DNA from: an uncultured Victivallales bacterium
GTDB taxonomy: Bacteria; Verrucomicrobiota; Lentisphaeria; Victivallales; UBA1829
DNA: 64,000 bases
NCBI GenBank assembly: GCA_944391115.1
Contig: CALXSJ010000001.1
Location: 191,169 to 255,168 of the forward strand
Reading direction: 5' to 3'
Part shown: positions 1 to 64,000 of the stretch, piece by piece
Position numbering within the stretch: position 1 is the first letter of the stretch
How the letters are laid out: each line of letters opens with the position of its first letter
Notes under the pieces: generated by a model
The model's database searches: none
Seen by the model: the letters and a program-made list of their open reading frames with translations, nothing else
Told to the model about the DNA's origin: nothing
Program-made: the position numbers and the translations under genes

Positions 1-656
1 ACGGTCCCGTCCGTGCCGAGAAGCCGGAACATGGTCCGCGCGGATTCTGAACCGTAAAGAGCCCGTTCGGTGAAATGCCGCTTCTTGCGCACTTCGGACT
101 TCCGGTCGTCGGAAAGGAAACCGTCCGCCGTCAGGGTTTCGGGAAACGCGCCGAAAACGAAGGCGATGTATTTCTTCGTGCTTTCGCGTCCGGCGAAAAG
201 AGAGGAAAGAACTGCGGCCGCCCCGGAATCTTTTGCCGCAATCGTGATGCCGGAAGTTTCACGGTCCAGCCGGTTCACGATGTGAAGCTCGCCGTATTTC
301 CGGCGCAGGAGATACCAGAGCGTGTGTTTGAAAAAACGCCCTGACGGATGCACGGGGAGCTGTCCGGGTTTGGCGACGGCAAGATAACGCTCGTTTTCCT
401 GAAGAAGCGTCCAGTTTTCATCGACCGGCGGTTCGGCGGCGGCTCCCGGATCGAAAGAGAGGCGGTCGCCCGTGCGCAGAAGCTTCGCGGCACGGGCCTC
501 GCGCCCGTTGATCCGGAGTTCGCCGCGGCGGATCGCATCGCACCATGCGCTGCGCGAACGGTAGGTGAAGCGCGTCCGCAGATAGTGATCGAGCCTCAGA
601 CCGTCGGCCTCAGGCCCGATCACGCTTTCGACGATGCGGCGTTCCTCTCCGAACAC
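1..656 (-). CDS. RluA-family 23S rRNA/tRNA pseudouridine synthase, 3' end outside window
   Basis: The minus-strand frame is open from a GTG at 656 to base 1, so only about 218 N-terminal residues are visible. Residues ~20-70 are an S4 RNA-binding domain (RLDHYLRTRF, then LRINGREARA). The RluA catalytic core follows, with VAKPGQLPVHPSG near residue 103 and the active-site motif NRLDRETSG; the Asp is the catalytic residue of this family, and the first position is Asn where His is usual. The order S4 then core fits RluC/RluD-type enzymes that isomerise uridines in large-subunit rRNA, but the target cannot be read from sequence. The start lies 8 bases after the ilvD stop, so the gene is probably cotranscribed with ilvD. 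There is no clear Shine-Dalgarno; the GTG is chosen because an in-frame stop lies just upstream. Confidence 0.87.
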   Translation of the reverse strand, partial: MFGEERRIVESVIGPEADGLRLDHYLRTRFTYRSRSAWCDAIRRGELRINGREARAAKLLRTGDRLSFDPGAAAEPPVDENWTLLQENERYLAVAKPGQLPVHPSGRFFKHTLWYLLRRKYGELHIVNRLDRETSGITIAAKDSGAAAVLSSLFAGRESTKKYIAFVFGAFPETLTADGFLSDDRKSEVRKKRHFTERALYGSESARTMFRLLGTDGT

Positions 657-664
657 GGCGCGCG

Positions 665-2347
665 TCAGTCAAGATCCGTCCTGAGAACCGCGCCGGTGTC
701 CGCGCTGGTCGCCAGAAGGGCATATTTCCGGAGCCATGACGACGTGGTCGAGGGTTTGCGCGGCTTCCAGGCCGCCCGGCGTTTCGCAAGTTCCTTTTCA
801 GGAACGTCGAGCGTGATTTTCCGTGCGGGAATGTCGATTTCGATCATGTCGCCGTTCTTAATCAGCGCGATGGTTCCGCCGGCCGCCGCTTCGGGACTGA
901 CGTGTCCGATGCAGGCGCCGCGCGTTCCGCCGCTGAAACGGCCGTCGGTTACGAGCGCAACCTTTTCCCCGAGTCCGCGTCCCATGATGTAGCTGGTCGG
1001 CGCGAGCATCTCCTGCATGCCGGGACCGCCCTTGGGCCCTTCGTAGCGGATGACGACAACGTCGCCTTCCTTGACCTTTCCGGCGAGAATGCCGGCTCCG
1101 GCCTCCTCCTCGCTTTCAAACACGACCGCCGGGCCTTTGTGCTTGAGCATCTTCGGGGAGACGCCCGCGGTTTTTACGACGCATCCCTTTTCGGCGAGAT
1201 TGCCGAAAAGAATGGAAAGTCCGCCGGATTTGCTGTAAGGATTGTCAAGTGTGTGGATGACACTGCCGTCGGCGTCCGCGGCGGCGGCGACAAGTTCGCC
1301 GATGGTCTTGCCGGAAACTGTCATCTTGTCGGGCTTGAAGAAGACGCCCTTCTGTTTGACGACCTCCTTGAGAATCGCCATGATGCCGCCTGCGCGGTGA
1401 ACGTCCTCAATATGGTAATTGCACGACGGGGAGACCTTGCAGATGTGCGGCGTGCTCTTGCTGATTCTGTCGATCTTTGCGAGGTCGAGCTTGATTCCTG
1501 CTTCGCGGGCGACCGCGAGGGTATGGAGGATGGTGTTGGAGCTTCCGCCCATCGCCATGTCAAGCGTGAGGGCGTTGTGGAAGGCGTCGGTGTCGGCGAT
1601 GTCGCGCGGGAGCGGGCCGTTTTCCTTCGCCATTTCGACGATGCGCTTTGCCGCGGCTTTCCAGAGTTTTCTGCGGTCATGACTGGTGGCGACGATTGTG
1701 CCGTTGCCGGGCAGGGCCAGCCCGAGGGCTTCGCAGAGGCAGTTCATGGAGTTTGCCGTGAACATGCCCGAACAGGAGCCGCAGGTCGGACAGGCCTTCT
1801 TTTCCAGTTCGTCAAGTCCTTTCTGATCGAGCTTTCCGACCTTCATTCTGCCGATTCCTTCAAAGATGGAGATCAGGTCGCAGGCGGTTCCGTCGGAGAG
1901 CTTTCCGGCTTCCATCGGGCCGCCGGAAGCGAAGATGGTCGGGATGTTGACGCGCATGGCGCCCATCAGCATGCCGGGAACGACCTTGTCGCAGTTCGGA
2001 ATGCAGATCATGGCGTCGAACGGATGGGCGGTCGCCATGGATTCGACGCAGTCGGCAATGAGTTCGCGGCTGGGGAGAGAGAATTTCATGCCCGGATGCC
2101 CCATCGCGATGCCGTCGCAGATTGCGATTGTATTGAATTCGAAGGGAACGCCGCCCGCCTTGCGGATCTCGTCACAGACGTATTTCCCGACCTTGTCGAG
2201 ATGACAGTGTCCGGGAACGACCGCGGAATAGGAGTTGCATACGCCGATGAAAGGCTTGGAAAAATCACGCTTTTTCAGACCCGTGGCCCGGAACAATGCC
2301 CGGTGCGGAGCCTTCTCCACTCCGCTTTTCATGATGTCACTTCTCAT
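665..2347 (-). CDS. ilvD: Dihydroxy-acid dehydratase (branched-chain amino acid synthesis)
   Basis: Converts 2,3-dihydroxy-isovalerate or -methylvalerate to the 2-oxo acids of valine and isoleucine synthesis; cytosolic Fe-S enzyme. The 560 residues match the family length of about 555-615. The three cluster cysteines are visible: C48 ([10 protein letters not shown]), C119 ([11 protein letters not shown]) and C192 ([14 protein letters not shown]). The C-terminus ends in the usual [14 protein letters not shown] block. A longer frame begins at 2401, but the ATG at 2347 has AAGGGG five bases upstream and starts exactly where family members start (MRSDIMKSG). It is divergent from ffh and lies upstream of the pseudouridine synthase gene. 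No other ilv gene is adjacent; ilvN is 50 kb away in this window. Confidence 0.97.
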
Positions 2348-2468
2348 TTTTTCCCCTTCAAATATGGCTTTGATGGTTGAAATTTTGCCGTAAAATGCCA
2401 TAATAACTGGTTAATTTCCTTTTTACGGTGTATTGTAATATAGCATCTTTTACATGGAGAACAATGAA

Positions 2469-3866
2469 ATGTTTGATAATCTTGCAAACAAATTGCAGTC
2501 CGCTCTGAAGCATCTGCGCGGCCAGGCGGTGATTTCGGAATCGAACATCGCTCCGGCCATGAGCGATATCCGCGAGGCGCTGCTTGAGGCGGACGTCAAT
2601 ATCGAAATTGCCGACGAATTCGTGAAGAGGGTGTCCGCCGAATGTCTCGGAGAGGCGGTTCTCCGGAGCGTTACGCCGGGACAGCAGGCGGTCAAGATCG
2701 TCTATGACAAACTGGTCGAGTTCCTCGGGGAATCCGAAGCTCCGCTTGCGGACGGGCAGTCCCCGAACATCATCATGATGGTCGGTCTTCACGGAAGCGG
2801 CAAGACGACAACGAGCGCCAAGCTTGCGCTCAACCTGAAAAAGCGCAATAAAAAAGTCATGATGGCGGCCTGCGACGTCTACCGGCCCGCCGCGATCGAC
2901 CAGCTGGAGATTCTGGGAAAGGAGATCGGAGTGCCCGTTTATGCCGAACGCGGCAATCCGGATGTCGCCGCCATTGCGCAGAACGCCGTCGCGGAAGCGA
3001 GACGCGGTCTGGCGGACTATCTGATTCTCGATACCGCGGGACGCCTTCAGATCGACACCCCGATGGTTCAGGAGCTGATCCGGCTGCGCCAGATCACGCA
3101 TGCGGGCGAGATCCTGCTCGTCGCCGACGCCGCACTCGGACAGCAGGCGGTTTCAGTGGCGAAACACTTCAATGACGCACTTCAGCTGACCGGCGTGGTG
3201 CTGACGAAACTGGACGGAGACGCCCGCGGCGGCGCGGCGTTTTCAATCCGGCACGTCACCGGCTGCCCTGTGAAATTTGTCGGCATCGGCGAGAAGCTTG
3301 ACAATCTTGACGTGTTTCACCCCGACCGCATGGCCTCGAGAATTCTCGGCATGGGCGACATTGTCACGCTGGTCGAGAAGGCCGCCGAGGAAATTGACCG
3401 GGAAGAGGCGGAGAAACTGCAGGAGAAGCTCCGGAAAAATGAATTTGACCTGAATGATTTTCTTTCCCAGCTGCGCCAGATGTCGCGTCTCGGCGGCATT
3501 GAGAACATTCTCAAGTTTCTGCCCGGCGGGGACAAGCTTGCCGGAATGTCCGAACTGGATCCGAAGCAGTTCAAGGGCATGGAGGCGATCATCTGCTCCA
3601 TGACCGCGGCGGAGCGCGCCAATGCCGAACTGATCGACAACAGACGCAAGCTCCGGATTGCCAAAGGATCCGGCCGCCCGGTCGAGGAGGTCAACCGCCT
3701 GGTCAAGCAGTTCCTGATGATGAAGAACATGATGAAGCGCACGGGCCTGCTCGGACGCATGATGTCCGGTGCGGCTCCGCTTACGATGGGGATGCCGGGC
3801 TTCCGGGCGCCCGCGCGGCGCGGAAGCAACTATACGCCGCCGAAGAAAAAACGCAGAAAACACTGA
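2469..3866 (+). CDS. ffh: Signal recognition particle protein Ffh (SRP54)
   Basis: GTPase of the signal recognition particle; binds 4.5S RNA and the signal peptides of nascent inner-membrane proteins and hands them to FtsY. The 465 residues show the N domain (1-95), the G domain with P-loop GLHGSGKT at 106-113, DTAGR at 188-192 and TKLDG at 246-250, and the methionine-rich M domain (KNMMKRTGLLGRMMSG near the end) with a basic tail. The ATG at 2469 is preferred over one at 2454: GGAG lies 9 bases upstream of it and family proteins start MFDNL. It heads a plus-strand run with lpxB 30 bases downstream. Confidence 0.97.
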   Translation: MFDNLANKLQSALKHLRGQAVISESNIAPAMSDIREALLEADVNIEIADEFVKRVSAECLGEAVLRSVTPGQQAVKIVYDKLVEFLGESEAPLADGQSPNIIMMVGLHGSGKTTTSAKLALNLKKRNKKVMMAACDVYRPAAIDQLEILGKEIGVPVYAERGNPDVAAIAQNAVAEARRGLADYLILDTAGRLQIDTPMVQELIRLRQITHAGEILLVADAALGQQAVSVAKHFNDALQLTGVVLTKLDGDARGGAAFSIRHVTGCPVKFVGIGEKLDNLDVFHPDRMASRILGMGDIVTLVEKAAEEIDREEAEKLQEKLRKNEFDLNDFLSQLRQMSRLGGIENILKFLPGGDKLAGMSELDPKQFKGMEAIICSMTAAERANAELIDNRRKLRIAKGSGRPVEEVNRLVKQFLMMKNMMKRTGLLGRMMSGAAPLTMGMPGFRAPARRGSNYTPPKKKRRKH

Positions 3867-3896
3867 TCTGCGGAGAAGTGCGGAGGAACAGGACTG

Positions 3897-5084
3897 ATGA
3901 AAGAAGACAGGAAAACATCGCCGCTGATCTGGATTGTCGCGGGGGAATCCTCCGGTGATCTCTATGGAGCGCGTCTTGCCGCAGACATCCGGAAAATCCG
4001 TCCGGACGCGGCAATCGAAGGAATGGGAGGCGTCCGGATGAAGGAGGCCGGCGTCGAGATTCTGGTCGATTCCACGGAACTTGGCGTGATCGGTCTGATC
4101 GAAGTGCTCGGTTCGATTTTCAAGTTTGTCAGAATCATGTTTTATCTCCTCTGCGAGGCGAAGCGCCGGCGTCCGGACGCGGTTGTCCTGATCGACTATC
4201 CCGGATTCAATATCCGCTTTGCGAAGCGCCTGAAAAAAGCGGGCATTCCGGTGGTCTGGTACATCAGCCCGCAGGTCTGGGTGTGGCGCAAGTCGAACAT
4301 TCCGAAACTGGCGCGCTACTGCACGAAAATGATGGTGATCTTCCCGTTTGAGGTGGATGTTTACAAAGGCAGCGGGCTGGATGTGGAGTTTGTCGGGCAT
4401 CCGCTGGTGGAGATCGTCCGGGAACGGCGTGATCCTTCGCTGCACCGGGATCCGAAGCGCGTCCTGCTTCTGCCCGGCAGCCGCCGGAGTGAAACCAAAC
4501 GGCTGCTTTTTCCGATGCTGGAAACCGTTGCCATTCTGAAACAGCGTCATCCGGACCTGAAATTTGAGATTGCGACGCCGCGCGAGAAGGTCCGCGCCGA
4601 TGTGGAGAACGACATGCGGGAATTCATTATGAAGCATCCGGACGCGGTGCTGCCGGAGATCCGCGTGCTCTGCGGAAAAACCGCCGAATGTCTTCAGACC
4701 TGCACGGCGGGGCTTGCGGCTTCGGGAACGGTCACGGTGGAGTGCGCCATTGCCGGACTTCCGCTGGTGGTGGCATACCGTCTGAATCCGGTGACGTTCC
4801 TGCTTGCGCGCCTGATTATCCGCAGACTTTTCCGGAATGCGTTCACAATGCCGAACATCATTCTCAACCGCAAGGTGTTCGAGGAGTTTCTCCAGTTTCA
4901 GGTGGTGCCGGAGGATCTCGCGGAGGCGATGGAACGGATTCTCCCCGGCGGGGAGCGCCGCGCACAGGCTGACGCGGACATGGAGGAGATGGTCCGCGAA
5001 ATTGAAGGCGGCGTCCGGGGCGCGGGGAGGAATGCCGCTCTTGCCGTGCTTCAGGTCGCAGATTCCGCGCACGGGAGAGAGTAA
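3897..5084 (+). CDS. lpxB: Lipid-A-disaccharide synthase
   Basis: Glycosyltransferase (GT19) that joins UDP-2,3-diacylglucosamine and lipid X into lipid A disaccharide on the inner face of the inner membrane. The 395 residues are typical. Diagnostic segments are VAGESSGDLYGARL at the start, VVLIDYPGFNIRFAK, WYISPQVWVWRKSN, VEFVGHPLVE and LLPGSRRSE. The ATG at 3897 is preceded by GGAGGAA. The gene shows that this organism makes lipid A. It follows ffh closely, while other lpx genes are not in the window. Confidence 0.96.
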   Translation: MKEDRKTSPLIWIVAGESSGDLYGARLAADIRKIRPDAAIEGMGGVRMKEAGVEILVDSTELGVIGLIEVLGSIFKFVRIMFYLLCEAKRRRPDAVVLIDYPGFNIRFAKRLKKAGIPVVWYISPQVWVWRKSNIPKLARYCTKMMVIFPFEVDVYKGSGLDVEFVGHPLVEIVRERRDPSLHRDPKRVLLLPGSRRSETKRLLFPMLETVAILKQRHPDLKFEIATPREKVRADVENDMREFIMKHPDAVLPEIRVLCGKTAECLQTCTAGLAASGTVTVECAIAGLPLVVAYRLNPVTFLLARLIIRRLFRNAFTMPNIILNRKVFEEFLQFQVVPEDLAEAMERILPGGERRAQADADMEEMVREIEGGVRGAGRNAALAVLQVADSAHGRE

Positions 5085-5212
5085 TGTCTGAGCCGCGTTC
5101 CGGAACTGCATTTTTCCGGATTGCTTCTGAAAAGTCGTTTGCGCCGTTTGTATTTTGCACTTCGGCATGTAATTTTATGAGATAATTTTTTGCAACGGAG
5201 GAAAGACGCGAA

Positions 5213-6175
5213 ATGAAGTTTCTCATCACAGGCGGCGCAGGGTTCATCGGGAGTCATCTGACGGAGGCTCTGCTTGCGGACGGTCACAGGGTTGCCGTCA
5301 TGGATGATTTTTCCACGGGTTCGCGCGAAAATCTCGCCGCCGTTTCCGGAAATCCCGCGCTGACGGTTTATGAGGAGGACATTACCAGGAGTTCCCATCT
5401 TGAACCGCTGATCCGGGAGTCGGACTGTGTCATTCATCTTGCGGCGGCGGTCGGCGTGGAGCTTGTCGTGCATGATCCGGTCCGGACGATCCGCACCAAC
5501 GTCGAGGGAACGGACAAGGTTCTGACCTGCGCCGCGGAGTGTTCCCGACGCTGCATTGTGGCATCCACAAGCGAAGTGTACGGGAAATCCGAGAAGCCGT
5601 TCTTTCAGGAGACGGACGATCTCCGCATCGGCCCTTCCACCAATTCCCGCTGGTCTTACGCGTGCAGCAAGCTGCTGGACGAGTTTCTGCTGATGGCCTT
5701 TTACCGGAACCGGGGACTGCCCGGCACCGTGGTGCGTTTCTTCAATACCGTCGGACCGCGTCAGACCGGGCGCTACGGGATGGTGTTGCCGCGTTTTGTG
5801 TCCGCCGCTTTGAAGGGGGAACCTTTAAGCGTCTACGGAACCGGGGAGCAGACACGCTGCTTCTGCCATGTCCGGGATGTGGTCCGCGCGCTGAAACTTC
5901 TGATTCCGGCGGAGCGCTCTTACGGGAAAGTGTTCAATATCGGCACTTCGCGGAGAATTTCCATCCGGCAGCTTGCCGAACTTGTGATTGAACGCACACG
6001 TTCCGCCTCGCCGATCCGGAAGGTCTCCTACGAGGAGGCCTACGAGCCGGGATTCGAGGATATGATGAACCGTGCGCCGGACTGTGCGGCAATCCGGGAA
6101 CTCTGCGGCTGGACGCCGGAGATTGAACTGGAACAGATCATCGACGATGTGATCGCCTATATGAAATCGAAATGA
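5213..6175 (+). CDS. NAD-dependent sugar-nucleotide epimerase/dehydratase (extended SDR)
   Basis: Extended short-chain dehydrogenase of 320 residues acting on a nucleotide sugar. The Rossmann motif TGGAGFIGSH is at residues 6-15, the catalytic pair is YACSK (Tyr and Lys) in the context NSRWSYACSK, and a Thr-Ser-Glu triplet (STSEVYGK) sits in the expected place. The pattern VRFFNTVGPRQTGRYG and QTRCFCHVRDVV is close to UDP-glucuronate decarboxylase or UDP-glucose 4-epimerase-like proteins; the substrate cannot be fixed. The ATG at 5213 has GGAGGAAAG upstream. It lies between lpxB and an alcohol dehydrogenase, so an envelope-sugar role is plausible. Confidence 0.9.
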   Translation: MKFLITGGAGFIGSHLTEALLADGHRVAVMDDFSTGSRENLAAVSGNPALTVYEEDITRSSHLEPLIRESDCVIHLAAAVGVELVVHDPVRTIRTNVEGTDKVLTCAAECSRRCIVASTSEVYGKSEKPFFQETDDLRIGPSTNSRWSYACSKLLDEFLLMAFYRNRGLPGTVVRFFNTVGPRQTGRYGMVLPRFVSAALKGEPLSVYGTGEQTRCFCHVRDVVRALKLLIPAERSYGKVFNIGTSRRISIRQLAELVIERTRSASPIRKVSYEEAYEPGFEDMMNRAPDCAAIRELCGWTPEIELEQIIDDVIAYMKSK

Positions 6176-6202
6176 CGCCTCGGCGGGAACAGGGAGGAAA
6201 TC

Positions 6203-7414
6203 ATGGACGGAACTGAATGCGGACTGAAATACGAAGCGATGCTGGAACAGTATCCTGATACGGAAATCATTTTCGGTTCCGGAGCGGCGGAACAGTTCGG
6301 GGAATTGCTGAATGCGGAAAAAGCCTCCTCGGTTCTGGTGTTCACCGGAAGCACCAGGGGGGCGGCGGCGAAGGCGATGCCCGAACTGCAGGACACGATG
6401 AGCTATATGAACCTGGATTTCCGCTTTTCGATGGATATCCCCGCGGAACCGGTGGTCGCGGATGTCCGCGGCATGGTGAAGGTTCTGGAGGAGGAAAAAC
6501 CGCAGTTTGTGGCGGCGCTCGGCGGCGGAAGCGTAATGGATGCCGCGAAGGCCGCGTTCCTGTCCTGGCAGTCCGGACTTGACGTGACCGAACTCTTCGG
6601 CGTCAATCAGGCCGCGCTGAAATGTCCCGGGAAAACATTCCGGCGCGTCATCTGTCTGCCGACGACCGCCGGAACCGGTTCCGAAGCGACGCCTTATGCC
6701 AATATCGTAGATCCCGATTCTCATGTCAAAAAGCTCATCATGGAGGAGCAGATCATTCCTTCACATGCGTTTGTCGATCCGGAATACACCGTCTCCATGC
6801 CGAAACACCTGACGCTTGTGACGGCCCTTGACGCCATGGTGCACTCGGTGGAGAGCATTCTGAACCGGAACGCGCCCTCGGCGCATCCGGACAGTCTGGA
6901 ATGGGGAAAGGAGTCGATCCGCCTGATCGTGCGCGCTCTGCCGGTCGTTCTGAAATCTCCGGGCAACATTGTCGCCCGCGGATGCGTTTCCGCCGCGGCC
7001 ACGCTCGGCGGCATGTGTATCCGGAACCGTCCGACTTCCCTGCCGCATCTGTGCAGTTTTTCGCTTTACGGAAGAATTCCGCACGGACTTGCCGTTGCCG
7101 CGCTGCTGATTCCGTTCTGGCGCTACTATCTCGGGGACAAGGCCGTGCGGGAGTCCACGATGGAAATGGCGGGACTCTTTTCCCGCACTGTCGAAAAAAC
7201 GCCGGAGGAGGTTGTTGATTCCTGCGCGAAGTTCCTTGTCGCCTGCGGCGGACCGGGGAAACTCTCCGAAGTGGAGGGGCTTGACCGTTCCGTTATTGCC
7301 AAAATCGCCGCGGACGCCGTTCTGAACCCGATGAAACTGCAGAGCTGTCCCCGTCCCATGACTCCGGACAGGGCCGAAGCGCTCATTACCGGAATTCTTG
7401 AAAAGGCGTGGTGA
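6203..7414 (+). CDS. Iron-containing alcohol dehydrogenase family protein
   Basis: Group III metal-dependent alcohol dehydrogenase, 403 residues. GGGS at 107-110 and TTAGTGSE at 154-161 bind NAD(P). The four likely metal ligands are D210 and H214 (TALDAMVHSVES), H282 and H294 (LPHLCSFSLYGRIPHG), with spacing close to FucO. The substrate is unknown. It stands 4 bases before a glycerate 2-kinase, so a role in reducing a short aldehyde or keto-acid (for example tartronate semialdehyde) is possible, but this is inference from context only. The ATG has AGGGAGGAAATC directly upstream. Confidence 0.92.
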   Translation: MDGTECGLKYEAMLEQYPDTEIIFGSGAAEQFGELLNAEKASSVLVFTGSTRGAAAKAMPELQDTMSYMNLDFRFSMDIPAEPVVADVRGMVKVLEEEKPQFVAALGGGSVMDAAKAAFLSWQSGLDVTELFGVNQAALKCPGKTFRRVICLPTTAGTGSEATPYANIVDPDSHVKKLIMEEQIIPSHAFVDPEYTVSMPKHLTLVTALDAMVHSVESILNRNAPSAHPDSLEWGKESIRLIVRALPVVLKSPGNIVARGCVSAAATLGGMCIRNRPTSLPHLCSFSLYGRIPHGLAVAALLIPFWRYYLGDKAVRESTMEMAGLFSRTVEKTPEEVVDSCAKFLVACGGPGKLSEVEGLDRSVIAKIAADAVLNPMKLQSCPRPMTPDRAEALITGILEKAW

Positions 7415-7418
7415 ATCC

Positions 7419-8561
7419 GTGAAAATCATTCTTGCTCCCGATAAGTTCAAGGGGAACATGACGAGTCCTGAAGTTTGCGCGGTTCTCCGGAATGCGTTTC
7501 TTGCCGTGATGCCCGATGCGGAGATCATTGCGCTTCCGATGGCCGACGGCGGCGAAGGCACCGTGGATGCCGTCGTCGCCGCGTCCGGCGGAGAGATCCG
7601 CACCGCGGAGGTGACGGGACCTCTCGGGGAACCGGTCACCGCCCGCTTCGGTCTCTGCAACGGGGGAAAAAGCGGTGTTCTGGAAATGTCGTCGGCCAGC
7701 GGCCTTGCTCTGATTCCGCCGGAAAAACGCAATCCCATGCGGGCGACAACCCGCGGGACGGGCGAACTGCTGTCCGCTTTGCTGGACTGCGGCGTGGAGG
7801 ATCTTACGATCGGTATCGGCGGCAGCGCCACGGTTGACGGCGGGGCGGGGATGGCGCAGGCGCTCGGCTACCGCCTGCGGTCCGCCGATGGGAAAGATCT
7901 GCCGCCCGGAGCGGAGTTTCTGGCGAAGCTGGCTTCGATCGACGCGTCGGAAGCCGATCCGCGGATTTTCCGGACCAGAATCCGGATTGCCTGCGATGTC
8001 ACCAATCCGCTGCTCGGTCCCTGCGGCGCGGCGGCGGTTTACGGCCCCCAGAAAGGCGCCACGCCTGAAATGGTCTCCGCGCTGGAACGGGGACTTTCCG
8101 TTCTGGCGGATCTCTGGCTGAAAAACGGGATGCTTGACAGCGTCGGGCACCCCGGCGACGGCGCTGCGGGCGGACTCGGCGCGGGACTGCGCGCTTTCTG
8201 CCGCGCGAAACCTGTTTCCGGAGCGAAGCTGATTATGGACATGCTCGGATTGCGAAACCATCTTGCGGGTGCGGATCTCCTGATTACCGGGGAAGGCTGC
8301 ACGGATTCCCAGACGGAATCCGGCAAACTCTGTTCCGAGGTCGCTGCGGCGGCGAAGGAGCATTCCGTGCCGGTCCTGCTGCTTTCCGGAGCTTTGAAAG
8401 GCGAGCCCGCAGCCTTCGCGAAAACATTTGATTATGCTTTCAGTACGTCAAGCGGCGCGCATGCTTCCATCGCCGAAGCGGTGCGCGCCGGAAAGGACGA
8501 TCTCTATTTTACCGCCCTGAACCTGGCGAAACTGATTCATGCGGGAGTCTGCGGAAAATGA
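7419..8561 (+). CDS. Glycerate 2-kinase (GlxK/GarK family)
   Basis: Phosphorylates D-glycerate, normally at the 2 position in this family, feeding glycolysis. The 380 residues begin with KIILAPDKFKGNMTS, the family signature, followed by ALPMADGGEGTVDA and IGIGGSATVDGGAGMAQA; ITGEGCTDSQTESGK is the conserved C-terminal block. The GTG at 7419 is chosen over an ATG at 7398, which lies inside the preceding gene and would add seven residues before the conserved start. The gene overlaps gmk by four bases (ATGA), implying translational coupling. Confidence 0.95.
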   Translation: MKIILAPDKFKGNMTSPEVCAVLRNAFLAVMPDAEIIALPMADGGEGTVDAVVAASGGEIRTAEVTGPLGEPVTARFGLCNGGKSGVLEMSSASGLALIPPEKRNPMRATTRGTGELLSALLDCGVEDLTIGIGGSATVDGGAGMAQALGYRLRSADGKDLPPGAEFLAKLASIDASEADPRIFRTRIRIACDVTNPLLGPCGAAAVYGPQKGATPEMVSALERGLSVLADLWLKNGMLDSVGHPGDGAAGGLGAGLRAFCRAKPVSGAKLIMDMLGLRNHLAGADLLITGEGCTDSQTESGKLCSEVAAAAKEHSVPVLLLSGALKGEPAAFAKTFDYAFSTSSGAHASIAEAVRAGKDDLYFTALNLAKLIHAGVCGK

Positions 8562-9190
8562 AAAAAACTCTGCGATACGGAATGCTTCTGATTGTTTCCG
8601 GCCCGAGCGGCTCCGGAAAATCCACGCTTGCAAAACGGATGTTCGAACGGTTCTCCGGAATGGAGTTTTCCGTTTCCTGCACCACACGCGCGATGCGTCC
8701 CGGCGAGGTGGCCGGGCGCGACTATCACTTCCTTTCGGAGGAACAGTTCCGGCGGCATGTCGAAGCGGGAGACTTCATGGAGTTCGCCACTGTGCACGGG
8801 AATCGTTACGGCACACTGAAATCCGAAGTGATCTCCCGCGTGGAGAACGGAATCGACGTGCTGCTTGACATCGACGTACAGGGCGCGCTCCAGATCCGGA
8901 AACTTGCGGAGACAGATCCCTTTTTCGCGCGCAGTCTCGAGACTGTGTTTGTGACGCCGCCGAGCCATGCGGAACTGGAAAAGCGTCTGCGCGGACGCGG
9001 CACAGACGCCCCCGAGGTCATTGCGCGCCGTCTCGCCAATTCCAAACGGGAACTGGAATTCTGGCGCGAATACAAGTATATTATCGTGAACGACGAGCTG
9101 TCCGTTGCGGAGGAGGCGCTGGGCGCTCTGATCCAGTCCTTCCGCCTGTCGAGCGCCAGATTAAAGGAGCCGCCATTTGATGAATGCTGA
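8558..9190 (+). CDS. gmk: Guanylate kinase
   Basis: Converts GMP and ATP to GDP and ADP; essential and cytosolic. The 210 residues contain the P-loop SGPSGSGKST, the GMP-binding segment SCTTRAMRPGEVAGRDY and the lid motif YGTLKSEV, then VLLDIDVQGALQIRK. Length is usual. The start overlaps the glycerate kinase stop and the gene overlaps coaC by 11 bases. In many bacteria gmk is followed by rpoZ and coaBC; here rpoZ is missing between gmk and coaC. Confidence 0.97.
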   Translation: MKKTLRYGMLLIVSGPSGSGKSTLAKRMFERFSGMEFSVSCTTRAMRPGEVAGRDYHFLSEEQFRRHVEAGDFMEFATVHGNRYGTLKSEVISRVENGIDVLLDIDVQGALQIRKLAETDPFFARSLETVFVTPPSHAELEKRLRGRGTDAPEVIARRLANSKRELEFWREYKYIIVNDELSVAEEALGALIQSFRLSSARLKEPPFDEC

Positions 9191-9728
9191 AAAAAAGAAA
9201 AAAATCATTCTGGGAGTGACCGGGGGAATCGCCGCCTACAAAAGCGCGGAACTCTGCAGTCTGCTCTGCAAAGCCTCGTACGATGTGCATGTCATCATGA
9301 CTGCGAATGCGCAGAAACTGATGACGGAACGCTGTTTCCTGACACTGTCGCGCAATCCCGTGATCTGCAATCTCTGGGATGTTCCGGAGTGGAGGCCGGA
9401 ACACATTGAACTTTCCGAATCGGCCGATCTTCTGGTGGTTGCGCCGTGCACGGCGAACTTCATCGGCAAGTATACGCATGGAATCGCGGACGACGCGCTG
9501 ACGACGACCGCGATGGCATTCCGCGGCAAAGTTCTGCTGGCTCCGGCGATGAACACGAGAATGTGGGAGTCTCCCGCGTTACAGGAGAACTGCGCCATTC
9601 TCAAGTCGCGCGGCGTCTTTTTCATCGGTCCCGAGAGCGGGCGTCTTGCGTGCGGGGATGTCGGACCTGGCCGGATGTCCGAAGCCGCTGATATCGCCGA
9701 AGAGGTCAAACGCCTTCTGGACAGTTGA
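9180..9728 (+). CDS. coaC: Phosphopantothenoylcysteine decarboxylase, CoaC only
   Basis: FMN-dependent decarboxylation of 4'-phosphopantothenoylcysteine in coenzyme A synthesis. The 182 residues cover the flavoprotein domain only: GVTGGIAAYKSAEL, the catalytic His context PEHIELSE, VAPCTANFIGKYTHGIADD, the PAMNTRMW motif and GRLACGDVGPGRM. Most bacteria fuse this to the CoaB synthetase domain in a ~400-residue protein; here a stop follows the CoaC domain and no CoaB domain follows on either strand. A TTG at 9177 is also in frame, but the ATG at 9180 is preferred, 10 bases after AAAGGAG. Confidence 0.93.
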   Translation: MNAEKKKKIILGVTGGIAAYKSAELCSLLCKASYDVHVIMTANAQKLMTERCFLTLSRNPVICNLWDVPEWRPEHIELSESADLLVVAPCTANFIGKYTHGIADDALTTTAMAFRGKVLLAPAMNTRMWESPALQENCAILKSRGVFFIGPESGRLACGDVGPGRMSEAADIAEEVKRLLDS

Positions 9729-9761
9729 TGCGCCGCCGGGGGGGGCGGACTGCGGAAGTTC

Positions 9762-10085
9762 CTACTGTTTCACCAGAATCCGTGCCGCGAATTCCAGCGC
9801 GAATTTCGACAGAAACCCGAGAATCCATGAGAGCAGGACGATGATGACGGTTTCCGGGAAAAACTTTGCCGAAGTGAACTTGGCGATCAGAAGGAACATC
9901 ACCAGCAGCGACGCGAGCATTCCCCAGGGTTCGGGATGAAGCCCGAGCAGTCCGCAGATAAAGGCGATCAGGAGCATGCCTGAAAAATCACCCTGCGTTT
10001 TTGTGATTTTCAGAGCCGCCCACAGCACGCCCCCCGTGAACAGGACCTGCACACAGAATGAAAGTATTTCCCGCAGTTCCGCCAT
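9762..10085 (-). CDS. Small integral membrane protein of unknown function
   Basis: Unrecognised 107-residue protein. Three to four hydrophobic segments can be seen (about residues 10-27, 35-50, 56-70 and 76-100), joined by short loops, with a basic C-terminus ending LVKQ. There is no cysteine pair, signal cleavage site or catalytic motif. It is the last gene of the nusA-infB-rbfA-nrnA-truB run, 18 bases after the 533-residue gene, and converges on coaC. A membrane-anchored partner of the preceding protein is possible, but only position suggests it. Confidence 0.75.
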   Translation of the reverse strand: MAELREILSFCVQVLFTGGVLWAALKITKTQGDFSGMLLIAFICGLLGLHPEPWGMLASLLVMFLLIAKFTSAKFFPETVIIVLLSWILGFLSKFALEFAARILVKQ

Positions 10086-10103
10086 AGGAAGTGTCTCCGT
10101 TGT

Positions 10104-11705
10104 TCAATTCTGCTTCTTTTCGAGTTCTTCCATGAAGTGTTCCCAGTCCTCTTCTATGTCTCCGACACGCAGTTCCAGCATGTCGTATTCTTCCCCCTCC
10201 GGCAGAGCGGAGTCGGCGTTCAGGAGCCGGAGCGTGTTCAGGATCCGTGCATGGAAAGATTTCATCCGGTGGACGGTATGCGCGGGAATTTCCTTCCCCT
10301 GATACCGTTCCAGCAGAGAGCGGGAACACTCAATGCGCTGATCGTTGAGCTCGAGCAGACGTGTCCGCAGCGGCGTCTTGGGTTCTTCGACGACGGGGTT
10401 GAAGTGTTCGACAGCCTCCTCCCAGTTGTCCTCGACGAAATTCTGGAACGTGACTTCCTGCGCGTCGTCGACGAATTTCACTCCCATGATGTCCCGGAGT
10501 TTCCGGAAGAAGACGTCGAAGGAGTCCTGTCCGTTGGCAATGTCGTCCACAATCATTGCATAGATTTCGGTATGGCTCAGCGGCGCGTTCACTTCCTCCA
10601 GAATCGAATCGACCGAATCGAGCTTGCCGGCGGAAGCGGAGAAATCTTCGACTCGCAGTTCCCCGGATTTTGCCGGGGCGGCGGAACGGGAGTGTTCATG
10701 ACGGCAGGAACATTCCCCGTGTTCATGGGCATGTTCCGCGTTATCGCCGTGATCCGGTTCGGATTCTCCGGCGGTCGCCAGTTCGTCCACGGGGACGAGC
10801 ACCCAGTCGGCGTCGTCGCGGCGGATGGCCACGTCGCGCATCATCGCGGGATATTCATCCAGGGAGAGATACGGTTTTTTCCGCAGATCATGCCCGGCGG
10901 TGAACGCACAGAGATAGGCGTGTGCGATCTGATCGGGAATCTCCAGATATTCGCCGTAGTCTTCGCAGGTTTGAATGACGGCTTCCTCGAACTGCGTGAG
11001 GCAGGCGTCGAGCGCGGCCTTGTCCGGCAGATCGTCTTTGGAACGGTATTCCAGGGAGAAAACGCCGTTGCGCCAGTCCTCGACCGTGGCGATGACCGCA
11101 TCCCCCTCGGAGAAGTTGTTTTCTTTGTAAAACGAACCCAGATCAAAGGCGGAGACCGCCACCACCGCTTTTTCCGGGCTGGATGCGCGTTTGAGCGCCT
11201 CGTAGTTCTCGGAGGATTCCGCGACGATGCAGTCAAGCATGACGGAACGCCCGAGCAGCATGAAAGTGCGCGCGATCTGTCCGAGCTGGGCCGTGTAGGT
11301 GACGACGGGCAGTGTTCTATCCACGCCCTTTATGGAAAGGCGGTATTCATCCGCGAAAAGCTCATCGGAGCAGAAGGGGGCGAAACGCGCGCCGTAGAGC
11401 AGAATCCCGTCTTTGATTTCCAGTTTCGAGGGAAGGATTTTGATCTGCGTCCCCCGGAAGAACGGCGCGCGGTTCCAGCAGACCGCATGATGGGTGTTTG
11501 TCTTGAAGAAAATGTCCTGCCGGCTTTCCAGAATCAGTTCGACGTCGCGGACAATCCGTTCCCGCCGTTCGGTTTCCGGGAGGACGGCGTTTTTTGTCAC
11601 GAATGCGACGGCGTCGTCCACGGAAAAGGATTCCATGTGTTCCACGGACTTCAGAAATTGATTGAGAGTCTCCTCGATCACGCTTACGCTGACTGGTTCC
11701 GACAT
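10104..11705 (-). CDS. Uncharacterised acidic protein with a His/Cys-rich metal-binding-like segment
   Basis: Not recognised. The 533 residues are soluble and acidic, without signal peptide or membrane segment. Residues ~28-90 resemble a winged-helix fold by pattern (DDAVAFVTKN, then ERIVRDVELILESR and a basic strand). Residues 319-338 contain six His and two Cys (GDNAEHAHEHGECSCRHEH), probably a metal-binding linker between the N-terminal ~300 residues and a helical C-terminal half. The gene follows truB by 21 bases in a transcription/translation operon, so it is likely expressed with nusA and infB. A link to transcription or RNA metabolism is inference from operon position. The ATG has a GGAGG-type site upstream (GAAAGGAGGCC). 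Confidence 0.8.
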   Translation of the reverse strand: MSEPVSVSVIEETLNQFLKSVEHMESFSVDDAVAFVTKNAVLPETERRERIVRDVELILESRQDIFFKTNTHHAVCWNRAPFFRGTQIKILPSKLEIKDGILLYGARFAPFCSDELFADEYRLSIKGVDRTLPVVTYTAQLGQIARTFMLLGRSVMLDCIVAESSENYEALKRASSPEKAVVAVSAFDLGSFYKENNFSEGDAVIATVEDWRNGVFSLEYRSKDDLPDKAALDACLTQFEEAVIQTCEDYGEYLEIPDQIAHAYLCAFTAGHDLRKKPYLSLDEYPAMMRDVAIRRDDADWVLVPVDELATAGESEPDHGDNAEHAHEHGECSCRHEHSRSAAPAKSGELRVEDFSASAGKLDSVDSILEEVNAPLSHTEIYAMIVDDIANGQDSFDVFFRKLRDIMGVKFVDDAQEVTFQNFVEDNWEEAVEHFNPVVEEPKTPLRTRLLELNDQRIECSRSLLERYQGKEIPAHTVHRMKSFHARILNTLRLLNADSALPEGEEYDMLELRVGDIEEDWEHFMEELEKKQN

Positions 11706-11726
11706 GCTCCGGCCTCCTTTCCCGTG

Positions 11727-12488
11727 TCAAAAGGTTGTAAAACGGTTCATCTGCGCAAGTTTCCTGTGCAGGAACTCGGAAATGTGGCTGCTCAAGTCAT
11801 CCTGCGTCCAGGTTTTCAGCGTTTCGACAGTCACGGCGTTTGCCAGATCGAATTCGCCGCTTTTCAGACGGTTCAGGCGGTAGAGGCAGGCCCCGCAGCC
11901 GAGCCGGGCGCCGACGTCCGCGCAGAGGGTCCGGACATAGGTTCCTTTCGAGCAGGATACGGTGAAATCGGCATAGGGCAGCGCGATTTTGTCCAGGGTG
12001 ATCGAATGAATCGTAATGGGTTTTGCCTCGCGTTCGATTTCCTGGCCTTTCCGCGCCAGTTCGTAGAGACGCTCGCCGCCTTTCTTGACGGCGGAAACCA
12101 TCGGCGGAATCTGCTCGATGTCGCCGACAAATTCCGCGAAGGTGTCCCGGAGCATCTGTTCCGTCACGAAAGAGGGATCGCTTTCCCGGAGCACCGTTCC
12201 GTCCATATCCTGCGAATCGGTTTCCTTTCCGAGGAGGATCGTCCCTTCGTAAACCTTGTCCTCGCCGCTGAATTTCTGGCTGAGTTTTGTGAATTTTCCG
12301 AGCACTACGACCAGAAGTCCGGTTGCGGCCGGATCGAGCGTTCCGCAATGTCCCACTTTCGGCACGTTGAACCGGGAGCGCACGAACGCCACGACGTCGT
12401 GACTCGTCCATTCCGCGGGTTTGTTGACAAGAAGCACGCCGCTGCGGTCGAAAATCGGGAGGCGGTGCCGGGCCGGGTTATTTCTCAT
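11727..12488 (-). CDS. truB: tRNA pseudouridine-55 synthase
   Basis: Makes pseudouridine 55 in the T-loop of tRNAs. The 253 residues start with VLLVNKPAEWTSHDV and carry the catalytic motif GHCGTLDPAATG with the nucleophile at D52, then QKFSGEDKVYEG and the CSKGTYVRTLCADVG block. The C-terminal PUA-like part is short, as in shorter TruB proteins. It overlaps nrnA by 11 bases and continues the classic nusA-infB-rbfA-(nrnA)-truB order. Confidence 0.96.
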   Translation of the reverse strand: MRNNPARHRLPIFDRSGVLLVNKPAEWTSHDVVAFVRSRFNVPKVGHCGTLDPAATGLLVVVLGKFTKLSQKFSGEDKVYEGTILLGKETDSQDMDGTVLRESDPSFVTEQMLRDTFAEFVGDIEQIPPMVSAVKKGGERLYELARKGQEIEREAKPITIHSITLDKIALPYADFTVSCSKGTYVRTLCADVGARLGCGACLYRLNRLKSGEFDLANAVTVETLKTWTQDDLSSHISEFLHRKLAQMNRFTTF

Positions 12489-13476
12489 TGAGTTCCATCT
12501 CCACGTTGTTTGCTAAAATCTGTTCCGCTTCGCCGATCGAGGGCGCGTCAATGGAGCATCCCGCCGCCATCTCGTGACCGCCGCCGTTCAGACGGCGCGC
12601 GATTCTGCCGACGGAAACACATCCTGATTTGGAGCGGAGCGAAACCTTGAAGCCTTCCTTGTCCTTGCGGATCACGGCGGCGACGGCAACTCCGTCAATT
12701 GCGCGCAGAGCCTCAATTACCTGTTCGGTATTGCGCAGATCCACACCATATTTTTCGAGCAGAGCCGGATCCAGATAAAACCATGCGAATCTGCCGCCGA
12801 AAGCCTTTTTCAGATGGTTGCAGAGAAGATCCGCCTCAAAGCGCGCCATGTTTTCCTGCTTGGAAAGGAAGCAGTTCCGGATGATGTGCGTGCGGTCCGC
12901 GCCCAGTTCCTGAAGCCGCGCAGCCGCGCGCAGCGCTTCGGGCGTGGTGTTGTCAAAACGGAAGCATCCGGTATCCGTTGTGATGCCGAGCAGCAGCAGC
13001 GTTGCGGAAACCGGGCTGATCATCAGGTTCGCCTCCCGGGCAATGGAAAGCACGATTTCCGCCGTCGAGCTTGCCGTCGGAACCACGTAGCTGGCATCTC
13101 CGTAACGTTCATTGTCCGGATGGTGGTCGATATTCAGGCAGGGGATCGGGATGCCTTCCTGCCTGATGCAGGGGGCGGAGACCCGCATCCGGGTCGAGGC
13201 GTCCAGCGTAATCAGATGCGAATAGCATTCCACTCCCAGCGTCGTGATGGAGGTGATGAGCCCGCTCGGAACAAAATCCTGGTACATGTCCGGCACGGCT
13301 TCCGGAATCAGCGCGTCTACAAAATAACCGTTTTCACGCAGAATGAAGTACATGCCGCAGAGCGAGCCGATCGCATCCCCGTCGGGACGCTCGTGCGTCA
13401 TCAGGAGAATCCGTCCTTTCCCGTGCAGCTGCCCCAGACGTTTTTTCAGTTCGGAAAGCGTGATGTCATTGCTCAT
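12478..13476 (-). CDS. nrnA: DHH-family bifunctional nanoRNase/pAp phosphatase
   Basis: Degrades 2-5-mer RNAs and dephosphorylates pAp in organisms lacking Orn. The 332 residues show the DHH superfamily motifs: THERPDGDAIGS at about 26-37, LITLDAST, the DHH triad in LNIDHHPDNERYGD, GITTDTGCFRFDNT, and a DHHA1 domain with GGGHEMAAGCSI near the end. The start codon overlaps the rbfA stop region by 11 bases, and its own end overlaps truB. This position between rbfA and truB is standard for nrnA in many bacteria. Confidence 0.94.
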   Translation of the reverse strand: MSNDITLSELKKRLGQLHGKGRILLMTHERPDGDAIGSLCGMYFILRENGYFVDALIPEAVPDMYQDFVPSGLITSITTLGVECYSHLITLDASTRMRVSAPCIRQEGIPIPCLNIDHHPDNERYGDASYVVPTASSTAEIVLSIAREANLMISPVSATLLLLGITTDTGCFRFDNTTPEALRAAARLQELGADRTHIIRNCFLSKQENMARFEADLLCNHLKKAFGGRFAWFYLDPALLEKYGVDLRNTEQVIEALRAIDGVAVAAVIRKDKEGFKVSLRSKSGCVSVGRIARRLNGGGHEMAAGCSIDAPSIGEAEQILANNVEMELNEK

Positions 13477-13825
13477 TTTCTTCCAGTTCCCGGATCAGAG
13501 AAAGCACTTTGTCGCCTTCTTCGAGGTTGGTGTCATGAATGAAGTGGAGCACCGGCGTGTATTTCAGGATCACGCGCCGGGAGACATTGTGCTGAATTTC
13601 CGTCCGGAGCTTGTTGAGTGTCCGGAAGATTTCCGCGGTCCGTTCCTTCCCCGCACCGAACACGCTGATATACACCGCGGCATTCCGGAGCGATTCGGAC
13701 GCGTGAACCTTTGTCACGGATACCAGCGTATCTCCTCCGCCGACTCCGTGTTTTTCTATGATATCTGCAATCTCGCGCTTCAGAATTTCATTGACGCGCG
13801 CGATTCTGTCATGGGGCTGGGCCAT
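13466..13825 (-). CDS. rbfA: 30S ribosome-binding factor A
   Basis: Helps 16S rRNA 5'-end maturation and cold adaptation by binding the free 30S subunit. The 119 residues form the KH-like fold: RVNEILKREIADIIEK at the start, VSVTKVHASESLRNAAVYISV in pieces in the middle, and VILKYTPVLHFIHDTNLEEGD at the end. A GTG lies two codons earlier, but the ATG at 13825 has GGAGG seven bases upstream. It follows infB after 111 bases that contain two stem-loops. Confidence 0.95.
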   Translation of the reverse strand: MAQPHDRIARVNEILKREIADIIEKHGVGGGDTLVSVTKVHASESLRNAAVYISVFGAGKERTAEIFRTLNKLRTEIQHNVSRRVILKYTPVLHFIHDTNLEEGDKVLSLIRELEENEQ

Positions 13826-13936
13826 TTGCACACCTCCGTTTCATGCATCTTCCGGAAACACCCTCCGGAAAGGGGAGAGCATCCGCCGGGCGTTTTCCTC
13901 AGACATGCGCCGGCGGACGACGGTTCGGCGGAACAG
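13826..13936 (-). other. infB-rbfA intercistronic stem-loops
   Basis: Two inverted repeats lie in this gap. One pairs TCCGCCGG at 13882-13889 with CCGGCGGA at 13910-13917, extended by CG pairs past a one-base bulge. The other pairs TTCCGG with CCGGAA around 13853-13872. Neither is followed by a T run on the minus strand, so they look like RNA-processing or stability elements rather than a full terminator. Confidence 0.5.
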
Positions 13937-15973
13937 TCAGAGTGTCGCTTTTCTCAGTTCGATTTCATAGAACTGGATCACGTCGCCGACATCGAAGTCG
14001 AGGAAGTTGTCCAGTTTGATTCCGCATTCCATGCCCTGGCGCACCTCCTTGACATCGTCCTGGAAGCGCCGGAGCGAGCGGACCTCGCCGTTGAAGATCA
14101 GTTCGCCTTTCCGGAACACGCGCGACTTGCTGCCGACCTTGACGACACCCTTGTCCACCATGCAACCGCAGATTTTCGGTCCTCTGGAAAGTTCGAAGAT
14201 TTTCAGAATGTGCGCCACGCCCAGTTCCTTTTCGCGTTTGTCCGGCTCCAGACGGCCTGCCATCGCATCCTTGATATCCTCCAGCAGTTCATAAATGATG
14301 CTGTAGAGGCGGATTTCGACATTTTCCTTTTTCGCGAGGTCGTTCACTCCGGGATTGACCCGGACATGGAAGCCGATTACGATGGCGTCCGAAGAGGCCG
14401 CGAGCAGAACATCGTTTTCCGTGATCGCGCCGACTCCCGCGTGAAGCACTTCCACGCTGATCTTGTCCGAGGGCAGTTTCTTGAGGGATTCCACAATCGC
14501 CTCGGAAGAGCCGCAGACGTCGGTTTTGACCACGACTTTCAGAGTGTTGCGCTTGCCGTTCTCCATCTGGGAAAAGAGATCGTCGAGCGTCATGCCGCCG
14601 CCTTTTCCGGAAAGCGCCTCGACGCGTTTGCTCGCGCTTCTGGCCTCCCCGATTTCCTTGGCCTCTTTCTCGCTTTTGCAGACAACGAGTTTCGTTCCCG
14701 CATCCGGCACGCCGCTCAATCCGACGATTTTCACCGGCGTGCTCGGTCCCGCGGATTTGACGCGCTGTCCGCGGTGATCGATCAGCCCCTTGACTTTTCC
14801 GTAATACTCGCCGCAGAGAATCGGATCTCCGACATGAAGCGTGCCGTTCTTGACAACGATGCTTGCCGTGGGGCCGTATCCCTGTTCCAGCTGGGACTCC
14901 AGGACAAACGCCTCGGCGGGACGTTTCGGATTGCCTTTGAGTTCGAGCATTTCCGCTTCAAGAAGAATCCGCTCCAGCAGGTCGTCAATGCCCTGGCCGG
15001 TTTTCGCGGAGACCTTGACGACTCCGACTGTTCCGCCCCAGTCCTCCGGCATGAGTCCGTGCTGCTGCATGTGCAGAAGCACCTTGTCCGGGTTTGCGTT
15101 CGGCAGATCGATCTTGTTCATTGCCACAATGATCGGCACGTTCGCGGCTTTTGCATGATTCATGGCTTCGATCGTCTGCGGCATGAAGCCGTCGTCCGCG
15201 GCGACGACCAGCACCACAATATCCGTCACATTTGCGCCGCGGGCGCGCATCGCGGTGAACGCCTCATGACCGGGAGTGTCGACAAACGTCACGGATTTGC
15301 CTCCGCAGTGGGCGATCGACGCGCCGATGTGCTGTGTGATGCCTCCGGCTTCCCCCGCGGCGACGCGCGTTTTGCGGATCGCATCCTGCAGCGAGGTTTT
15401 GCCATGGTCGACATGCCCCATGAACGTCACGATCGGCTGGCGCGTCACAAGGTCTTTCGGGTTGTCCTTGAATTCCATTTCCTCGGGGGCATCCGGAGCC
15501 GGATCTTCGGATTCCTTCTGCAGGTGCTCATCTTTCTCGCGTTTGTCGATGACCAGATTGAAGCCCATTTTCGCAGCAAGTTCAATCGCGACGGCCGGAT
15601 CCAGCATCTGGTTGATGCTGGCAAGCACGTTCATCATCATGAGATTGGTTATCACCTCGTTCGGACGTCTGCCGAGCGCTTCGGCCAGCGTTTTGACGAG
15701 AATCGGTCCCTTGATATGAACTTCCTGCCCGCCTGACGTCTGAGAGGCGGGAGCGTCTTTCGCCTTTCCTCCGCTTCTGGGAGCGCGGCCCTTTTTCGCC
15801 ATCAGTTCATCGAAATAGGATTTCACGAGTTCCGCCGCGTCCGGAGGAATTTCCGAGTTTGCGTTTTTCACATCGTCGCCGAATCCCTGCGACTCAAGCT
15901 CTTTGAGGATCTCCTTGACGGAGACGCCGTATTTGTCCGCAAGCGTTTTGACTTTGATACTTTTTGTTCCCAT
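13937..15973 (-). CDS. infB: Translation initiation factor IF-2
   Basis: GTPase that places initiator tRNA on the 30S subunit and promotes subunit joining. The 678 residues are at the short end for IF-2: a brief N-terminal region (IF2_N helix [18 protein letters not shown], a basic linker, a second IF2_N copy [18 protein letters not shown]) precedes the G domain with [22 protein letters not shown] and AMNKIDLP. Domains II, 3 and IV follow, ending with the conserved [15 protein letters not shown]. It lies 74 bases after nusA in the same operon. Confidence 0.97.
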
Positions 15974-16047
15974 GAAAATACCTTACAACCATTCTCGTTC
16001 TGCCGGAACCTGAATCTGAAATCTGCGGCAATCTGTCCGGCGGACGA

Positions 16048-17325
16048 TTACTGCTGCTTCCCGTCGGAAGCCCCGTCCGATGTCTGATCGGCTTTCGCCA
16101 GTTTTTCCGCGATCGCATTCACGGTCTCCCCGTCGATTCCCTGAATTGCGGAGATGTCGGCAATGCCTGCTGTTTTCAGGCCTTCCAGCGTCAGGTAACC
16201 GTTGTTGACAAGGAGCTCCGCCTTTTCCGGCGCTATGCCAAGCACGGCGGAGAGCTGCGCGATGCACTGCGTTTTCTTTTCCTCGAAGGATTCCTCCCGC
16301 ACATCGTCGTCCGTAATGAAATTGATGTTCCAGCCGATCAGTTTCTGGGCAAGGCGGACATTCTGCGCCTTTTTCCCGAATGCCAGGCGGGAGTTTTCGG
16401 AATTGACCCGGATTGTCAGCATCCTGCGCTCCTCGTCGACGCTGATCGACTCGAGTTTTGCCGGATGCAGCGCATTTGCCGCATAGGTTTTGATGTCATC
16501 CTCGTAGCGGATGATGTCCACGCGTTCATTGCCCAGTTCGCTCGTGATGTTGCGGACGCGCATGCCGCGCATGCCGACGCATGCGCCGACGGGGTCGATG
16601 CGCGGATCGTTGCTGCGGACCGCGATTTTCGTGCGCATTCCGGCTTCGCGGGCGATTCCCGCGATTTCCACCACGCCGTCGTGGATTTCGGAGACTTCGC
16701 GCTCGAAAAGTTTCCGTACGAATCCCGGATTCGAGCGGGAGAGGATCAGGCTCGGGCCGGAGACCAGGGTGTCCACCTTGACCAGCAGCGCATTGATGCG
16801 TTCGCCTACCATGTACTGTTCCCCCGGGACCTTGTCTTTCGCGGCGATGATGCCTTCGGATTTCTGGAGGTCCACGATGATCGCTCCGGCTTCGATCCGT
16901 TTCACGACGCCGTTGACGATTTCGCCCACTTTTTCGTCATATTCCTCCTTGACGATCGCTTTCTCCGCCTTGCGGAGCTGCTGAAGAATCGCCTGGCGTG
17001 CGGTCTGCGCCGCGATGCGTCCGAAGTTCTTGGGCGTCACTTCCCAGTCGATCACATCGCCGAGTTTGGCGTCCGGATATTTTTCCTTCGCCTTTTCGAT
17101 TGTGATCTGGTCGTTGTTCGGAAAGGTGTCCACGACTTCCAGTTTCGCCCACGCCTTGATCTCTCCGGAGTGGCGGTCCAGCTTCACCGCAAGATTGGAC
17201 GCGGGATGAATGCTTTTGCGCGATGCCGTCAGAATCGCCTTTTCGACGGCGTCCACAAGCTGCTCCTTGCTGATTCCCCGTTCCTGTTCGATATACTCAA
17301 GAGTTGCCAGAAGTTCACTGTTCAT
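16048..17325 (-). CDS. nusA: Transcription termination/antitermination factor NusA
   Basis: Binds RNA polymerase and nascent RNA to modulate pausing, termination and antitermination. The 425 residues show the N-terminal RNAP-binding domain (1-130), S1 domain (~132-200), two KH domains (~205-345, with VGACVGMRGMRVRNI) and one helix-hairpin-helix acidic repeat (~375-410); a second repeat as in E. coli is absent. The ATG at 17325 is chosen because GGAGG precedes it by 8 bases and family proteins start MNSELL. The usual upstream rimP is missing; instead there is a leader with an intrinsic terminator. Confidence 0.96.
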   Translation of the reverse strand: MNSELLATLEYIEQERGISKEQLVDAVEKAILTASRKSIHPASNLAVKLDRHSGEIKAWAKLEVVDTFPNNDQITIEKAKEKYPDAKLGDVIDWEVTPKNFGRIAAQTARQAILQQLRKAEKAIVKEEYDEKVGEIVNGVVKRIEAGAIIVDLQKSEGIIAAKDKVPGEQYMVGERINALLVKVDTLVSGPSLILSRSNPGFVRKLFEREVSEIHDGVVEIAGIAREAGMRTKIAVRSNDPRIDPVGACVGMRGMRVRNITSELGNERVDIIRYEDDIKTYAANALHPAKLESISVDEERRMLTIRVNSENSRLAFGKKAQNVRLAQKLIGWNINFITDDDVREESFEEKKTQCIAQLSAVLGIAPEKAELLVNNGYLTLEGLKTAGIADISAIQGIDGETVNAIAEKLAKADQTSDGASDGKQQ

Positions 17326-17462
17326 AATTCCCGCCTCCAGGCTGTTAAAGTTTTTTGATCCGGGCGATGCCAAAAAATAAGGCGGGTCTTTTGGCGAAAC
17401 CCGCCTGATTCTCCCCGCGTTCAGCCGTGCCGGGGACAGGCAACCAATAAATTACAGGTAAT
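17326..17462 (-). promoter_or_regulatory. nusA leader with attenuator-like terminator/SD-sequestering hairpins
   Basis: The ~130-base leader holds a GC-rich hairpin at 17381-17406, read on the minus strand as AGGCGGGT (17406-17399), an 11-base loop, and ACCCGCC (17387-17381), followed by TTATTTTTT: an intrinsic terminator before the first gene. The 5' arm AGGCGGG recurs exactly at the ribosome binding site (17336-17330, within GGAGGCGGG), so the terminator 3' arm could instead pair with and mask the Shine-Dalgarno. A preceding CCCCG/CGGGG pair (~17420-17442) may form another stem. The pairing is visible; regulation by NusA itself is inferred from the autoregulation known in other bacteria. 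Confidence 0.65.
17381..17406 (-). terminator. Intrinsic terminator in the nusA leader
   Basis: Seven GC-rich pairs (GGCGGGT with ACCCGCC) closed by a short loop and followed on the minus strand by TTATTTTTT. It sits downstream of the promoter at 17463-17491 and upstream of nusA, where it would attenuate the whole operon. Confidence 0.7.
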
Positions 17463-17491
17463 AATCTACATCCTCTTCCATTCTTCTTCAA
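17463..17491 (-). promoter_or_regulatory. Promoter of the nusA operon
   Basis: TTGAAG (17491-17486), 17-base spacer, TAGATT (17468-17463), reading leftward. The predicted transcript starts near 17456 and has a leader of about 130 bases before the nusA ATG. Confidence 0.55.
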
Positions 17492-17554
17492 GCATTTTTG
17501 GAGGGATTTTATAAAATACGGAACTTTTTTTCCGTAAAATTTAGCCATTGCGAC

Positions 17555-17584
17555 TTGAAAAGATGTGCCAGTGGGGGCTATATT
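17555..17584 (+). promoter_or_regulatory. Promoter of rpsT
   Basis: TTGAAA (17555-17560), 18-base spacer, TATATT (17579-17584). It would start transcription about 50 bases before the rpsT ATG at 17640, which has GAAAGGA upstream. Confidence 0.55.
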
Positions 17585-17639
17585 ATATATTTTGAAATAG
17601 CAATAATGCAATCTTGTCATAACGGAAAGGATTTTTCAA

Positions 17640-17945
17640 ATGGCAGAAAAGAAAAAAGTTCTTGTGAGAAAGTCCGCGGTCAAGACCCACAAGCAGAGCG
17701 AAAGAGCCCGTGTCAGACATAAATCCCGCAGAAATGCGATCAGCACGCAGGAGAAGAAACTCCGCGCGGCCGTCGCAGCCGGGGACAAGGATGCCGCCGC
17801 TCAGCTTCTCCGGACCCAGTATGCGGCTCTTGACAAGGCGGTCAAATCCGGCACGTTCCACAAGAACAAAGCCGACAGAAAGAAATCCCGTCTCGCCTCT
17901 CTGGTCAACGGAATTGCAAAAAAGGCCGAGGCTCCTGCCTCCTGA
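17640..17945 (+). CDS. rpsT: 30S ribosomal protein S20
   Basis: Small basic protein that binds 16S rRNA helix 44 and the 5' domain. The 101 residues are lysine- and arginine-rich, with the family pattern KSAVKTHKQSERARVRHKS at the start and a second long helix containing DKAVKSGTFHKNKADRKKSR and SLVNGI. It stands alone between its own promoter and a strong terminator, as rpsT often does. Confidence 0.95.
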   Translation: MAEKKKVLVRKSAVKTHKQSERARVRHKSRRNAISTQEKKLRAAVAAGDKDAAAQLLRTQYAALDKAVKSGTFHKNKADRKKSRLASLVNGIAKKAEAPAS

Positions 17946-17977
17946 GCTGCCGCAGTTTTTTTTCTGTGTCTTCCGGA

Positions 17978-18014
17978 AACTCCGCATCCGCAGGGTGCGG
18001 AGTTTTTTCTCTTT
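17978..18014 (+). terminator. Intrinsic terminator after rpsT
   Basis: ACTCCGCA (17979-17986) pairs with TGCGGAGT (17996-18003) around a nine-base loop, followed by TTTTTCTCTTTT. Confidence 0.85.
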
Positions 18015-18197
18015 TCCGCTGTGAGTTCTGTCCGGATGTTTTTTATGTGGCCGGTTCCGTGATCCGGATTTTCAACCCGCAGCATCTCATTTTTCCGATT
18101 TTTCCCTGCCGTGTCATGGAAAAAAAGAGAAATTGTGATATCTTACCCGTCTATTGAAGAAAAGTACAGGAAGATATTTTTTTACCAAGGATGTCCG

Positions 18198-20348
18198 ATG
18201 TCCCAGCATAACAGAAAACGCGATCTCATAAATTACTGGCGCCTCCTCGGTTATGCCAGGCCTTACAAATGGCGTCTCGCCATAGGAATTCTTGCCGGTT
18301 TCATCGCCAGCAGTTCGCTTCTCGGCGGTCTGCTGATGATTCCCTATCTGATGAAAGGGGTGGATCCCGATCAGCCGGAGAATTTTGAGACGGTGGAAAA
18401 AACGGCGGCGGAGATCGTCCGTGTCATGGAGCGGGAGACCGATTCCACGGAAAAGATTCAGCATGTCGGAAACATCCTTGCCGTTCCGCAGAAGCAGCTT
18501 GCCGAACGGATTGTCCGCAGTTCCGAAGGGCGGAATCTGACCGAAGCGGAGAAAATCCGGGAGGTTTCCGCCATTCTGCTTGCTCCCGACAAACGGGGGG
18601 AACTGGAAAAGAAACTGGTCAAGGCGGACGAGGAACTCAACCGAATCGTGCCGCCTTCCTGGAAAATGCATCTGGCCTACCGGGAGGGAAACATCGTCTT
18701 CACCATCGGAAACGCCGTCCTGCTGAATCTTCCCGCCGAGACGCCCGCGGGAAACATGACGTGGCAGTTCTTCTCGATTTTCGTCATCGGCTTCATTCTG
18801 CTCTGGGTCATCCGCAACTTTTTCATTTTCATCAACAATTATTACACGAAATGGGTCGGGGCGAAGGTTTCCACGGACATGCGCGACGAGGCGTTCCGGA
18901 AAATGATGGATCAGTCGCTCCGTTTCTACGGGCAGCTCGACGTCGGGCAGCTCATCAGCCGGACAACCAACGATACCAGCGCACTGGAATCGGCCATTAC
19001 GAACTCGATTGCCGACGCGACGCGCTGCCCGCTGGAAATTCTCGCCTGTGTCGCCGCGATTCTCATTGCCAGCATCAAATACAACAACTGGCTTCTTGCG
19101 ATCATTCTTTTCATCGGACTTCCTCTCTGCGTCCTGCCTGTGATGATCATCGCAAGAAAAATCCGAAAGATCTACAAGCGCTCGTTTGCCCAGATTGCCG
19201 AGGTCGTCACCCGGATGCATGAGGCGCTTTCCGGCATTGTCGTCGTCAAGGCTTATCATGCCGAACAGCGCGAAGTGCAGCGATTCGAGCATACCAATGC
19301 CGGATATTTCAAATCGATCAACCGCGCACTGAAAATGCAGCTTTTCATGGCGCCTCTGATGGAGACGGTGGCTGTGGGGTCCACGCTGGTGTTTTTCGTG
19401 TTCAGCTACAGCCAGGGTGTCACGCTGACCGAGCTTGCCCAGCTGCTTGCTCCCTGTTTCATGGCATATGCCCCCATCAAGGAGCTGGCGAAAATCTCCT
19501 CGCTGCTGCAGCGCAGCATGGCGGCGGCGGACCGGTATTTCCAGTTGATTGACATCGATACCAGTCTTCATGAGAAAGAGAATCCGGTCACGATCCGGGA
19601 GTTCAAAAAGGAAATCCGCTTTACCGATGTCGTGTTCGCCTACGACCGGAAGAAGATTCTGGACGGCATTAATCTGGTTATTCCGAAAGGGCACGTTGTG
19701 GCGGTTGTCGGAGAAACCGGTTCCGGAAAAACCACGATTGCCAATCTGATCGCCCGCTTTTATGACGTGAACGGCGGACAGGTGACAATTGACGGAATCG
19801 ACCTGCGCGACATCAAGACCGATTCGCTGCGGGATCTGATCGGAATTGTCTCCCAGGACGCTGTGCTTTTCAATGACACGATCGCAAACAATATCGCCTA
19901 CGGAGTGCCTGACGCGCCGCGCGAGGCGATTATTCAGGCCGCGAAACAGGCCAACGCCGACCGCTTCATCACGGACGGGCGGCACAAGGCCGGCTACGAC
20001 ACGATTGTCGGCGAGAAAGGATTCCTGCTGAGCGGCGGCGAAAAACAGCGTGTTTCCATTGCGCGCGCAATTCTCAAAAATCCCCCGATCCTGATTCTGG
20101 ACGAAGCCACCAGCGCTCTGGACACCGTGACGGAAAAACTGGTTCAGGATGCCTTGAACAAAGTCATGGCGAACCGCACCGTTTTTGCCATTGCGCACCG
20201 TCTCAGCACGATCAAAAATGCAAACAGGATTATTGTTCTGGACAAAGGGAAGATTGTCGAATCCGGCACTCACGAAGAGCTTCTGCGTCTCGGCGGCAGA
20301 TATAAAAAACTGCACGATACGCAGTTCGGAAGAGTGGCGGAGTTCTGA
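18198..20348 (+). CDS. MsbA-like ABC exporter (fused TMD-NBD) with large periplasmic insert
   Basis: Half-size lipid/lipid-A flippase-type exporter, 716 residues against about 580 for MsbA. TM1 is ~25-50; then a ~130-residue hydrophilic, Glu/Lys-rich stretch (~53-185) intervenes before TM2 (~190-215), where MsbA has only a short loop. The ABC domain has Walker A GETGSGKTT (~505), the signature LSGGEKQR (~611), Walker B LILDEATSALD (~633) and the H-loop AHRLS. With lpxB and a heptosyltransferase in the window, lipid A export is a reasonable guess; multidrug or lipid export cannot be excluded. The ATG at 18198 is chosen for AAGGA six bases upstream; the frame is open from 18111. Confidence 0.88.
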   Translation: MSQHNRKRDLINYWRLLGYARPYKWRLAIGILAGFIASSSLLGGLLMIPYLMKGVDPDQPENFETVEKTAAEIVRVMERETDSTEKIQHVGNILAVPQKQLAERIVRSSEGRNLTEAEKIREVSAILLAPDKRGELEKKLVKADEELNRIVPPSWKMHLAYREGNIVFTIGNAVLLNLPAETPAGNMTWQFFSIFVIGFILLWVIRNFFIFINNYYTKWVGAKVSTDMRDEAFRKMMDQSLRFYGQLDVGQLISRTTNDTSALESAITNSIADATRCPLEILACVAAILIASIKYNNWLLAIILFIGLPLCVLPVMIIARKIRKIYKRSFAQIAEVVTRMHEALSGIVVVKAYHAEQREVQRFEHTNAGYFKSINRALKMQLFMAPLMETVAVGSTLVFFVFSYSQGVTLTELAQLLAPCFMAYAPIKELAKISSLLQRSMAAADRYFQLIDIDTSLHEKENPVTIREFKKEIRFTDVVFAYDRKKILDGINLVIPKGHVVAVVGETGSGKTTIANLIARFYDVNGGQVTIDGIDLRDIKTDSLRDLIGIVSQDAVLFNDTIANNIAYGVPDAPREAIIQAAKQANADRFITDGRHKAGYDTIVGEKGFLLSGGEKQRVSIARAILKNPPILILDEATSALDTVTEKLVQDALNKVMANRTVFAIAHRLSTIKNANRIIVLDKGKIVESGTHEELLRLGGRYKKLHDTQFGRVAEF

Positions 20349-20539
20349 AAGTTTTTCAAAAGCCGGTTCCGGACTGTCCGCCTTCCATGTGAATTGTCAC
20401 TTCCGGGGGATGTCCCTTTTCTTTTTTTCGCATAAAACAGGTGGGATTATTCATAGGAAAAGGATTGATTTTCAGCTGAAAGCAATTATTTTATATTGAA
20501 AAAAACAAATATCATGCATATCGGAAAGGATCGTGTTTC

Positions 20540-22570
20540 ATGAAAGAATTGCGTTTCCGTCAGGTACACCTGGATTTTCACACTTCGCCTCTCATCCCCG
20601 GGATCGGGGCGAAATTCGACAGGAAACAATGGCAGGAGGCACTGAAAAAAGCGCATGTGGATTCCATTACCTGTTTTTCCTCGTGTCATCACGGCTGGAG
20701 TTATCATCCCACCAAGGTCGGGAAAATGCATCCCGGGCTTGATTTCAATCTGCTCCGCGCGCAGATGGACGCCTGCCATGAAATCAATGTCAATGTGCCG
20801 ATTTATCTGACCGGAGGAGTCAACAATCTGGCGGCGGAAGCTCATCCGGAATGGAGGGAAATCACTGCGCAGGGCGAACTGGGCGGATGGGTTTCCAGTC
20901 CGATCCGGCCGGGATTCCGGAAGCTCTGTTTCAATACGCCTTATCTGGATTATCTCTGTCGCATGATCGAGGAGGCTGTGCGCCTTTTCCCCGACGCGGA
21001 CGGCGTTTTCATTGATATCATCAGCCAGTCCCCCTGCTGCTGCAACTGGTGCATGGCGGACATGGCGAAAGAGGGATACGATCCGGAAAATCCGGAAGAC
21101 CGCGCGCGCTTCGCAAAGCGGACTCTGATGAAATATTACCGTCGCGTCACGGCTGCCGCGCGGTCGCTCAATCCTGAAATGCCGGTGTTTCACAACAGCG
21201 GCAATGTAACCGTCGGGAACCGGGAAATTCTGCCGTATTTCAGCCATCTGGAACTGGAGTCGCTGCCCACGGGCGGGTGGGGATACGACCATTACCCGAT
21301 GTCCGCCGCCTACTGCCGCAAACTGGATCTCGATTTCCTCGGCATGACCGGAAAATTCCATACCACATGGGGCGAGTTCGGCGGATTCAAGCATCCGAAT
21401 GCGCTCCGCTACGAATGTGCCGCAATGCTTGCCAACGGTTCCAAGTGCAGCATCGGAGACCAGCTTCATCCGTCCGGAAATCTGGATGAGAGCACCTATG
21501 AACTGATCGGGAAGGCATACGAGGAGGTCGAACGGAAGGAACCCTGGTGCCGCCATGTCAGAAGCGCCGCCGACGTTGCGATTCTCTCGAACACCGCTTT
21601 CCACCCCGGGGCGTCCCGCGCCGGAACCGCGTCTCCTCCCGGGGAGACCGGCGCATCGCGTCTTCTGCTGGAAAGCCATATCCACTTTGATCTTCTCGAC
21701 CGCGAGATGAGCTTCGATCCCTACCGGGTGCTTGTGCTTGCCGATGATATCCGGATCTCTCCCGAGCTGGGAAAACGGCTCGGCGACTTCCTTGCGCGGG
21801 GTGGAAAGCTGATTCTTTCCGGTGCGTCCGTTCTCAAGGCGGACGAGGATGTCCCCGCCTTTGATCTGCCGATGGAGTATGCGGGAGTCAATCCGCTTTT
21901 TCCGGATTACATCAAGGCCGCTCCCGCTTTCGCGCCGGATTTCGTGAAAACTCCCTTTGTCATGTATCAGCCGTCGCACAGGATCAAAGTCAAGTCGGGG
22001 ACTTCCCTCGGGGAAATCTACGATCCTTATTTCAACCGGACCTATGCGCATTTCTCATCCCACCAGCATACCCCTTACAAACCTGAACCCTCCGGTTTCG
22101 ACGCCGGAATCATGACCGGCGGCATCCTGTACTTCGCCCATCCGGTGTTCGGGCTTTATGCGGGATACGGCAACGTGGCGCTGAAACAGTATGTCGCGCA
22201 TGCGATCATGGCGTTTGCGGGCGAGGATCTCTCCGTTCATACGAATCTGCCGTCGCAGGGACGCATGACGCTGATGAAACAGGAGGAGGAGAGGCGCTAC
22301 ATTCTGCATCTGCTGTATGTGAATACGATCAACCGCGGAAGCCGGATGGAGATGTCCGGCGGCAATGTCCGCAACACCTCGACAATCGAGGTGATTGAGG
22401 AGTTGAATCCCGCGGAAAACGTCATTGCTTCAGTGAAGCTTCCGGAGACGGTCCGGAAGATTACGCTGGAGCCGCAGGGGGTGGAACTGCCTGTCCGCCT
22501 GAAGGACGGCAGATACGAGGTCAGGCTTGACCGTCTGGTTTGTCACCAGATGGTGGTTTTCCATTATTGA
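20540..22570 (+). CDS. Putative glycoside hydrolase (GHL6-like TIM barrel with trimerisation-like domain)
   Basis: 676 residues, no signal peptide, so probably cytosolic. The N-terminal ~330 residues look like the hypothetical glycosyl hydrolase 6 barrel related to alpha-amylase/beta-galactosidase barrels: HLDFHTSP at the start, ITCFSSCHHGWSYHP, DGVFIDIISQ followed by a cysteine cluster CCCNWC, and LELESLPTGGWGYDHYP. Residues ~380-560 resemble a beta-galactosidase trimerisation (glutamine-amidotransferase-like) domain, with LLLESHIHFDLLDRE and YRVLVLADDIRIS, and a beta-rich tail follows. The substrate is not predictable. It carries a start with GGAAAGGA upstream and ends 18 bases before a strong terminator. 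Confidence 0.82.
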   Translation: MKELRFRQVHLDFHTSPLIPGIGAKFDRKQWQEALKKAHVDSITCFSSCHHGWSYHPTKVGKMHPGLDFNLLRAQMDACHEINVNVPIYLTGGVNNLAAEAHPEWREITAQGELGGWVSSPIRPGFRKLCFNTPYLDYLCRMIEEAVRLFPDADGVFIDIISQSPCCCNWCMADMAKEGYDPENPEDRARFAKRTLMKYYRRVTAAARSLNPEMPVFHNSGNVTVGNREILPYFSHLELESLPTGGWGYDHYPMSAAYCRKLDLDFLGMTGKFHTTWGEFGGFKHPNALRYECAAMLANGSKCSIGDQLHPSGNLDESTYELIGKAYEEVERKEPWCRHVRSAADVAILSNTAFHPGASRAGTASPPGETGASRLLLESHIHFDLLDREMSFDPYRVLVLADDIRISPELGKRLGDFLARGGKLILSGASVLKADEDVPAFDLPMEYAGVNPLFPDYIKAAPAFAPDFVKTPFVMYQPSHRIKVKSGTSLGEIYDPYFNRTYAHFSSHQHTPYKPEPSGFDAGIMTGGILYFAHPVFGLYAGYGNVALKQYVAHAIMAFAGEDLSVHTNLPSQGRMTLMKQEEERRYILHLLYVNTINRGSRMEMSGGNVRNTSTIEVIEELNPAENVIASVKLPETVRKITLEPQGVELPVRLKDGRYEVRLDRLVCHQMVVFHY

Positions 22571-22587
22571 CATTGCCGGTTGCAAAG

Positions 22588-22628
22588 AGACCCGCGCGGC
22601 GTTTTCGTCCCTGCGCGGGTCTTTTTTT
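22588..22628 (+). terminator. Intrinsic terminator after the glycoside hydrolase gene
   Basis: AGACCCGCGC (22588-22597) pairs with GCGCGGGTCT (22613-22622), followed by a run of T to 22628. Confidence 0.9.
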
Positions 22629-22632
22629 ATCC

Positions 22633-22775
22633 GGTTGATGCCGCGATGCTCTGCACCGCCAGAAATTGCTTCGTGCTCTTTTTTCAGTCCTGCCGCGGTC
22701 CAGCTGCGCAAAGCTGGCCGCCGGAGGCGAAATCCCCGGCATGGGCGTGTGCTCTGCGCCGGAGCATTTCATTTC
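22633..22775 (+). repeat. Dispersed structured repeat, copy 1
   Basis: Starts GGTTGATGCCGCGATG and ends near TTCATTT. It contains in order: GCGATGC/GCACCGC arms around TCT, a TCAGTCCTGCCGCGGTCC core, CCAGCT/AGCTGG arms around GCGCAA, and CGCC/GGCG around GGA. About 95 percent identical by eye to copy 2 over the first ~110 bases, then diverging. Confidence 0.85.
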
Positions 22776-22786
22776 AAAAAAATTTA

Positions 22787-22930
22787 GGTTGATACCGCGA
22801 TGCTCTGCATCGCCAAAAATTGCTTCGTGCTCTTTTTTCAGTCCTGCCGCGGTCCAGCTGCGTAAGCTGGTCGCCGGAGGCGAAATCCCCAATACCGCGC
22901 ATGCTTGCATCGCGGTAATTTATTTTCATC
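22787..22930 (+). repeat. Dispersed structured repeat, copy 2
   Basis: Starts GGTTGATACCGCGATG. Contains the perfect arms GCGATGC-TCT-GCATCGC, then CCAGCT/AGCTGG and TCGCC/GGCGA stems. Its right end differs from copy 1 and forms a near-perfect palindrome, TACCGCG..ATGC paired with GCATCGCGGTA at 22892-22918. It follows copy 1 after 11 A-rich bases. Confidence 0.85.
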
Positions 22931-22961
22931 AATGCCGCACTCCGGCTGATTCCAGGTCCCG

Positions 22962-25373
22962 TCAGATGAAAAGCGTTCTTCCGTTCTGTTTTGCCAGTTC
23001 GACGAAACTTGCGACTCCGGCGATTTCGTCCACATCCGCAAGTTCTTCGCGGGTGATTCCCATGACGTTCATGGCCATTTCACAGGCGATGAATTTCACG
23101 CCCAGCGCGCGTGCCTGCTGCAGCAGCTCCGGAAGCGATGCGACGTTCTGTTGCGCCATGATTTGCCGCATCATCATGGTGCCGAGTCCTCCCATGTTCA
23201 TTCTGGAGAGCCGGAGACGCCCCGCGCCTTTCGGCAGAAGCCATCCGAACAGCTTGGAAACGGCATTTTTCGGGACAGGCGGAGACGGATTTTTCCGGAG
23301 CACGCTCAGTCCCCAGAAAGTGAAGAAGATTCCGACCTTCATGCCGGAGGCCGCCATGCCGCATGCGATGATGAGCGCCGCCATTGCCTTGTCCAGATCA
23401 TTGCTGAAGAGGACGATGGCGCCGGTCTGCTCCGATTGCGGCGCAGGAAGAGATGCAGGTTCCGCACCCGGGAGCTTTCTGCGGATCAGCGCGGAGAGGT
23501 AATCAGGTTTCAATTCCCGGCTGAGCAGCTCATTGCCGCTGGATTTGATCCAGTTCAGCAGATCGGGCTCGAAGGAGCGCGGCGCGAGCAGTTCGAGAGT
23601 TTCCCCCTGAGCGATGCTGTCCATTTCCTGCTTCAGACGGACAACCGGTCCCGGGCAGGCGAGCGCACGCACGTCAAGCTGTTTCCGGCAGAGCGCGAAT
23701 ACTGGTTTTTCCGGTTTTTCTCCGGCAGGATCCGGCGGGGTCGGAGCCGGTCCCCGGAACATTTTCCAGCTCAGATATCCGCCGGAAATGTTCACTGCGT
23801 CAAAACTGTGCTGGGTAAGGATCCGCTCCGCCACATAGCCGCGCAGTCCGGACTGGCAGAAAATATAGATTGCGCGCCCGCGCGGAAGTTCCGCCAGGCG
23901 ATTCCGCAGCTCTCCAAGCGGGATGTTGCGCGCTCCGGGAAGGGAGCCCAGCTCGAATTCGGCGGTTTCGCGGACGTCCAGCAGGAAACAGCCGTCCGGA
24001 AGCGCATCGAAATGGGCAAGACGGGTTTTTCCCGTCAGGACGTTTTCTCCGATCATTCCCGCCAGATTGACCGGATCTTTCGCGGAGGAATACGGCGGCG
24101 CGTAAGCCAGTTCCAGCGAGGCGAGGGCGTCGATTCCGCAGCTGTTCTGCATGGCGCAGGAGATGACGTCGATGCGTTTATCCACGCCTTTCGCTCCGAC
24201 GATCTGCGCGCCGAAGATCCGTCCGTCGTGTCCGAAGATCACTTTCATGTGAAGCTGCGCTCCTCCCGGATAATAGGAGGCGTTCGAATTCGGGTGGAGA
24301 TAGATTTTGTGATAAGGCACGTCTTTGGATGCGAGATGCCGTTCGGAACATCCGACCATGCCGGCGGTCAGCGTGCCGACTTTGATGACGGATGCGCCGA
24401 TGGTGCCTTTGTATGTCCCGTGTCCGCCGAGAACATTTTCCGCGGCGGTGCGGCCCTGACGGTTCGCGGGTCCGGCAAGGGCGATTGCCGTTCTGCCTCC
24501 GAAAATCGGATCGGTGACTTCGATCGCATCGCCGACGGCATAGATGTCCGGGTCGCCGGTGCGCAGTTCCGCGTCTGTGACAATATGTCCGCGCGGCCCG
24601 AGTGCAAGACCTGCGGCTTTTGCCAGCTCCGAGTTCGGCCGGACGCCGATGCTCAGAATCGCGGTGTCGGCGGCAAACGTCCTGCCGTTGCTCAGGATGG
24701 CGGTGAATCCTTTCCCGTCCGGTTCGAAGCGCGTCACTTCGGTTTCCATTTCGACGCGGATGCCCAGATTGCGCAGTTCGGTGACAAGAAGCGAACTCAT
24801 TTCATAATCCAGCGTCGGAAGAAGCTGACGGCCGCGCTGGATCAGCGTGACTTCCAGTTTTCTCTCATTGAGATTTTCCGCAAGTTCCAGCCCGACGAAG
24901 CCGCCGCCGACGACAAGCACCTTTTCCGCGCCGTTTTTCAGACGGGCTTCCAGACGGTCCATGTCGGCAAGCGTCCAGAGCTGGAGAATGCCCGGATGCT
25001 CCGCTCCCGGGATGGAGACAGGCAGAGGGGAGGAGCCGGGAGAGAGGATCAGCTTGTCATAACGTTCCTCGGACTCTTTCCCGGTGGCAAGATCGCGCAG
25101 CAAGACGGTTTTTTCCGCGCGGTTGATGCGGATCGCCTCGCAGCGGGTGCGGACGTCAACTTTGAAACGCGCACGGAATTTTTCCGGAGTCATGACAAGC
25201 AGATCATCCCGGTTCGGGATTACCTTGCCGAGATGGTAGGGCAGTCCGCAATTCGCATAGGAGATGGAATCGCCGCGTTCGACAAGAATGATCTCCGCAT
25301 GTTCATCAAGCCTGCGCAGACGGGCTGCCGCGCTCGCGCCTCCCGCCACTCCGCCGATAATGACCGCTTTCAT
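22962..25373 (-). CDS. CoA-disulfide reductase / rhodanese / TusA / DsrE fusion
   Basis: 803-residue sulfur-handling fusion. Residues 1-440: pyridine nucleotide-disulfide oxidoreductase of the CoADR type, with IIGGVAGGASAAAR (FAD), the single active Cys C42 in SYANCGLPYHLG, and VVGGGFVGLELAE (NAD(P)H). Residues ~450-540: rhodanese domain with active Cys C506 (FCQSGLRG). Residues ~560-625: TusA-like with CPGP at 573-576. Residues 651-803: DsrE-like with cysteines at 671 and 764. Together these suggest NAD(P)H-dependent persulfide or CoA-persulfide reduction with sulfur relay in one chain. The ATG at 25373 is right because AAGGGGG precedes it and the promoter lies inside the longer frame that opens at 25475. 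Confidence 0.93.
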   Translation of the reverse strand: MKAVIIGGVAGGASAAARLRRLDEHAEIILVERGDSISYANCGLPYHLGKVIPNRDDLLVMTPEKFRARFKVDVRTRCEAIRINRAEKTVLLRDLATGKESEERYDKLILSPGSSPLPVSIPGAEHPGILQLWTLADMDRLEARLKNGAEKVLVVGGGFVGLELAENLNERKLEVTLIQRGRQLLPTLDYEMSSLLVTELRNLGIRVEMETEVTRFEPDGKGFTAILSNGRTFAADTAILSIGVRPNSELAKAAGLALGPRGHIVTDAELRTGDPDIYAVGDAIEVTDPIFGGRTAIALAGPANRQGRTAAENVLGGHGTYKGTIGASVIKVGTLTAGMVGCSERHLASKDVPYHKIYLHPNSNASYYPGGAQLHMKVIFGHDGRIFGAQIVGAKGVDKRIDVISCAMQNSCGIDALASLELAYAPPYSSAKDPVNLAGMIGENVLTGKTRLAHFDALPDGCFLLDVRETAEFELGSLPGARNIPLGELRNRLAELPRGRAIYIFCQSGLRGYVAERILTQHSFDAVNISGGYLSWKMFRGPAPTPPDPAGEKPEKPVFALCRKQLDVRALACPGPVVRLKQEMDSIAQGETLELLAPRSFEPDLLNWIKSSGNELLSRELKPDYLSALIRRKLPGAEPASLPAPQSEQTGAIVLFSNDLDKAMAALIIACGMAASGMKVGIFFTFWGLSVLRKNPSPPVPKNAVSKLFGWLLPKGAGRLRLSRMNMGGLGTMMMRQIMAQQNVASLPELLQQARALGVKFIACEMAMNVMGITREELADVDEIAGVASFVELAKQNGRTLFI

Positions 25374-25410
25374 ATAAGTTTCCCCCTTGTGGTTTGGAAT
25401 GAAATGCGGA

Positions 25411-25439
25411 AATCTATCATGACTTGATGCGAATGTCAA
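25411..25439 (-). promoter_or_regulatory. Promoter of the CoADR fusion gene
   Basis: TTGACA (25439-25434), 17-base spacer, TAGATT (25416-25411), reading leftward; a near-consensus sigma-70 site. Transcription would start near 25404, giving a ~30-base leader. Confidence 0.75.
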
Positions 25440-25888
25440 ATCGGCAGCAGATGCCGGAATCATCTTTGCCGGCATGCCGCGTAGTCGATTCTCGTGCAGA
25501 AGCCGCTCTGCGGAGAGGGGCAGACATGGGAGTTCATAGAGCAGAGCGCTTATGAAATTGCTTGAAAAATGTGATATAAACCCTCTTTATACATTAAGAT
25601 TCCGTATTTTTTTCCTAAAAAATTGTGTTTCCCTATTGTTTTTTTTTCTTTTTCATTTATAATATCAGGAAGGCTGGCTTGGGATTCGGGCGGCTTCGGG
25701 CTTTTTCGGGTCCGTATGAAGGGCCTGAAAATATGGAAACAGAGCATGGAACAGGGCTTGAATTTGTTTCGTAACATAACTTGATGAAGCAACAAAAGGA
25801 GGACAGAGAGAGACAGAAAGATTTATTAAAAGGGATGTCCGGATGACGGACAAATAACGGTTTAAAATGTAATTTTTGGAGGAAAGAA
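25440..25888 (+). other. Gene-free leader region upstream of the prepilin gene
   Basis: AT-rich region with no supported gene. It holds a plus-strand promoter (25636-25663) and a leader of about 220 bases. In the leader are three TTCGGG motifs in 25685-25709, a TGTCCG/CGGACA hairpin at 25836-25852, and the prepilin Shine-Dalgarno GGAGGAAAG. It matches no riboswitch class I can recognise; in particular the conserved bases of the GEMM c-di-GMP aptamer are not visible. Confidence 0.6.
25636..25663 (+). promoter_or_regulatory. Promoter of the prepilin gene
   Basis: TTGTTT (25636-25641), 16-base T-rich spacer, TATAAT (25658-25663). The -10 is perfect and the -35 weak. It implies a long (~220-base) untranslated leader. 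Confidence 0.5.
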
Positions 25889-26593
25889 ATGAAATTCAAA
25901 ATGAACCGGGGCTTTACCCTTATCGAGCTCCTCGTCGTGATTGCGATTATCGCAATTCTCGCCGGTATGCTTCTCCCCGCGCTGAATGCAGCCCGTGAGA
26001 AAGCCCGCCGCATCTCCTGCACCAGCAATCTGAAACAGATCGGTCTTGCCGCGAAGATGTATTCCGGCGATTATACGGAAAAATTCCCGTCCTATTTTAA
26101 TTCGAACTACAAGCAGAATGGGCCTTCCATGACCCTCCTTATCACTCAGAATTATCTGACTGACGGCAAGGTTTATGTCTGCTCCTCCACCACCGTTCCG
26201 GCAAATCAGTCGATCAATCCTGATGATTTCGATCCAGGTGCGGGCCAGGATACAACCCAGCGTCTCGTTGCCAAGAGCGGCAGCGATGGAAACTTCTCCT
26301 ATATGTGGATTGTCGGCATGAATGAAAATGACAGCCCCGACAGCGGATTTTCTTCCGACGTCGCGGTTGGCGGTGCCAGCGGTGCTTCCAATCATGAGAA
26401 ATATGGCAATATCGCTTATATCGACGGTTCCGTCCGTGCTGCGGCAGGGGCTGACTGGCCGAAGGAAATCCAGTATTACGGAGAGACTGGTGATACAACC
26501 AGCATCAACAAGGCTGCTGCAACAGGTCAGGTCTTCTCAGGTACAGGCACTACTAACAGACCGACCAACTACGATACAACGCTTATTGATTAA
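25889..26593 (+). CDS. Type II secretion/type IV pilin-like protein with H-X9-DG domain
   Basis: 234 residues. A short basic leader (MKFKMNRG) is followed by the prepilin peptidase site and hydrophobic N-helix [20 protein letters not shown], with Glu at mature position 5. The C-terminal half carries H-X9-DG ([14 protein letters not shown]), the motif of prepilin-type proteins expanded in Lentisphaerota and Planctomycetota. Exported and assembled as a pseudopilus or surface fibre, or functioning as a single exported protein; the exact role is unknown. It is monocistronic, flanked by a promoter with a long leader and a 16-bp-stem terminator, and has GGAGGAAAG before the ATG. Confidence 0.93.
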
Positions 26594-26613
26594 TCAGTCT
26601 GTTTGATTAAGAA

Positions 26614-26689
26614 AATGAGCGCCGGATAACGGCCAGGGGCGTGATGTTTGAATTTCGATCCTGTCCTTTATCCGGCGCTCATTTTTTTT
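26614..26689 (+). terminator. Strong intrinsic terminator after the prepilin gene
   Basis: A perfect 16-base-pair stem, AATGAGCGCCGGATAA (26614-26629) with its complement at 26668-26683, encloses a 38-base loop and is followed by TTTTTT to 26689. Confidence 0.9.
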
Positions 26690-26714
26690 CTTGTATGAGA
26701 ATTCCATCGAGACC

Positions 26715-28568
26715 ATGAATAAACCGGAATCTAAATCTTCTTCATACGGTATTTATGTCCCGCTGCTTTTTGCTTTCTGTATTTTGCTTTACAATCCTTC
26801 TCTCTTCTTTCTGCCGTCCCGACCTGTTTACATGGCATTTTTCCCGGCAGGCTTTTTCAGCCTTCTTGCGTGTTCCCTTGTATTGTTTTCTCCTTCTGGT
26901 CTGATTTCCGCATTTCGTGCATTGAATCCTTATGCGACTCTTTCACTTTTCGTATTTGCGGTTGTGGTTCTGATTCAGTATTTTTTCCATGCAGAGTATC
27001 GTCTGATTCATCTTGCGGAAAGCATTGTCTGGATATCCGTTCCGTTATGCGCTATGGTTTTTCATTCGGCTTTCCGGAAGATATTCTTTCATTTTCTTGC
27101 CTTTTTCAGTATCTGGCAGATGATATTTTTCTGGTGGAATCCCCGGAACCATGGAATTACGGGAAACATCAATTTCACCACTGCGCTTTTGATTCTTTCT
27201 CTTCCTTTTCTGCTGTTTTATCTTTACCGTTTTCTGAGAGACCGGAAGAATGTATCGAAGAGGAAAGCAGTTCTATTTCTTTTCCCTGTCGTCCTGTGCG
27301 GCGGGGCGATTCTTCTGCAATGCGGATCGCGCGGAGCTTTTCTCGGACTTTTCTGTGTTTCTCTTCTGTTTCTGTATCTTCATTTTTCCGACCGTCTGCG
27401 TCGAATCATGCTTTACTCCGGTTTATTCTGCCTGATTTGCGGGACCCTGCTTTTTGTGCGTTTCGGCGTTGAACCGCTGAGCCGTGCAATCGCCAATGAA
27501 GATCGTCCGTTTTTCTATGCAGGCACAGTCAATATGATTCTTGACCATCCTCTGCTTGGAGTCGGCGGTGTTTCCTTTGAAAATGCTTTTGTCAAATACA
27601 AGCCCCTGGAGTATTTTTTTGCCCGATATGTGGCGGACCGTTCGAATCATCCGCACAATCAGGAGCTTTATATGTTATCCTCTTACGGAGTGATTGCTTA
27701 TCTCGCCTGGCTTTTTCTGCTTTATTTCCCTGTGTTTGTTCTATTGCGGCGGATCTACCGCAGGCAGAGCATGGATCCGGAAATCAAGCTTTCTCTTTTC
27801 CTGTTTTTATCTGCGTTGTTCCATTCCCAATTTGATTTGATTTTCTATTTTTTCCCGACGTATCTGATTCTGCTGATCCTGCTGGGACTGTTCTGGCATG
27901 AGGTTTTCATCCGGAAGCAAGATTCCGCTTCTGCCGTAAAAGTCGGAAGCAAAACAGTTTTTGTTTTTCGCCTTGCCGGACTTCTGTTTTGCTGTCTGGC
28001 CTGTCTTTCTGCGGCGAAGGCGATTTATTCTTCCTGGATGACATGGCGCCTGATGACGCTTCCCATGTCCCGGGCTGAGCGCCTGGCTCTTATTTCCCGG
28101 ATTGCGGAGTTCGCTCCGGATGAATACAAGCAGAATTATGCGCTGCTGATTCTTTCCGAGAAATTGAAAGCGCCGGAAGTTACGCTGAAAGTTGCGAATG
28201 CGATGCTGGGATCGAATATCCCGAACTACGGTCATCTTCATTTCGTGCGTGCTGCGGCACTGGCTCGTCTCGGTGATCTTCCCGGGGCTTACGAGGCTTA
28301 CAGGCTTGATGCGGAAAATTATCCGCTGACGGTTCGTCCATATCTTGCGATGATCTCCCTTGCAAGAAGAATGGGACGCAATGAGCTGCTGCCTTCTCTG
28401 GAGTCGGCTTTGAATGAACGGCTGAAACTGCGGGAGATCAGTCCCGGGATGCTGGAGGCGATCCGGAAGGATGCCTTTTATGATATGCGTCCATGGAGTA
28501 TTCCGAAAGAATATGGCGGTCCCGGCGGAGAAGTTGTTTTCCCGGACGGCAGGAGATTCAACTGGTAG
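26715..28568 (+). CDS. O-antigen ligase/polymerase-like membrane protein with C-terminal helical repeat domain
   Basis: 617 residues. About ten to twelve membrane segments fill residues 10-430, with the Wzy_C-type periplasmic motif SNHPHNQELYMLSSYGV preceded by GVGGVSFENAF. The last ~170 residues are soluble and alpha-helical (FAPDEYKQNYALLIL, LARLGDLPGAYEAYR), like TPR repeats found in some exosortase- or O-antigen-associated ligases. It likely joins or polymerises surface polysaccharide, or glycosylates pilin; its place next to a pilin gene leaves that open. The gene is visibly richer in A/T and TTT/CTT codons than its neighbours. An ATG at 26715 is chosen over a TTG at 26691; the Shine-Dalgarno is weak. 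Confidence 0.85.
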   Translation: MNKPESKSSSYGIYVPLLFAFCILLYNPSLFFLPSRPVYMAFFPAGFFSLLACSLVLFSPSGLISAFRALNPYATLSLFVFAVVVLIQYFFHAEYRLIHLAESIVWISVPLCAMVFHSAFRKIFFHFLAFFSIWQMIFFWWNPRNHGITGNINFTTALLILSLPFLLFYLYRFLRDRKNVSKRKAVLFLFPVVLCGGAILLQCGSRGAFLGLFCVSLLFLYLHFSDRLRRIMLYSGLFCLICGTLLFVRFGVEPLSRAIANEDRPFFYAGTVNMILDHPLLGVGGVSFENAFVKYKPLEYFFARYVADRSNHPHNQELYMLSSYGVIAYLAWLFLLYFPVFVLLRRIYRRQSMDPEIKLSLFLFLSALFHSQFDLIFYFFPTYLILLILLGLFWHEVFIRKQDSASAVKVGSKTVFVFRLAGLLFCCLACLSAAKAIYSSWMTWRLMTLPMSRAERLALISRIAEFAPDEYKQNYALLILSEKLKAPEVTLKVANAMLGSNIPNYGHLHFVRAAALARLGDLPGAYEAYRLDAENYPLTVRPYLAMISLARRMGRNELLPSLESALNERLKLREISPGMLEAIRKDAFYDMRPWSIPKEYGGPGGEVVFPDGRRFNW

Positions 28569-28903
28569 AACGTTCCGCAGGAGTGCAGATACTTTTGAAA
28601 ATCATTGGAGAACCATCACTGGAACTCTGATTTTGAAAGCGGTTTTCTCTCATGCCCTTGCTGGAACCTCCGGTAATTCCATATCATTCAGCCCGTTTTT
28701 CTCTTCCCAAGCCCTGAAAACGGCAGTCCGGTATCTTTTGGTGATGGAGATATCAGATGCCTGTGGGGCATAATCCGGATAGAAAATAAGTATTTGCGAT
28801 TTCCATGCCGCATGATTATATTGGATGTAAAATCAGGGCGTGCGGATGATTTTTCTATGGATTTCAAGAGGAACGCATCATGCAAACAGGGAGGGAGAAA
28901 ACC
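28569..28903 (+). other. Gene-free region before the exported hydrolase gene
   Basis: 335 bases without a supported gene. The promoter of the downstream gene is at 28794-28822; an alternative ATG at 28880 with AGAGGA upstream is in frame with the hydrolase but would put nine residues before its signal peptide. Nothing else is recognisable. Confidence 0.6.
28794..28822 (+). promoter_or_regulatory. Promoter of the exported hydrolase gene
   Basis: TTGCGA (28794-28799), 17-base spacer, TATATT (28817-28822). Predicted start near 28829, about 75 bases before the ATG at 28904. Confidence 0.6.
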
Positions 28904-30010
28904 ATGCGGCGCATCATGTGGATCATTTTCTCGGCGGCTTTGCTCTCCGTCAATCTTCAAGCTCAAAACCAACCCTCAACGCGAAGGACAAAGGTTATGA
29001 ACAACAAAATCGTCAAACAGGATCTGAAGCTCGAACAGGCATGGGACAAGACCTTCCCGAAAAGCGACAAGGTGAAACACCGGAAGGTGACTTTTGCAAA
29101 CCGTTACGGTATCACGCTGGCCGCGGATCTTTACGAACCGCTGCATGCCGACGGAAAATTTGCGGCGATCGCTGTAAGCGATCCTTTCGGCGCGGTCAAG
29201 GAACAGTGCAGCGGTCTTTACGCACAGGCGCTTGCCGAACGGGGTTTTCTTACGATCGCATTTGATCCGTCGTTCACCGGCGAGAGCGGCGGCATGCCGC
29301 GCCGGATGGCGTCGCCGGACATCAATACGGAGGATTTTCAGGCGGCTGTCGATTTCCTGTCCACGCAGCCGGAGGTTGATCCGGAGCGGATCGGGATTCT
29401 CGGTATCTGCGGATGGGGCGGATTCGCTTTGAATGCCGCCGCACTCGATACCCGCATCAAGGCTACGGCGGCCGTCACAATGTACAATATGAGCCGTGTA
29501 AGCGCAAACGGATATTTCGATGCGGACAATCAGGAAAAGAAGCGTTACGAGATGAAGAAGAAGCTCAACGCGCAGAGGACCAGGGAATACGCGCAGGGAT
29601 GCTATGAACAGGGCGGCGGTGTGATCGATCCGCTTCCCGCAGACGCGCCGCAGTTTGTAAAGGACTACTATGACTATTACAAGACTCCGCGCGGTTATCA
29701 CAAGCGCTCCGGAAATTCCAATGACGGATGGACAGTGACCGGAACCATGTCGTTTCTGAATCAGCCGATTCTCGCTTATTCCCGTGAAATCCGCTCCGCC
29801 GTTCTGCTGATTCACGGAGAAAAGGCCCACTCGCGCTATTTCAGCGAAGACGCCTACCGGGATATGAGTTCCTATACCGATTACCGTGCCAACAAGGAGC
29901 TGATGATCGTTCCCGGCGCTTCGCATACCGATCTGTATGACGGGGGCGGCAGGAATGCGATCCCGTTCGATAAGCTGGAACAGTTCTTCAAGCGGTATCT
30001 GAAGAAATAA
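28904..30010 (+). CDS. Exported alpha/beta hydrolase (dienelactone-hydrolase/YcjY-like)
   Basis: 368 residues with a signal peptide (MRRIMWIIFSAALLSVNLQA), so probably periplasmic. The hydrolase fold is shown by LAADLYEP, the strand-turn YAQALAERGFLTIAFDPSFTGES, the nucleophile elbow GICGWGG with Cys rather than Ser at the centre, VLLIHGEKAHSR with an acidic residue region, and PGASHTDLYD carrying the catalytic His. A Cys nucleophile at this elbow is characteristic of the YcjY/dienelactone hydrolase-like branch. The substrate is unknown. The ATG at 28904 has GGGAGGGAG six bases upstream. The flavodoxin gene follows with its own promoter. Confidence 0.85.
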   Translation: MRRIMWIIFSAALLSVNLQAQNQPSTRRTKVMNNKIVKQDLKLEQAWDKTFPKSDKVKHRKVTFANRYGITLAADLYEPLHADGKFAAIAVSDPFGAVKEQCSGLYAQALAERGFLTIAFDPSFTGESGGMPRRMASPDINTEDFQAAVDFLSTQPEVDPERIGILGICGWGGFALNAAALDTRIKATAAVTMYNMSRVSANGYFDADNQEKKRYEMKKKLNAQRTREYAQGCYEQGGGVIDPLPADAPQFVKDYYDYYKTPRGYHKRSGNSNDGWTVTGTMSFLNQPILAYSREIRSAVLLIHGEKAHSRYFSEDAYRDMSSYTDYRANKELMIVPGASHTDLYDGGGRNAIPFDKLEQFFKRYLKK

Positions 30011-30056
30011 GCCTTCTTTTCCGCGCCGCGTTTCGGCGGAAATCCGGAATCCCGGT

Positions 30057-30085
30057 TTGCCATTTGAGAAAAACACGCTAAATTG
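30057..30085 (+). promoter_or_regulatory. Promoter of the exported flavodoxin gene
   Basis: TTGCCA (30057-30062), 17-base spacer, TAAATT (30080-30085), about 80 bases before the ATG at 30167. Confidence 0.45.
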
Positions 30086-30166
30086 TTCTTTGTCGCGAGG
30101 GTCGGCTGCCCGGCGCCGGGATCGGCAGACGGGCGGACAAGTAAAAACGATAAATCGGAGAAGAAC

Positions 30167-30760
30167 ATGAATGGAAAAACGGTTGTGTGCATGATGGCGG
30201 GTGCTTTGATCTCCCTGTCCGGAGCATTTGCTGCGGAACAGCCCGCAGGGCGTGCAGAGGCAAAGTCCGGAGAGATTCTGATCGCGTATTATTCCTGGAG
30301 CGGGAACACCCGTTTTGCCGCCGAACAGATTCAGAAGGCAACAGGGGGAAAACTGTTTGAGATCAAACCCGTCAAGGCGTATCCGAAGGATTACAAAGCG
30401 TGTGTCGAACAGGCGCGGAAAGAGTGCCCGGCGGGATTCAAGCCGGAACTGGCTTCGAAGGTCGGCGATATGGCCGGATACAAAGTTGTTTTTGTCGGGA
30501 CGCCGAACTGGTGCGGCACAATGGCGCCGCCGGTGAGAAGTTTTCTTGCCTCCAGTGATTTCAATGGGAAAACTGTGATTCCCTTTGTGACGCATGGCCG
30601 CGGCGGCATGGCGAACTGCGAAAAGGATATGCGGAAAGCCTGTCCGAAGGCGAAGTTTGGCAAAGGCGGCGCGTTTGCAGGCGCCGGTATCCGGAACGCG
30701 GGCGCAGCCTTGAAAACCTGGCTTGATGAAGTGATTGCGGTTCGGAAACAGCCGAAATGA
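30167..30760 (+). CDS. Exported flavodoxin-like protein
   Basis: 197 residues. A signal peptide (MNGKTVVCMMAGALISLSGA, cleavage near AFA-A) precedes a flavodoxin fold: ILIAYYSWSGNTRFAAEQI is the phosphate-binding loop for FMN, and FVGTPNWCGTMAPPVRSFL the second flavin-contacting region. It fits the Flavodoxin_4 family, whose members often carry signal peptides. Electron partner and substrate are unknown. The ATG at 30167 has GGAGAAGA upstream; the frame is open earlier but would precede the signal peptide. It lies beside another exported protein gene in the same orientation. Confidence 0.88.
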   Translation: MNGKTVVCMMAGALISLSGAFAAEQPAGRAEAKSGEILIAYYSWSGNTRFAAEQIQKATGGKLFEIKPVKAYPKDYKACVEQARKECPAGFKPELASKVGDMAGYKVVFVGTPNWCGTMAPPVRSFLASSDFNGKTVIPFVTHGRGGMANCEKDMRKACPKAKFGKGGAFAGAGIRNAGAALKTWLDEVIAVRKQPK

Positions 30761-30843
30761 GGCTCCGGCGGAACTTCCGGATCAGAAATGCCGGGCGATG
30801 GAAAGCATGATCTTTGCGAAGTGCCCTGAGGAAAACGCCTGCC

Positions 30844-31644
30844 TTATTTGATGACAAGCGTAATGTTTTTCATTTCCGTTGCGGCTTTGGAGTTGTTCCA
30901 GTTCATCCGGATGCAGACTTTGGCCTTGACTGCTCCCGGAGCCCACTGCTGGAAGGAGAATCCCTTCTGCAGTTTTCCCGAGGCGCTTCCTGTCAGTGTC
31001 TGCCATTGATCGGAGGTGGTCAGATAGCCGCCAGTATACATTTCGCCAGCGCCTTTTCCGCCGTGCTGGCGGATATTTGTGCCTGCCGGGAGATCGATTC
31101 CGACAGACTTTGAGAGAGTGATCTCCCATTCGTCCGTATCGATTTTTTTCGTGCTTTTTGCATAATTTTCCAGAATGTTGAAGTTCGGCAGATCCTGAAA
31201 GTTCGTAGAAGTGTGATAGGCGATGACACAGGTGCTGTATTTTTTCCATTTCATGGCGTTTTTCACGAAAAGAGTCTTGTCCGCCGCTTTTGCCGGTTTG
31301 ATGAGAACCGTGTCCGTCCACGCGATCGTGTCGGTATTGAGAGTCTGAATGTCTCTGCCGTTTTTGTCAAACTGACGGAATCCGAAATAAAGCTTGGCGC
31401 CTTCCGCGCCGGCGGACTTGAAGGAGCCTTTCAAGGTATAGGTCTTGCCGGGCTGGATGTCGAAACTGTCTCTGGAAACCAGTGTTACGCGGCCCTGGAC
31501 TTTAAAAACGCCGTTCCGGAGAGTGATGTTGCGTTCGGAAACGCCGGTCCATGCTTCTTTGGTGTCAAATTTGATTTCCTGCCCGGAAAGGCAGCCTGCA
31601 AGAAAAAGAACTGTCAGCAATAAAAATGTTTTTTGCAAATGCAT
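30844..31644 (-). CDS. Lipoprotein of unknown function with carbohydrate-binding-like beta fold
   Basis: 266 residues. Signal peptide with lipobox LAGC (TVLFLAGCLSG), so it is anchored to a membrane. The mature part is beta-rich with aromatic and polar strands (VTLVSRDSFDIQPGKTYTLK, AKLYFGFRQFDKNGR), the usual look of CBM4/9- or CBM16-like jelly rolls; no family is certain. The ATG at 31644 has GGAGAAAA upstream. It has its own well-formed promoter (31712-31739) and is convergent with the flavodoxin gene. Confidence 0.75.
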   Translation of the reverse strand: MHLQKTFLLLTVLFLAGCLSGQEIKFDTKEAWTGVSERNITLRNGVFKVQGRVTLVSRDSFDIQPGKTYTLKGSFKSAGAEGAKLYFGFRQFDKNGRDIQTLNTDTIAWTDTVLIKPAKAADKTLFVKNAMKWKKYSTCVIAYHTSTNFQDLPNFNILENYAKSTKKIDTDEWEITLSKSVGIDLPAGTNIRQHGGKGAGEMYTGGYLTTSDQWQTLTGSASGKLQKGFSFQQWAPGAVKAKVCIRMNWNNSKAATEMKNITLVIK

Positions 31645-31703
31645 TTGATTTTCTCCATAATTTTCCGGAACCGCTGTCCTCTTCATTTTCAGAAAAACAA
31701 AAT

Positions 31704-31713
31704 GTCAATTGAC
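31704..31713. promoter_or_regulatory. Palindrome overlapping the lipoprotein promoter
   Basis: GTCAATTGAC is a perfect 10-base palindrome that runs from the expected transcription start into the -10 element. It could be an operator for a repressor, but a 10-base palindrome can occur by chance. Confidence 0.3.
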
Positions 31714-31739
31714 TATACCAGAAATTTTTCAAACGTCAA
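31712..31739 (-). promoter_or_regulatory. Promoter of the lipoprotein gene
   Basis: TTGACG (31739-31734), 16-base spacer, TATAGT (31717-31712), reading leftward; start near 31705, leader about 60 bases. Confidence 0.65.
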
Positions 31740-31792
31740 GTCTTTTTGTCGAAAAAAGGGGGATTTCCCGTATCCGGAGGAAGAGCGGGAGT

Positions 31793-34700
31793 TCATTTCC
31801 CGGAGAATGACTGTGCCGGGACGGCAGCGGCGGACTGCTTTGCAATTCTGTCCGCCTCCGCCCGGAGAGCGACAAGATCCAGCTTGCCGCTGCCGAGAAG
31901 CGGAATCGTTTCGACGCGATGGAAGTTTGACGCTTTCGGGATCCAGAGATTCGGGATGTTGCGCGCACGCATTTCCGAGACGATCGCTTCCGGCGTGACC
32001 GGCAGTCCGGTGTAAAGCACGATCAGCGCTTCGCCTTTCTGCGTATCGGGGATGCTGCTGACGGCGGCCGCTTTCTCGTCGCTTCCGATGATCTCGTTGA
32101 TGGCGCACTCCACCAGTTCATGCGGAACCATTTCTCCGCCGATCTTGCTGAAGCGGGAGATCCTGCCGCAGAGCGTGATGTAGCCGTCTGCGTCGATGCG
32201 CGCGATATCCCCGGTGTTGTACCAGCCGTCCTGAATGGCTTCCGCCGTCAGTTCCGGTTCGCCGAGGTATCCCTGCATCACATTCGGTCCCTTGATGACC
32301 AGAAGTCCTTCGGCATCCTGTTCCAGAGGCCTGCGCGTGACCGGATCGACAATCCTGGCGCAGATGCCCGGCATCGCGGGACCGATGCTTCCTTTTTTCC
32401 CATACTGCCGTCCCAGGTTCAGCACCGAGGAGCCGATATTGATCGCGACAATCGGGGAGAGTTCCGTGCAGCCGTAGCCTTCGATCAGCACGCGTTCGCC
32501 TCCGGATAGGTTTTCGAATTTCGCCGAGATGTCCGTGCGCAGTTTTTCCGCTCCCGCAATCGCCAGGCGCAGCGAACGGAACTGTTCCGGACGGCATTTG
32601 CGCATGTAGGTCTGCATGAAGGTGGGTGTGGCGAGCAGGATGGTCAGCTTGTGTTTCTCCACCGCCTTGCCGACCGCCTCACTGTCGAGAGGACTGGTGA
32701 CGTAGACCACCTTGCAGCCGATCATCAGGGGGAGCCAGAAACAGGTGTTCAGTCCGAATGCATGGAACATCGGCAGACTGCCCAGAATGGAATCTCCGTC
32801 CGACCAGCTCATGACTTTCAGGAAGGAATGAATGTCGCTGTTGAAATTGTGGTGGGAAAGCATGACGCCTTTCGGAACGCCGGTGGAGCCGCTGGAAAAC
32901 AGCACGGCCGCCGTGCGCATGACATCACGGTGGCTGACGGGGGAGAGCAGTTTCATGAACTCCTGATGCGGCAGCAGCGCGGCGGCAAGCGCCATGCCGG
33001 CTTTCTCCCGGCGCGTGACGCCTGCGGCAATGTCCTCCAGGAAAACCATTTCCCGCATGGGCTCCATCCTGAGTTTCGCCAGAAACTTCCGGCTCGTGAG
33101 AATATGTGTGAGCGAGGCTTTTTCAATCGCACTGCGCAAGGCTTCATGCGATGCTGTGAAATTCAGCACTGCGGGAACCTTGTCCGCCATCAGGATTCCG
33201 ACCGTTGCAAGCGAGGCCGCCGTGCAGTTCGGCATCATCACGCCGACATATTCGCATTCCGGAGCGACCATGGCGCGGATTTTCCGGCTGAGAATCGCCG
33301 CGCGCACATAGAACTGGAACGCATTGGTGGAAGTTCCTCCGTAGTCGCAGGTCAGAACGCGGAAGGGTGTCCGTTTCGCCTGTTTTGCGATCTGATAGTG
33401 GAGCGGACGTTCCGAATCGCGCGGTTTCATATCCGTTTCCGCCGCCAGTTCGGAAATGTTCTGGCGCAGTTCGTAGGCGCTGATCATATGGGGGAGGGGA
33501 TGTCCGAAGGATACCGTGACCGGATATGGAATTTCTTTCGGGAAACGGAATTTGAGTTTTCCGTAGTAATAGCTGAAAATGCTCCCCCAGACCATCCCGA
33601 TCCGGACCGGAATCAGGGGGACGGAAACGTCCTCGGGCAGCATGGCGCGGAATCCGCCCCGGAATTCATCCATGATGCCGTTGCGCGTAATTCCGCCTTC
33701 CGGAAAGACGCAGATGATTTCACCGTTCCGCAGCGCGTTTTTCACCGTTTCGATCATATTGCGCAACCGTTTGATGCGGTTTCCGCGCGGCACCTCGATG
33801 AAACCGGCGAAACGTGCGAAGGGATACAGCAGCGGAAGGCGGTAGTAATCCTCGTGCATCAGGAAGCGGATGCGCCGCGACGTGCAGGCGCTGATCAGAA
33901 GTCCGTCCACGAAGGATGCGTGGTTGGACACCAGCAGCGCGGGCCCCCGTTCCGGAATCTGCTCTTCTCCGGACGACTTCAGGTGATAGAGCGTATGCGT
34001 CAGCAGAAAAATGACGCTTCGCACCGGAAAGTCCGCCAGAAGGCGCATGATGACGATGACAAATGCGAGGGTCATCAGCGAAACGGCAAGAAAGAGCGCC
34101 GGCGGCGAAAAGGACGGCATGTGCCGGACGATTGCCTCTACCCATGCCGGCAGTCCTGAAACATCCGTCGCCGAGCCCGCGATCAGGAGAAATACGACCG
34201 CGCTGGCCGCCAGCACGCCGCCGAACGTGAGGATGTTTCCGAATGCAAGCGCGGCGCCGCGCGATTCCGGAGAGACCCTCTGCTGGAAATAGGCCCGGAA
34301 GGGAATGATGAAAAGACCGCCCGCAATTCCCGCGAGAAACAGATACAGCAGGGCGGACGGATGGACAATCAGCCCGATTTTTCCGATGAGTGGAACGGCG
34401 GAACCCGGAAAATATCCGGCGAGCGGCAGAAACAGTGCAATTCCCAGTCCGCCGAACGGCACCAGTCCCAGTTCAATGCGCTTTCCGGAGAGAAGACCGG
34501 CCAGCGCGCATCCGACACCCATTCCAATGGCGGGGGAGAGCAGAAGCGCGCTCAGTTCCATCGGCGTGGAATGCAGCGTGAATTTCGCAAAGATGATAAT
34601 AAGCGTCTGGATTGCGACGCCGATGGAGACGAAAAAAGTGTCGCCGAGCGCGGAAAGGAAAATGCCGCGCTCTTCCGTGACCGCTTTCCATCCGGTGCGG

Positions 34701-35338
34701 AGACTTGCAAGAAGCCCCGGCCGGGATTTCTGTCCTTGCGGGGGAACGGGCAGGATCGGGAGTGAAATGAGAAATCCCAGAATGGAAAAGAGACACATCA
34801 GCTCTCCGCAGACCGTCAGATCCTTTTCAAAGAGCGTCCAGAGCAGCGGTGCGCTGCCCGCGCCGATGATGGCCGCGAGAAAGGTGAACATTCCGACGTA
34901 GCCGTTTGCTTTTGAAAGCTCCTGCTCGGGAAAGGTTTCCGGCAGAATTCCGTTGAATGCCGGACTGAAGAAGGCGGACTGCGCAGTCATCAGGAACATG
35001 ACCCCCAGCAACGGCAGGATTCCCCATTCATCCGTGTTTGCGAAACAGACCGTGCCGAGCAGCATTACCGCGAACTCCGCGATTTTCGCCAGAATCAGAA
35101 TGCTGCGTTTGGGGATTGCGTCCGAAGCGCTGCCGGCCGGTCCGCCGAGCAGAAGAAAGGGAAGCACATACGCCGCGGTCAGGACAAACAGGAACGCGGA
35201 GTTCCGGAAGTAATCGACCTCGGGGCCGAATACGGCAAGGACGACGAACATCTTGTATGCGTTGTCGTTGAATACGCCGAAAAACTGCGAGAGCAGGAGC
35301 GGCGTGATCCTGCGCCGGAAACTTGCGTTCGGATGCAT
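31793..35338 (-). CDS. MFS lysophospholipid transporter / acyltransferase / acyl-ACP synthetase fusion (Aas-like)
   Basis: 1181 residues combining three activities of lysophospholipid recycling. Residues 1-~410: twelve-helix MFS domain of the LplT type (LLSQFFGVFNDNAYKMF). Residues ~430-640: PlsC acyltransferase with SNHASFVDGL (His-x4-Asp) and CVFPEGGITRNG. Residues ~660-1181: AMP-forming acyl-ACP/CoA synthetase with SSGSTGVPKGVMLSHHN, IEGYGCTELSP and YNTGDIARIDADGY. E. coli keeps LplT separate from Aas; the full fusion is known in other bacteria. It acts at the inner membrane to re-acylate lyso-phosphatidylethanolamine. It ends the minus-strand operon that starts at the phosphoesterase gene, 18 bases after the LysM gene. 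Confidence 0.93.
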   Translation of the reverse strand: MHPNASFRRRITPLLLSQFFGVFNDNAYKMFVVLAVFGPEVDYFRNSAFLFVLTAAYVLPFLLLGGPAGSASDAIPKRSILILAKIAEFAVMLLGTVCFANTDEWGILPLLGVMFLMTAQSAFFSPAFNGILPETFPEQELSKANGYVGMFTFLAAIIGAGSAPLLWTLFEKDLTVCGELMCLFSILGFLISLPILPVPPQGQKSRPGLLASLRTGWKAVTEERGIFLSALGDTFFVSIGVAIQTLIIIFAKFTLHSTPMELSALLLSPAIGMGVGCALAGLLSGKRIELGLVPFGGLGIALFLPLAGYFPGSAVPLIGKIGLIVHPSALLYLFLAGIAGGLFIIPFRAYFQQRVSPESRGAALAFGNILTFGGVLAASAVVFLLIAGSATDVSGLPAWVEAIVRHMPSFSPPALFLAVSLMTLAFVIVIMRLLADFPVRSVIFLLTHTLYHLKSSGEEQIPERGPALLVSNHASFVDGLLISACTSRRIRFLMHEDYYRLPLLYPFARFAGFIEVPRGNRIKRLRNMIETVKNALRNGEIICVFPEGGITRNGIMDEFRGGFRAMLPEDVSVPLIPVRIGMVWGSIFSYYYGKLKFRFPKEIPYPVTVSFGHPLPHMISAYELRQNISELAAETDMKPRDSERPLHYQIAKQAKRTPFRVLTCDYGGTSTNAFQFYVRAAILSRKIRAMVAPECEYVGVMMPNCTAASLATVGILMADKVPAVLNFTASHEALRSAIEKASLTHILTSRKFLAKLRMEPMREMVFLEDIAAGVTRREKAGMALAAALLPHQEFMKLLSPVSHRDVMRTAAVLFSSGSTGVPKGVMLSHHNFNSDIHSFLKVMSWSDGDSILGSLPMFHAFGLNTCFWLPLMIGCKVVYVTSPLDSEAVGKAVEKHKLTILLATPTFMQTYMRKCRPEQFRSLRLAIAGAEKLRTDISAKFENLSGGERVLIEGYGCTELSPIVAINIGSSVLNLGRQYGKKGSIGPAMPGICARIVDPVTRRPLEQDAEGLLVIKGPNVMQGYLGEPELTAEAIQDGWYNTGDIARIDADGYITLCGRISRFSKIGGEMVPHELVECAINEIIGSDEKAAAVSSIPDTQKGEALIVLYTGLPVTPEAIVSEMRARNIPNLWIPKASNFHRVETIPLLGSGKLDLVALRAEADRIAKQSAAAVPAQSFSGK

Positions 35339-35356
35339 GGAGCGCGTTCCGGCAGC

Positions 35357-35884
35357 TCAGCGTTTGACCGGGATCAGGAGTTTCTGCCCCACCCGGATGT
35401 TGTCGCTGGAAAGCCTGTTTGCGCGCTTGATGTCGGAAATTGTGACGCCGTAGGCCTTGGAGAGAGCCGAGAGCGTCGTTCCCGGTTCCACCGTGTGCTC
35501 GATGAATTCGCCTTGCGGCGCATCCTGTTCCAGCTGCTGCGCTTTCGGCGCGGGCGGGGGAGCCGCAAGCTTGTCCGCCAGACTCCTGAGCTGTGCCTTG
35601 CGGGTTTCGGCATCGGCCGCGACCTGTTTCTTCAGCGCTTCGAGTTCGCGGTCCGTATTCTGCGCCTTCGCATTCAGAACTGAAACCTGTTTTTTCAGGT
35701 CGATCACACTTGCCTGAAGTGTGGCGTTGTCGTCCTGCATGAGCTTGACCTGCTGAATCAGCGAGCCGACGAGTTCCTCATAATAACGGACCGCCTCCTG
35801 CGTATTTTTGAACGTGGTGCGGTTCTGCGCGCAGACACTCGCCGCGATCAGGAAAATTACGGCTGCCGGAAGAAAATGTTTCAT
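35357..35884 (-). CDS. Secreted coiled-coil LysM protein
   Basis: 175 residues: signal peptide (HFLPAAVIFLIAASVCAQ), a long coiled coil (~30-110, QVKLMQDDNATLQASVIDLK and repeats), a Pro/Ala linker and one LysM domain (~130-173, HTVEPGTTLSALSKAYGVT, ending VGQKLLIPV). LysM binds peptidoglycan glycan chains, so this is a periplasmic wall-binding protein, possibly a division or envelope scaffold. It lies between mtnA and the Aas-like gene, and resembles the LysM lipoprotein at 41489-42379 in design. Confidence 0.88.
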   Translation of the reverse strand: MKHFLPAAVIFLIAASVCAQNRTTFKNTQEAVRYYEELVGSLIQQVKLMQDDNATLQASVIDLKKQVSVLNAKAQNTDRELEALKKQVAADAETRKAQLRSLADKLAAPPPAPKAQQLEQDAPQGEFIEHTVEPGTTLSALSKAYGVTISDIKRANRLSSDNIRVGQKLLIPVKR

Positions 35885-35919
35885 CGCTGGACCTCTCTTT
35901 TTAATATGTTGATTGACAA

Positions 35920-37008
35920 TCAGATTCTGTTTTCCGCATCCGGAAACGGCGGGCGGATGATGCCGCGGTCGGTGATGAACGCGCGGATCAGCTCCTGCGG
36001 CGTGACATCGAAGGCCGGATTGCAGACTTTCACGCCTGCCGGCGCGGTTTGTTTTCCGGAAAACTCCGTGACCTCGCGCGGATCGCGCTGCTCAATCGGA
36101 ATTTCAGATCCGTCCTTCAGACTCAGGTCGAACGTGGAGTAGGGGGCCGCCACATAGAACGGAATATGATGGTAATACGCAAGAATCGCCGTTCCGCAGG
36201 TTCCGATTTTGTTGGCGGTGTCTCCGTTTGCCGCGATCCGGTCCGCGCCGACGATGACGGCCTGGATCCGGCCTTCCCGCATGAGCTGTGCCGCCATGTT
36301 GTCGCAAAGAACCGTCACATCCGCGCCCGCACGCTGAAGTTCCCATGCCGTCAGGCGCGATCCCTGAAACAGCGGGCGTGTTTCGTCCGCATAGACCTTG
36401 ATCCGCATGCCCTTCCGCATTGCGGCATAAATCGGGGCGAGGGCGGTGCCGCATCCGCCAGTGGCGAGAGCTCCCGCGTTGCAGTGCGTGAGAATACCCA
36501 TGCCGTCATGAAGCAGGCCTGCGCCGTATTCGCCGATCCGGTCGCAGAGCGCAATGTCCTCTTCCAGAATTCCGAGCGCCTCTTTCAGCAGTTCTCTCTT
36601 CAGTTCCGGAACCGGAAGCGTCTGCCTTTTTTCCAGATGATTCATGCAGCGGTTCAGCGCCCAGGAAAGATTGACCGCTGTCGGGCGCGAGGTCCCGAGC
36701 CGTTCGGAATATTCCCGCAGCCGGCGGAAAAAATCTTCCGTATTTTCCGCTGCGATTCTTCCGGCGGCCGCTGCAAGTGCGAGTCCCGCTGCGCAGCCGA
36801 TTGCGGGCGCTCCGCGCACGGCGAGCGTCTGAATGGCTTCACAGGCATCCTCGATGGAGTCGATATCCAGGTAGACAAGCGATTCCGGAAGTTTGCGCTG
36901 GTCGATGATCCGGAGTCTGCCTCCGGTGAGATCCGTTTGTTCCGTCCATTGAAAATGGGCGGAACCGTCCGGCGCAAGCCAGGAGACGGTGTCGATGATG
37001 CTACTCAT
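35920..37008 (-). CDS. mtnA: S-methyl-5-thioribose-1-phosphate isomerase
   Basis: Isomerises methylthioribose-1-phosphate to methylthioribulose-1-phosphate in methionine salvage. The 362 residues are usual. Catalytic Cys in GILTHCNAGALAT and Asp in IVGADRIAANGDTANKIGT are present, along with LAVRGAPAIGCAAGLAL. The ATG at 37008 follows GGAGGAGGAGG and overlaps the end of the upstream gene by 8 bases; a long frame upstream of it is discarded. No other salvage gene lies in the window, and the neighbours are envelope genes. The paralogue eIF2B-like proteins lack this full set, so mtnA is favoured. Confidence 0.94.
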   Translation of the reverse strand: MSSIIDTVSWLAPDGSAHFQWTEQTDLTGGRLRIIDQRKLPESLVYLDIDSIEDACEAIQTLAVRGAPAIGCAAGLALAAAAGRIAAENTEDFFRRLREYSERLGTSRPTAVNLSWALNRCMNHLEKRQTLPVPELKRELLKEALGILEEDIALCDRIGEYGAGLLHDGMGILTHCNAGALATGGCGTALAPIYAAMRKGMRIKVYADETRPLFQGSRLTAWELQRAGADVTVLCDNMAAQLMREGRIQAVIVGADRIAANGDTANKIGTCGTAILAYYHHIPFYVAAPYSTFDLSLKDGSEIPIEQRDPREVTEFSGKQTAPAGVKVCNPAFDVTPQELIRAFITDRGIIRPPFPDAENRI

Positions 37009-37981
37009 CCTCCTCCTCCGCCTGGTCCAGAATGCTTTTGCCTTCCGTGATGTCCTTGACATTCTCCTCCATCGCTGTGCGGATGAAGGGCAGTTCCTTG
37101 ATTTCCTCGTAATCCAGATCGCGGCGCGCCGCACGGCCTCCGTCGACGATCACGGTGCCCAGCTCCCTGTTGACGACCAGGCGCGGCGTGGTGTTCGTCT
37201 TGATTCTGACGTCGCGCTTCTCCAGTTTCCCGTTTGTGTCGAACTGGTAATAGATGTATACTTTCGGGCTTGCCGCCGCAATGATGTTGAGTCTGCTCAT
37301 ATCGTCAATGGCGCAGCGCGGCGCAAGATTCCGTCCGAGATCCAGCGCGATTTTCCGGACCATGTAAACCCGTTCCTCGTCCTCGATCATCAGGGCGTGG
37401 AAAAAGGCCCGTCCGGTGTTGTAGGAGAGGATGCTGTATTTTCTCGTTTCAATCATCTCGCTTTTATTGTTTCTGCTTGCCGTGCCGATTTTCGGGATCC
37501 CGACCGAAGATTCCCAGATCGTAAGACCTTTCACCACGGAAAAATGAGTCTGGTTGGAACCGTATTCGGCTTTCAGCTGGGGATGGGAGAGAATGGCGCG
37601 GATGGAATAGTGCCCGAGCGGTTTGAGGTTGTAGTAATTGGAAACGTTGAACGTGAATGTGCGCGCGGCTCCGGGCTGGAGAATGACGCCGCGCATGGTC
37701 GGATATTCGCTTCCGAGAAGGGACGCATACTGATTGCGTCCCGGCGCATTGATCTCGAAGCGCAGACGGCCCCGCAAACCCTCGTTTTCGCCGAAGGCGA
37801 GCGGATGTCCGCTGACATTGCGCATGGACACCCGCAGATAGACCGGTTCATACTGCAGATAGTTCAGCTGGGAGATTTCCACCGTCAAAGCCACCTGGGC
37901 GGAAGCGCGGAAGGAAAACAGGAAAAAAACTGCCGGCAGAAAAACGGCAATTGCGGCGGCGTTCATTCGGAACAATCTCAT
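37001..37981 (-). CDS. Secreted beta-rich protein of unknown function
   Basis: Unrecognised 326-residue protein. A signal peptide (AIAVFLPAVFFLFSFRASAQ) is followed by an Ig-like or transglutaminase-accessory-like beta domain (VEISQLNYLQYEPVYLRV, then FTFNVSNYYNLKPLGHYSIR), and a C-terminal acidic tail (AEEEDE). There is no catalytic motif or lipobox. It overlaps the GT9 gene by 4 bases and mtnA by 8, so it is translated with both. A periplasmic role in envelope assembly is inferred only from neighbours. Confidence 0.75.
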   Translation of the reverse strand: MRLFRMNAAAIAVFLPAVFFLFSFRASAQVALTVEISQLNYLQYEPVYLRVSMRNVSGHPLAFGENEGLRGRLRFEINAPGRNQYASLLGSEYPTMRGVILQPGAARTFTFNVSNYYNLKPLGHYSIRAILSHPQLKAEYGSNQTHFSVVKGLTIWESSVGIPKIGTASRNNKSEMIETRKYSILSYNTGRAFFHALMIEDEERVYMVRKIALDLGRNLAPRCAIDDMSRLNIIAAASPKVYIYYQFDTNGKLEKRDVRIKTNTTPRLVVNRELGTVIVDGGRAARRDLDYEEIKELPFIRTAMEENVKDITEGKSILDQAEEEDE

Positions 37982-39048
37982 GATTTCTTACTCCTTCCCG
38001 TCAACTCCAGGGCGGAGCCGACAACTTCTCCGGCTGATATGGAACGATGACACAATATGTCCGGACACGATTTCCTGAAGCATTTGATGCAATCCAGCTT
38101 CGGCTGGAAAACCTTTTTCCTTTTGCAGTAGGGCCCTGTCAATTCCGGATAAGTCGGTCCGAAAAGAGCCAGAACCGCCGTTCCCGCCGCAGCCGCGATA
38201 TGCATCGGTCCGCTGTCGTTGCAGAGAAGGAGATCCGCCATCCGGATCAGTTCGACCAGTTCGCCGAGATCCGTCTTTCCGCAGAGATCCAGAACTGCAA
38301 TGCCGTTTCCCGCCGCCTCCTTCAATTTTTCCGCCGGTTCTTTTTCCGCCGGGGAGCCGAGCAGCAGAAATACGGCGTCGCCGCAGCGGGCGGCGATTCC
38401 GCGCATGACCTCGGCAAAAAACTCCGGAGGCCACTGTTTCGTCTCCCATCGCGCACCGGGCGCAACGGCGATCAGAAGCGTTTCCGGTTTTCCTTCAAAG
38501 CCCGCTTCTTTCAAAAGTTTTTCCGCATTTTCCTTTTTTCCCGTCAGAACGGGGAGTTCGAAATCCGGATTTGCGTCTTCCACTCCCGGGATCCCGCGGA
38601 TCATGGCGCAGTTGCGTTCCACCGCATGGAGGACATCCTCCGGCCAGGAAAGTTTTTTCGTGTAGCAGAGTTTCGCCAGTTTTTCCTTTCCGGTTGCCGG
38701 TCCGTAGTACTCCCTTGCCGCCGCCAGACGCGCCGTCAACGCGCTCCGCATCAGCCCCTGAAGGTCGATGACCGCGTCATAGCGTCTTTTCCGGATCTCC
38801 TTCCGGAGCGAGAGGAACGCGGGAAGGAAAGTCTTCAGTTTTCCCAGCTCCCTGCGGCGGAAAAGAATTCGGCGGTCAATTCCCGGCATATAGTCAAGCA
38901 GGCCTTCGAAAGCCGGATTGACCACCCAGTCCAGAACCGCGTCCGGATATGCCCTGCGCAATGCCGCAACCGCCGGGAAGGCGTGAAGAATATCCCCCAG
39001 ACTGCTGGGTTTGACAATCAGAAACCTTTTATTCCTCAGGGCCTCCAC
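37978..39048 (-). CDS. Glycosyltransferase family 9 (ADP-heptose:LPS heptosyltransferase-like)
   Basis: 356 residues. GT9 signature features: FLIVKPSSLGDILHAFPAV at the start, VDLQGLMRSALTARLA pattern near 95, APGARWETKQWPPEFFAEV, and LLCNDSGPMHIAAAAGTAV plus ALFGPTYPELTGPY near 280. In Gram-negatives GT9 enzymes add heptose to the Kdo of LPS core; the acceptor here is not proven. A Cys-rich C-terminus (CIKCFRKSCPDILC) is common in this family. The start is 3 bases from the phosphoesterase stop, and the end overlaps the next gene by ATGA. Confidence 0.92.
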   Translation of the reverse strand: MEALRNKRFLIVKPSSLGDILHAFPAVAALRRAYPDAVLDWVVNPAFEGLLDYMPGIDRRILFRRRELGKLKTFLPAFLSLRKEIRKRRYDAVIDLQGLMRSALTARLAAAREYYGPATGKEKLAKLCYTKKLSWPEDVLHAVERNCAMIRGIPGVEDANPDFELPVLTGKKENAEKLLKEAGFEGKPETLLIAVAPGARWETKQWPPEFFAEVMRGIAARCGDAVFLLLGSPAEKEPAEKLKEAAGNGIAVLDLCGKTDLGELVELIRMADLLLCNDSGPMHIAAAAGTAVLALFGPTYPELTGPYCKRKKVFQPKLDCIKCFRKSCPDILCHRSISAGEVVGSALELTGRSKKS

Positions 39049-39051
39049 CGG

Positions 39052-39861
39052 TCAGCTCCCGCGTTCGAGGCGCGAGGCGAGCCTTTCCGGCAGCTGTGCC
39101 GCGAGAATCTTCTCCTGTGTGGTGCGGATGTCATAGGGAAGACGGTAACGCGTGACCCGTTTCTCCTCCGAATCGTAAACGGCGAAGGAGGCGCGCGGAT
39201 CCTTGTTGCGCGGCTGTCCGATGCTGCCGACGTTCAGGAGATATTTGTAACCGGTGATAAGCTCCACTTCAATGGAGTCGGCTTCATACGGATTGATGAC
39301 CGCCCCGTCTTCGGGACGTGCGACCCATTCCTTGATCTCATCGATCTGACGTTCGGAATGAAGGGTGATCGGTTTCTTGCAGAATCCGACGGGAACATGG
39401 GAGTGCCCGCAGAAGCAGACCTGCGTGAACTGATAGGCGAAATTGTCTGCCGCGTGATGAACGTCGAAAATGTAGCCCCAGGCGTCGGGACTGTCCAGCG
39501 TGGCATGCACGGCGGTAATGGAAGTGCCTTTGACTGTGAGGCGCATCGGCAGGGAGGAGAGCCATGCCCGGTCCTCATAGGTCAGCTGCGCCTTGGTCCA
39601 GAGCACCGCCGTCCGGGCGTGCGGATTGAATCCTTCCATGACTTCGTCGTTGTTTGAGGCGTATTCGTCATGATTTCCCTTGACGACACCCGCCAGGGGC
39701 AGAGTCCGGATGAGATCCAGGCATTCCTTCGGATTCGCATTGTAGCCGACAATATCCCCCAGACAGACATATTGATCCACCTCAAGCTGGGCGCATTTCC
39801 GCAGAACGACTGTAAAAGCCTCCAGATTTCCATGGATGTCACTTAAGATTGCGTACTTCAT
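39052..39861 (-). CDS. Calcineurin-like metallophosphoesterase
   Basis: 269 residues with the complete metal-binding set: DIHGN (8-12), GDIVGYNANP, GNHDEYAS, HATLDSP and GHSHVPV. This is the YfcE/ApaH-like or UDP-2,3-diacylglucosamine pyrophosphatase-like group, acting on phosphoesters or nucleotides in the cytosol; the substrate is unknown. Gene position at the head of an operon with an LPS glycosyltransferase keeps a lipid A step possible, but length and motifs suggest the general phosphodiesterase branch. Promoter at 39929-39956. Confidence 0.9.
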   Translation of the reverse strand: MKYAILSDIHGNLEAFTVVLRKCAQLEVDQYVCLGDIVGYNANPKECLDLIRTLPLAGVVKGNHDEYASNNDEVMEGFNPHARTAVLWTKAQLTYEDRAWLSSLPMRLTVKGTSITAVHATLDSPDAWGYIFDVHHAADNFAYQFTQVCFCGHSHVPVGFCKKPITLHSERQIDEIKEWVARPEDGAVINPYEADSIEVELITGYKYLLNVGSIGQPRNKDPRASFAVYDSEEKRVTRYRLPYDIRTTQEKILAAQLPERLASRLERGS

Positions 39862-39928
39862 CTTAACTCTTCCCGCATCCCATACAATTCAAAATTTTAT
39901 GACAAACATCCGCAGTACAATGTTATGC

Positions 39929-39956
39929 AATATACCCGTTTTTTGATAAATCGCAA
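39929..39956 (-). promoter_or_regulatory. Promoter of the phosphoesterase-GT9-mtnA-Aas operon
   Basis: TTGCGA (39956-39951), 16-base spacer, TATATT (39934-39929), reading leftward; leader about 60 bases. Confidence 0.6.
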
Positions 39957-39988
39957 GCCGGATATTGCCTGATTCCGGCTTTTTTTTG
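39956..39988 (+). terminator. Plus-oriented intrinsic terminator between minus-strand genes
   Basis: AAGCCGG (39955-39961) and CCGGCTT (39974-39980) pair around a 12-base loop, followed on the plus strand by TTTTTTT. On the minus strand, the direction of uppP, no U run follows. Its purpose is unclear; it overlaps the upstream edge of the phosphoesterase promoter. Confidence 0.5.
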
Positions 39989-40044
39989 GGCCGGATGCGG
40001 ACAACAGGGCGACTTCCGGTGCGAGCCGGCGGAAACGTGCACTT

Positions 40045-40863
40045 TCAGGAATGCTTCAGGTAGAAATAAGCGAATACGAGAATGCCGAGAATGATGCGGT
40101 AATAGCCGAATCCCCGGAAGTCCCGGGTGCGGATGTAGTTCATCAGCCATGCGATAACCGCCAGCGCCACGAAAAAAGAGACCAGAAAACCGATTCCGAG
40201 CGCTCCCCATTCCGGTGCGCTCATGCTTCCTCCGTGTTTGAGCAGGCTGTATCCGGATGCGGCGGTCATGGTTGGAATCGCCAGAAAAAAGGAGTATTCC
40301 GCCGCAAGGGTGCGCGATGCTCCGAGGGCCAGTCCTCCGATGATCGTTGATGCCGAGCGCGAGACTCCCGGGACCATGGCGATGCATTGAATGAAGCCGA
40401 TCAGCACGGCGCGTTTCCAGGACAGTTCATGAAAGGTTTCAATCGGATGCTCCTTCCGGCACCATGCCTCGACTTTGATGAGGATGAGTCCGCCCGCCAG
40501 CAGCGCGCCCGCCACGACGAAAGGGCTTTCCTGCAGTTTCTCAATCAGCGGAGCGGCCAGAAATCCGACGATCAGAATCGGAAAGACGCCGGCAAGTGTC
40601 TTGAACCAGATTTCCAGCGTGTCGCGGCGCACTTTCGCGTCGGAGAACATGGTCATGGGAATCAGTTTCCGGTGAAAGTAGATGACGACGGCAAGGATTG
40701 AGCCGAACTGAATCACGACGTTGAACATCTTGGAGAACGGACCATCGGCCATGTGCAGAAACTGGTCGACGATAATCAGATGCCCCGTGCTGCTGATGGG
40801 CAGAAATTCGGTGACCCCCTGCACAATGCCGAGGACGGCGGCTTTCCAGAACATGTCGGTCAT
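40045..40863 (-). CDS. uppP: Undecaprenyl-diphosphate phosphatase
   Basis: Integral membrane phosphatase that recycles undecaprenyl pyrophosphate to the monophosphate carrier for peptidoglycan and O-antigen; confers bacitracin resistance when overproduced. The 272 residues contain the two family motifs TEFLPISSTGHL and VPGVSRSASTIIGGL, and about eight membrane segments. The start overlaps the upstream lipoprotein gene by four bases (ATGA). Last gene of the minus-strand run beginning at 42379. Confidence 0.97.
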   Translation of the reverse strand: MTDMFWKAAVLGIVQGVTEFLPISSTGHLIIVDQFLHMADGPFSKMFNVVIQFGSILAVVIYFHRKLIPMTMFSDAKVRRDTLEIWFKTLAGVFPILIVGFLAAPLIEKLQESPFVVAGALLAGGLILIKVEAWCRKEHPIETFHELSWKRAVLIGFIQCIAMVPGVSRSASTIIGGLALGASRTLAAEYSFFLAIPTMTAASGYSLLKHGGSMSAPEWGALGIGFLVSFFVALAVIAWLMNYIRTRDFRGFGYYRIILGILVFAYFYLKHS

Positions 40864-41471
40864 GATTGCGGCGCGTCTTTCCCGCGTGTTTTTTCAATGG
40901 CGCGGATGTCTGCGAGGATCATCTGCGAGACCTTTGCGGCGGCGCGGCTCATGGCGTCTGCGAAGGCGCCGGGAGTGTCATCCGGCATTTTTTCCGTCAC
41001 GAGCACTGTGCGGGCGGCATATTTCTTTTCGCCGGAGGCTCCCCATGATATCATGTAACGGAGCCCGAGTTTCGCCTCCCCTTTGTCGGATTCGAAGATC
41101 AGAACCGTGCCTCCGAGATGATAAAGGTCATCCGCTTTGAGGGCGGAAGGAGAAGCCGTTTCCGTAGCATCGCGGTAGGCCAGACGCAGATATTTTGTCA
41201 GCAGAGGGCCGGGAGTCTGCGTCCATTTGTGGAATTCCAGACCGTGGATGATGTTGTCCCTGCCGCGGGCCGCCATGCGGAAACGTTCGTTTGTCATGGA
41301 GGAGAAAGGAGCCACTTCGATGCGGAACTCCGAGGCGCAGGGTTCCGGGATGCCCAGGTCATAATATAACGTTTCCGTATTGTCCGGAGTCGGGAAGATG
41401 CTGCATCCGCCCGCCGCGGCAAGCGCGGCGGGAAGAAGTATCCGGAACAGTCGTGCGGCTGAATGTTTCAT
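40860..41471 (-). CDS. ABC-type transport auxiliary lipoprotein (PqiC-like)
   Basis: 203 residues. Signal peptide with lipobox AAGGC, then the auxiliary-component pattern YYDLGIPEP, RIEVAPFSSMTNERFRM and WTQTPGPLLTKYLRLAY typical of the PqiC/MlaD-pathway accessory lipoprotein family that links an inner-membrane ABC/MCE system to the outer membrane. No MCE or ABC gene is adjacent. The ATG at 41471 has GGAG six bases upstream and starts the signal peptide; a start seven codons earlier would precede it. Confidence 0.75.
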   Translation of the reverse strand: MKHSAARLFRILLPAALAAAGGCSIFPTPDNTETLYYDLGIPEPCASEFRIEVAPFSSMTNERFRMAARGRDNIIHGLEFHKWTQTPGPLLTKYLRLAYRDATETASPSALKADDLYHLGGTVLIFESDKGEAKLGLRYMISWGASGEKKYAARTVLVTEKMPDDTPGAFADAMSRAAAKVSQMILADIRAIEKTRGKDAPQS

Positions 41472-41488
41472 GGACGCTCCGGACAAGG

Positions 41489-42379
41489 TCATCGGGATTG
41501 TGACGGAAGCTGCGGGATCTTGATGACCTGACCGACGCGCAGCTGCATGCTGGACGGAATCACTCCCTTGTTTGCTTCGGCGATCTGCCGGTAGTATTTG
41601 GGAGATCCGTAAATTTTTCTGGAGATTCCGATCAGCGTGTCCCCGGACTTGACCGTGTACGTGCCGAGGCGGGCCCCGGCTGTTCCGGCTGCGGCCGTTC
41701 CCGGTTTTGCCGCTGCGGTCTGTCCGGCTGCGGCTCCCGCGGTGTTACGGGAAGGCGCGGACGCCGTTGTCTGTCCGGACGGCTGTACCGCGGAAGCCGC
41801 CGGGTGCGTCTGGGCTGCGGAAGCGGCGGGAGTTTTCGGAGGCGCTGCGGGTGCACGCCGCTGATCGGCGATTTCGCGGAGACGCTGCTTCATCAGCTGA
41901 TTCTGATTTTCCAGCGCCTTGGAGTATTCCACATATTTATTCAAACGCTCTTTGGTTTTTTCGAGGTCTTCGTTCAATGCGGCATTGGCGGAGTTGTCCT
42001 TGTATTCCTCTTTGAGTTTTTCATACAGACGCTTTTTGGCAAGTTCGGTGAAACCGTTGATGTCGTCCGCGTTTGTCGTGTCGTTCGGCGCGAGTTCCAG
42101 ATATTTGCGGTAGTGATAGACCGCTTTCAGGGGCTCGTCCAGATTGTCTCCGTAAAGAGAGGCCAGACGGAAATGGGTTTCGGCGGATTTCGGGCAGATC
42201 GTCAGAAATTCCTCAAAATATTTGGCGGCCTCCAGATAGTTCCCTGCGTTTTTGGCGGTTCCCGCCTTGATGAAGAGCGGATGCGTTTTTTCCTTCCCGA
42301 CATAGTCTCCGCAGGAGGTCAGGATCACGGCGGAAGCGGCCGCAATTGCGGCCGACAGTAGAAATCCAGGTTTTCTCAT
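41489..42379 (-). CDS. LysM lipoprotein with TPR-like and coiled-coil regions
   Basis: 296 residues. Lipobox in SAVILTSCGDY; one TPR-like segment (~28-80, AGNYLEAAKYFEEFLTICP), a coiled coil (~120-165), a ~60-residue Ala/Pro/Thr low-complexity linker, and a C-terminal LysM domain (~240-290, YTVKSGDTLIGISRKIYG). It is probably an outer-membrane lipoprotein that binds peptidoglycan. The ATG at 42379 starts the signal peptide directly; the frame is open 80 codons further upstream but that part is not protein-like. First gene of the run to uppP; promoter at 42462-42489. Confidence 0.87.
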   Translation of the reverse strand: MRKPGFLLSAAIAAASAVILTSCGDYVGKEKTHPLFIKAGTAKNAGNYLEAAKYFEEFLTICPKSAETHFRLASLYGDNLDEPLKAVYHYRKYLELAPNDTTNADDINGFTELAKKRLYEKLKEEYKDNSANAALNEDLEKTKERLNKYVEYSKALENQNQLMKQRLREIADQRRAPAAPPKTPAASAAQTHPAASAVQPSGQTTASAPSRNTAGAAAGQTAAAKPGTAAAGTAGARLGTYTVKSGDTLIGISRKIYGSPKYYRQIAEANKGVIPSSMQLRVGQVIKIPQLPSQSR

Positions 42380-42461
42380 GGTTGGACAGCCCCTTGTAGT
42401 TTGGATTGATTGCGGAAACGGCTGATTGTCTGCGATGAACCGTTCTTCCGCGATATTGAGT

Positions 42462-42489
42462 AATATAACCGGAAAAACAGCGGAAACAA
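42462..42489 (-). promoter_or_regulatory. Promoter of the LysM lipoprotein-uppP operon
   Basis: TTGTTT (42489-42484), 16-base spacer, TATATT (42467-42462), reading leftward; leader about 75 bases. Confidence 0.45.
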
Positions 42490-42615
42490 ACCGGAAAGCC
42501 GCTCTTCGGAGATTTTTTCTCCCGAAATCAGGAAGGAGCGCCGGAAAAAGCGGAAAAGAGAATCCGGCGCGGACTGCTCTTCCGTAGCTGCCGCGGAAAT
42601 CCCGCGTTTTTCCAT

Positions 42616-42651
42616 ACAAAAAAGACCCCGCATCGTGGAAACGATGCGGGG
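42616..42651 (-). terminator. Intrinsic terminator of the minor pseudopilin operon
   Basis: A perfect 11-base-pair stem with a four-base loop (CCCCGCATCGT at 42626-42636 with its complement at 42641-42651) is followed on the minus strand by TCTTTTTTG. Confidence 0.9.
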
Positions 42652-42741
42652 CAACAACAAAGGAGAGAGTTGTTTATGAAGGCCATATTCGGGATTATGG
42701 CTTTCTATCAGGATAAGACAGCGGATTTCCGGAAAAGATCG

Positions 42742-43419
42742 TCACTGATCCGTATTTTTTTGAGATTTTTTCTCAAGAAGCCTTTTGCGCTGTTCCTCCC
42801 GTTCCTTTTTGACGCGTTCGTTGTATTCGCTTCTGCGGCGCCGGATGTTCGCGTTCCGGATTTTCACCAGCTGTTCGGCGGAAAGTCTCGGTTTTCTTTT
42901 CTTCAGGAATGCCAGACACGCCGCCTGCTGTTTTTTGAAGGCCTCCAGCGCGGCGGCATACCGCTTCTGATTCTGCTGCTGAAGAGCCAGGGAAAATTCC
43001 GTCGCCACAGGTCTGAACCCGTTCAACAGTTCGGCATAAGCCTTGTACCAGCGCATCGGGACCTTTGAAACTTCTTCGAGATCCGGATTTCCCATCATCG
43101 CCATAAAAGGGAAGAGATAGCGGCTGACGTACAGGCTGGTGAACATATTGGAATCCTGGTTCATTTCCTCAAGCTTTTCCGGAAGGCGCTTCTGAAGAAG
43201 CCTTTTTTGAATTTTGTCATCCAGGACATTGGATACATAACTCATGCTGATGGACGGTTTTCTCGGATCGAAGCGCAGACGCGCCATTTCATCCGTTCTT
43301 GTTTTTGCCGCCGCGGAGCGGTCCGTTTTTGTCCGGCCGGAATTCTGATTCGTCTGGGCGCAGAGAGAGCCGAGTGCCAGAAAGGCGGCGAGAAAGACGA
43401 CTAGATATTTATTCCGCAT
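42742..43419 (-). CDS. Secreted basic helical protein of unknown function
   Basis: Unrecognised 225-residue protein with a signal peptide (MRNKYLVVFLAAFLALGSLC). The mature part is helical and highly charged: a middle segment around FTSLYVSRYLFPFMAMMGNP and a C-terminal Arg/Lys/Glu-rich coiled coil (REEQRKRLLEKKSQK). It overlaps the 992-residue pseudopilin-like gene by 11 bases and ends the operon, so it is likely an exported partner of the pseudopilins. Confidence 0.75.
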   Translation of the reverse strand: MRNKYLVVFLAAFLALGSLCAQTNQNSGRTKTDRSAAAKTRTDEMARLRFDPRKPSISMSYVSNVLDDKIQKRLLQKRLPEKLEEMNQDSNMFTSLYVSRYLFPFMAMMGNPDLEEVSKVPMRWYKAYAELLNGFRPVATEFSLALQQQNQKRYAAALEAFKKQQAACLAFLKKRKPRLSAEQLVKIRNANIRRRRSEYNERVKKEREEQRKRLLEKKSQKNTDQ

Positions 43420-46387
43420 ATTCGTATCTCCTGATTCTCCAGATGCCGTTGTCCTTGTACATGATTACCACGAGTTTCGCCTCTCCTGTAATCTGGTCGG
43501 CGCCGTTTGCATATTGCCCCCGCGTTTTTGAGATGGGGAGAATATTGTCGCCTCCAAGATTTGTAATGGCATTCGGTATATTATCCAAAGTCGTCCATTG
43601 AGGATTGGATTCCGTCTGGCGCGGAGAACGGCGATAGCCGGCGCGGCGGTAACGTTCCGAATCCTTTCCCCAGAATTTCTGCACTGTGATAGTCCCGGAT
43701 TCGGGCCCGATGTCCTTGATCGTCTGCGCAAGAATGACGACGTTGATCTCATTGGTGGCGTCCGCCTTCGTCAGATTGATGAACTTTCCGATCAGCTGTT
43801 CGCGCTCGGCATCGGTGGCGGGGGCGCTGGAGGACGGCTGGAGCAGCTTGGCGCTGATTTCTCCCAGAAGCGTCTGGACATTGGAATCCTTATGAGTCTG
43901 GCCGGCGGCCAGCAGTTCCGCGCGGGTTTTCAGCGGAGTATGGGTGGATATGGAGGCAATCTTGCAAGGCAGACAGTCGGCTGTGATGGCATCATGCGAG
44001 GTCAGCGAATAATTTTCTCCTGCGTTGTAATCGCTGTATTTGGCATGTTGACCGACCTTGACATTGGTGAAGAGCGCATGAAGCACGCGGTGAGAGTCGG
44101 TATTGAGGTTGACTTTCCCGTAGGAGGCGATTTTTGAAGTGAGTTTGACCTGATCGAGAATGGCGCCGTCGCCGTCCTCGTATTTCCCGCCTCCGCCGCC
44201 ATTCTGGCCGAGCTTGGAATTGGTGGTGTCGGTTTTCGCCAGATTCAGTGTTTTCCACTTTTCCGCCCGGGATATGGCGCCGAGCTCCCACAGGGACTCC
44301 ATCGGTGCATGACGGATATAGGCTGTGGAAAGACGGTCCGATGCGGAGGTCGCGGCCGGGTCCTCTTTTGTTTCGAGATCCTGTTTGTCGGGATCTGCGT
44401 TCCGGCAATTCACGTCCTTGTTTTTTCCTCCGGCGGTTCCGGCGGTTTCGGCGGTTCCGGCGCTTCCATATGCCGTGGTGTGGCTGGTGCCTGTTTTCAC
44501 AAGCTGGTCTGTGCGTGTCCAGTCGCTGGCATAATGATTCACGCGAGGATCATCCGTTTCCCATGCGCTTACGAAGAAATGATTGGTGTTCTTGTCCAGG
44601 TCGAACGACGATGTGACGCCTTCATCCGTTTTGGCTTCCAGAGCCGCACCCGTGGAAACATGGGCAAAATCCCGCTGTTTCCCCTCATATTCCAGCACGA
44701 CCTTGTCCACATGGAACCTGATATTCGATATGCGGAGAGTCAGACTGTCCGGATTCGTGACGGTGGCAGGGGTTGCGGGCAGATCAAAGGACTGCTGGCC
44801 GTCAAGCCAGAAGGAACTTGCCGCATCCGTGTATCCGCCGGACCATGTCAAGGTTTTGGAGGTCGCGGAGGAGTCCAGATTGAACTTGATTTTCCCATCC
44901 TTATATTCCTGTTCGCTGCCCGTTGCCGGATCCCAGTATTTGAAGGAATAAGAACCCTGCACCTTGATTTTGATCTGTTTTGTGTTGAGATTTTCAATCT
45001 GAAACAGATCAATCAGCTCGACTCCGCAGTTGAAAACGAAATTGTATTGCAAAGTATAACTTGTGGTTCCGTCACTGTTGTTAACAGGTCCCACCACATG
45101 CGGGTGGACCGACAGCACCACTCCAACTTCATTCAGCATCGGATGCCGCCCGATGCCGGCGACAGAGGGAACAGTGGTAATCCAGTCGGCCGAATCATCC
45201 TGATCCGTTACGGTATTTGCCGTTTCGGGGCGGCAGTATTGAATGATGTTGGCGGCAATCTGCTGTTTCATCCGGTCGCTTGTCCAGTCTGTCGATGTCG
45301 TTGAGGCATATTTCCAGTTGTTCAGCCACGGAATTCCGCCTGTGTCCGGTTCGTTCGCATCCGTTTCGGAGGAGGTGACCACCGTTTCCGAATACAGTTT
45401 CGCATCCTTCAGAAGATGGTCGACTTTCATGGAATCCCACTGGAAACCATACGGCAGACGCGCGCCGAGATTGAAGCGGTGATAATACTCCTCCTTGTCG
45501 ATTTCCCCGTTGCCGTTCCGGTCGAGCCAGAACGCTTCCGGATCTGGACTTGAGCGGAATTCAAATACCTCGTTCAGTTTATCTTTTTTGTCCGTCTGAG
45601 CTGTTACATCAAGCACTTTCGCAAGATCGGCAATGTCGGCGAAACGTCCCAGCTTGTCCAGATATTCCCTGTTACCGGAATCCTCCGTGGAACGCTCCTT
45701 GGCAAGTTCCGTTTTCATCTCACCTTGCCAGCCCTGCAGATCCGTATCGGAAGAGTTGTAATTGACAAAATCAATTTCCGCTTCGTTTTTCCCTTTGCGA
45801 AGCAGTTTTCCGGAGGGCCCGTCCGGCCCCCCGTCCGGGGTCTCATAGTCCGGATCCGGCTTGGGGGGGAATATTTTTTCTCCGAAGTGAACGGAGGGAT
45901 CCAGTTTGCCTTTTTCCGCTTTCACGACATAGGCGAACCGTCCGATGATTTCTCCGTTGGGGCCCTTGACATACTGCCATGCGGGCAGTCCTTTTGTACT
46001 GGCAGAGTAGTTGTCCGGGAACGTGTAGAGGTTCACGCCGTCGGAATCGGTATGCAGTTTCCAGAGCCAGTCATAATCCCCGTTATTAAATTCGCTGCCG
46101 GTGTCGGAGACAGAGCCGTAAGGGCGGGAGTATATTTTATCCTCGGAGAAATCCGTGCTGTTGAGTGCGAAGCGCACACGTTCCAGGGCGCTTTGCGCCA
46201 AAAGCTGCGCGGCCGTCCTGTTGGCGGTGTTGTGCGCGACTTTCCGGTTGATCATCGCCGTGGATGCGAAACCGAGGGCAAGAACCGTCAGAAGTCCCAG
46301 AATGCCCAGGGTGAAGATCAGCGCAATGCCGCGCCGGGAATGCGGACGGTTTTTCCCCCGGATGATTTTGCTCAGCCTCATATTCAT
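43409..46387 (-). CDS. Very large GspK/PilX-like minor pseudopilin
   Basis: 992 residues. The N-terminus has a basic leader and a prepilin-like hydrophobic helix (RRGIALIFTLGILGLLTVLA) as in GspK/PilX proteins, which lack the usual Glu5. The mature region is about three times the length of E. coli-type GspK (~320) and contains beta-rich sections, an EF-hand-like segment (LDRNGNGEIDKEEYY), a low-complexity AGTAETAGTAGG stretch, and a C-terminal helical domain with KYSDYNAGENYSLTSH. It may cap a pseudopilus. The ATG at 46387 has GAGGTG upstream. Third gene of a four-gene operon of minor-pilin type proteins. Confidence 0.85.
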   Translation of the reverse strand: MNMRLSKIIRGKNRPHSRRGIALIFTLGILGLLTVLALGFASTAMINRKVAHNTANRTAAQLLAQSALERVRFALNSTDFSEDKIYSRPYGSVSDTGSEFNNGDYDWLWKLHTDSDGVNLYTFPDNYSASTKGLPAWQYVKGPNGEIIGRFAYVVKAEKGKLDPSVHFGEKIFPPKPDPDYETPDGGPDGPSGKLLRKGKNEAEIDFVNYNSSDTDLQGWQGEMKTELAKERSTEDSGNREYLDKLGRFADIADLAKVLDVTAQTDKKDKLNEVFEFRSSPDPEAFWLDRNGNGEIDKEEYYHRFNLGARLPYGFQWDSMKVDHLLKDAKLYSETVVTSSETDANEPDTGGIPWLNNWKYASTTSTDWTSDRMKQQIAANIIQYCRPETANTVTDQDDSADWITTVPSVAGIGRHPMLNEVGVVLSVHPHVVGPVNNSDGTTSYTLQYNFVFNCGVELIDLFQIENLNTKQIKIKVQGSYSFKYWDPATGSEQEYKDGKIKFNLDSSATSKTLTWSGGYTDAASSFWLDGQQSFDLPATPATVTNPDSLTLRISNIRFHVDKVVLEYEGKQRDFAHVSTGAALEAKTDEGVTSSFDLDKNTNHFFVSAWETDDPRVNHYASDWTRTDQLVKTGTSHTTAYGSAGTAETAGTAGGKNKDVNCRNADPDKQDLETKEDPAATSASDRLSTAYIRHAPMESLWELGAISRAEKWKTLNLAKTDTTNSKLGQNGGGGGKYEDGDGAILDQVKLTSKIASYGKVNLNTDSHRVLHALFTNVKVGQHAKYSDYNAGENYSLTSHDAITADCLPCKIASISTHTPLKTRAELLAAGQTHKDSNVQTLLGEISAKLLQPSSSAPATDAEREQLIGKFINLTKADATNEINVVILAQTIKDIGPESGTITVQKFWGKDSERYRRAGYRRSPRQTESNPQWTTLDNIPNAITNLGGDNILPISKTRGQYANGADQITGEAKLVVIMYKDNGIWRIRRYEYAE

Positions 46388-46396
46388 GAAAACACC

Positions 46397-47350
46397 TCAG
46401 TTGTATTGCCCGCGGTCTATTGTGACAACGCGCGTGAAATCCTGTTTGCCGGTATGATAAAGCTGCCAGAGGTTTTTTTCCGTTTCGCTTCCGGTATCGG
46501 GATATTTCTCTTCCTTGATTGTACTGTATGCCGCAAAAATATCATGGAGCGTATCCTCGCCGGTCATAGCCTTCATTTTCTCGATGGTTTCCTGATTCAG
46601 CACTGTGAGGGAAATGGAAACCGCATAGGGAATCCGGGCCTTGTCATCCGAAAGATCGTCAGAGGACTGAATCTTAATATGATTGGGGCCTTCTTCTGCT
46701 ACTTTCAAAAGCTCCATCTGATTATTCAGCAATGAGAAACTGCAGCCCGTAACATTGGAAATCAGTTCATTCCAATACCGATTGTCTGTCATGGCGTAAT
46801 ATAAGAAAGTCTCCTTTTCTTCCCCTGCTGCATCATTGAACTCCGTGCACCATTTCTTTCCGGATTGCGTTTTCGCATCCTCATCCGTGACGGCTTTTAC
46901 ATAAATCTTGTTCGTATTCTCGTCATAGAGATAAAAAACCTCTGTAATCCGCGTAATGCCTTTTTTGGGCGAAGTCCCCGTCGTGTACGGCGCAGTGACC
47001 GGTTCCGGTTTCAGCGTGCAGAATGCGATTCCGGAAAAATTTGTTTCTGTTGAACTTGGCAGTTTCAGAGAGGGGGAACTGGAAGTGTTGCTGATTCCCG
47101 CAAGGAAAAAGGTTTTGGGACTGTCACCGGGCTTCCCGTGCTCGTAATAAAGATTCATCAGGTCCGTTGCAATAAGGTTCATTGCGATTTTCGCATTTTC
47201 ATACAGTTCCGTTTTGGCATTGGACGCGGTCCAGATGTTCTGCGCGGAGGAGAAGAACTGCATCAGCGCCAGCATCAGGATGGCAAAGACGCCCATGGAT
47301 ACCATCAGTTCCAGAAGGGTGAAACAGCGCTTGATTTTTTTCCGGATCAT
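46397..47350 (-). CDS. Minor pseudopilin (GspJ-like)
   Basis: 317 residues. Prepilin site and N-helix CFTLLELMVSMGVFAILMLA, with Glu at mature position 5, preceded by a short basic leader. The length and the internal YYEHGKPGDS-type region fit GspJ/PilW-like minor pseudopilins rather than the major pilin. Starts at an ATG at 47350 with GAGG six bases upstream, rather than a GTG at 47362 that overlaps the previous gene's stop. Confidence 0.87.
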   Translation of the reverse strand: MIRKKIKRCFTLLELMVSMGVFAILMLALMQFFSSAQNIWTASNAKTELYENAKIAMNLIATDLMNLYYEHGKPGDSPKTFFLAGISNTSSSPSLKLPSSTETNFSGIAFCTLKPEPVTAPYTTGTSPKKGITRITEVFYLYDENTNKIYVKAVTDEDAKTQSGKKWCTEFNDAAGEEKETFLYYAMTDNRYWNELISNVTGCSFSLLNNQMELLKVAEEGPNHIKIQSSDDLSDDKARIPYAVSISLTVLNQETIEKMKAMTGEDTLHDIFAAYSTIKEEKYPDTGSETEKNLWQLYHTGKQDFTRVVTIDRGQYN

Positions 47351-47358
47351 GTTTTGCC

Positions 47359-47970
47359 TCACGGTGCATTGTCGTTGAAGAGTTCGATTGAGTAAAGCCT
47401 GCGCTCGCGCGTCTCATACGACGGATTTCCCGCAGGCCAGCTCAGTTCAAAATAAATCCGGACTGCCTGAGGGGTGCTGCCGCTTGTCGGGATTGTCTGA
47501 TAATTTTCTGTTTTCGGATTATAGAGATCGTGGATTTCCTCTACCCAGACACACAGATGGCCTGCGAATTCCTCCCCTTCCGTTTTTACGCCGAAAACAC
47601 CTTTGGTATGTGTAGTGTACAAACCCTTGAAATTATTGACCGGACTCCACTCCTTTACCGGGTCGTATGTAATATTTTCCAGCTCTTTGGTGTCGAATGG
47701 CTCTGATTCTTTGTAAATCTTGCCCCCGTAGAATATGGAACTGCTGCTGTTCATCCCGTTGTTCCAGCTCGTATTGTCACGTTTCAGTGACGCGGTCAGG
47801 TAAGCTACGAACGTATTCACCACATCCGGGGCGTAGTTGTCCGCAATGGCGTTTCTGGTGGAGTCGATTGCGGGGACGAACAGCGCCATGATGCTGGCGA
47901 TTCCGATTCCGACCACGGCGATCGCCAGAGTGAGTTCTATCAGGTTGAATGCGGATCGTTTCGTCTTCAT
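47359..47970 (-). CDS. Minor pseudopilin (GspI/PilV-like)
   Basis: 203 residues. N-terminus AFNLIELTLAIAVVGIGIAS with Glu at position 5 of the mature protein, typical of GspI/PilV. The C-terminal half is beta-rich with RIYFELSWPAGNP. An ATG at 47970 is used; a TTG three codons upstream is possible. First gene of the operon ending at the terminator at 42616-42651; its promoter is at 48028-48056. Confidence 0.87.
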   Translation of the reverse strand: MKTKRSAFNLIELTLAIAVVGIGIASIMALFVPAIDSTRNAIADNYAPDVVNTFVAYLTASLKRDNTSWNNGMNSSSSIFYGGKIYKESEPFDTKELENITYDPVKEWSPVNNFKGLYTTHTKGVFGVKTEGEEFAGHLCVWVEEIHDLYNPKTENYQTIPTSGSTPQAVRIYFELSWPAGNPSYETRERRLYSIELFNDNAP

Positions 47971-48027
47971 CGTTCTCAAGACTCCATAATCAGAATGCTT
48001 CTGCGCATGTTTTCCGTATTACCGGGT

Positions 48028-48056
48028 TTTATATCACGTTTTTGCGCCGTTCGCAA
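48028..48056 (-). promoter_or_regulatory. Promoter of the minor pseudopilin operon
   Basis: TTGCGA (48056-48051), 17-base spacer, TATAAA (48033-48028), reading leftward; leader about 50 bases. Confidence 0.6.
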
Positions 48057-48186
48057 GTCGGAATCGGATTTTTTTTCACTTTTTTCGGCGTTTTCCCGTC
48101 CCCCGCTGTTTTGGACAGGCGGGTTTCTCCGGAAGTTCCCCGCGGGGATGGATTCCTCCCGGACGGTCGCCTCCCGTCCGCGGGAA

Positions 48187-49422
48187 TTACAGAAGCGAGG
48201 CATCGCGCATTTCCCGCGCGTCAAGCGCCTTGCGGACGTTTTCCACGCCGGGGAAGTTCCGGAACAGAAAACAGCCGTCCGCCGCCCTGATCCGTTCCTG
48301 AAGCGCGTCGTCGCCCCTGACGCAGGCGCGGTCGACGCCGATCAGAAGCGTGCTTTCCGGATCTGACGCAAGCTCGTCCAGACGTTCCGCAATCCGTCCC
48401 GCGTGCCAGGGATGAAAGAGCTCCAGATCGAACTCCCGGCCCGTCGCGCTGTTGCGGAAGCTGAAATCCGGGAAGATCAGCTGGTTGTTCTTCATCCTGA
48501 GATACGGAACCCGGTCGATGATTTCCCATGTCGTCTCCATTTTCCGGAAGGCGTCGTGAAACATTCTGATCTCCTCGGGAATGTACGCGCCGAAATTTGC
48601 GTAATGGCACTTGAGGGCGCTCGTCTCATCCAGCTTGAGCTTGAGGGAGCGTTCCTGCACTTTCACTTCGCTTGCGATCCTCCACCGCTTCAGGCGGCAG
48701 AGCGCGGGAAAGAACGACGCAAGCTGAAGTCCGTACTTCTGGCTGTTCTCCAGAATGGACGCGGGTCCGTCGATTTTCAGGCGGATCCGGGGTGGAGCGT
48801 TTTTCTCCTTTTTCCCCGGGACAAGTTCGGCGCGGCAGAGCAGGCGGAAGAACTTCAGGTACTTGAACACCCTCCGCAGTTCCGCCGGATCCTCTTCGGC
48901 AATCTCCGCCTCCAGCTCGGAACTGGACAGAAGCAGCGACTGGACGAGCGAGGTATTGTAGCGTTCCAGAAGTTCGGAAGGGAAAATCTTCTTCATGCCG
49001 GTCAGACGTTCATTTTCGGGCAGGTCCGCGTAGACGCCCCGGGCGAGAATTTCCTCCCCTTCGATTGCGCGTTCATGAAAAGTCTCGATGCTTCCGGGCA
49101 GCTCCGCTTCGCGGAAAAGCGCCGCCGTGCGCGTGAAGAGTGCGCGCCGCAATGCCGGATAGTCGTAATCATCACTGGAGGAATAGCTGCAGCGGTCCTC
49201 CAGAATCTTCTGAATGCCCCGGGCGAGCTTCAGATCCCGTTTCGCGTTGACGATCTGCGCGGCCGCGCTTTCGACGTCCGCCCGTTTCGAGCCGATATTT
49301 CCTGCGTAAAGCGCGATCAGCTGCGAAGCGAAGTGCAGAAGCTGCGGATCGCGCGGATCCACGAACGAGGGTTTGGCGATTCCGCCCGCGGTGCGGCAGC
49401 GCAGCAGATCTCTGGTCAGCAT
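48187..49422 (-). CDS. Bax1/DUF790-like nuclease, partner of XPB helicase
   Basis: 411 residues. The start MLTRDLLRCRTAGGIAKPSF is the DUF790 signature, and the C-terminal part has the PD-(D/E)XK-like core: QLIFPDFSF, then EFDLELFHPWHAGRI and LLIGVDRACV. DUF790 proteins include archaeal Bax1, a nuclease that binds XPB helicase and cuts unwound DNA in nucleotide-excision-like repair. An XPB-type helicase gene lies 31 bases upstream in the same orientation, exactly as in archaeal pairs. The ATG at 49422 has GGAGG seven bases upstream; a longer frame begins at 49509. Confidence 0.88.
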   Translation of the reverse strand: MLTRDLLRCRTAGGIAKPSFVDPRDPQLLHFASQLIALYAGNIGSKRADVESAAAQIVNAKRDLKLARGIQKILEDRCSYSSSDDYDYPALRRALFTRTAALFREAELPGSIETFHERAIEGEEILARGVYADLPENERLTGMKKIFPSELLERYNTSLVQSLLLSSSELEAEIAEEDPAELRRVFKYLKFFRLLCRAELVPGKKEKNAPPRIRLKIDGPASILENSQKYGLQLASFFPALCRLKRWRIASEVKVQERSLKLKLDETSALKCHYANFGAYIPEEIRMFHDAFRKMETTWEIIDRVPYLRMKNNQLIFPDFSFRNSATGREFDLELFHPWHAGRIAERLDELASDPESTLLIGVDRACVRGDDALQERIRAADGCFLFRNFPGVENVRKALDAREMRDASLL

Positions 49423-49453
49423 GAGATTTCCTCCGCGGATATTTCTGTCTGTT

Positions 49454-50878
49454 TCATGATTCCTCCCGGCGGGGAATGTTTCCGAAAATCCGCATCCGGC
49501 GCTGTTCATAGGCGCGGTGCTGGCGGCGTCGGTCGCTCACGCGCATTTCCGAAGTCCCTTCGCTGACCAGCTCGTAGAGCACCGCCTGCTTGCCGGACTG
49601 CGCGCGGAGGATGCGCCCGAGCCGCTGGACGTGTTCGCGCGTGCTCCCGCTGCCGGAGACCACGATCCCGATGCTGGCCTCGGGGACGTCGACACCCTCG
49701 TTCAGCACCTTGCTGGTCAGAAGAACGGGATATTCCCCGCTGCGGAAACGTTCCAGAAACTCCTTGCGTTCGGCGGCTTTTGTCTTGTGCGTGAGCACCG
49801 GCATGCAGAGGATCTCCCCCATGCGGTAGGCTGTGTCGTTGTCCGCCGTGAAGATGAGGATCCGTTCCGTGCGGTTCTCGCGCAGGATGTTCCAGACGGC
49901 ATTGAGTTTCGCCCGGCTGCACTGGGCGGTCGCCCGCTGCTTGAGGTATGCCTTCATCGCCTCGCGCCCGCCGGGCAGACGGGCGGAGAGCATGATGAAG
50001 CGGTTCCAGCCGTCGCGTTCGGAAAAGTCGATCCGGTGGGCGCGGATGAAGTTCGTGTATGTGCGCCGCGCCGCCGCGTATTCGGCCGCCTCCTCGTCGG
50101 ACAGCGCAACGCGGATGCGGCGCGTGATGTAGGGAGCCAGCACCTTGCCTTCCAGTTCATCGATGTGCGCCTGAAAGACGATCGGCCCGATCAGACGCTC
50201 CATGACCTCCAGTCCGTCGTCCTCGCGTTCCGGCGTCGCCGTAAGTCCGAGCCGGTACGGCGCGATGCACATCGAGGCCGCCATGCGGTTGACCTGACCC
50301 GGCAGATGATGGCACTCGTCAAAAACCAGAAATCCGAAACGCGCCCCGATGAACTCCATCATCAGAACGGCGGAGTCGTAAGTTGCGACCGTGAGATCCA
50401 GAATTTCCCTGCTTCCGCCGCCGAGCATGCCGACCTTCGTCTGAAAAAACGTGCTCAGCACTTTCTGCCACTGAATCATGAGGTCGATCGTCGGGACCAC
50501 GACCAGCGTGGAACGGCGGACGGCCGCGATCGCAAGCACGGCGAAATACGTTTTCCCCGAGCCGGTCGGCATCACGACCATCCCGCGCCCTCTGGCTCCG
50601 CGCCACGCGTCGAGCGCCTTTTTCTGGTGCGGCATCGGCGTGTGCGGACGGTAGATTTTCAGATCGAGATTCCTGTAGGCGCGCGCATTGTCATGCACTT
50701 CAATTCCGTTTTCGCAGGCGATCCGCACGATCCTTGCGTAATCGGAGGCCGCGGCGCGGTATGTGTTGACGCGCGGATCCGGAATCGCGGCTTCCCGGAT
50801 CGCTTCCGGAAGTTCCGTGCCGGTGCCGGGTTTTACGAGCAGCGTGCCTGCGGAGAATTCCAGCTGTATGCCATCCAT
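49454..50878 (-). CDS. XPB/Rad25-type DNA helicase (SF2)
   Basis: 474 residues. Walker A MPTGSGKT (103-110), motif II DECHH (187-191), motif III LTATPERED (212-220) with the XPB-specific RED motif (Arg-Glu-Asp right after TATP), TSKVLNEGVD, and motif VI QRLGRILRAQSG. The ~90-residue N-terminal damage-recognition-like region precedes the helicase core. Unwinds DNA at lesions or transcription bubbles. The ATG at 50878 lies 4 bases after the phosphodiesterase gene, implying coupling, and 31 bases before the Bax1-like gene. A much longer open frame upstream of it overlaps that gene and is discarded. Confidence 0.93.
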   Translation of the reverse strand: MDGIQLEFSAGTLLVKPGTGTELPEAIREAAIPDPRVNTYRAAASDYARIVRIACENGIEVHDNARAYRNLDLKIYRPHTPMPHQKKALDAWRGARGRGMVVMPTGSGKTYFAVLAIAAVRRSTLVVVPTIDLMIQWQKVLSTFFQTKVGMLGGGSREILDLTVATYDSAVLMMEFIGARFGFLVFDECHHLPGQVNRMAASMCIAPYRLGLTATPEREDDGLEVMERLIGPIVFQAHIDELEGKVLAPYITRRIRVALSDEEAAEYAAARRTYTNFIRAHRIDFSERDGWNRFIMLSARLPGGREAMKAYLKQRATAQCSRAKLNAVWNILRENRTERILIFTADNDTAYRMGEILCMPVLTHKTKAAERKEFLERFRSGEYPVLLTSKVLNEGVDVPEASIGIVVSGSGSTREHVQRLGRILRAQSGKQAVLYELVSEGTSEMRVSDRRRQHRAYEQRRMRIFGNIPRREES

Positions 50879-50882
50879 CGTT

Positions 50883-52172
50883 TCAGGCGCCTTCCAGCAT
50901 TTGTTTGAGGTGCCGCGCATAGTCCGGGAAGGATGCGCAGCGTTCCGGCAGCGCGAAGGTCGAAGCCAGCGCCACGCCGTTGCCGGCGCGTCCGTGGGAA
51001 CCGCGCACGCGCCTCGCGTCCATGCTCGTCCGGAACGGATTCCACCATTCGGCGGGGAACAGTTCGCATGGATCGAAGCCGGGCTTGTTGTGAATGTCCA
51101 CATGGTCGGCGTAGTCGGGGGCCTCTTCGGGGCGGTCCCACCACTGATAGGAGAAGTGATACCCTTCGGCGGCCTCCAGGATCAGTTCGCCTGCGCGGGG
51201 ATGGTTCAGTTCCGGTGTCAGGCTCCGTTCGAGGACGCGCCCGATGCCGTTGGACATGCTGAAAAGCATTTTCAGTGCGTCGAGATCGCCTTTTTCCCGC
51301 ACATACACATGTGCGATCTGATGGTCGGCAAGCGCGAATGCGCGGCTGGTCACATACTGCGGATAGGTCATCTTTCCGACGTGCCGCACATCAAAATACG
51401 AGGAATTGCGCAGAATCCGGTTCGGATAGACCGGCGTGTCGACTTCCGTGATTTCATAATCGCCGCAGAAGGTGAACTCATATCCGTTTTCCCGCGCGTT
51501 GGCGTAAAGCGCCTCGACCATCTTTTCCAGTTCGGCAAAGGCCTTTGCGGTCTGAAGGCTCTGCGGGCCATGCTTCTGCTGGGCGTAGTCGAGATGCGGC
51601 AGGTAGATCAGGACCAGGGATTCCTTCTCCGCGGCGAGACGGCGGATCACCTCGATTCCCGCTTCCGTGATCCATGCGGAGGACTTGATCGAGGCGAACG
51701 GCCCCCAGTAGTGCATCAGATTGAACGAGAGGTCCGTGACTTCGCAGATCTCGTGATACAGACCGGGCGGACGCGAGAGAAACTCCTGAATCATTCCGCC
51801 GTGGTGTTTGTGAACCGGCGCGGGACTCAGGAACACATCCGAATCGGTTCCCGGGCACTGCTGGAAGCAGATCTGCGCAACCTTGCCTCCGCGTTTCCGG
51901 AAACTTTCCCAGATGCGCGCCCCTCCGTAGAGCGTGGACGGCTGTTTCCAGAAGAAGGGTTCCTGCAATGCGCGGTCGAAATAGCCGCTGGCGATCATGC
52001 CGTGTTCCGAGGGCGGAGCCGCCGTCCGGAGCGTCGCCTGCACGGGGCAGGTGAGGGCGGGAAAAAGCGATTCCGCCCGTCTCGGCGAAAGCTCTTTCCA
52101 GAATGCGGCTTTTGCGCGGGATTCAAACAGCGAATATCCCGCGCCGGCCCCCAGAACAACTGTCAGTTTCAT
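50883..52172 (-). CDS. Alkaline-phosphatase-superfamily phosphodiesterase/nucleotide pyrophosphatase
   Basis: 429 residues of the type I phosphodiesterase/nucleotide pyrophosphatase group. The nucleophile region TCPVQATLRTAAPPSEHGMI contains the catalytic Thr; metal ligands fall in YLPHLDYAQQKHGP, GDYEITEV and the C-terminal DIHNKPGFDPCELF. No signal peptide, so it is likely cytosolic, unlike many alkaline phosphatases. The substrate could be a nucleotide, a sugar nucleotide or a phospholipid headgroup. It lies directly upstream of the helicase-nuclease pair. No Shine-Dalgarno precedes the ATG, where the third repeat copy begins 12 bases upstream. Confidence 0.85.
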   Translation of the reverse strand: MKLTVVLGAGAGYSLFESRAKAAFWKELSPRRAESLFPALTCPVQATLRTAAPPSEHGMIASGYFDRALQEPFFWKQPSTLYGGARIWESFRKRGGKVAQICFQQCPGTDSDVFLSPAPVHKHHGGMIQEFLSRPPGLYHEICEVTDLSFNLMHYWGPFASIKSSAWITEAGIEVIRRLAAEKESLVLIYLPHLDYAQQKHGPQSLQTAKAFAELEKMVEALYANARENGYEFTFCGDYEITEVDTPVYPNRILRNSSYFDVRHVGKMTYPQYVTSRAFALADHQIAHVYVREKGDLDALKMLFSMSNGIGRVLERSLTPELNHPRAGELILEAAEGYHFSYQWWDRPEEAPDYADHVDIHNKPGFDPCELFPAEWWNPFRTSMDARRVRGSHGRAGNGVALASTFALPERCASFPDYARHLKQMLEGA

Positions 52173-52184
52173 TCAAAAGAATCA

Positions 52185-52324
52185 GGTTGATATCGCGATG
52201 CCTTGCGTCGCCAAAATCGTTTCGTGCAGGACTGTCAGTCCTGCCGCGGTCCAGCTGCGCAAGCCGGTCGCCGCAGGCGAAATTCCCGATACGGGCGTAC
52301 GCTTTGCACCGGGAGGTTCATTTT
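52185..52324 (+). repeat. Dispersed structured repeat, copy 3
   Basis: Starts GGTTGATATCGCGATG, like copies 1 and 2, and ends near TTCATTTTTT. It shares the GTCAGTCCTGCCGCGGTCC core, CCAGCT/AGCCGG and TCGCC/GGCGA arms. A further palindrome GCAGGACTGTCAGTCCTGC is made here by bases that differ in the other copies. It is about 80 percent identical to them by eye, and lies between the phosphodiesterase start and the ilvN stop. Confidence 0.85.
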
Positions 52325-52836
52325 TTGTGGAATCCGGCCGTGATGCCGGATGCGCGCGAAACCGCGGTGCTTCCGGTGCGTGCGACTTCGACGATCTTGT
52401 AGTCCGCCATCAGCGCAAGGAAGTGTTCAATGGTTTCCGGCGTGCCGGAAATCGCGATGCAGAGCTCGTCCTTGTTGACGTTCGGGATGTAGCCGTGGAA
52501 GAGTTCCACGAGCTGGACAATCGCCACGCGCGTGAGCTGGGTGGTCTTGACCTTGATGATCGCAAGTTCCAGCTCCAGATAGTCCTCCGAGTCCAGATCC
52601 GTCACGGAGACGACGTCGACCAGCTTGTTGAGCTGTTTTTCAATCTGCTCCAGCACCTCGTCGTCGCCCTTTGTGACGATCGTCATGCGCGAAAGATTCG
52701 GATCGTGCGTGTGGTTGACCGTCAGGGACTCGATGTTGTAGCCGCGTCCGCTGAACAGTCCCGCGATCCGGGCCAGCGCGCCGAACTTATTTTCCACCAG
52801 CACCGAAATCGTGTGCTGTCTGATCTCCTTTTCCAT
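52318..52836 (-). CDS. ilvN: Acetolactate synthase small (regulatory) subunit
   Basis: 172 residues. N-terminal ACT domain (HTISVLVENKFGALARIAGL, then RGYNIESLTVN) and the ALS C-terminal domain (EDYLELELAIIKVKTT, then ARTGSTAVSRASG). It binds valine and activates the catalytic subunit. The large subunit ilvB is not adjacent and not in the window. The last residues (GFHKK) and the stop codon overlap the right edge of repeat copy 3. The start is preceded by a purine-rich stretch; family length about 160-170. Confidence 0.95.
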   Translation of the reverse strand: MEKEIRQHTISVLVENKFGALARIAGLFSGRGYNIESLTVNHTHDPNLSRMTIVTKGDDEVLEQIEKQLNKLVDVVSVTDLDSEDYLELELAIIKVKTTQLTRVAIVQLVELFHGYIPNVNKDELCIAISGTPETIEHFLALMADYKIVEVARTGSTAVSRASGITAGFHKK

Positions 52837-52867
52837 ATCAAAAAAACCTTTCCGTTTGAGAATCCGC

Positions 52868-54796
52868 TTACTTCAGCATGACCTGTCCGCCGGTGACGGG
52901 AATCGCCTGTCCGGTTTCATATTTCTGTTCGACGGCATAGAGAATTGCCTTCGCGACGTCGGCGGGATAGCAGCCGCGGTTCATCGGCACTTTCGCCTCG
53001 TAGAAGCGTTTCACGTCCGCGACGGTTTTTGCGCCCGGCACCTTGCCGCTGTTGAGATACTGCACGAAGAGCCCGCGCTCGGGATTGCTCCAGAGCGGTC
53101 CGTCGAAAAAGTTTCCGGGACAGACGCTGTTGACCTTGATCCGGTCCGTGACGAGTTCCATGGCAAAGCTCTGCGTGAGACCGATTCCGCCGAATTTTCC
53201 GCCCGCGTAGGCGCCGTTTTTGTTGCTTCCCTGCAGTCCGCTCTTGGAGTTGACCTGAACGATGTCGAGCCAGTCGCCGCCGTCCGCGGTTTCCGCAGCC
53301 ATGACCGCCGAAACGTGTTTGACGCAGAGAAAATAACCGTTGTAGTTGATGTCCGTGACGAACTCCCAGTCCTTGAGGGAGAACGTCTTGACCGAACCCG
53401 CCTTGAGGACGCCCGCATTCGCGACGAAGAGATCGATTCCGCCGCACGCCCTGGTCACATCGGCGACCATTTTCTCGACAGAGGCTTCGTCGGCGATGTT
53501 GACCGCGACGGAAAACGCCTCCACCGCGGGATATTCCGCTTGAATGGTTTCGGCGGCCTTGCGCGCGCCTTCGCTGTTCATGTCCGCAATGACGACCAGA
53601 GCGCCTTCGCGGGCTAGTTCTTCCGCAATGCCGTAGCCGAAGCCCTGCGCCGCGCCGGTGACAACGGCGACTTTTCCTTTGAGGCGTCCGGCCGCCGCGG
53701 GAGAGGATTTCGCCGCCTGCGCCCTGCGGTAGGACTCGACCTCCCAGTTTTCAATGAAAAGACGGTCGCGGTCGCTGAGATAGTGAGGGCCGCCGAATGC
53801 CGCGGTGAGCTGTTTCACGAGCCCCGCATCCGCCGCGAGAGCCGCAACGGTTCCAGCTCCTTTGAGAGAGTCGCCCGCGCAGAATACCCCTTTCCCGGGA
53901 ACGGCAACCACGAGCGGCTTGAAGCCGTTGGCCTTGACATAGGCGTCGACATCCTCTTTCTTCGGATCGGCGCTGACCATCGGAAAAGACTTCGCATAGA
54001 CGATGTGATCCGGCGAAAGCGGTCCGTCCGTGACTTCGAATTCGCCCGCCCATGTGATGAATTTGCGCTGAATCGCCTCGCCTTCGCCGTTTCCGAGAAT
54101 CGTGCGGAGTTTCGGCGCGATCAGTTTCGCCTCTTCAAAATTGCCTTCGGTGCGCTTGAGCGCCGTTGCGACGCCAGCCTTGTCGTAGGCGGTTTGCAGC
54201 GTGGACATGATTGACGTGTAGATCGCATCGATTTCCGCATCGGAGTCCGCACCGACGAATACGCCGTGGTTCTGCAGGAAAATCACTTTGGGATCGCATC
54301 CGCGCGTCTTCCGGTAAGCGGCCATCTCGTCGGCGACTTTGCGCGAAAGCGTATATCCCGGATCGACGTAGGAGATCCAGAGCGCATCCGGGAAGAGTTC
54401 CGCACATACCTTTTCTCCGTTTTCCGCGCAGGTCATGCCGTTGACGGCGGCGGGATGAAGATGAACGACATAACGATAGGGAATGAGTTCGTGCAGAGGA
54501 GCTTCGACCGAAGGCCGTCCTGCGGAATCCGGACAGACCGCCGCCATCATGCGCTCTTTTGCGACGGCTTCGCGCTCCGCGACATCCGCGGGCATTTCGC
54601 ATGTGAAGATTTTCTCAATCAGCGCACGCTCCATTTTGACAAAGTTTTCCGGTCTGATCTTCGCAAGCGCCACGCCGCTCGGCTTGACATAAAGATATTT
54701 TTCATCTTTCACAGAGGTGTTTCCTCCGCCGGCGAGCACATATGCCGGATCGGAACCGTACTTGACGGACAATGCCGTAATGGTTTCCAGGGACAT
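52868..54796 (-). CDS. Class II aldolase / short-chain dehydrogenase fusion (RhaD-type)
   Basis: 642 residues. Residues ~1-400: class II aldolase/adducin domain (VLAGGGNTSVKDEKYLYVKP, HLHPAAVNGMTCAENGEKV with the metal His residues). Residues ~400-642: SDR dehydrogenase with TGAAQGFGYG, the catalytic YAGGK and NANVLKAGSVK-type strand. This is the bifunctional rhamnulose-1-phosphate aldolase/alcohol dehydrogenase family, splitting a sugar-1-phosphate and reducing lactaldehyde. The ATG at 54796 has AAAGGAG 9 bases upstream; the frame is open earlier through non-coding bases. Confidence 0.92.
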   Translation of the reverse strand: MSLETITALSVKYGSDPAYVLAGGGNTSVKDEKYLYVKPSGVALAKIRPENFVKMERALIEKIFTCEMPADVAEREAVAKERMMAAVCPDSAGRPSVEAPLHELIPYRYVVHLHPAAVNGMTCAENGEKVCAELFPDALWISYVDPGYTLSRKVADEMAAYRKTRGCDPKVIFLQNHGVFVGADSDAEIDAIYTSIMSTLQTAYDKAGVATALKRTEGNFEEAKLIAPKLRTILGNGEGEAIQRKFITWAGEFEVTDGPLSPDHIVYAKSFPMVSADPKKEDVDAYVKANGFKPLVVAVPGKGVFCAGDSLKGAGTVAALAADAGLVKQLTAAFGGPHYLSDRDRLFIENWEVESYRRAQAAKSSPAAAGRLKGKVAVVTGAAQGFGYGIAEELAREGALVVIADMNSEGARKAAETIQAEYPAVEAFSVAVNIADEASVEKMVADVTRACGGIDLFVANAGVLKAGSVKTFSLKDWEFVTDINYNGYFLCVKHVSAVMAAETADGGDWLDIVQVNSKSGLQGSNKNGAYAGGKFGGIGLTQSFAMELVTDRIKVNSVCPGNFFDGPLWSNPERGLFVQYLNSGKVPGAKTVADVKRFYEAKVPMNRGCYPADVAKAILYAVEQKYETGQAIPVTGGQVMLK

Positions 54797-54977
54797 GATT
54801 CCAGACTCCTTTCCTTGTTTGCAATGCCGGAGGTAAAATAGCCTGAAAAAAACTGATTTCAAGCGGGAGAACTCCTCCCCGGCGTGAAAAAAGGAAATTG
54901 CGGCGGCTTCCGCCGGACTTTTCATCATTCCGCAATGCGGAAGAAGAGCGGGGATTCGGCCGGAGAGTGAAATCTTG

Positions 54978-56042
54978 TCACTGGTCGAATCCGCTGTCCA
55001 GAATGCTTTCCACGGTTGCCGCGTAGCGGATGACGCTGGTCCCGTCCGCGCGGCGTTCCCAGGAAAGCGGGACGCGGGGATACTGCTGGCGCAGCAGCTG
55101 GGCTTTGAAGGAATCCATCCAGATTTTTTCCGCTTCCTCTTCGGAGACTTCCTCCGCAATGGAATTGGAATCGTCGGGAAGCGGCCGTTCCGCATGCCAG
55201 ATCGTGTTGCGGACGTAAGTTACATCATCGCCGTCCCGGATAATGCGGCACAGGGGGCCGGAATCATCCAGGATCACCTTGTCGGAATTTTCCGGCCAGT
55301 AATTTTCCTCGATGTCGGCCTCCTCCTTGTCGACGGCCTCATGCCAGAGGTCGGAGGCATCCAGTGAATCCTCCGCGATTCCGGATTCCAGGATTGCGAT
55401 TGTGGCCGAATCGGAGGATATCTCTCCGCGCATTTCGACAAACGGCTTGAGCAGGGCGATTTTTTCCTGCCGGGAAAGTCCTTCCCCGCGCTTTTCCGCA
55501 CCTTCCGGATTCAGGACGAACATTTCCGATCCGTTGTTCCGGACCAGAATGTTTTCCAGCGTCAGAGCGGACTGCGCAATGGAATTTTTTGCGTAAAGCC
55601 CGACCAGATCCGAAAGATTGGAAAGGAACTCCCGCCGCAGCGCGCTGTTGTGGGGAACGACGCGGAACCAGTATTCCAGTGCATTCACCGTATCGGGAAT
55701 CTCGACGGAAAGAATCATGGACTCCGTGCCGGATTTTCCCCAGCCGGGATACTCCGCGCAGGGAATGCCCGCGGATCTCAGGATTTCCGCGGATTCGTAA
55801 AGATCCCGCGCATGCGAGGAGAACCAGGCGATCAGATGCTCCCGGATGCTGTTCGGGGTATCGTGTTTGACGTAATAGGATCTCTTCTGAGAATCCTGCA
55901 CCTTGAAGATTCTGGCGCTTTCCGATGCCTTGACCGTGTATTTTTCCTCTACTTCAGGATAAATATTGAACCATGGAACCAGTCGCGACTCGTCGTCGAT
56001 GCACCATTCCCATTCTCCGACAGTGACAGCATTGTCTTTCAT
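54978..56042 (-). CDS. Kinase-fold-like protein lacking catalytic residues
   Basis: 354 residues of unclear family. The N-terminal ~200 residues follow the Kdo-kinase/RIO-like fold pattern: RIFKVQDSQKRSYYVKHD, ALREHLIAWFSSHARDLYESA-type helix, RSAGIPCAEYPG and ALTLENILVRNNG. In real kinases that position reads DLHPGNILV with a catalytic Asp and a downstream DFG-like Asp; here they are Ala/Thr and an LNPEG stretch, so phosphotransfer is unlikely. The C-terminal ~120 residues are acidic (EEVSEEEAEKIW). It lies between the aldolase fusion and an ATPase gene, with no upstream sequence conserved. A pseudokinase is the best guess. Confidence 0.7.
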   Translation of the reverse strand: MKDNAVTVGEWEWCIDDESRLVPWFNIYPEVEEKYTVKASESARIFKVQDSQKRSYYVKHDTPNSIREHLIAWFSSHARDLYESAEILRSAGIPCAEYPGWGKSGTESMILSVEIPDTVNALEYWFRVVPHNSALRREFLSNLSDLVGLYAKNSIAQSALTLENILVRNNGSEMFVLNPEGAEKRGEGLSRQEKIALLKPFVEMRGEISSDSATIAILESGIAEDSLDASDLWHEAVDKEEADIEENYWPENSDKVILDDSGPLCRIIRDGDDVTYVRNTIWHAERPLPDDSNSIAEEVSEEEAEKIWMDSFKAQLLRQQYPRVPLSWERRADGTSVIRYAATVESILDSGFDQ

Positions 56043-56135
56043 AAGAAGCTTCCCCGCACGGGGCAGTGAAGCGAGAGATCCTTCTGTTCTCCAGCCGCTT
56101 CATTTGAATGCATGAGCGGCGGAGGTTGTTTGTGA

Positions 56136-57251
56136 TTACACCAGAATGTTGGTCGAAACGGGATCGAACAGATGCGCGTTGGACACCAGCAGCGGCAGCG
56201 ACAGGGTTTCTCCCACTTTCGTCTGCATGTGCGCGTCCACCCGGGCGATACAGGAGACTCCGTTGTCGGTTGCGGCATCCAGATACAGATAAGTTTCCGC
56301 TCCCATCGGCTCCATCACTTCGATTTTCGCCCGGATGTGCTGTGCATTGCCTTCCAGTTCCGCGCGTTCCGAACCGATGTCCTCGGGACGGATTCCGAAA
56401 AGGACTTCCTTTTCCTGGAATTTTTCCGCCGCGCCGGCCCATGTTTCAGGAAGCAGAATCGACATATTCTCGTTTTTGAAGAAATACTTTTCCTCCTCTT
56501 TCGCGATTGTCCCGCGGAAGATGTTCATCGGCGGGGTTCCGATGAATCCCGCAACGAAGGTGTTTGCCGGATGATCGTAAATGTTCAGCGGCGTATCCAC
56601 CTGCTGGATCAGTCCGTCCTTCATGACGCAGATCCGGTCGCCCATCGTCATGGCCTCGATCTGGTCGTGGGTCACGTAAATCATTGTGGTCTCAAGGCGC
56701 GTGTGAAGTTTGCTGATTTCCGTGCGCATCTGCACGCGCATCTTCGCGTCAAGGTTGGAGAGCGGTTCGTCGAACAGGAAGACTTCAGGTTTCCGGACGA
56801 TGGCGCGTCCCACTGCGACTCGCTGTCTCTGACCGCCGGAGAGAGCCTTGGGCTTGCGGTCGAGGTAGCTTTCAATTCCGAGAATTTCCGCAGCCGCTCT
56901 CACCCGCTTGTCGATATCCGCCTTCGGGAATTTTCTCAGACGAAGGCCGAATGCCATGTTTTCATAAACCGTTTTGTGCGGATAAAGCGCATAGTTCTGG
57001 AACACCATTGCGATATCCCGGTCCTTCGGGGGCACGTTGTTCACCACGCGGTCGCCGATGGAGATCGTTCCCGAACTGATTTCCTCAAGCCCCGCGATCA
57101 TGCGCAGCGTTGTGGACTTCCCACACCCGGAAGGTCCCACAAGCACCATGAATTCCCGATCCTTGATTGTAAGGTTCACGTGGTTCACGGCAAGAGTCGT
57201 GCCTCCGCCGTCGTAAACCTTGCAGACATCTTTCAGTACTACACCAGCCAT
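56136..57251 (-). CDS. ABC sugar transporter ATPase (MalK/UgpC/MsmX type), orphan
   Basis: 371 residues. Walker [11 protein letters not shown], signature [14 protein letters not shown], Walker [18 protein letters not shown] and a C-terminal OB/TOBE domain ([20 protein letters not shown] region). In Gram-positives and others, single MsmX-like ATPases serve several carbohydrate importers; here no permease or binding-protein gene is adjacent, so such a shared role is plausible. The start overlaps a strong AGGAGG site and the promoter at 57301-57330. Confidence 0.92.
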
Positions 57252-57300
57252 TTAGTCCTCCTAAAGATTTTTCACAAGTTTCGTGATACACAACAATAAC

Positions 57301-57330
57301 AGTATATCCTTGTTTTTCAAGTCGGATCAA
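57301..57330 (-). promoter_or_regulatory. Promoter of the MalK-like ATPase gene
   Basis: TTGATC (57330-57325), 18-base spacer, TATACT (57306-57301), reading leftward; AGGAGG precedes the ATG at 57251. Confidence 0.5.
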
Positions 57331-57562
57331 TTAAAAATTTAAACTATTATTGATTTTTGTCATACAATCTCTCCCCGCATGCGCGTTTTTGAAAGATGCG
57401 GACCGGACCGTTTTTCCACACATCCCGGAGATCGGGAACGCCGTGCGCGCTCTCCGGGGAAGACCGGGCACGGTTGCCGCGGCATGCGTTTTTTTTGTTT
57501 TACATTATAAAACGAATCCATCGCATTTTATCTTTTTTTCCGCCTCTCTCCGGCATGCCGGG

Positions 57563-57591
57563 TTGAAAAACATCTGAATCCGGTTTATTCT
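57563..57591 (+). promoter_or_regulatory. Promoter of the IclR-aldolase operon
   Basis: TTGAAA (57563-57568), 17-base spacer, TATTCT (57586-57591), about 25 bases before the ATG at 57617. Confidence 0.5.
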
Positions 57592-57616
57592 TAAGGCGGA
57601 AGAAACGGGGTGAGTC

Positions 57617-58387
57617 ATGATTCAGGTGATTGAACGGGCATTCAACATTCTGGAACATCTGCGCAATCATCAAGTGCTGAGTCTGGGGGCGCTTGCAAAA
57701 CGCTCCGGCGTCAACAAAAGCACGCTCTGCAACATCCTGCGGACAATGGCCGGTCTCGGTTACGTCGAAAACGACGGCCGCGGCAATTACAGGATCAGTG
57801 AAAAATTCAAGCAGCTGGCGCAGCCTCTTCCCGAGGAGGAGCTGCTCCGGAGCCAATGCATGCATTTCTGCAAGAAGCTGGCGGAGGAGACCTGCGAATC
57901 CGGCGTGATTGCGACGCTCCGGCACCAGACTCTTTCGGTGCTTGCGCAGTCGCAATACCCGCGCAGTCTCATGATCAGCATGACGGTCTATGAGAATCTC
58001 TCCTTGTATCACAGCGTGTCGGGACGCATTATTCTCGCTTTTCTGAAGCCGTCCGAGCTGGATGAAATCATTGATTCCCGCGGGTATCCCGGAGCCGAAT
58101 GGGACGGCATCGAAACGCATGCCGGACTGGAGGATGCCTGCCGGAAACTCCGGAAAACGCAGCTGTCGGTCATGGTGAACCGTGCGGACGGGATCAAGGC
58201 GTTTGCCATGCCCGTGTTCGATGCGAAACGCCGGATCTGCGGTTCGGCGGGGCTCACGGTTCCTCTGTTCCGCCTGGATGAAAAAAAGGAAGCGGAAATT
58301 CTCGGGATTCTGCGCGAGTGTGTGACGAAACTGTCTTTCACAAATCTTAATTTGAACCTTACCAACAAAACATGGAGGCTTTTCTGA
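57617..58387 (+). CDS. IclR-family transcriptional regulator
   Basis: 256 residues: N-terminal winged helix-turn-helix (ALAKRSGVNKSTLCNILRTMAGLGYVEN) and the IclR effector-binding domain with the SVSGRIILAFLKP block. Likely a repressor of the downstream aldolase/dehydrogenase operon, binding an aldonic or keto-acid intermediate. The ATG at 57617 has GGGGTGAG just upstream, and the HpcH aldolase gene starts two bases after its stop, so the genes are cotranscribed. Confidence 0.93.
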   Translation: MIQVIERAFNILEHLRNHQVLSLGALAKRSGVNKSTLCNILRTMAGLGYVENDGRGNYRISEKFKQLAQPLPEEELLRSQCMHFCKKLAEETCESGVIATLRHQTLSVLAQSQYPRSLMISMTVYENLSLYHSVSGRIILAFLKPSELDEIIDSRGYPGAEWDGIETHAGLEDACRKLRKTQLSVMVNRADGIKAFAMPVFDAKRRICGSAGLTVPLFRLDEKKEAEILGILRECVTKLSFTNLNLNLTNKTWRLF

Positions 58388-58388
58388 A

Positions 58389-59144
58389 ATGGAGATCAAC
58401 AATCTGGAGAAATTCAAGGCGAAAATGGCATCCGGGAGGATGTGTGTCGGCACGGTCATCACTCTTTCGGATCCCGCGGTCAGCGAACTTGCCGGCGACG
58501 CCGGTATGGACTTCACCTGGATCGACGCGGAACACGGTCCGCACACCATTGAATCGGTCATGGGGCATATCATGGCCCTGCGCGGAACCGACTGCGCCCC
58601 GCTTGTCCGCGTTGCGTGGAACGATCCCGTCATTCTGAAACCTGTCCTCGATCTTGCGCCCGCCGGCGTCATCATTCCGATGGTCTGCACGGCGGAGGAA
58701 GCAAAACGTGCGGTTGCGGCATGCAAATATCCCCCTGCCGGAATCCGCGGATGCGGCGTCCGGCGCGGCATGAAATACGGTGCGACGCCGTTTGCCGACT
58801 ATCTGAAAACTTCGGAAAGCGAGCCGATGGTCATTATCCAGATCGAGCATATTGACGCGGTGCGGAATCTTGATGAGATCCTGAAGGTGCCCGGAATTGA
58901 CAGCATCTGCGTCGGTCCGTGCGACCTTTCCGCATCCATGGGGCTTCTGCACGACAGCAACTGCGAGGAGGTCAACAAGGTGGTTGACGAAATCTGCGCC
59001 AAGACGAAAGAGGCCGGACTGCTTCTCGGAACGGCTTCCGGCGGCCCGCGCTGGAAGGCGCGCGGCACAAACTGGATCGCGCTCACCTCCGACTGCGGGA
59101 GCATGTTCGCGCAATATCGCAGGATCCTGGAGGAAAACAAATGA
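58389..59144 (+). CDS. HpcH/HpaI-family 2-oxo-acid aldolase
   Basis: 251 residues, class II pyruvate aldolase. TVITLSDPAVSELAGDAGMDF, WIDAEHGPHTIE with metal-binding acidic residues, GVIIPMVCTAEEAKRAV and IEHIDAVRNLDEIL are the HpaI family pattern. It probably cleaves a 2-keto-3-deoxy sugar acid to pyruvate plus an aldehyde; the exact sugar acid is not known. It overlaps the dehydrogenase gene by 4 bases, so the two act together. ATG at 58389 has GGAGG upstream. Confidence 0.92.
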   Translation: MEINNLEKFKAKMASGRMCVGTVITLSDPAVSELAGDAGMDFTWIDAEHGPHTIESVMGHIMALRGTDCAPLVRVAWNDPVILKPVLDLAPAGVIIPMVCTAEEAKRAVAACKYPPAGIRGCGVRRGMKYGATPFADYLKTSESEPMVIIQIEHIDAVRNLDEILKVPGIDSICVGPCDLSASMGLLHDSNCEEVNKVVDEICAKTKEAGLLLGTASGGPRWKARGTNWIALTSDCGSMFAQYRRILEENK

Positions 59145-60052
59145 AGACTGCCATGATTACGGCGGAGGAGAGCGGGATCCCCGCGGAAACCCTGTCCGCC
59201 ATCCGCGAGGCGGGAATTGAGATCTCCTGCCGGAAATGCATGACGGAAGAGGAGCTGGTTTCATTTGCCGCGGATGCGGATGTGCTCTGGATGTTCGGCC
59301 CGAATCTCGCCCTGACTTCCGAAGCGCTGGCGCGTCTTCCGAAATGCAAGGCGCTCTTCCGGAGCGGAAGCGGTGTGGACGCACTGCCTCTGGCGAAGGC
59401 CGCGGAACTCGGCATCTCCGTGCACAACACTCCGGAATCGATTGCCGAATCCGTTGCCGAACACGCGGTTTCCCTGCTGTTCGCCATGGCGCATACCGTG
59501 GTGGAGGGGGACAGAAACGCCCGGCGCGGCAAATGGTTCGACGGACTCAACTTCACCCGCTGGCATCTGACCGGAAGAACGCTCGGCCTGGTCGGATATG
59601 GACGGATTGCGCGGCATGTCGAGCGGATGGTCGCCGGTTTCCGGATGAAGGTGATCCATTTCGATCCCTTCGTGCCGGATTCCACGCCGCTGCGGGAGCT
59701 GCTTGCCGCGTCCGATTTTGTCTCGCTGCACTGTCCGCTCACTCCGGAAACCCGGCATCTGATCGGGGAAGCGGAATTCAGGCTGATGAAACGGAATGCG
59801 ATTCTGGTCAATACTTCGCGCGGTCCCGTGGTGGATGAAAAGGCGCTGATCGACGCATTGAAAAACGGGATCATCGGCGGAGCGGCGCTTGACGTCACAG
59901 ATCCGGAGCCTCCGGAAAAGGACAATCCGCTGCTGCAGATGGAGAACGTCATTGTCACGCCGCATATCGCGGCGTTCTCCGCGGATTTCCAGAAAAATTT
60001 CTGGCGCTGTTCCGTGGAGAAACTGAAATCGCTGAGTCAGACGATTCCGTAA
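59141..60052 (+). CDS. D-isomer 2-hydroxyacid dehydrogenase
   Basis: 303 residues. NAD-binding LGLVGYGRIARHVERMV near 145, and the family's catalytic residues in VNTSRGPVVDEKAL, ALDVTDPEPPEKDNPLLQ and NVIVTPHIAAFS (Arg, Glu, His). Phosphoglycerate, glyoxylate/hydroxypyruvate or 2-ketogluconate reductase type; the substrate may be the aldehyde or keto-acid released by the aldolase. It overlaps the aldolase by ATGA and is followed by a terminator. Confidence 0.93.
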   Translation: MKTAMITAEESGIPAETLSAIREAGIEISCRKCMTEEELVSFAADADVLWMFGPNLALTSEALARLPKCKALFRSGSGVDALPLAKAAELGISVHNTPESIAESVAEHAVSLLFAMAHTVVEGDRNARRGKWFDGLNFTRWHLTGRTLGLVGYGRIARHVERMVAGFRMKVIHFDPFVPDSTPLRELLAASDFVSLHCPLTPETRHLIGEAEFRLMKRNAILVNTSRGPVVDEKALIDALKNGIIGGAALDVTDPEPPEKDNPLLQMENVIVTPHIAAFSADFQKNFWRCSVEKLKSLSQTIP

Positions 60053-60407
60053 CGGAATCCGTCCGGGGAGCCCGCATGACCGCCGTCGGCGCGCCGTGCG
60101 CGGACTCCCTGCGGATTTTTTCCTCCTGAAAATCAGAGGGACCATTTTCCCGTCTTCCGCCTGTCTGTGCACAGGAGGAATATGAGCCCTGCAGCTCCCG
60201 TATCCCTGAAAGAGGATTCTTTCCCGTTTTGCACTGCCGGAGAACGGGTGGCGGGGGCGGGTGCGGAGCAATTCTGTCCCGCGGAATTATTTTTTCTCTG
60301 TTTTTTTTGTGAAACCTTCTTTTCCCGCTTTATTTCTTCCTGAAATGTGCTAGATTGCCGATTCGACGTATGTTTTTTGTTGATTCACAGCGATGAAGGT
60401 GTTGACG
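60053..60407 (+). other. Gene-free region: terminator and upstream sequence of the helicase gene
   Basis: 355 bases. The operon terminator is at 60056-60121. A 53-codon open frame at 60182-60343 has AGGAGG only three bases before its ATG and a Phe-rich non-protein-like tail, so it is not called. T-rich runs at 60290-60335 precede the helicase gene; its promoter is not clear. Confidence 0.5.
60056..60121 (+). terminator. Terminator after the 2-hydroxyacid dehydrogenase gene
   Basis: AATCCG (60056-60061) pairs with CGGATT (60112-60117), with inner GGGAG/CTCCC and other GC pairs, then TTTTTTCC. A long structured intrinsic terminator. Confidence 0.6.
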
Positions 60408-63400
60408 ATGGGCGAAAGTTTTGAAGCGAGACTGATCAAATATTCTTCCAAGGACGTGTTCCGGAAAGCGAAACATATTCTGCATGCCGGCGAACTGCTC
60501 TGCTGTCACGAAACCGCGGCGAAAAGCCTGCGCGCCGTCTTCCGCGATGCAAAAGGCGCCGTGACCCGCGTCGAAGTCTCCGGCTTTCCTTCCGGCCCGT
60601 ATACGGAAACCTGTTCGTCATGCACGGACGTTTCAAGCGGACTCTGTCCGCATGCGATGGCGGCATGTCTGTATCACGCGAAATACACCATAAAACGCAG
60701 AGAGGCTGCAAAGATCAAGGATGCGCCGGCCCAGTATGCCGGGCTCAAATTTTCCGGAATGCCCGAGCTGCTCAAGCAGGTGCTCGCCCCGCAGAAGGCC
60801 GCGGTTGTCATTACGGCGGAATCCGATTTCCCGCATGTCCCGAGCAAATGGGAGCGCACGCTCTTCTCCGTCTCGCTGAAAATGAACGGGCGCGACTATA
60901 TCGGAAATCTGAACAACCTGCGGCAGCTCCATTTCGGAAAGAATCTGGCCGCATCGCTTCAGCTCGACGCTTTTCCGCTTCAGGACCGCCAGATCATCCG
61001 TTTTCTCGCGATCAACGCCCAGCAGGACGGCACGAAACTTTCGCTGGACGCCGAGCAGACCGCCGAATTTTTCCACTGTCTCGTGGGGTTTCAGAATTTC
61101 ATGCGCCTGAAGGAGAAGGTCGTGATTCACCGGGAGCTCGCCGAGCCGGTCATCATCGTCGAACGCCTCAAGGGCGGCAGCCTGCTGCGTTCGGCGATCA
61201 TTGTGAAGGATTCGCCGCTTCCTCTGAAGGATGTCAAGGTGATTACCGGCCGCGCCGGATGCTGGGTGGGAATGCTTGGGGAATACTGGTGGATTCCCGC
61301 ACAGATGGATGTCGCGTGGCTCCGCAACTTTCTGCGCACCACCGTGCAGCCGTGCGACTCGAAGGCGGCGGCGATGCTGATTAATTATCAGGCGATGTTG
61401 CCGTTCAAACTGATCGAAGCCGACGGGGTGAAGGTCCGCGAGAAGCGCCTCAAACCCTTCTACAACGCCGTCATGAAGAAAGACGGCGCGCTGGAAATGG
61501 AGATTCTGTTTGATTACGACGGGCGGATCTGCAAAGGCGATCAGGCGCGTCTCGCCTCCCAGAACGGCGTGTTCTGGAGACGCAATACGACGGCGGAGAA
61601 TTTCTATGTGCAGGAACTTGTGAATTTCGGATTTGAAATGATCTCCGGCGCCTCCTCTTCGGACGGCGAGACGAGACTGCGCCTGCGCGACCGCGAAGCC
61701 ATCGGGGCGTTTGCCGAGGAGATGATTCCGCAGTGGCTGAACGCGGGCCGCGCATTCCTCCTTTCCTCCGATCTGGCGCGGATCTGCGGCGATTCCGGCA
61801 GACTCCGGATCTCCACCGAGGTTCTGGCGGAAACCGAAGCATGGTTCGATCTTTCTGTAAGACTGACGGCGGCGGACAGTCCGTTTCCCTGGCGGGATCT
61901 GGTCGCCGCAGCTGGAAACAACGAGCTGTTTCTTTCCGGAACCGGAAAAAATTCCTTCATCAAAATACCGCCCGCTTTGCGGCGTCTTGCCTTTGGTGTC
62001 AGTGAAAGCGTTGTTCCGCAGAACCGTCCCGGAGCGGATGCGGACGCTGTCTCGGATATTCTGCGGGTGCCGCGCTTTGCCGCGCTGCACTGGGCGAGAC
62101 TCGGTGCGGGAATTCCCGGAGCGGTTCCTGTGGAGTTTCTGCGTCTGAAGGTCGACGTCGATGGAATTGCGGAAGACGCCGCTTCGGAAAAGGCCGCTCT
62201 GGATCTTCCGCTCTTTACGGGAACCCTGCGCAAGTATCAGGAGGCCGGCGTCCTCTGGATGAAAACGCTCGGCGCGCGCGGATTCAATCTGATCCTTGCC
62301 GATGAAATGGGACTGGGGAAGACCGTCCAGACCCTTTCGCTTCTGGCCTCCGATACGGAAAAGCATCTGCCCGCCCTGATTCTCTGCCCGACCAGCCTGC
62401 TGGAAAACTGGGCGAGGGAGGCGGAAAAATTCGTTCCGACGCTGAAAACGCTTGTCATCTCGGGACCCGATCGCGGAAAACTCTGGGAAAACGCGCTGTT
62501 TCACGACATCTGCATCTGCTCGTACAGCATCATCAAGCGGGACGTCGAACATGTGCGCGGGCTCCGTTTCAAGTATCTGATCCTGGATGAAGCGCAGCAT
62601 ATCAAGAATCCTTCCACGGGAAATTCGCAGACCTGCAAGTCCATCGAGGCGCTGCACAAGCTGGTGCTGACCGGCACTCCGCTGGAAAATTCGCCGGAGG
62701 ATCTCTGGTCGATCTTCGATTTCCTGCATCAGGGCATGTTCGGCTCGCTGAACTCGTTCCGGAAGAAATACATCGGACAGACCGCTTCGCCCGAGGCGAT
62801 TCAGGATCTCTCCTCGCGGATCGCCCCGTTCATCCTGCGGCGCAGGAAGTCCGACGTCTACAAGGAGATTCCGCCGAAAGTCGAGCAGACGCTCTACTGC
62901 GAGATGGACGAATCCCAGCAGCGGGTCTACAATGCATTCCTCGCCGAAGGGCGGCGCAAATGCGAAATTCTCAAATCGGGTTCGCACGGGCTTTCCAAAT
63001 TTGAAATCCTCTCTTCCCTGCTGCGTTTGCGTCAGGTCTGCTGCCATCCGGATCTGATCCCGGGGACTCTCCGCCCCGACGCCGGCCAGCCGGTGCGCTC
63101 GGCCAAGATGGAACTGCTCAAGGAACTGCTGCTTGAAACCATTGACAGCGGTCACAAGGTTCTGCTGTTCAGTCAGTTCACTTCACTGCTCTCGATTGTG
63201 CGGTCCTGGCTGGATTCCGAATCGATCCGCTATGAGTATCTTGACGGCGCGACCACGGACCGTATGGCGCATGTGGACAATTTCAACAATTCGCCGGACA
63301 TTCCGCTTTTCCTGCTGAGTCTGAAGGCGGGCGGCCTCGGCTTGAATCTGACTTCCGCGGACACGGTCATCATCTACGATCCCTGGTGGAATCCGGCGGC

Positions 63401-63608
63401 GGAGGCGCAGGCCGCGGACCGGACGCACCGGATCGGACAGACGAAAAGCGTGAACTGCATCAAGCTTCTGGTCAAGAATTCGATCGAGGAGAAGGTGCTG
63501 GAGCTCCAGAGGATGAAGGCGGGTTTGTTCAACAATCTGGTGGAGGCTCCGTCCGAGGCGATGCGCGGCATGAGCATGGAGGATTTCGAGTTCCTGCTTA
63601 AAGATTGA
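60408..63608 (+). CDS. SWIM-domain SNF2-family helicase
   Basis: 1066 residues. A SWIM zinc-finger region near the N-terminus (CSSCTDVSSGLCPHAMAA; here CxxC, where CxC is usual) is followed by a long central region and a SNF2 ATPase: motif I ADEMGLGKTVQTL, motif II DEAQHIKNP, LTGTPLENSPEDLW, and the C-terminal lobe LFSQFTSLL, GLNLTSADTVIIYD and ADRTHRIGQT. DNA translocase, remodeller-like; the role in bacteria is unknown. An ATG at 60408 has AAGGTG upstream; one at 60393 is also in frame without a good site. Next gene xseB is 124 bases downstream. Confidence 0.92.
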   Translation: MGESFEARLIKYSSKDVFRKAKHILHAGELLCCHETAAKSLRAVFRDAKGAVTRVEVSGFPSGPYTETCSSCTDVSSGLCPHAMAACLYHAKYTIKRREAAKIKDAPAQYAGLKFSGMPELLKQVLAPQKAAVVITAESDFPHVPSKWERTLFSVSLKMNGRDYIGNLNNLRQLHFGKNLAASLQLDAFPLQDRQIIRFLAINAQQDGTKLSLDAEQTAEFFHCLVGFQNFMRLKEKVVIHRELAEPVIIVERLKGGSLLRSAIIVKDSPLPLKDVKVITGRAGCWVGMLGEYWWIPAQMDVAWLRNFLRTTVQPCDSKAAAMLINYQAMLPFKLIEADGVKVREKRLKPFYNAVMKKDGALEMEILFDYDGRICKGDQARLASQNGVFWRRNTTAENFYVQELVNFGFEMISGASSSDGETRLRLRDREAIGAFAEEMIPQWLNAGRAFLLSSDLARICGDSGRLRISTEVLAETEAWFDLSVRLTAADSPFPWRDLVAAAGNNELFLSGTGKNSFIKIPPALRRLAFGVSESVVPQNRPGADADAVSDILRVPRFAALHWARLGAGIPGAVPVEFLRLKVDVDGIAEDAASEKAALDLPLFTGTLRKYQEAGVLWMKTLGARGFNLILADEMGLGKTVQTLSLLASDTEKHLPALILCPTSLLENWAREAEKFVPTLKTLVISGPDRGKLWENALFHDICICSYSIIKRDVEHVRGLRFKYLILDEAQHIKNPSTGNSQTCKSIEALHKLVLTGTPLENSPEDLWSIFDFLHQGMFGSLNSFRKKYIGQTASPEAIQDLSSRIAPFILRRRKSDVYKEIPPKVEQTLYCEMDESQQRVYNAFLAEGRRKCEILKSGSHGLSKFEILSSLLRLRQVCCHPDLIPGTLRPDAGQPVRSAKMELLKELLLETIDSGHKVLLFSQFTSLLSIVRSWLDSESIRYEYLDGATTDRMAHVDNFNNSPDIPLFLLSLKAGGLGLNLTSADTVIIYDPWWNPAAEAQAADRTHRIGQTKSVNCIKLLVKNSIEEKVLELQRMKAGLFNNLVEAPSEAMRGMSMEDFEFLLKD

Positions 63609-63732
63609 GAAAAAGAATTTGTGAAGCAGATTATGGTTCGTGCGGGATCTTCGGTCCTGCCGCCGGGAAAATGCCGATGCATTTTTTCGTCTGCTTTCCT
63701 TAGTTGCGGAAATTATTTTCGGAGCGTGTGAC

Positions 63733-64000
63733 ATGGCAATCAGTGAAGAGAAAATCAAAGAATTCGAGGCGCTTTCCTTTGAAGACGGCATGGCGCGCCT
63801 GGAGGAGATCGTCAAAAATATGGAGGGCGGAAAAGTGCCTCTGGAACAGATGATTGCCAATTTTGAGGAAGGTTCCGCGCTTGCCGCCGTCTGTCACGGA
63901 AAACTCAGCGCGCTGAAAAGAAAAATCGACGTCCTCCAGAAAAATCCCGCCGGCGGAACCATGTGGAAAAACATGGATTTTCCGGAAAACAGCGCCGGGG
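63733..64000 (+). CDS. xseB: Exodeoxyribonuclease VII small subunit, 3' end outside window
   Basis: The frame from the ATG at 63733 (GGAG upstream) is open to base 64000, giving 89 codons, close to the full family length of 70-100. The start EFEALSFEDGMARLEEIV followed by MEGGKVPLEQMIANFEEGSA is the conserved XseB helical hairpin. The stop lies beyond the window edge. It forms exonuclease VII with XseA, degrading single-stranded DNA. Confidence 0.95.
   Translation, partial: MAISEEKIKEFEALSFEDGMARLEEIVKNMEGGKVPLEQMIANFEEGSALAAVCHGKLSALKRKIDVLQKNPAGGTMWKNMDFPENSAG

Follow-up and report, generated by a model that had tools for sequence, protein, structure and literature searches.

We found, directly in front of nusA in the 64,000-nucleotide stretch of DNA analysed here (the window), an intrinsic terminator that shows nusA-specific conservation across the phylum and compensatory changes in its stem, and that is kept in a phylum without detectable RimP. 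It is probable that this leader is a rimP-leader-type attenuator and that NusA-stimulated termination within it controls NusA's own operon. The terminator would belong to an ancient attenuator family, either moved to nusA or left in front of it, and retained there though its namesake rimP was not found in the phylum. Transcription would begin some 130 nt 5' of nusA, with a large share of the transcripts stopping at the hairpin and U-tract. Polymerase-bound NusA would favour formation of the hairpin and termination, and therefore abundant NusA would shut its own operon while scarce NusA would let the polymerase through.

Layout of the leader and operon

The features of the leader and operon are given in Table 1. 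The gene order is nusA-infB-rbfA-DHH-truB followed by the genes for the 533-aa and 107-aa proteins, with rpsT divergent upstream, and the gene spacing suggests that nusA through the 107-aa gene are carried on one transcript. The promoter-like TTGAAG-N17-TAGATT (17491-17463, minus strand) lies 138-166 nt 5' of nusA and predicts a transcription start near 17456; with a looser expression, a TTGA...TA...T pair was retrieved in 11 further leaders of the family. The terminator hairpin (arms AGGCGGGTTT/AGACCCGCCT, 17406-17380) folds at -15.6 kcal/mol, compared with -6.5 +/- 2.2 for its own shuffles. Its 3' arm is 54 nt from the nusA ATG (17325) in the window, and this distance is 20-168 nt over all leader sets. 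An open reading frame (17620-17345), considered as a leader peptide, spans the leader but has its start upstream of the promoter. Since no plausible minus-strand gene end is found just upstream and rpsT is divergent, the hairpin is not an ordinary 3'-end terminator, and its assignment to an upstream gene was ruled out by this gene layout. A separate strong terminator-like hairpin is found just past rpsT (17975-18007, plus strand).

Table 1. Positions in the window of the nusA operon genes and of the elements of its leader.
Feature	Position	Strand	Remarks
nusA	16048..17325	-	NusA_N, S1 and KH_5 above cut-offs; HHH_5 just below its cut-off
infB (IF2)	13937..15973	-	Pfam
rbfA	13466..13831	-	Pfam
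DHH/DHHA1 phosphoesterase	12478..13476	-	Pfam; presumably NrnA-like
truB	11727..12488	-	Pfam
533-aa protein, end of nusA operon	10104..11705	-	without Pfam match
107-aa protein, end of nusA operon	9762..10085	-	without Pfam match
-35-like TTGAAG	17486..17491	-	TTGAAG-N17-TA.ATT in 4/4 genomes of the genus
-10-like TAGATT	17463..17468	-	17-nt spacer from TTGAAG; promoter predicted
Proposed antiterminator 5' strand GTTGCCTG (GUUGCCUG)	17437..17444	-	invariant in 6/6 leaders, two genera
Variable inner hairpin TCCCCG/CGGGGA	17412..17436	-	pairs in 6/6 despite sequence change
Proposed antiterminator 3' strand CAGGCGG	17401..17407	-	overlaps terminator 5' arm
Intrinsic terminator hairpin AGGCGGGTTTCGCCAAAAGACCCGCCT	17380..17406	-	rimP-leader type GGG...CCC; 10 pairs, GC-rich
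U-tract TATTTTTT	17372..17379	-	directly 3' of terminator hairpin
Shine-Dalgarno GGAGG	17338-17334	-	
Second AGGCGGG	17330..17336	-	overlaps Shine-Dalgarno; as heptamer, not conserved

Conservation of the terminator in front of nusA

A strict motif was used, namely G[C/T]GGG...CCC[A/G]C with five or more T among the next 9 bases. Of the 125 leaders counted in the order Victivallales, 88 carry this hairpin and U-tract before nusA (33 of 47 genera), compared with 4 of 6250 shuffles. The same was seen in 9 of 13 leaders from other orders of the class, these 13 being picked from the rows listed (shuffles 1/650), and in 44 of the 77 leaders taken from the phylum's other classes (shuffles 11/3850), giving a shuffle background of 0.06-0.29%. 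The order leaders derive from 137 genomes, of which 130 had a detected NusA; 126 leaders were extracted and 125 were long enough for counting, and in the leader set the nusA start of one genome (G007) is badly placed. The phylum, which for the wider genome set we take to be Verrucomicrobiota, was sampled by 80 chosen genomes, roughly one per genus with several already-positive families left out, and the 77 above the NusA cut-off were used. Eighteen leaders first found via the motif were excluded from these three counts and from the 141 leaders used for the stem, and the 17 among these with the strict motif are part of the 158-leader Shine-Dalgarno comparison below.

Over the 141 leaders, which were not chosen by motif, the second pair of the stem was U-G in 66, U-A in 41 and C-G in 34, and the outer pairs interchange between A-U, G-C and G-U. 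As judged from these sequences the second pair of the terminator stem changes compensatorily; 4/5 core G-C/Y-R pairs are set by the search itself and it is the free positions that are informative. In a genome-wide pattern search of the order, matches were present in 53 of 137 genomes, and at 25 of the 30 loci fetched nusA lay directly downstream; the element is therefore largely nusA-specific in the order. The class and phylum pattern listings contain many matches away from nusA. Among 20 hand-chosen places from them 15 were directly before nusA, and among 30 further loci fetched automatically 3 were, all from the class of the window, with the remainder looking like chance. The first-pass annotation had proposed that a premature terminator ahead of nusA would control transcription of nusA-infB and of the genes that follow. 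The terminator is indeed present and conserved over the order and the phylum, and such control fits a conserved leader terminator.

The strict motif was absent from 37 of the 125 order leaders. Another terminator-like hairpin was found in 28 of these 37, but also in 36 of 111 shuffles, and some of the 37 hold close variants of the motif (for example AAGTGGG...ATCCGCTT in one genus and GGTGGGC...GTCCACTT in another). One genus of the window's family (g5, family f1) seems to have lost the motif in most members. Its leaders (e.g. L024, L028, L031) have in common AGGGGCCTGTGGGGTT followed by TTTTGCATTTG, and many carry a GC-rich hairpin near the Shine-Dalgarno instead.

A candidate antiterminator in two genera

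In the genus of the window and its sister genus, we tentatively propose that GUUGCCUG pairs with CAGGCGG to form an antiterminator capped by the variable hairpin, with some factor picking the fold; this is a possibility that we would put somewhat below even. The 5' strand GTTGCCTG is unchanged in the six leaders of the two genera while its flanks vary, and a hairpin is found between the two strands in all six despite changed sequences (stems CCCCG/CGGGG, CTCCG/CGGAG, TGCCG/CGGCA and TCCC/GGGA). The terminator 5' arm, CAGG[C/T]GGG, follows 3' of this hairpin in each. TTGCCTG at most 70 nt before the hairpin is found in genus 1 (four leaders), genus 3 (two leaders) and one other of 152. Furthermore, when the growing transcript was folded, the antiterminator (GCCUG/CAGGC stem) was the minimum-energy structure at lengths 54-66 (-19.3 to -22.9), and the terminator together with the 5' hairpin was the minimum-energy structure at lengths 78-84 (-30.8 to -31.4). 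However, the complementarity to the GC-rich arm is not unusual by chance in five of the six leaders (rank 0.11-0.48, with 0.007 in the sixth), one sister-genus member (G005) is without the strict motif, and the two stems, which would be mutually exclusive, are predicted in six leaders only, four of them close to each other. Across the phylum the complement to the terminator arm was no stronger for the leader's own sequence than for swapped ones (-6.89 compared with -6.86, none beyond swapped), and a phylum-wide antiterminator was thereby ruled out. The six-leader arrangement may be the anatomy of a terminator/antiterminator switch, and we offer it as a new lead. Such a switch would add to control by NusA and is compatible with it.

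Another possible switch was observed in one genus of a different family (g30, family f4; e.g. L101, L102, L103), where AGTCCC past the U-tract can pair with GGGAC of the terminator 5' arm.

The effector of the attenuator

RimP_N (PF02576) was detected in 0/22 and 0/387 genomes of the phylum, while 10 of 14 control genomes were positive. RimP has apparently been lost phylum-wide or is extremely diverged. This makes RimP an improbable effector in the phylum. As the terminator is kept where no RimP was found, the leader element is tied to nusA, which suggests an effector other than RimP. The Rfam family RF01770 (rimP), which presumably represents the complex rimP-leader of Gammaproteobacteria, gave no match at the leader among the matches listed. 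Those matches lie away from the leader at 32.8 bits or below, and none of 22 genomes was above the 47-bit cut-off. No known Rfam element was identified in the window, the only match near the leader being a chance one, and none was found in the leaders of ten loci; in two of these loci, matches outside the leader were to a tRNA and, weakly and below threshold, to a riboswitch.

Some findings stand against an attenuator under NusA control. At -15.6 kcal/mol the hairpin of the window is a strong one, whereas terminators that depend on NusA would be expected to be weak. In addition, the strict motif is missing from the 37 order leaders described above, and RF01770 did not match.

It is unlikely that the same attenuator responds not to NusA but to another product or state, such as IF2, a ribosomal protein, ribosome coupling or NusG. 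The arm sequence is conserved as a binding site would be, and IF2 and RbfA are among the products of the operon, two points that suit such an effector; however, RimP was not found in the phylum, and the literature, in the portions available, favours NusA (PMC12288461, PMC4448216, PMC2965389). Less credit still can be given to a fixed, unregulated partial terminator that merely sets the level of the operon. No sensor is visible in most leaders, as this would predict, but phylum-wide conservation of the arms is unusual for plain terminators, and the available text of the 2010 survey reports the signature in no other terminator (PMC2965389).

The repeat at the Shine-Dalgarno

The first-pass annotation had also described the order promoter, GC-rich terminator and Shine-Dalgarno with an exact repeat of the terminator arm, and this layout is found as described, with AGGCGGG at 17406-17400 and again at 17336-17330 (minus strand). 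Its further proposal, that the 3' arm can also lock translation by pairing with the Shine-Dalgarno, is not supported, and the repeat, whose conservation in relatives it had suggested checking, is not conserved as a heptamer. The full AGGCGGG was present in the window genome only, with the hexamer AGGCGG in three congeners. The window holds 16 occurrences of the heptamer against 11.7 +/- 3.3 expected, and the copy hardly exceeds chance, unlike the terminator. Within 4-11 nt before an ATG, GGAGGCGG occurs at 88 places genome-wide compared with 18 for the reversed pattern, and is therefore a common form of Shine-Dalgarno in the window genome; by row count 12 of the 88 read GGAGGCGGG. When the leader is folded freely, the pairing probability of the 3' arm is 0.96 with the 5' arm and 0.01 with the Shine-Dalgarno. 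Once the antiterminator was forced, pairing of the 3' arm with the Shine-Dalgarno rose to 0.97 in the window but only to 0.11-0.53 in the congeners. In the 158 hairpin-bearing leaders, pairing of the 3' arm with its own Shine-Dalgarno came to -5.49 kcal/mol compared with -5.75 +/- 0.25 for Shine-Dalgarno regions swapped in from other genera, and 172 of 200 swaps were as good or better, showing no selection on this pairing. A dual lock, in which the 3' arm either terminates transcription through the 5' arm or blocks translation through the copy, is thus very improbable and was set aside because the Shine-Dalgarno form is common, the heptamer is confined to one genome, the pairing is no better than swapped and the 5' arm takes up the 3' arm in the free fold; it would moreover mask the Shine-Dalgarno in exactly those RNAs that read through. 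The swap comparison and the free-fold probabilities together rule out this pairing as a conserved second lock, and the heptamer copy is a coincidence of this locus, or no more than a quirk of the genus.

Implications

A phylum without detectable RimP but with the terminator before nusA is a natural experiment, and it suggests that NusA (or nusA-infB) is the product under control and probably also the one that exerts it. The autoregulation of NusA thereby becomes testable beyond two model organisms. The covarying consensus G[U/C]GGG...CCC[G/A]C could be used for a covariance model, Rfam having matched none of the leaders scanned. A more speculative proposal, which we consider conceivable but would not expect to hold in full, is that the conserved hairpin with its often-kept U-G pair serves NusA-specific recognition and tuning, is older than the phylum and goes with nusA, not with rimP, and that the genus of the window gained a riboswitch-like antiterminator which senses some signal and thereby determines how strongly the entire transcription-translation operon is expressed.

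Comparison with published systems

The rimP-leader has been described as a short terminator that precedes rimP-nusA-infB and whose stem has the conserved form GGGc...gCCC, and was the most ubiquitous attenuator of the 2010 survey (Naville & Gautheret 2010, PMC2965389). According to the portions of that paper available, it is known from Firmicutes and Gammaproteobacteria, its signature occurs in no other terminator, and in most species it has no antiterminator; NusA was considered the likeliest effector and RimP a possible one, the choice being left undecided (PMC2965389). Verrucomicrobia and Lentisphaerae go unmentioned in its main text, as far as this is available (PMC2965389), and no paper on such a nusA leader in Verrucomicrobiota was found among the titles and abstracts searched. 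The leaders of the window phylum are like the rimP-leader in having a GGG...CCC terminator stem and U-tract in a short leader, in preceding an operon with nusA and infB, in their distance to the gene start (54 nt in the window, 4-130 nt in the 2010 description) and in being mostly without an antiterminator. They differ in that rimP is not the first gene, the window element standing directly before nusA, in that the arms are extended to GYGGG/CCCRC, and in that the genus of the window adds a possible antiterminator.

In Bacillus subtilis, NusA is reportedly autoregulated via NusA-stimulated termination in its own leader (PMC12288461), and in Streptococcus agalactiae short and long transcripts arise from one start before rimP-nusA, with the stop 31 nt downstream (PMC4448216), both as given in the available parts of these reports. 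The B. subtilis leader is similar to that of the window in having an intrinsic terminator before nusA. The two differ in gene order, and the dependence on NusA that was shown in B. subtilis is what we infer here.

The complex rimP-leader of Gammaproteobacteria, as far as the available text of the 2010 paper describes it, has a CCCG...CGGG hairpin 5' of the main terminator and a possible antiterminator (PMC2965389); the window likewise has an upstream hairpin and a candidate antiterminator. The window differs in that its upstream hairpin is without a U-tract and not conserved in sequence, and in that RF01770 does not match the leader. The first-pass annotation had held that the layout is different from that in Escherichia coli. 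The difference is smaller than it supposed, since the terminator is of the published rimP-leader type, and this type also occurs in Gammaproteobacteria (PMC2965389).

Follow-up and report, generated by a model that had tools for sequence, protein, structure and literature searches.

A probable gene-free IS200/IS605-type element family with three natural guide alleles in an uncultured Victivallales bacterium and its sister species

Tandem and single copies of the repeat

The window, i.e. the whole stretch of 64,000 nucleotides from an uncultured Victivallales bacterium that was analyzed, contains a hairpin-rich repeat as a tandem pair and as a third, separate copy (Table 1). All three copies, including the one placed at 52185, had been noticed in an earlier note on this DNA, and all were recovered. 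Copies 1 and 2 were 95% identical over 79 nt without gaps and 94% identical over 104 nt, in agreement with the proposed identity. The 11 bases that had been regarded as a spacer turned out to be the left terminus of copy 2 (TCAAAAAAATTTA), and copy 1 directly abuts copy 2. The stem-loop GCGATGC-TCT-GCATCGC, ascribed to both copies, is exact in copy 2 and contains one mismatch in copy 1. Folding as single-stranded DNA yielded z=-3.3 for copy 2 and z=-0.2 for copy 1; copy 1 therefore looks like a decayed older copy. The ambiguity of the copy 2 junction is at most 3 nt, within ATT.

Table 1. Repeat copies in the window and their parts
Feature	Position	Strand	Description
Copy 1	~22633..22773	+	Older, diverged; decay of the left terminus; GTGCTCTGCRCCGG-type right end, final TTCATT
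TTCATT	22768..22773	+	Right terminus of copy 1; also served copy 2 as its target site (CL)
Copy 2	22774..22924	+	Young, complete, 151 bp; GATA guide class; the unit that matches the empty-site comparisons
Left guide tetranucleotide GATA (X=G) of copy 2	22791..22794	+	Pairs with target TCAT; scheme from PMC5934647
Left subterminal hairpin of copy 2, GCGATGC-TCT-GCATCGC	22797..22813	+	Layout as in the intact insertion sequence L119/L208: GGGTTTAATACC plus hairpin with TCT loop
Internal three-hairpin core of copy 2, TCGTGC...CAGTCCTGCCGCGGTCCAGC..GCTGGTCGCC..GGCGAAATC	22825..22887	+	Found outside the element too
Right end of copy 2	22892..22924	+	Guide AATA, hairpin ACCGCGCATGCTTGCATCGCGGT, terminal TTTATT (CR)
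Target TTCATT of copy 3	52168..52173	+	Includes the start codon of gene 50883-52172 on the minus strand (CAT on +)
Copy 3	52174..52322	+	149 bp long; guide class GATA; GCTTTGCACCGG-type right end

Copy 3 begins at the start codon of gene 50883-52172, and its right end (52317-52322) coincides with the stop codon of an ilvN-like gene on the minus strand (52318-52836). For 7 of 20 young copies in the own genome (G000), the right end is overlapped by the stop codon of a neighboring gene. Where the element strand has TTNATT, the opposite strand reads AATNAA, which explains the overlap with ATGAA starts and with TAA or TGA stops. The repeat sits harmlessly at gene ends, as TTNATT overlaps the start and stop codons and is regenerated.

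Copy number, precise insertion, and guide/target pairing

The own assembly is a fragmented draft of 44 contigs and 3.66 Mb that is about 95% complete, and it was searched piecewise, so that all copy counts are minimum values. With a threshold of E<=0.01, copy 2 had at least 52 matches, many of them with values of 1e-53 to 1e-64, and thus the repeat occurs far beyond chance. About 20 full-length copies are 95-100% identical, which indicates recent spread. Several contigs terminate inside copies, as expected for a dispersed repeat. The earlier note had named a restriction to three copies or a match to a named family as outcomes that would contradict its reading; the copy number speaks against the former, whereas the kind of element does have a name (see below). 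An alignment of the flanks of young copies revealed sharp ends, (T)CAAAAAAATTTAGGTTRATACC...GGTAATTTATT, and a unit of 150 or 151 bp that always follows TTNATT. The unit has no conserved reading frame and is too short to encode a transposase. Terminal inverted repeats are absent, i.e. neither of the termini TCAAAAAAATTTAGG and GGTAATTTATT is an inversion of the other, and palindromes resembling those of IS605-type elements are present near both termini.

Sister species of the same genus (G001 and G003), which are 83-98% identical beside the copies and lack the element in some orthologous regions, were used for comparison. Four loci yielded empty sites, and for three of these the site was seen in two sister species each: TTCATT^CGAA (L002/L148), TTCATT^TCTTG (L007/L151 and L163), TTTATT^TCACG (L015/L149 and L158), and, for the class with a C guide, TATGATT^TGGC (L192/L307 and L308). 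In each case the element stands behind a pre-existing TTNATT or TNATT, and at none of these four fully resolved sites was a target duplication observed. As both junctions contain ATT, the cut can be placed only to within three bases. Six further loci (L006, L008, L009, L195, L201, and L206) could not be evaluated in this way owing to divergence at the junction. A tandem pair at L012/L153 is complete in one species, whereas the other lacks exactly one of its units. The boundaries, the precise insertion without target duplication, and the recent spread are thereby established. We also considered that TTYATT might be part of the element instead of the target; the empty sites of all three guide classes rule this out.

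Three classes of young copies differ in one base of the left guide XATA. Copies with GGTTGATACC mostly follow TTCATT, copies with GGTTAATACC follow TTTATT, and a third class in G003, with TTCCATACA or TTTCATACA, follows TTGATT. The guide base X and the target base N were compared at 52 independent, non-tandem sites from four species. The combinations were A-T at 17 sites, C-G at 15 (all 15 sites with a C guide), G-C at 8, G.T wobble at 7, and others at 5. Watson-Crick pairs were thus formed at 40 of 52 sites, compared with a mean of 24.3 in within-genome permutations (maximum 36 in 20,000; p<5e-5), and Watson-Crick or wobble pairs at 47 of 52, compared with 33.3 (maximum 44; p<5e-5). In IS608, guide positions 1 and 2 pair with target positions -3 and -4 (PMC5934647), and the published IS608 pairs AAAG/TTAC and GAAT/TCAA fit a pairing of position 4 with -1 as well. 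When XATA was compared with TNAT (cut TTNAT^T) at the 52 sites, pairing was found in 40 for 1:-3, in 47 for 2:-4, and in 46 for 4:-1. The repeat family hence follows the guide/target code of IS608 and has three naturally occurring guide alleles, and a single base per copy predicts, via base pairing, the sequence beside the landing site. Guide and CR of the right end covary as well, with G-C in 36 and A-T in 5 of 47 tnpA-bearing insertion sequences; in gene-free copies, the counts were 37 A-T, 29 G-C, and 20 G-T.

The target choice of IS608 has been reset in the laboratory by guide-base changes (PMC5934647 and references therein). In the family described here, sister species harbor three naturally occurring guide alleles, each beside its matching target, so that the pairing code can be read from genomes and the tolerance for wobble pairs becomes testable. 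This natural record of guide/target pairing is unusually clear.

With its terminal TTYATT, one copy offers a valid target site to the next. The tandem pair in the window is explained by the right terminus TTCATT of copy 1, which served as the target for copy 2, whose guide base G matches the C. A new copy entering the target of an old one would leave the old copy behind the right end of the newcomer, and this can explain several guide/flank mismatches in tandems. The repeat thus illustrates in detail how tandem arrays arise when the right end of a gene-free IS200-type element is its own target.

Ends shared with transposase-bearing insertion sequences

In other Lentisphaerota (L094, L098), a tnpA gene (Pfam Y1_Tnp) is immediately followed by the right end of the repeat (ATACC-hairpin-GGTARTTYATT), and the right end of copy 2 is homologous to those directly behind tnpA in L094, L098, L208, and L241. 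A search with TnpA of the L094/L098 type retrieved an intact, TnpA-only insertion sequence in the same family, from Lentisphaerae bacterium ADurb.Bin242 (G020; MWCA01000042, L208/L119). Its left end follows TTTATT and reads CTTTTGGGTTTAATACC-CCGACCC-TCT-GGGTCGG, and its right end is GATACCCCGCGTGCTCTGCACCGGGGTAGTTCATT. The repeat shares the layout at both ends, i.e. TTTATT followed by GGGTTTAATACC and a hairpin with a TCT loop on the left, and GATACC-hairpin-GGTAGTTCATT on the right. This layout is of the IS200 type, with XATA as the guide, a hairpin in subterminal position, and TTYATT at the right terminus. In contrast to the repeat, the insertion sequence has an intact tnpA and no internal core, and the hairpin stems differ in sequence. 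Its TnpA belongs to Pfam Y1_Tnp, contains the HVH motif, and is related to the TnpA structures of ISDra2 and IS608; the clade is spread across many phyla with the same right-end signature. On the basis of sequence comparison, we regard the homology of the ends with those of intact tnpA-bearing insertion sequences as firm. It also bears on the right ends of the sister copies, whose differences had been attributed to selection on structure. Instead, the right-end hairpins GCATGCTTGCATCG and GTGCTCTGCACCGG are two known types, and each is found on different tnpA-bearing insertion sequences of the clade.

No intact tnpA of the matching type was found in the own assembly. The sole Y1_Tnp in the own genome is a broken IS200-like fragment of a non-matching type, without these ends and without an element nearby. 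This fragment (L066, G000 C35:25416-25862) contains internal stop codons and belongs to a TnpA lineage different from that matching the repeat. The locus L100 (G002 C4:48806-49111), just downstream of a tRNA gene, contains a decayed tnpA that does belong to the matching lineage (45% identity with the L094 TnpA) and is possibly a remnant of a former mover in the genus. Viral contigs yielded only three TnpA relatives. Across relatives, a correlation between presence of the element and of any Y1_Tnp is uninformative, because Y1_Tnp is common. As a matching intact tnpA is missing from the own assembly, we infer mobilization in trans by a missing or lost gene.

Taken together, the repeat is very probably a high-copy, non-autonomous element of the IS200/IS605 type (a "homogeneous PATE") of about 150 bp that is moved in trans by a Y1 TnpA. 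A non-autonomous mobile element had been among the earlier suggestions, which can now be specified in this way. The TnpA would recognize the subterminal hairpins of both ends in single-stranded DNA, and XATA just 5' of each hairpin would pair with TNAT at the cleavage site. The circularized element, presumably a single-strand circular intermediate, would then be pasted 3' of TTNAT, most likely at the cut TTNAT^T, and the flanking target would be kept once, without duplication. The predicted mover is a TnpA of the L119/L208 clade, for which matching proteins were seen in relatives only.

Palindrome-associated transposable elements (PATEs) are known from Haloquadratum walsbyi and Halanaerobium (PMC3119063, PMC7290912). 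All testable features that define PATEs (PMC3119063) were found in the repeat, and like PATEs it is transposase-less, lacks terminal inverted repeats, has IS605-like subterminal palindromes, creates no target duplication, and forms a homogeneous high-copy family. It differs in that it resides in Lentisphaerota, where, to the extent searched, no PATE has been described before, in that its interior is a three-hairpin module common to host repeats instead of a deleted insertion sequence core, and in its three guide alleles with matching targets and tandem insertion into its own end. With IS608 and ISDra2 of the IS200/IS605 family it shares one hairpin per end with a guide located 5' of it, insertion 3' of a short target that is retained in the left flank, the pairing positions 1:-3, 2:-4, and 4:-1, and homologous TnpA proteins in its relatives. 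Unlike these, it contains neither tnpA nor tnpB, and the guide base determines N in its target TTNAT(T). This format resembles the ISDra2 target TTGAT.

The internal core and alternative readings

A REP/BIME or REPIN family, spread by a domesticated REP transposase (TnpA-REP/RAYT), would likewise consist of small, intergenic palindromes in high copy number and tandem clusters, and REP transposases belong to the same Pfam family (PMC8266576, PMC3116915). However, the defining GTAG (or CGTC) 5' of the palindrome is absent, XATACC precedes both hairpins, and the unit is directional with two different ends and no inverted doublet. A unit of 150 bp is inserted precisely after TTNAT, and the roughly 95% complete draft contains no intact tnpA-REP, only the broken fragment on C35. 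We therefore consider the BIME/REP-like interpretation offered earlier very improbable. A classical MITE moved by a DDE transposase would also be short, gene-free, and abundant with AT-rich ends, but the missing terminal inverted repeats and the lack of target duplications at the four fully resolved sites make this reading practically negligible. Three observations sit less easily with the favored IS200/IS605 reading, namely the missing intact matching tnpA in a fragmented draft, with the mover not seen in the same cell, an internal core without counterpart in the intact insertion sequence of G020, and the orientation of the copies. Single-strand transposition predicts orientation along the lagging-strand template (PMC5371812). 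With the GC skew over 20 kb as a proxy, 17 of 20 copies in G000 and 9 of 10 in G003 were so oriented, but the bias was not replicated in G001 (4 of 10); all three genomes combined gave 30 of 40 (p=0.002). An orientation following the lagging-strand template is thus suggestive, not established.

The core consists of the hairpins CAGGACT..AGTCCTG, CCAGC..GCTGG, and CGCC..GGCG. Without the ends of the element, it occurs in other genera, in other families, and, within the own genus, in long, otherwise unrelated intergenic mosaics with a tandem period of about 412 bp. Its base pairs covary, with 39 double-change cells compared with 15.9 after shuffling and a score of 0.223 compared with at most 0.112 when slid. 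Such data could be accommodated by a functional structured RNA or RNA cassette, in which selection explains the conserved hairpins and mobility is secondary. This reading leaves both the precise ends and the guide/target matching unexplained, Rfam gave nothing above the gathering cut-off in the window or in six related loci, and many copies have lost hairpin 1 (68% of cells paired). The covariation could instead stem from palindrome correction at the DNA level, which can also make short palindromes covary. We thus give a structured RNA only a slim chance; the suggestion is needless for the element as a whole and possible for the core only. Under the IS200/IS605 reading, the core appears to be a host repeat captured between IS200-type ends. 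A more far-reaching version is that the core is a functional, structure-selected Lentisphaerota module (RNA or single-stranded DNA) from host intergenic hairpin mosaics, captured between IS200 ends and spread by TnpA, with the guide base naturally reprogrammed at least twice to yield three co-existing target specificities. We regard this version as speculative and rather unlikely.

The mosaics at L291, L292, and L293 (G000 C15, C5) and at L294 and L295 (G001) combine the same core with many different short hairpins, e.g. AGAATGC.GCATTCT, CAAGGGTC.GACCCTTG, GAACTTTTCC.AAAAGTTC, and GAGCGGTTTGAACCGCTC, none of which matched Rfam. Short gene-free sequences at L105, L106, and L107 (G053) and at L084 (G036) possess the same right-end hairpin (TACCTCGTATGCTTGCATCGAGGTAGTTTATT) with a different interior, which suggests further PATE-like families in the order.
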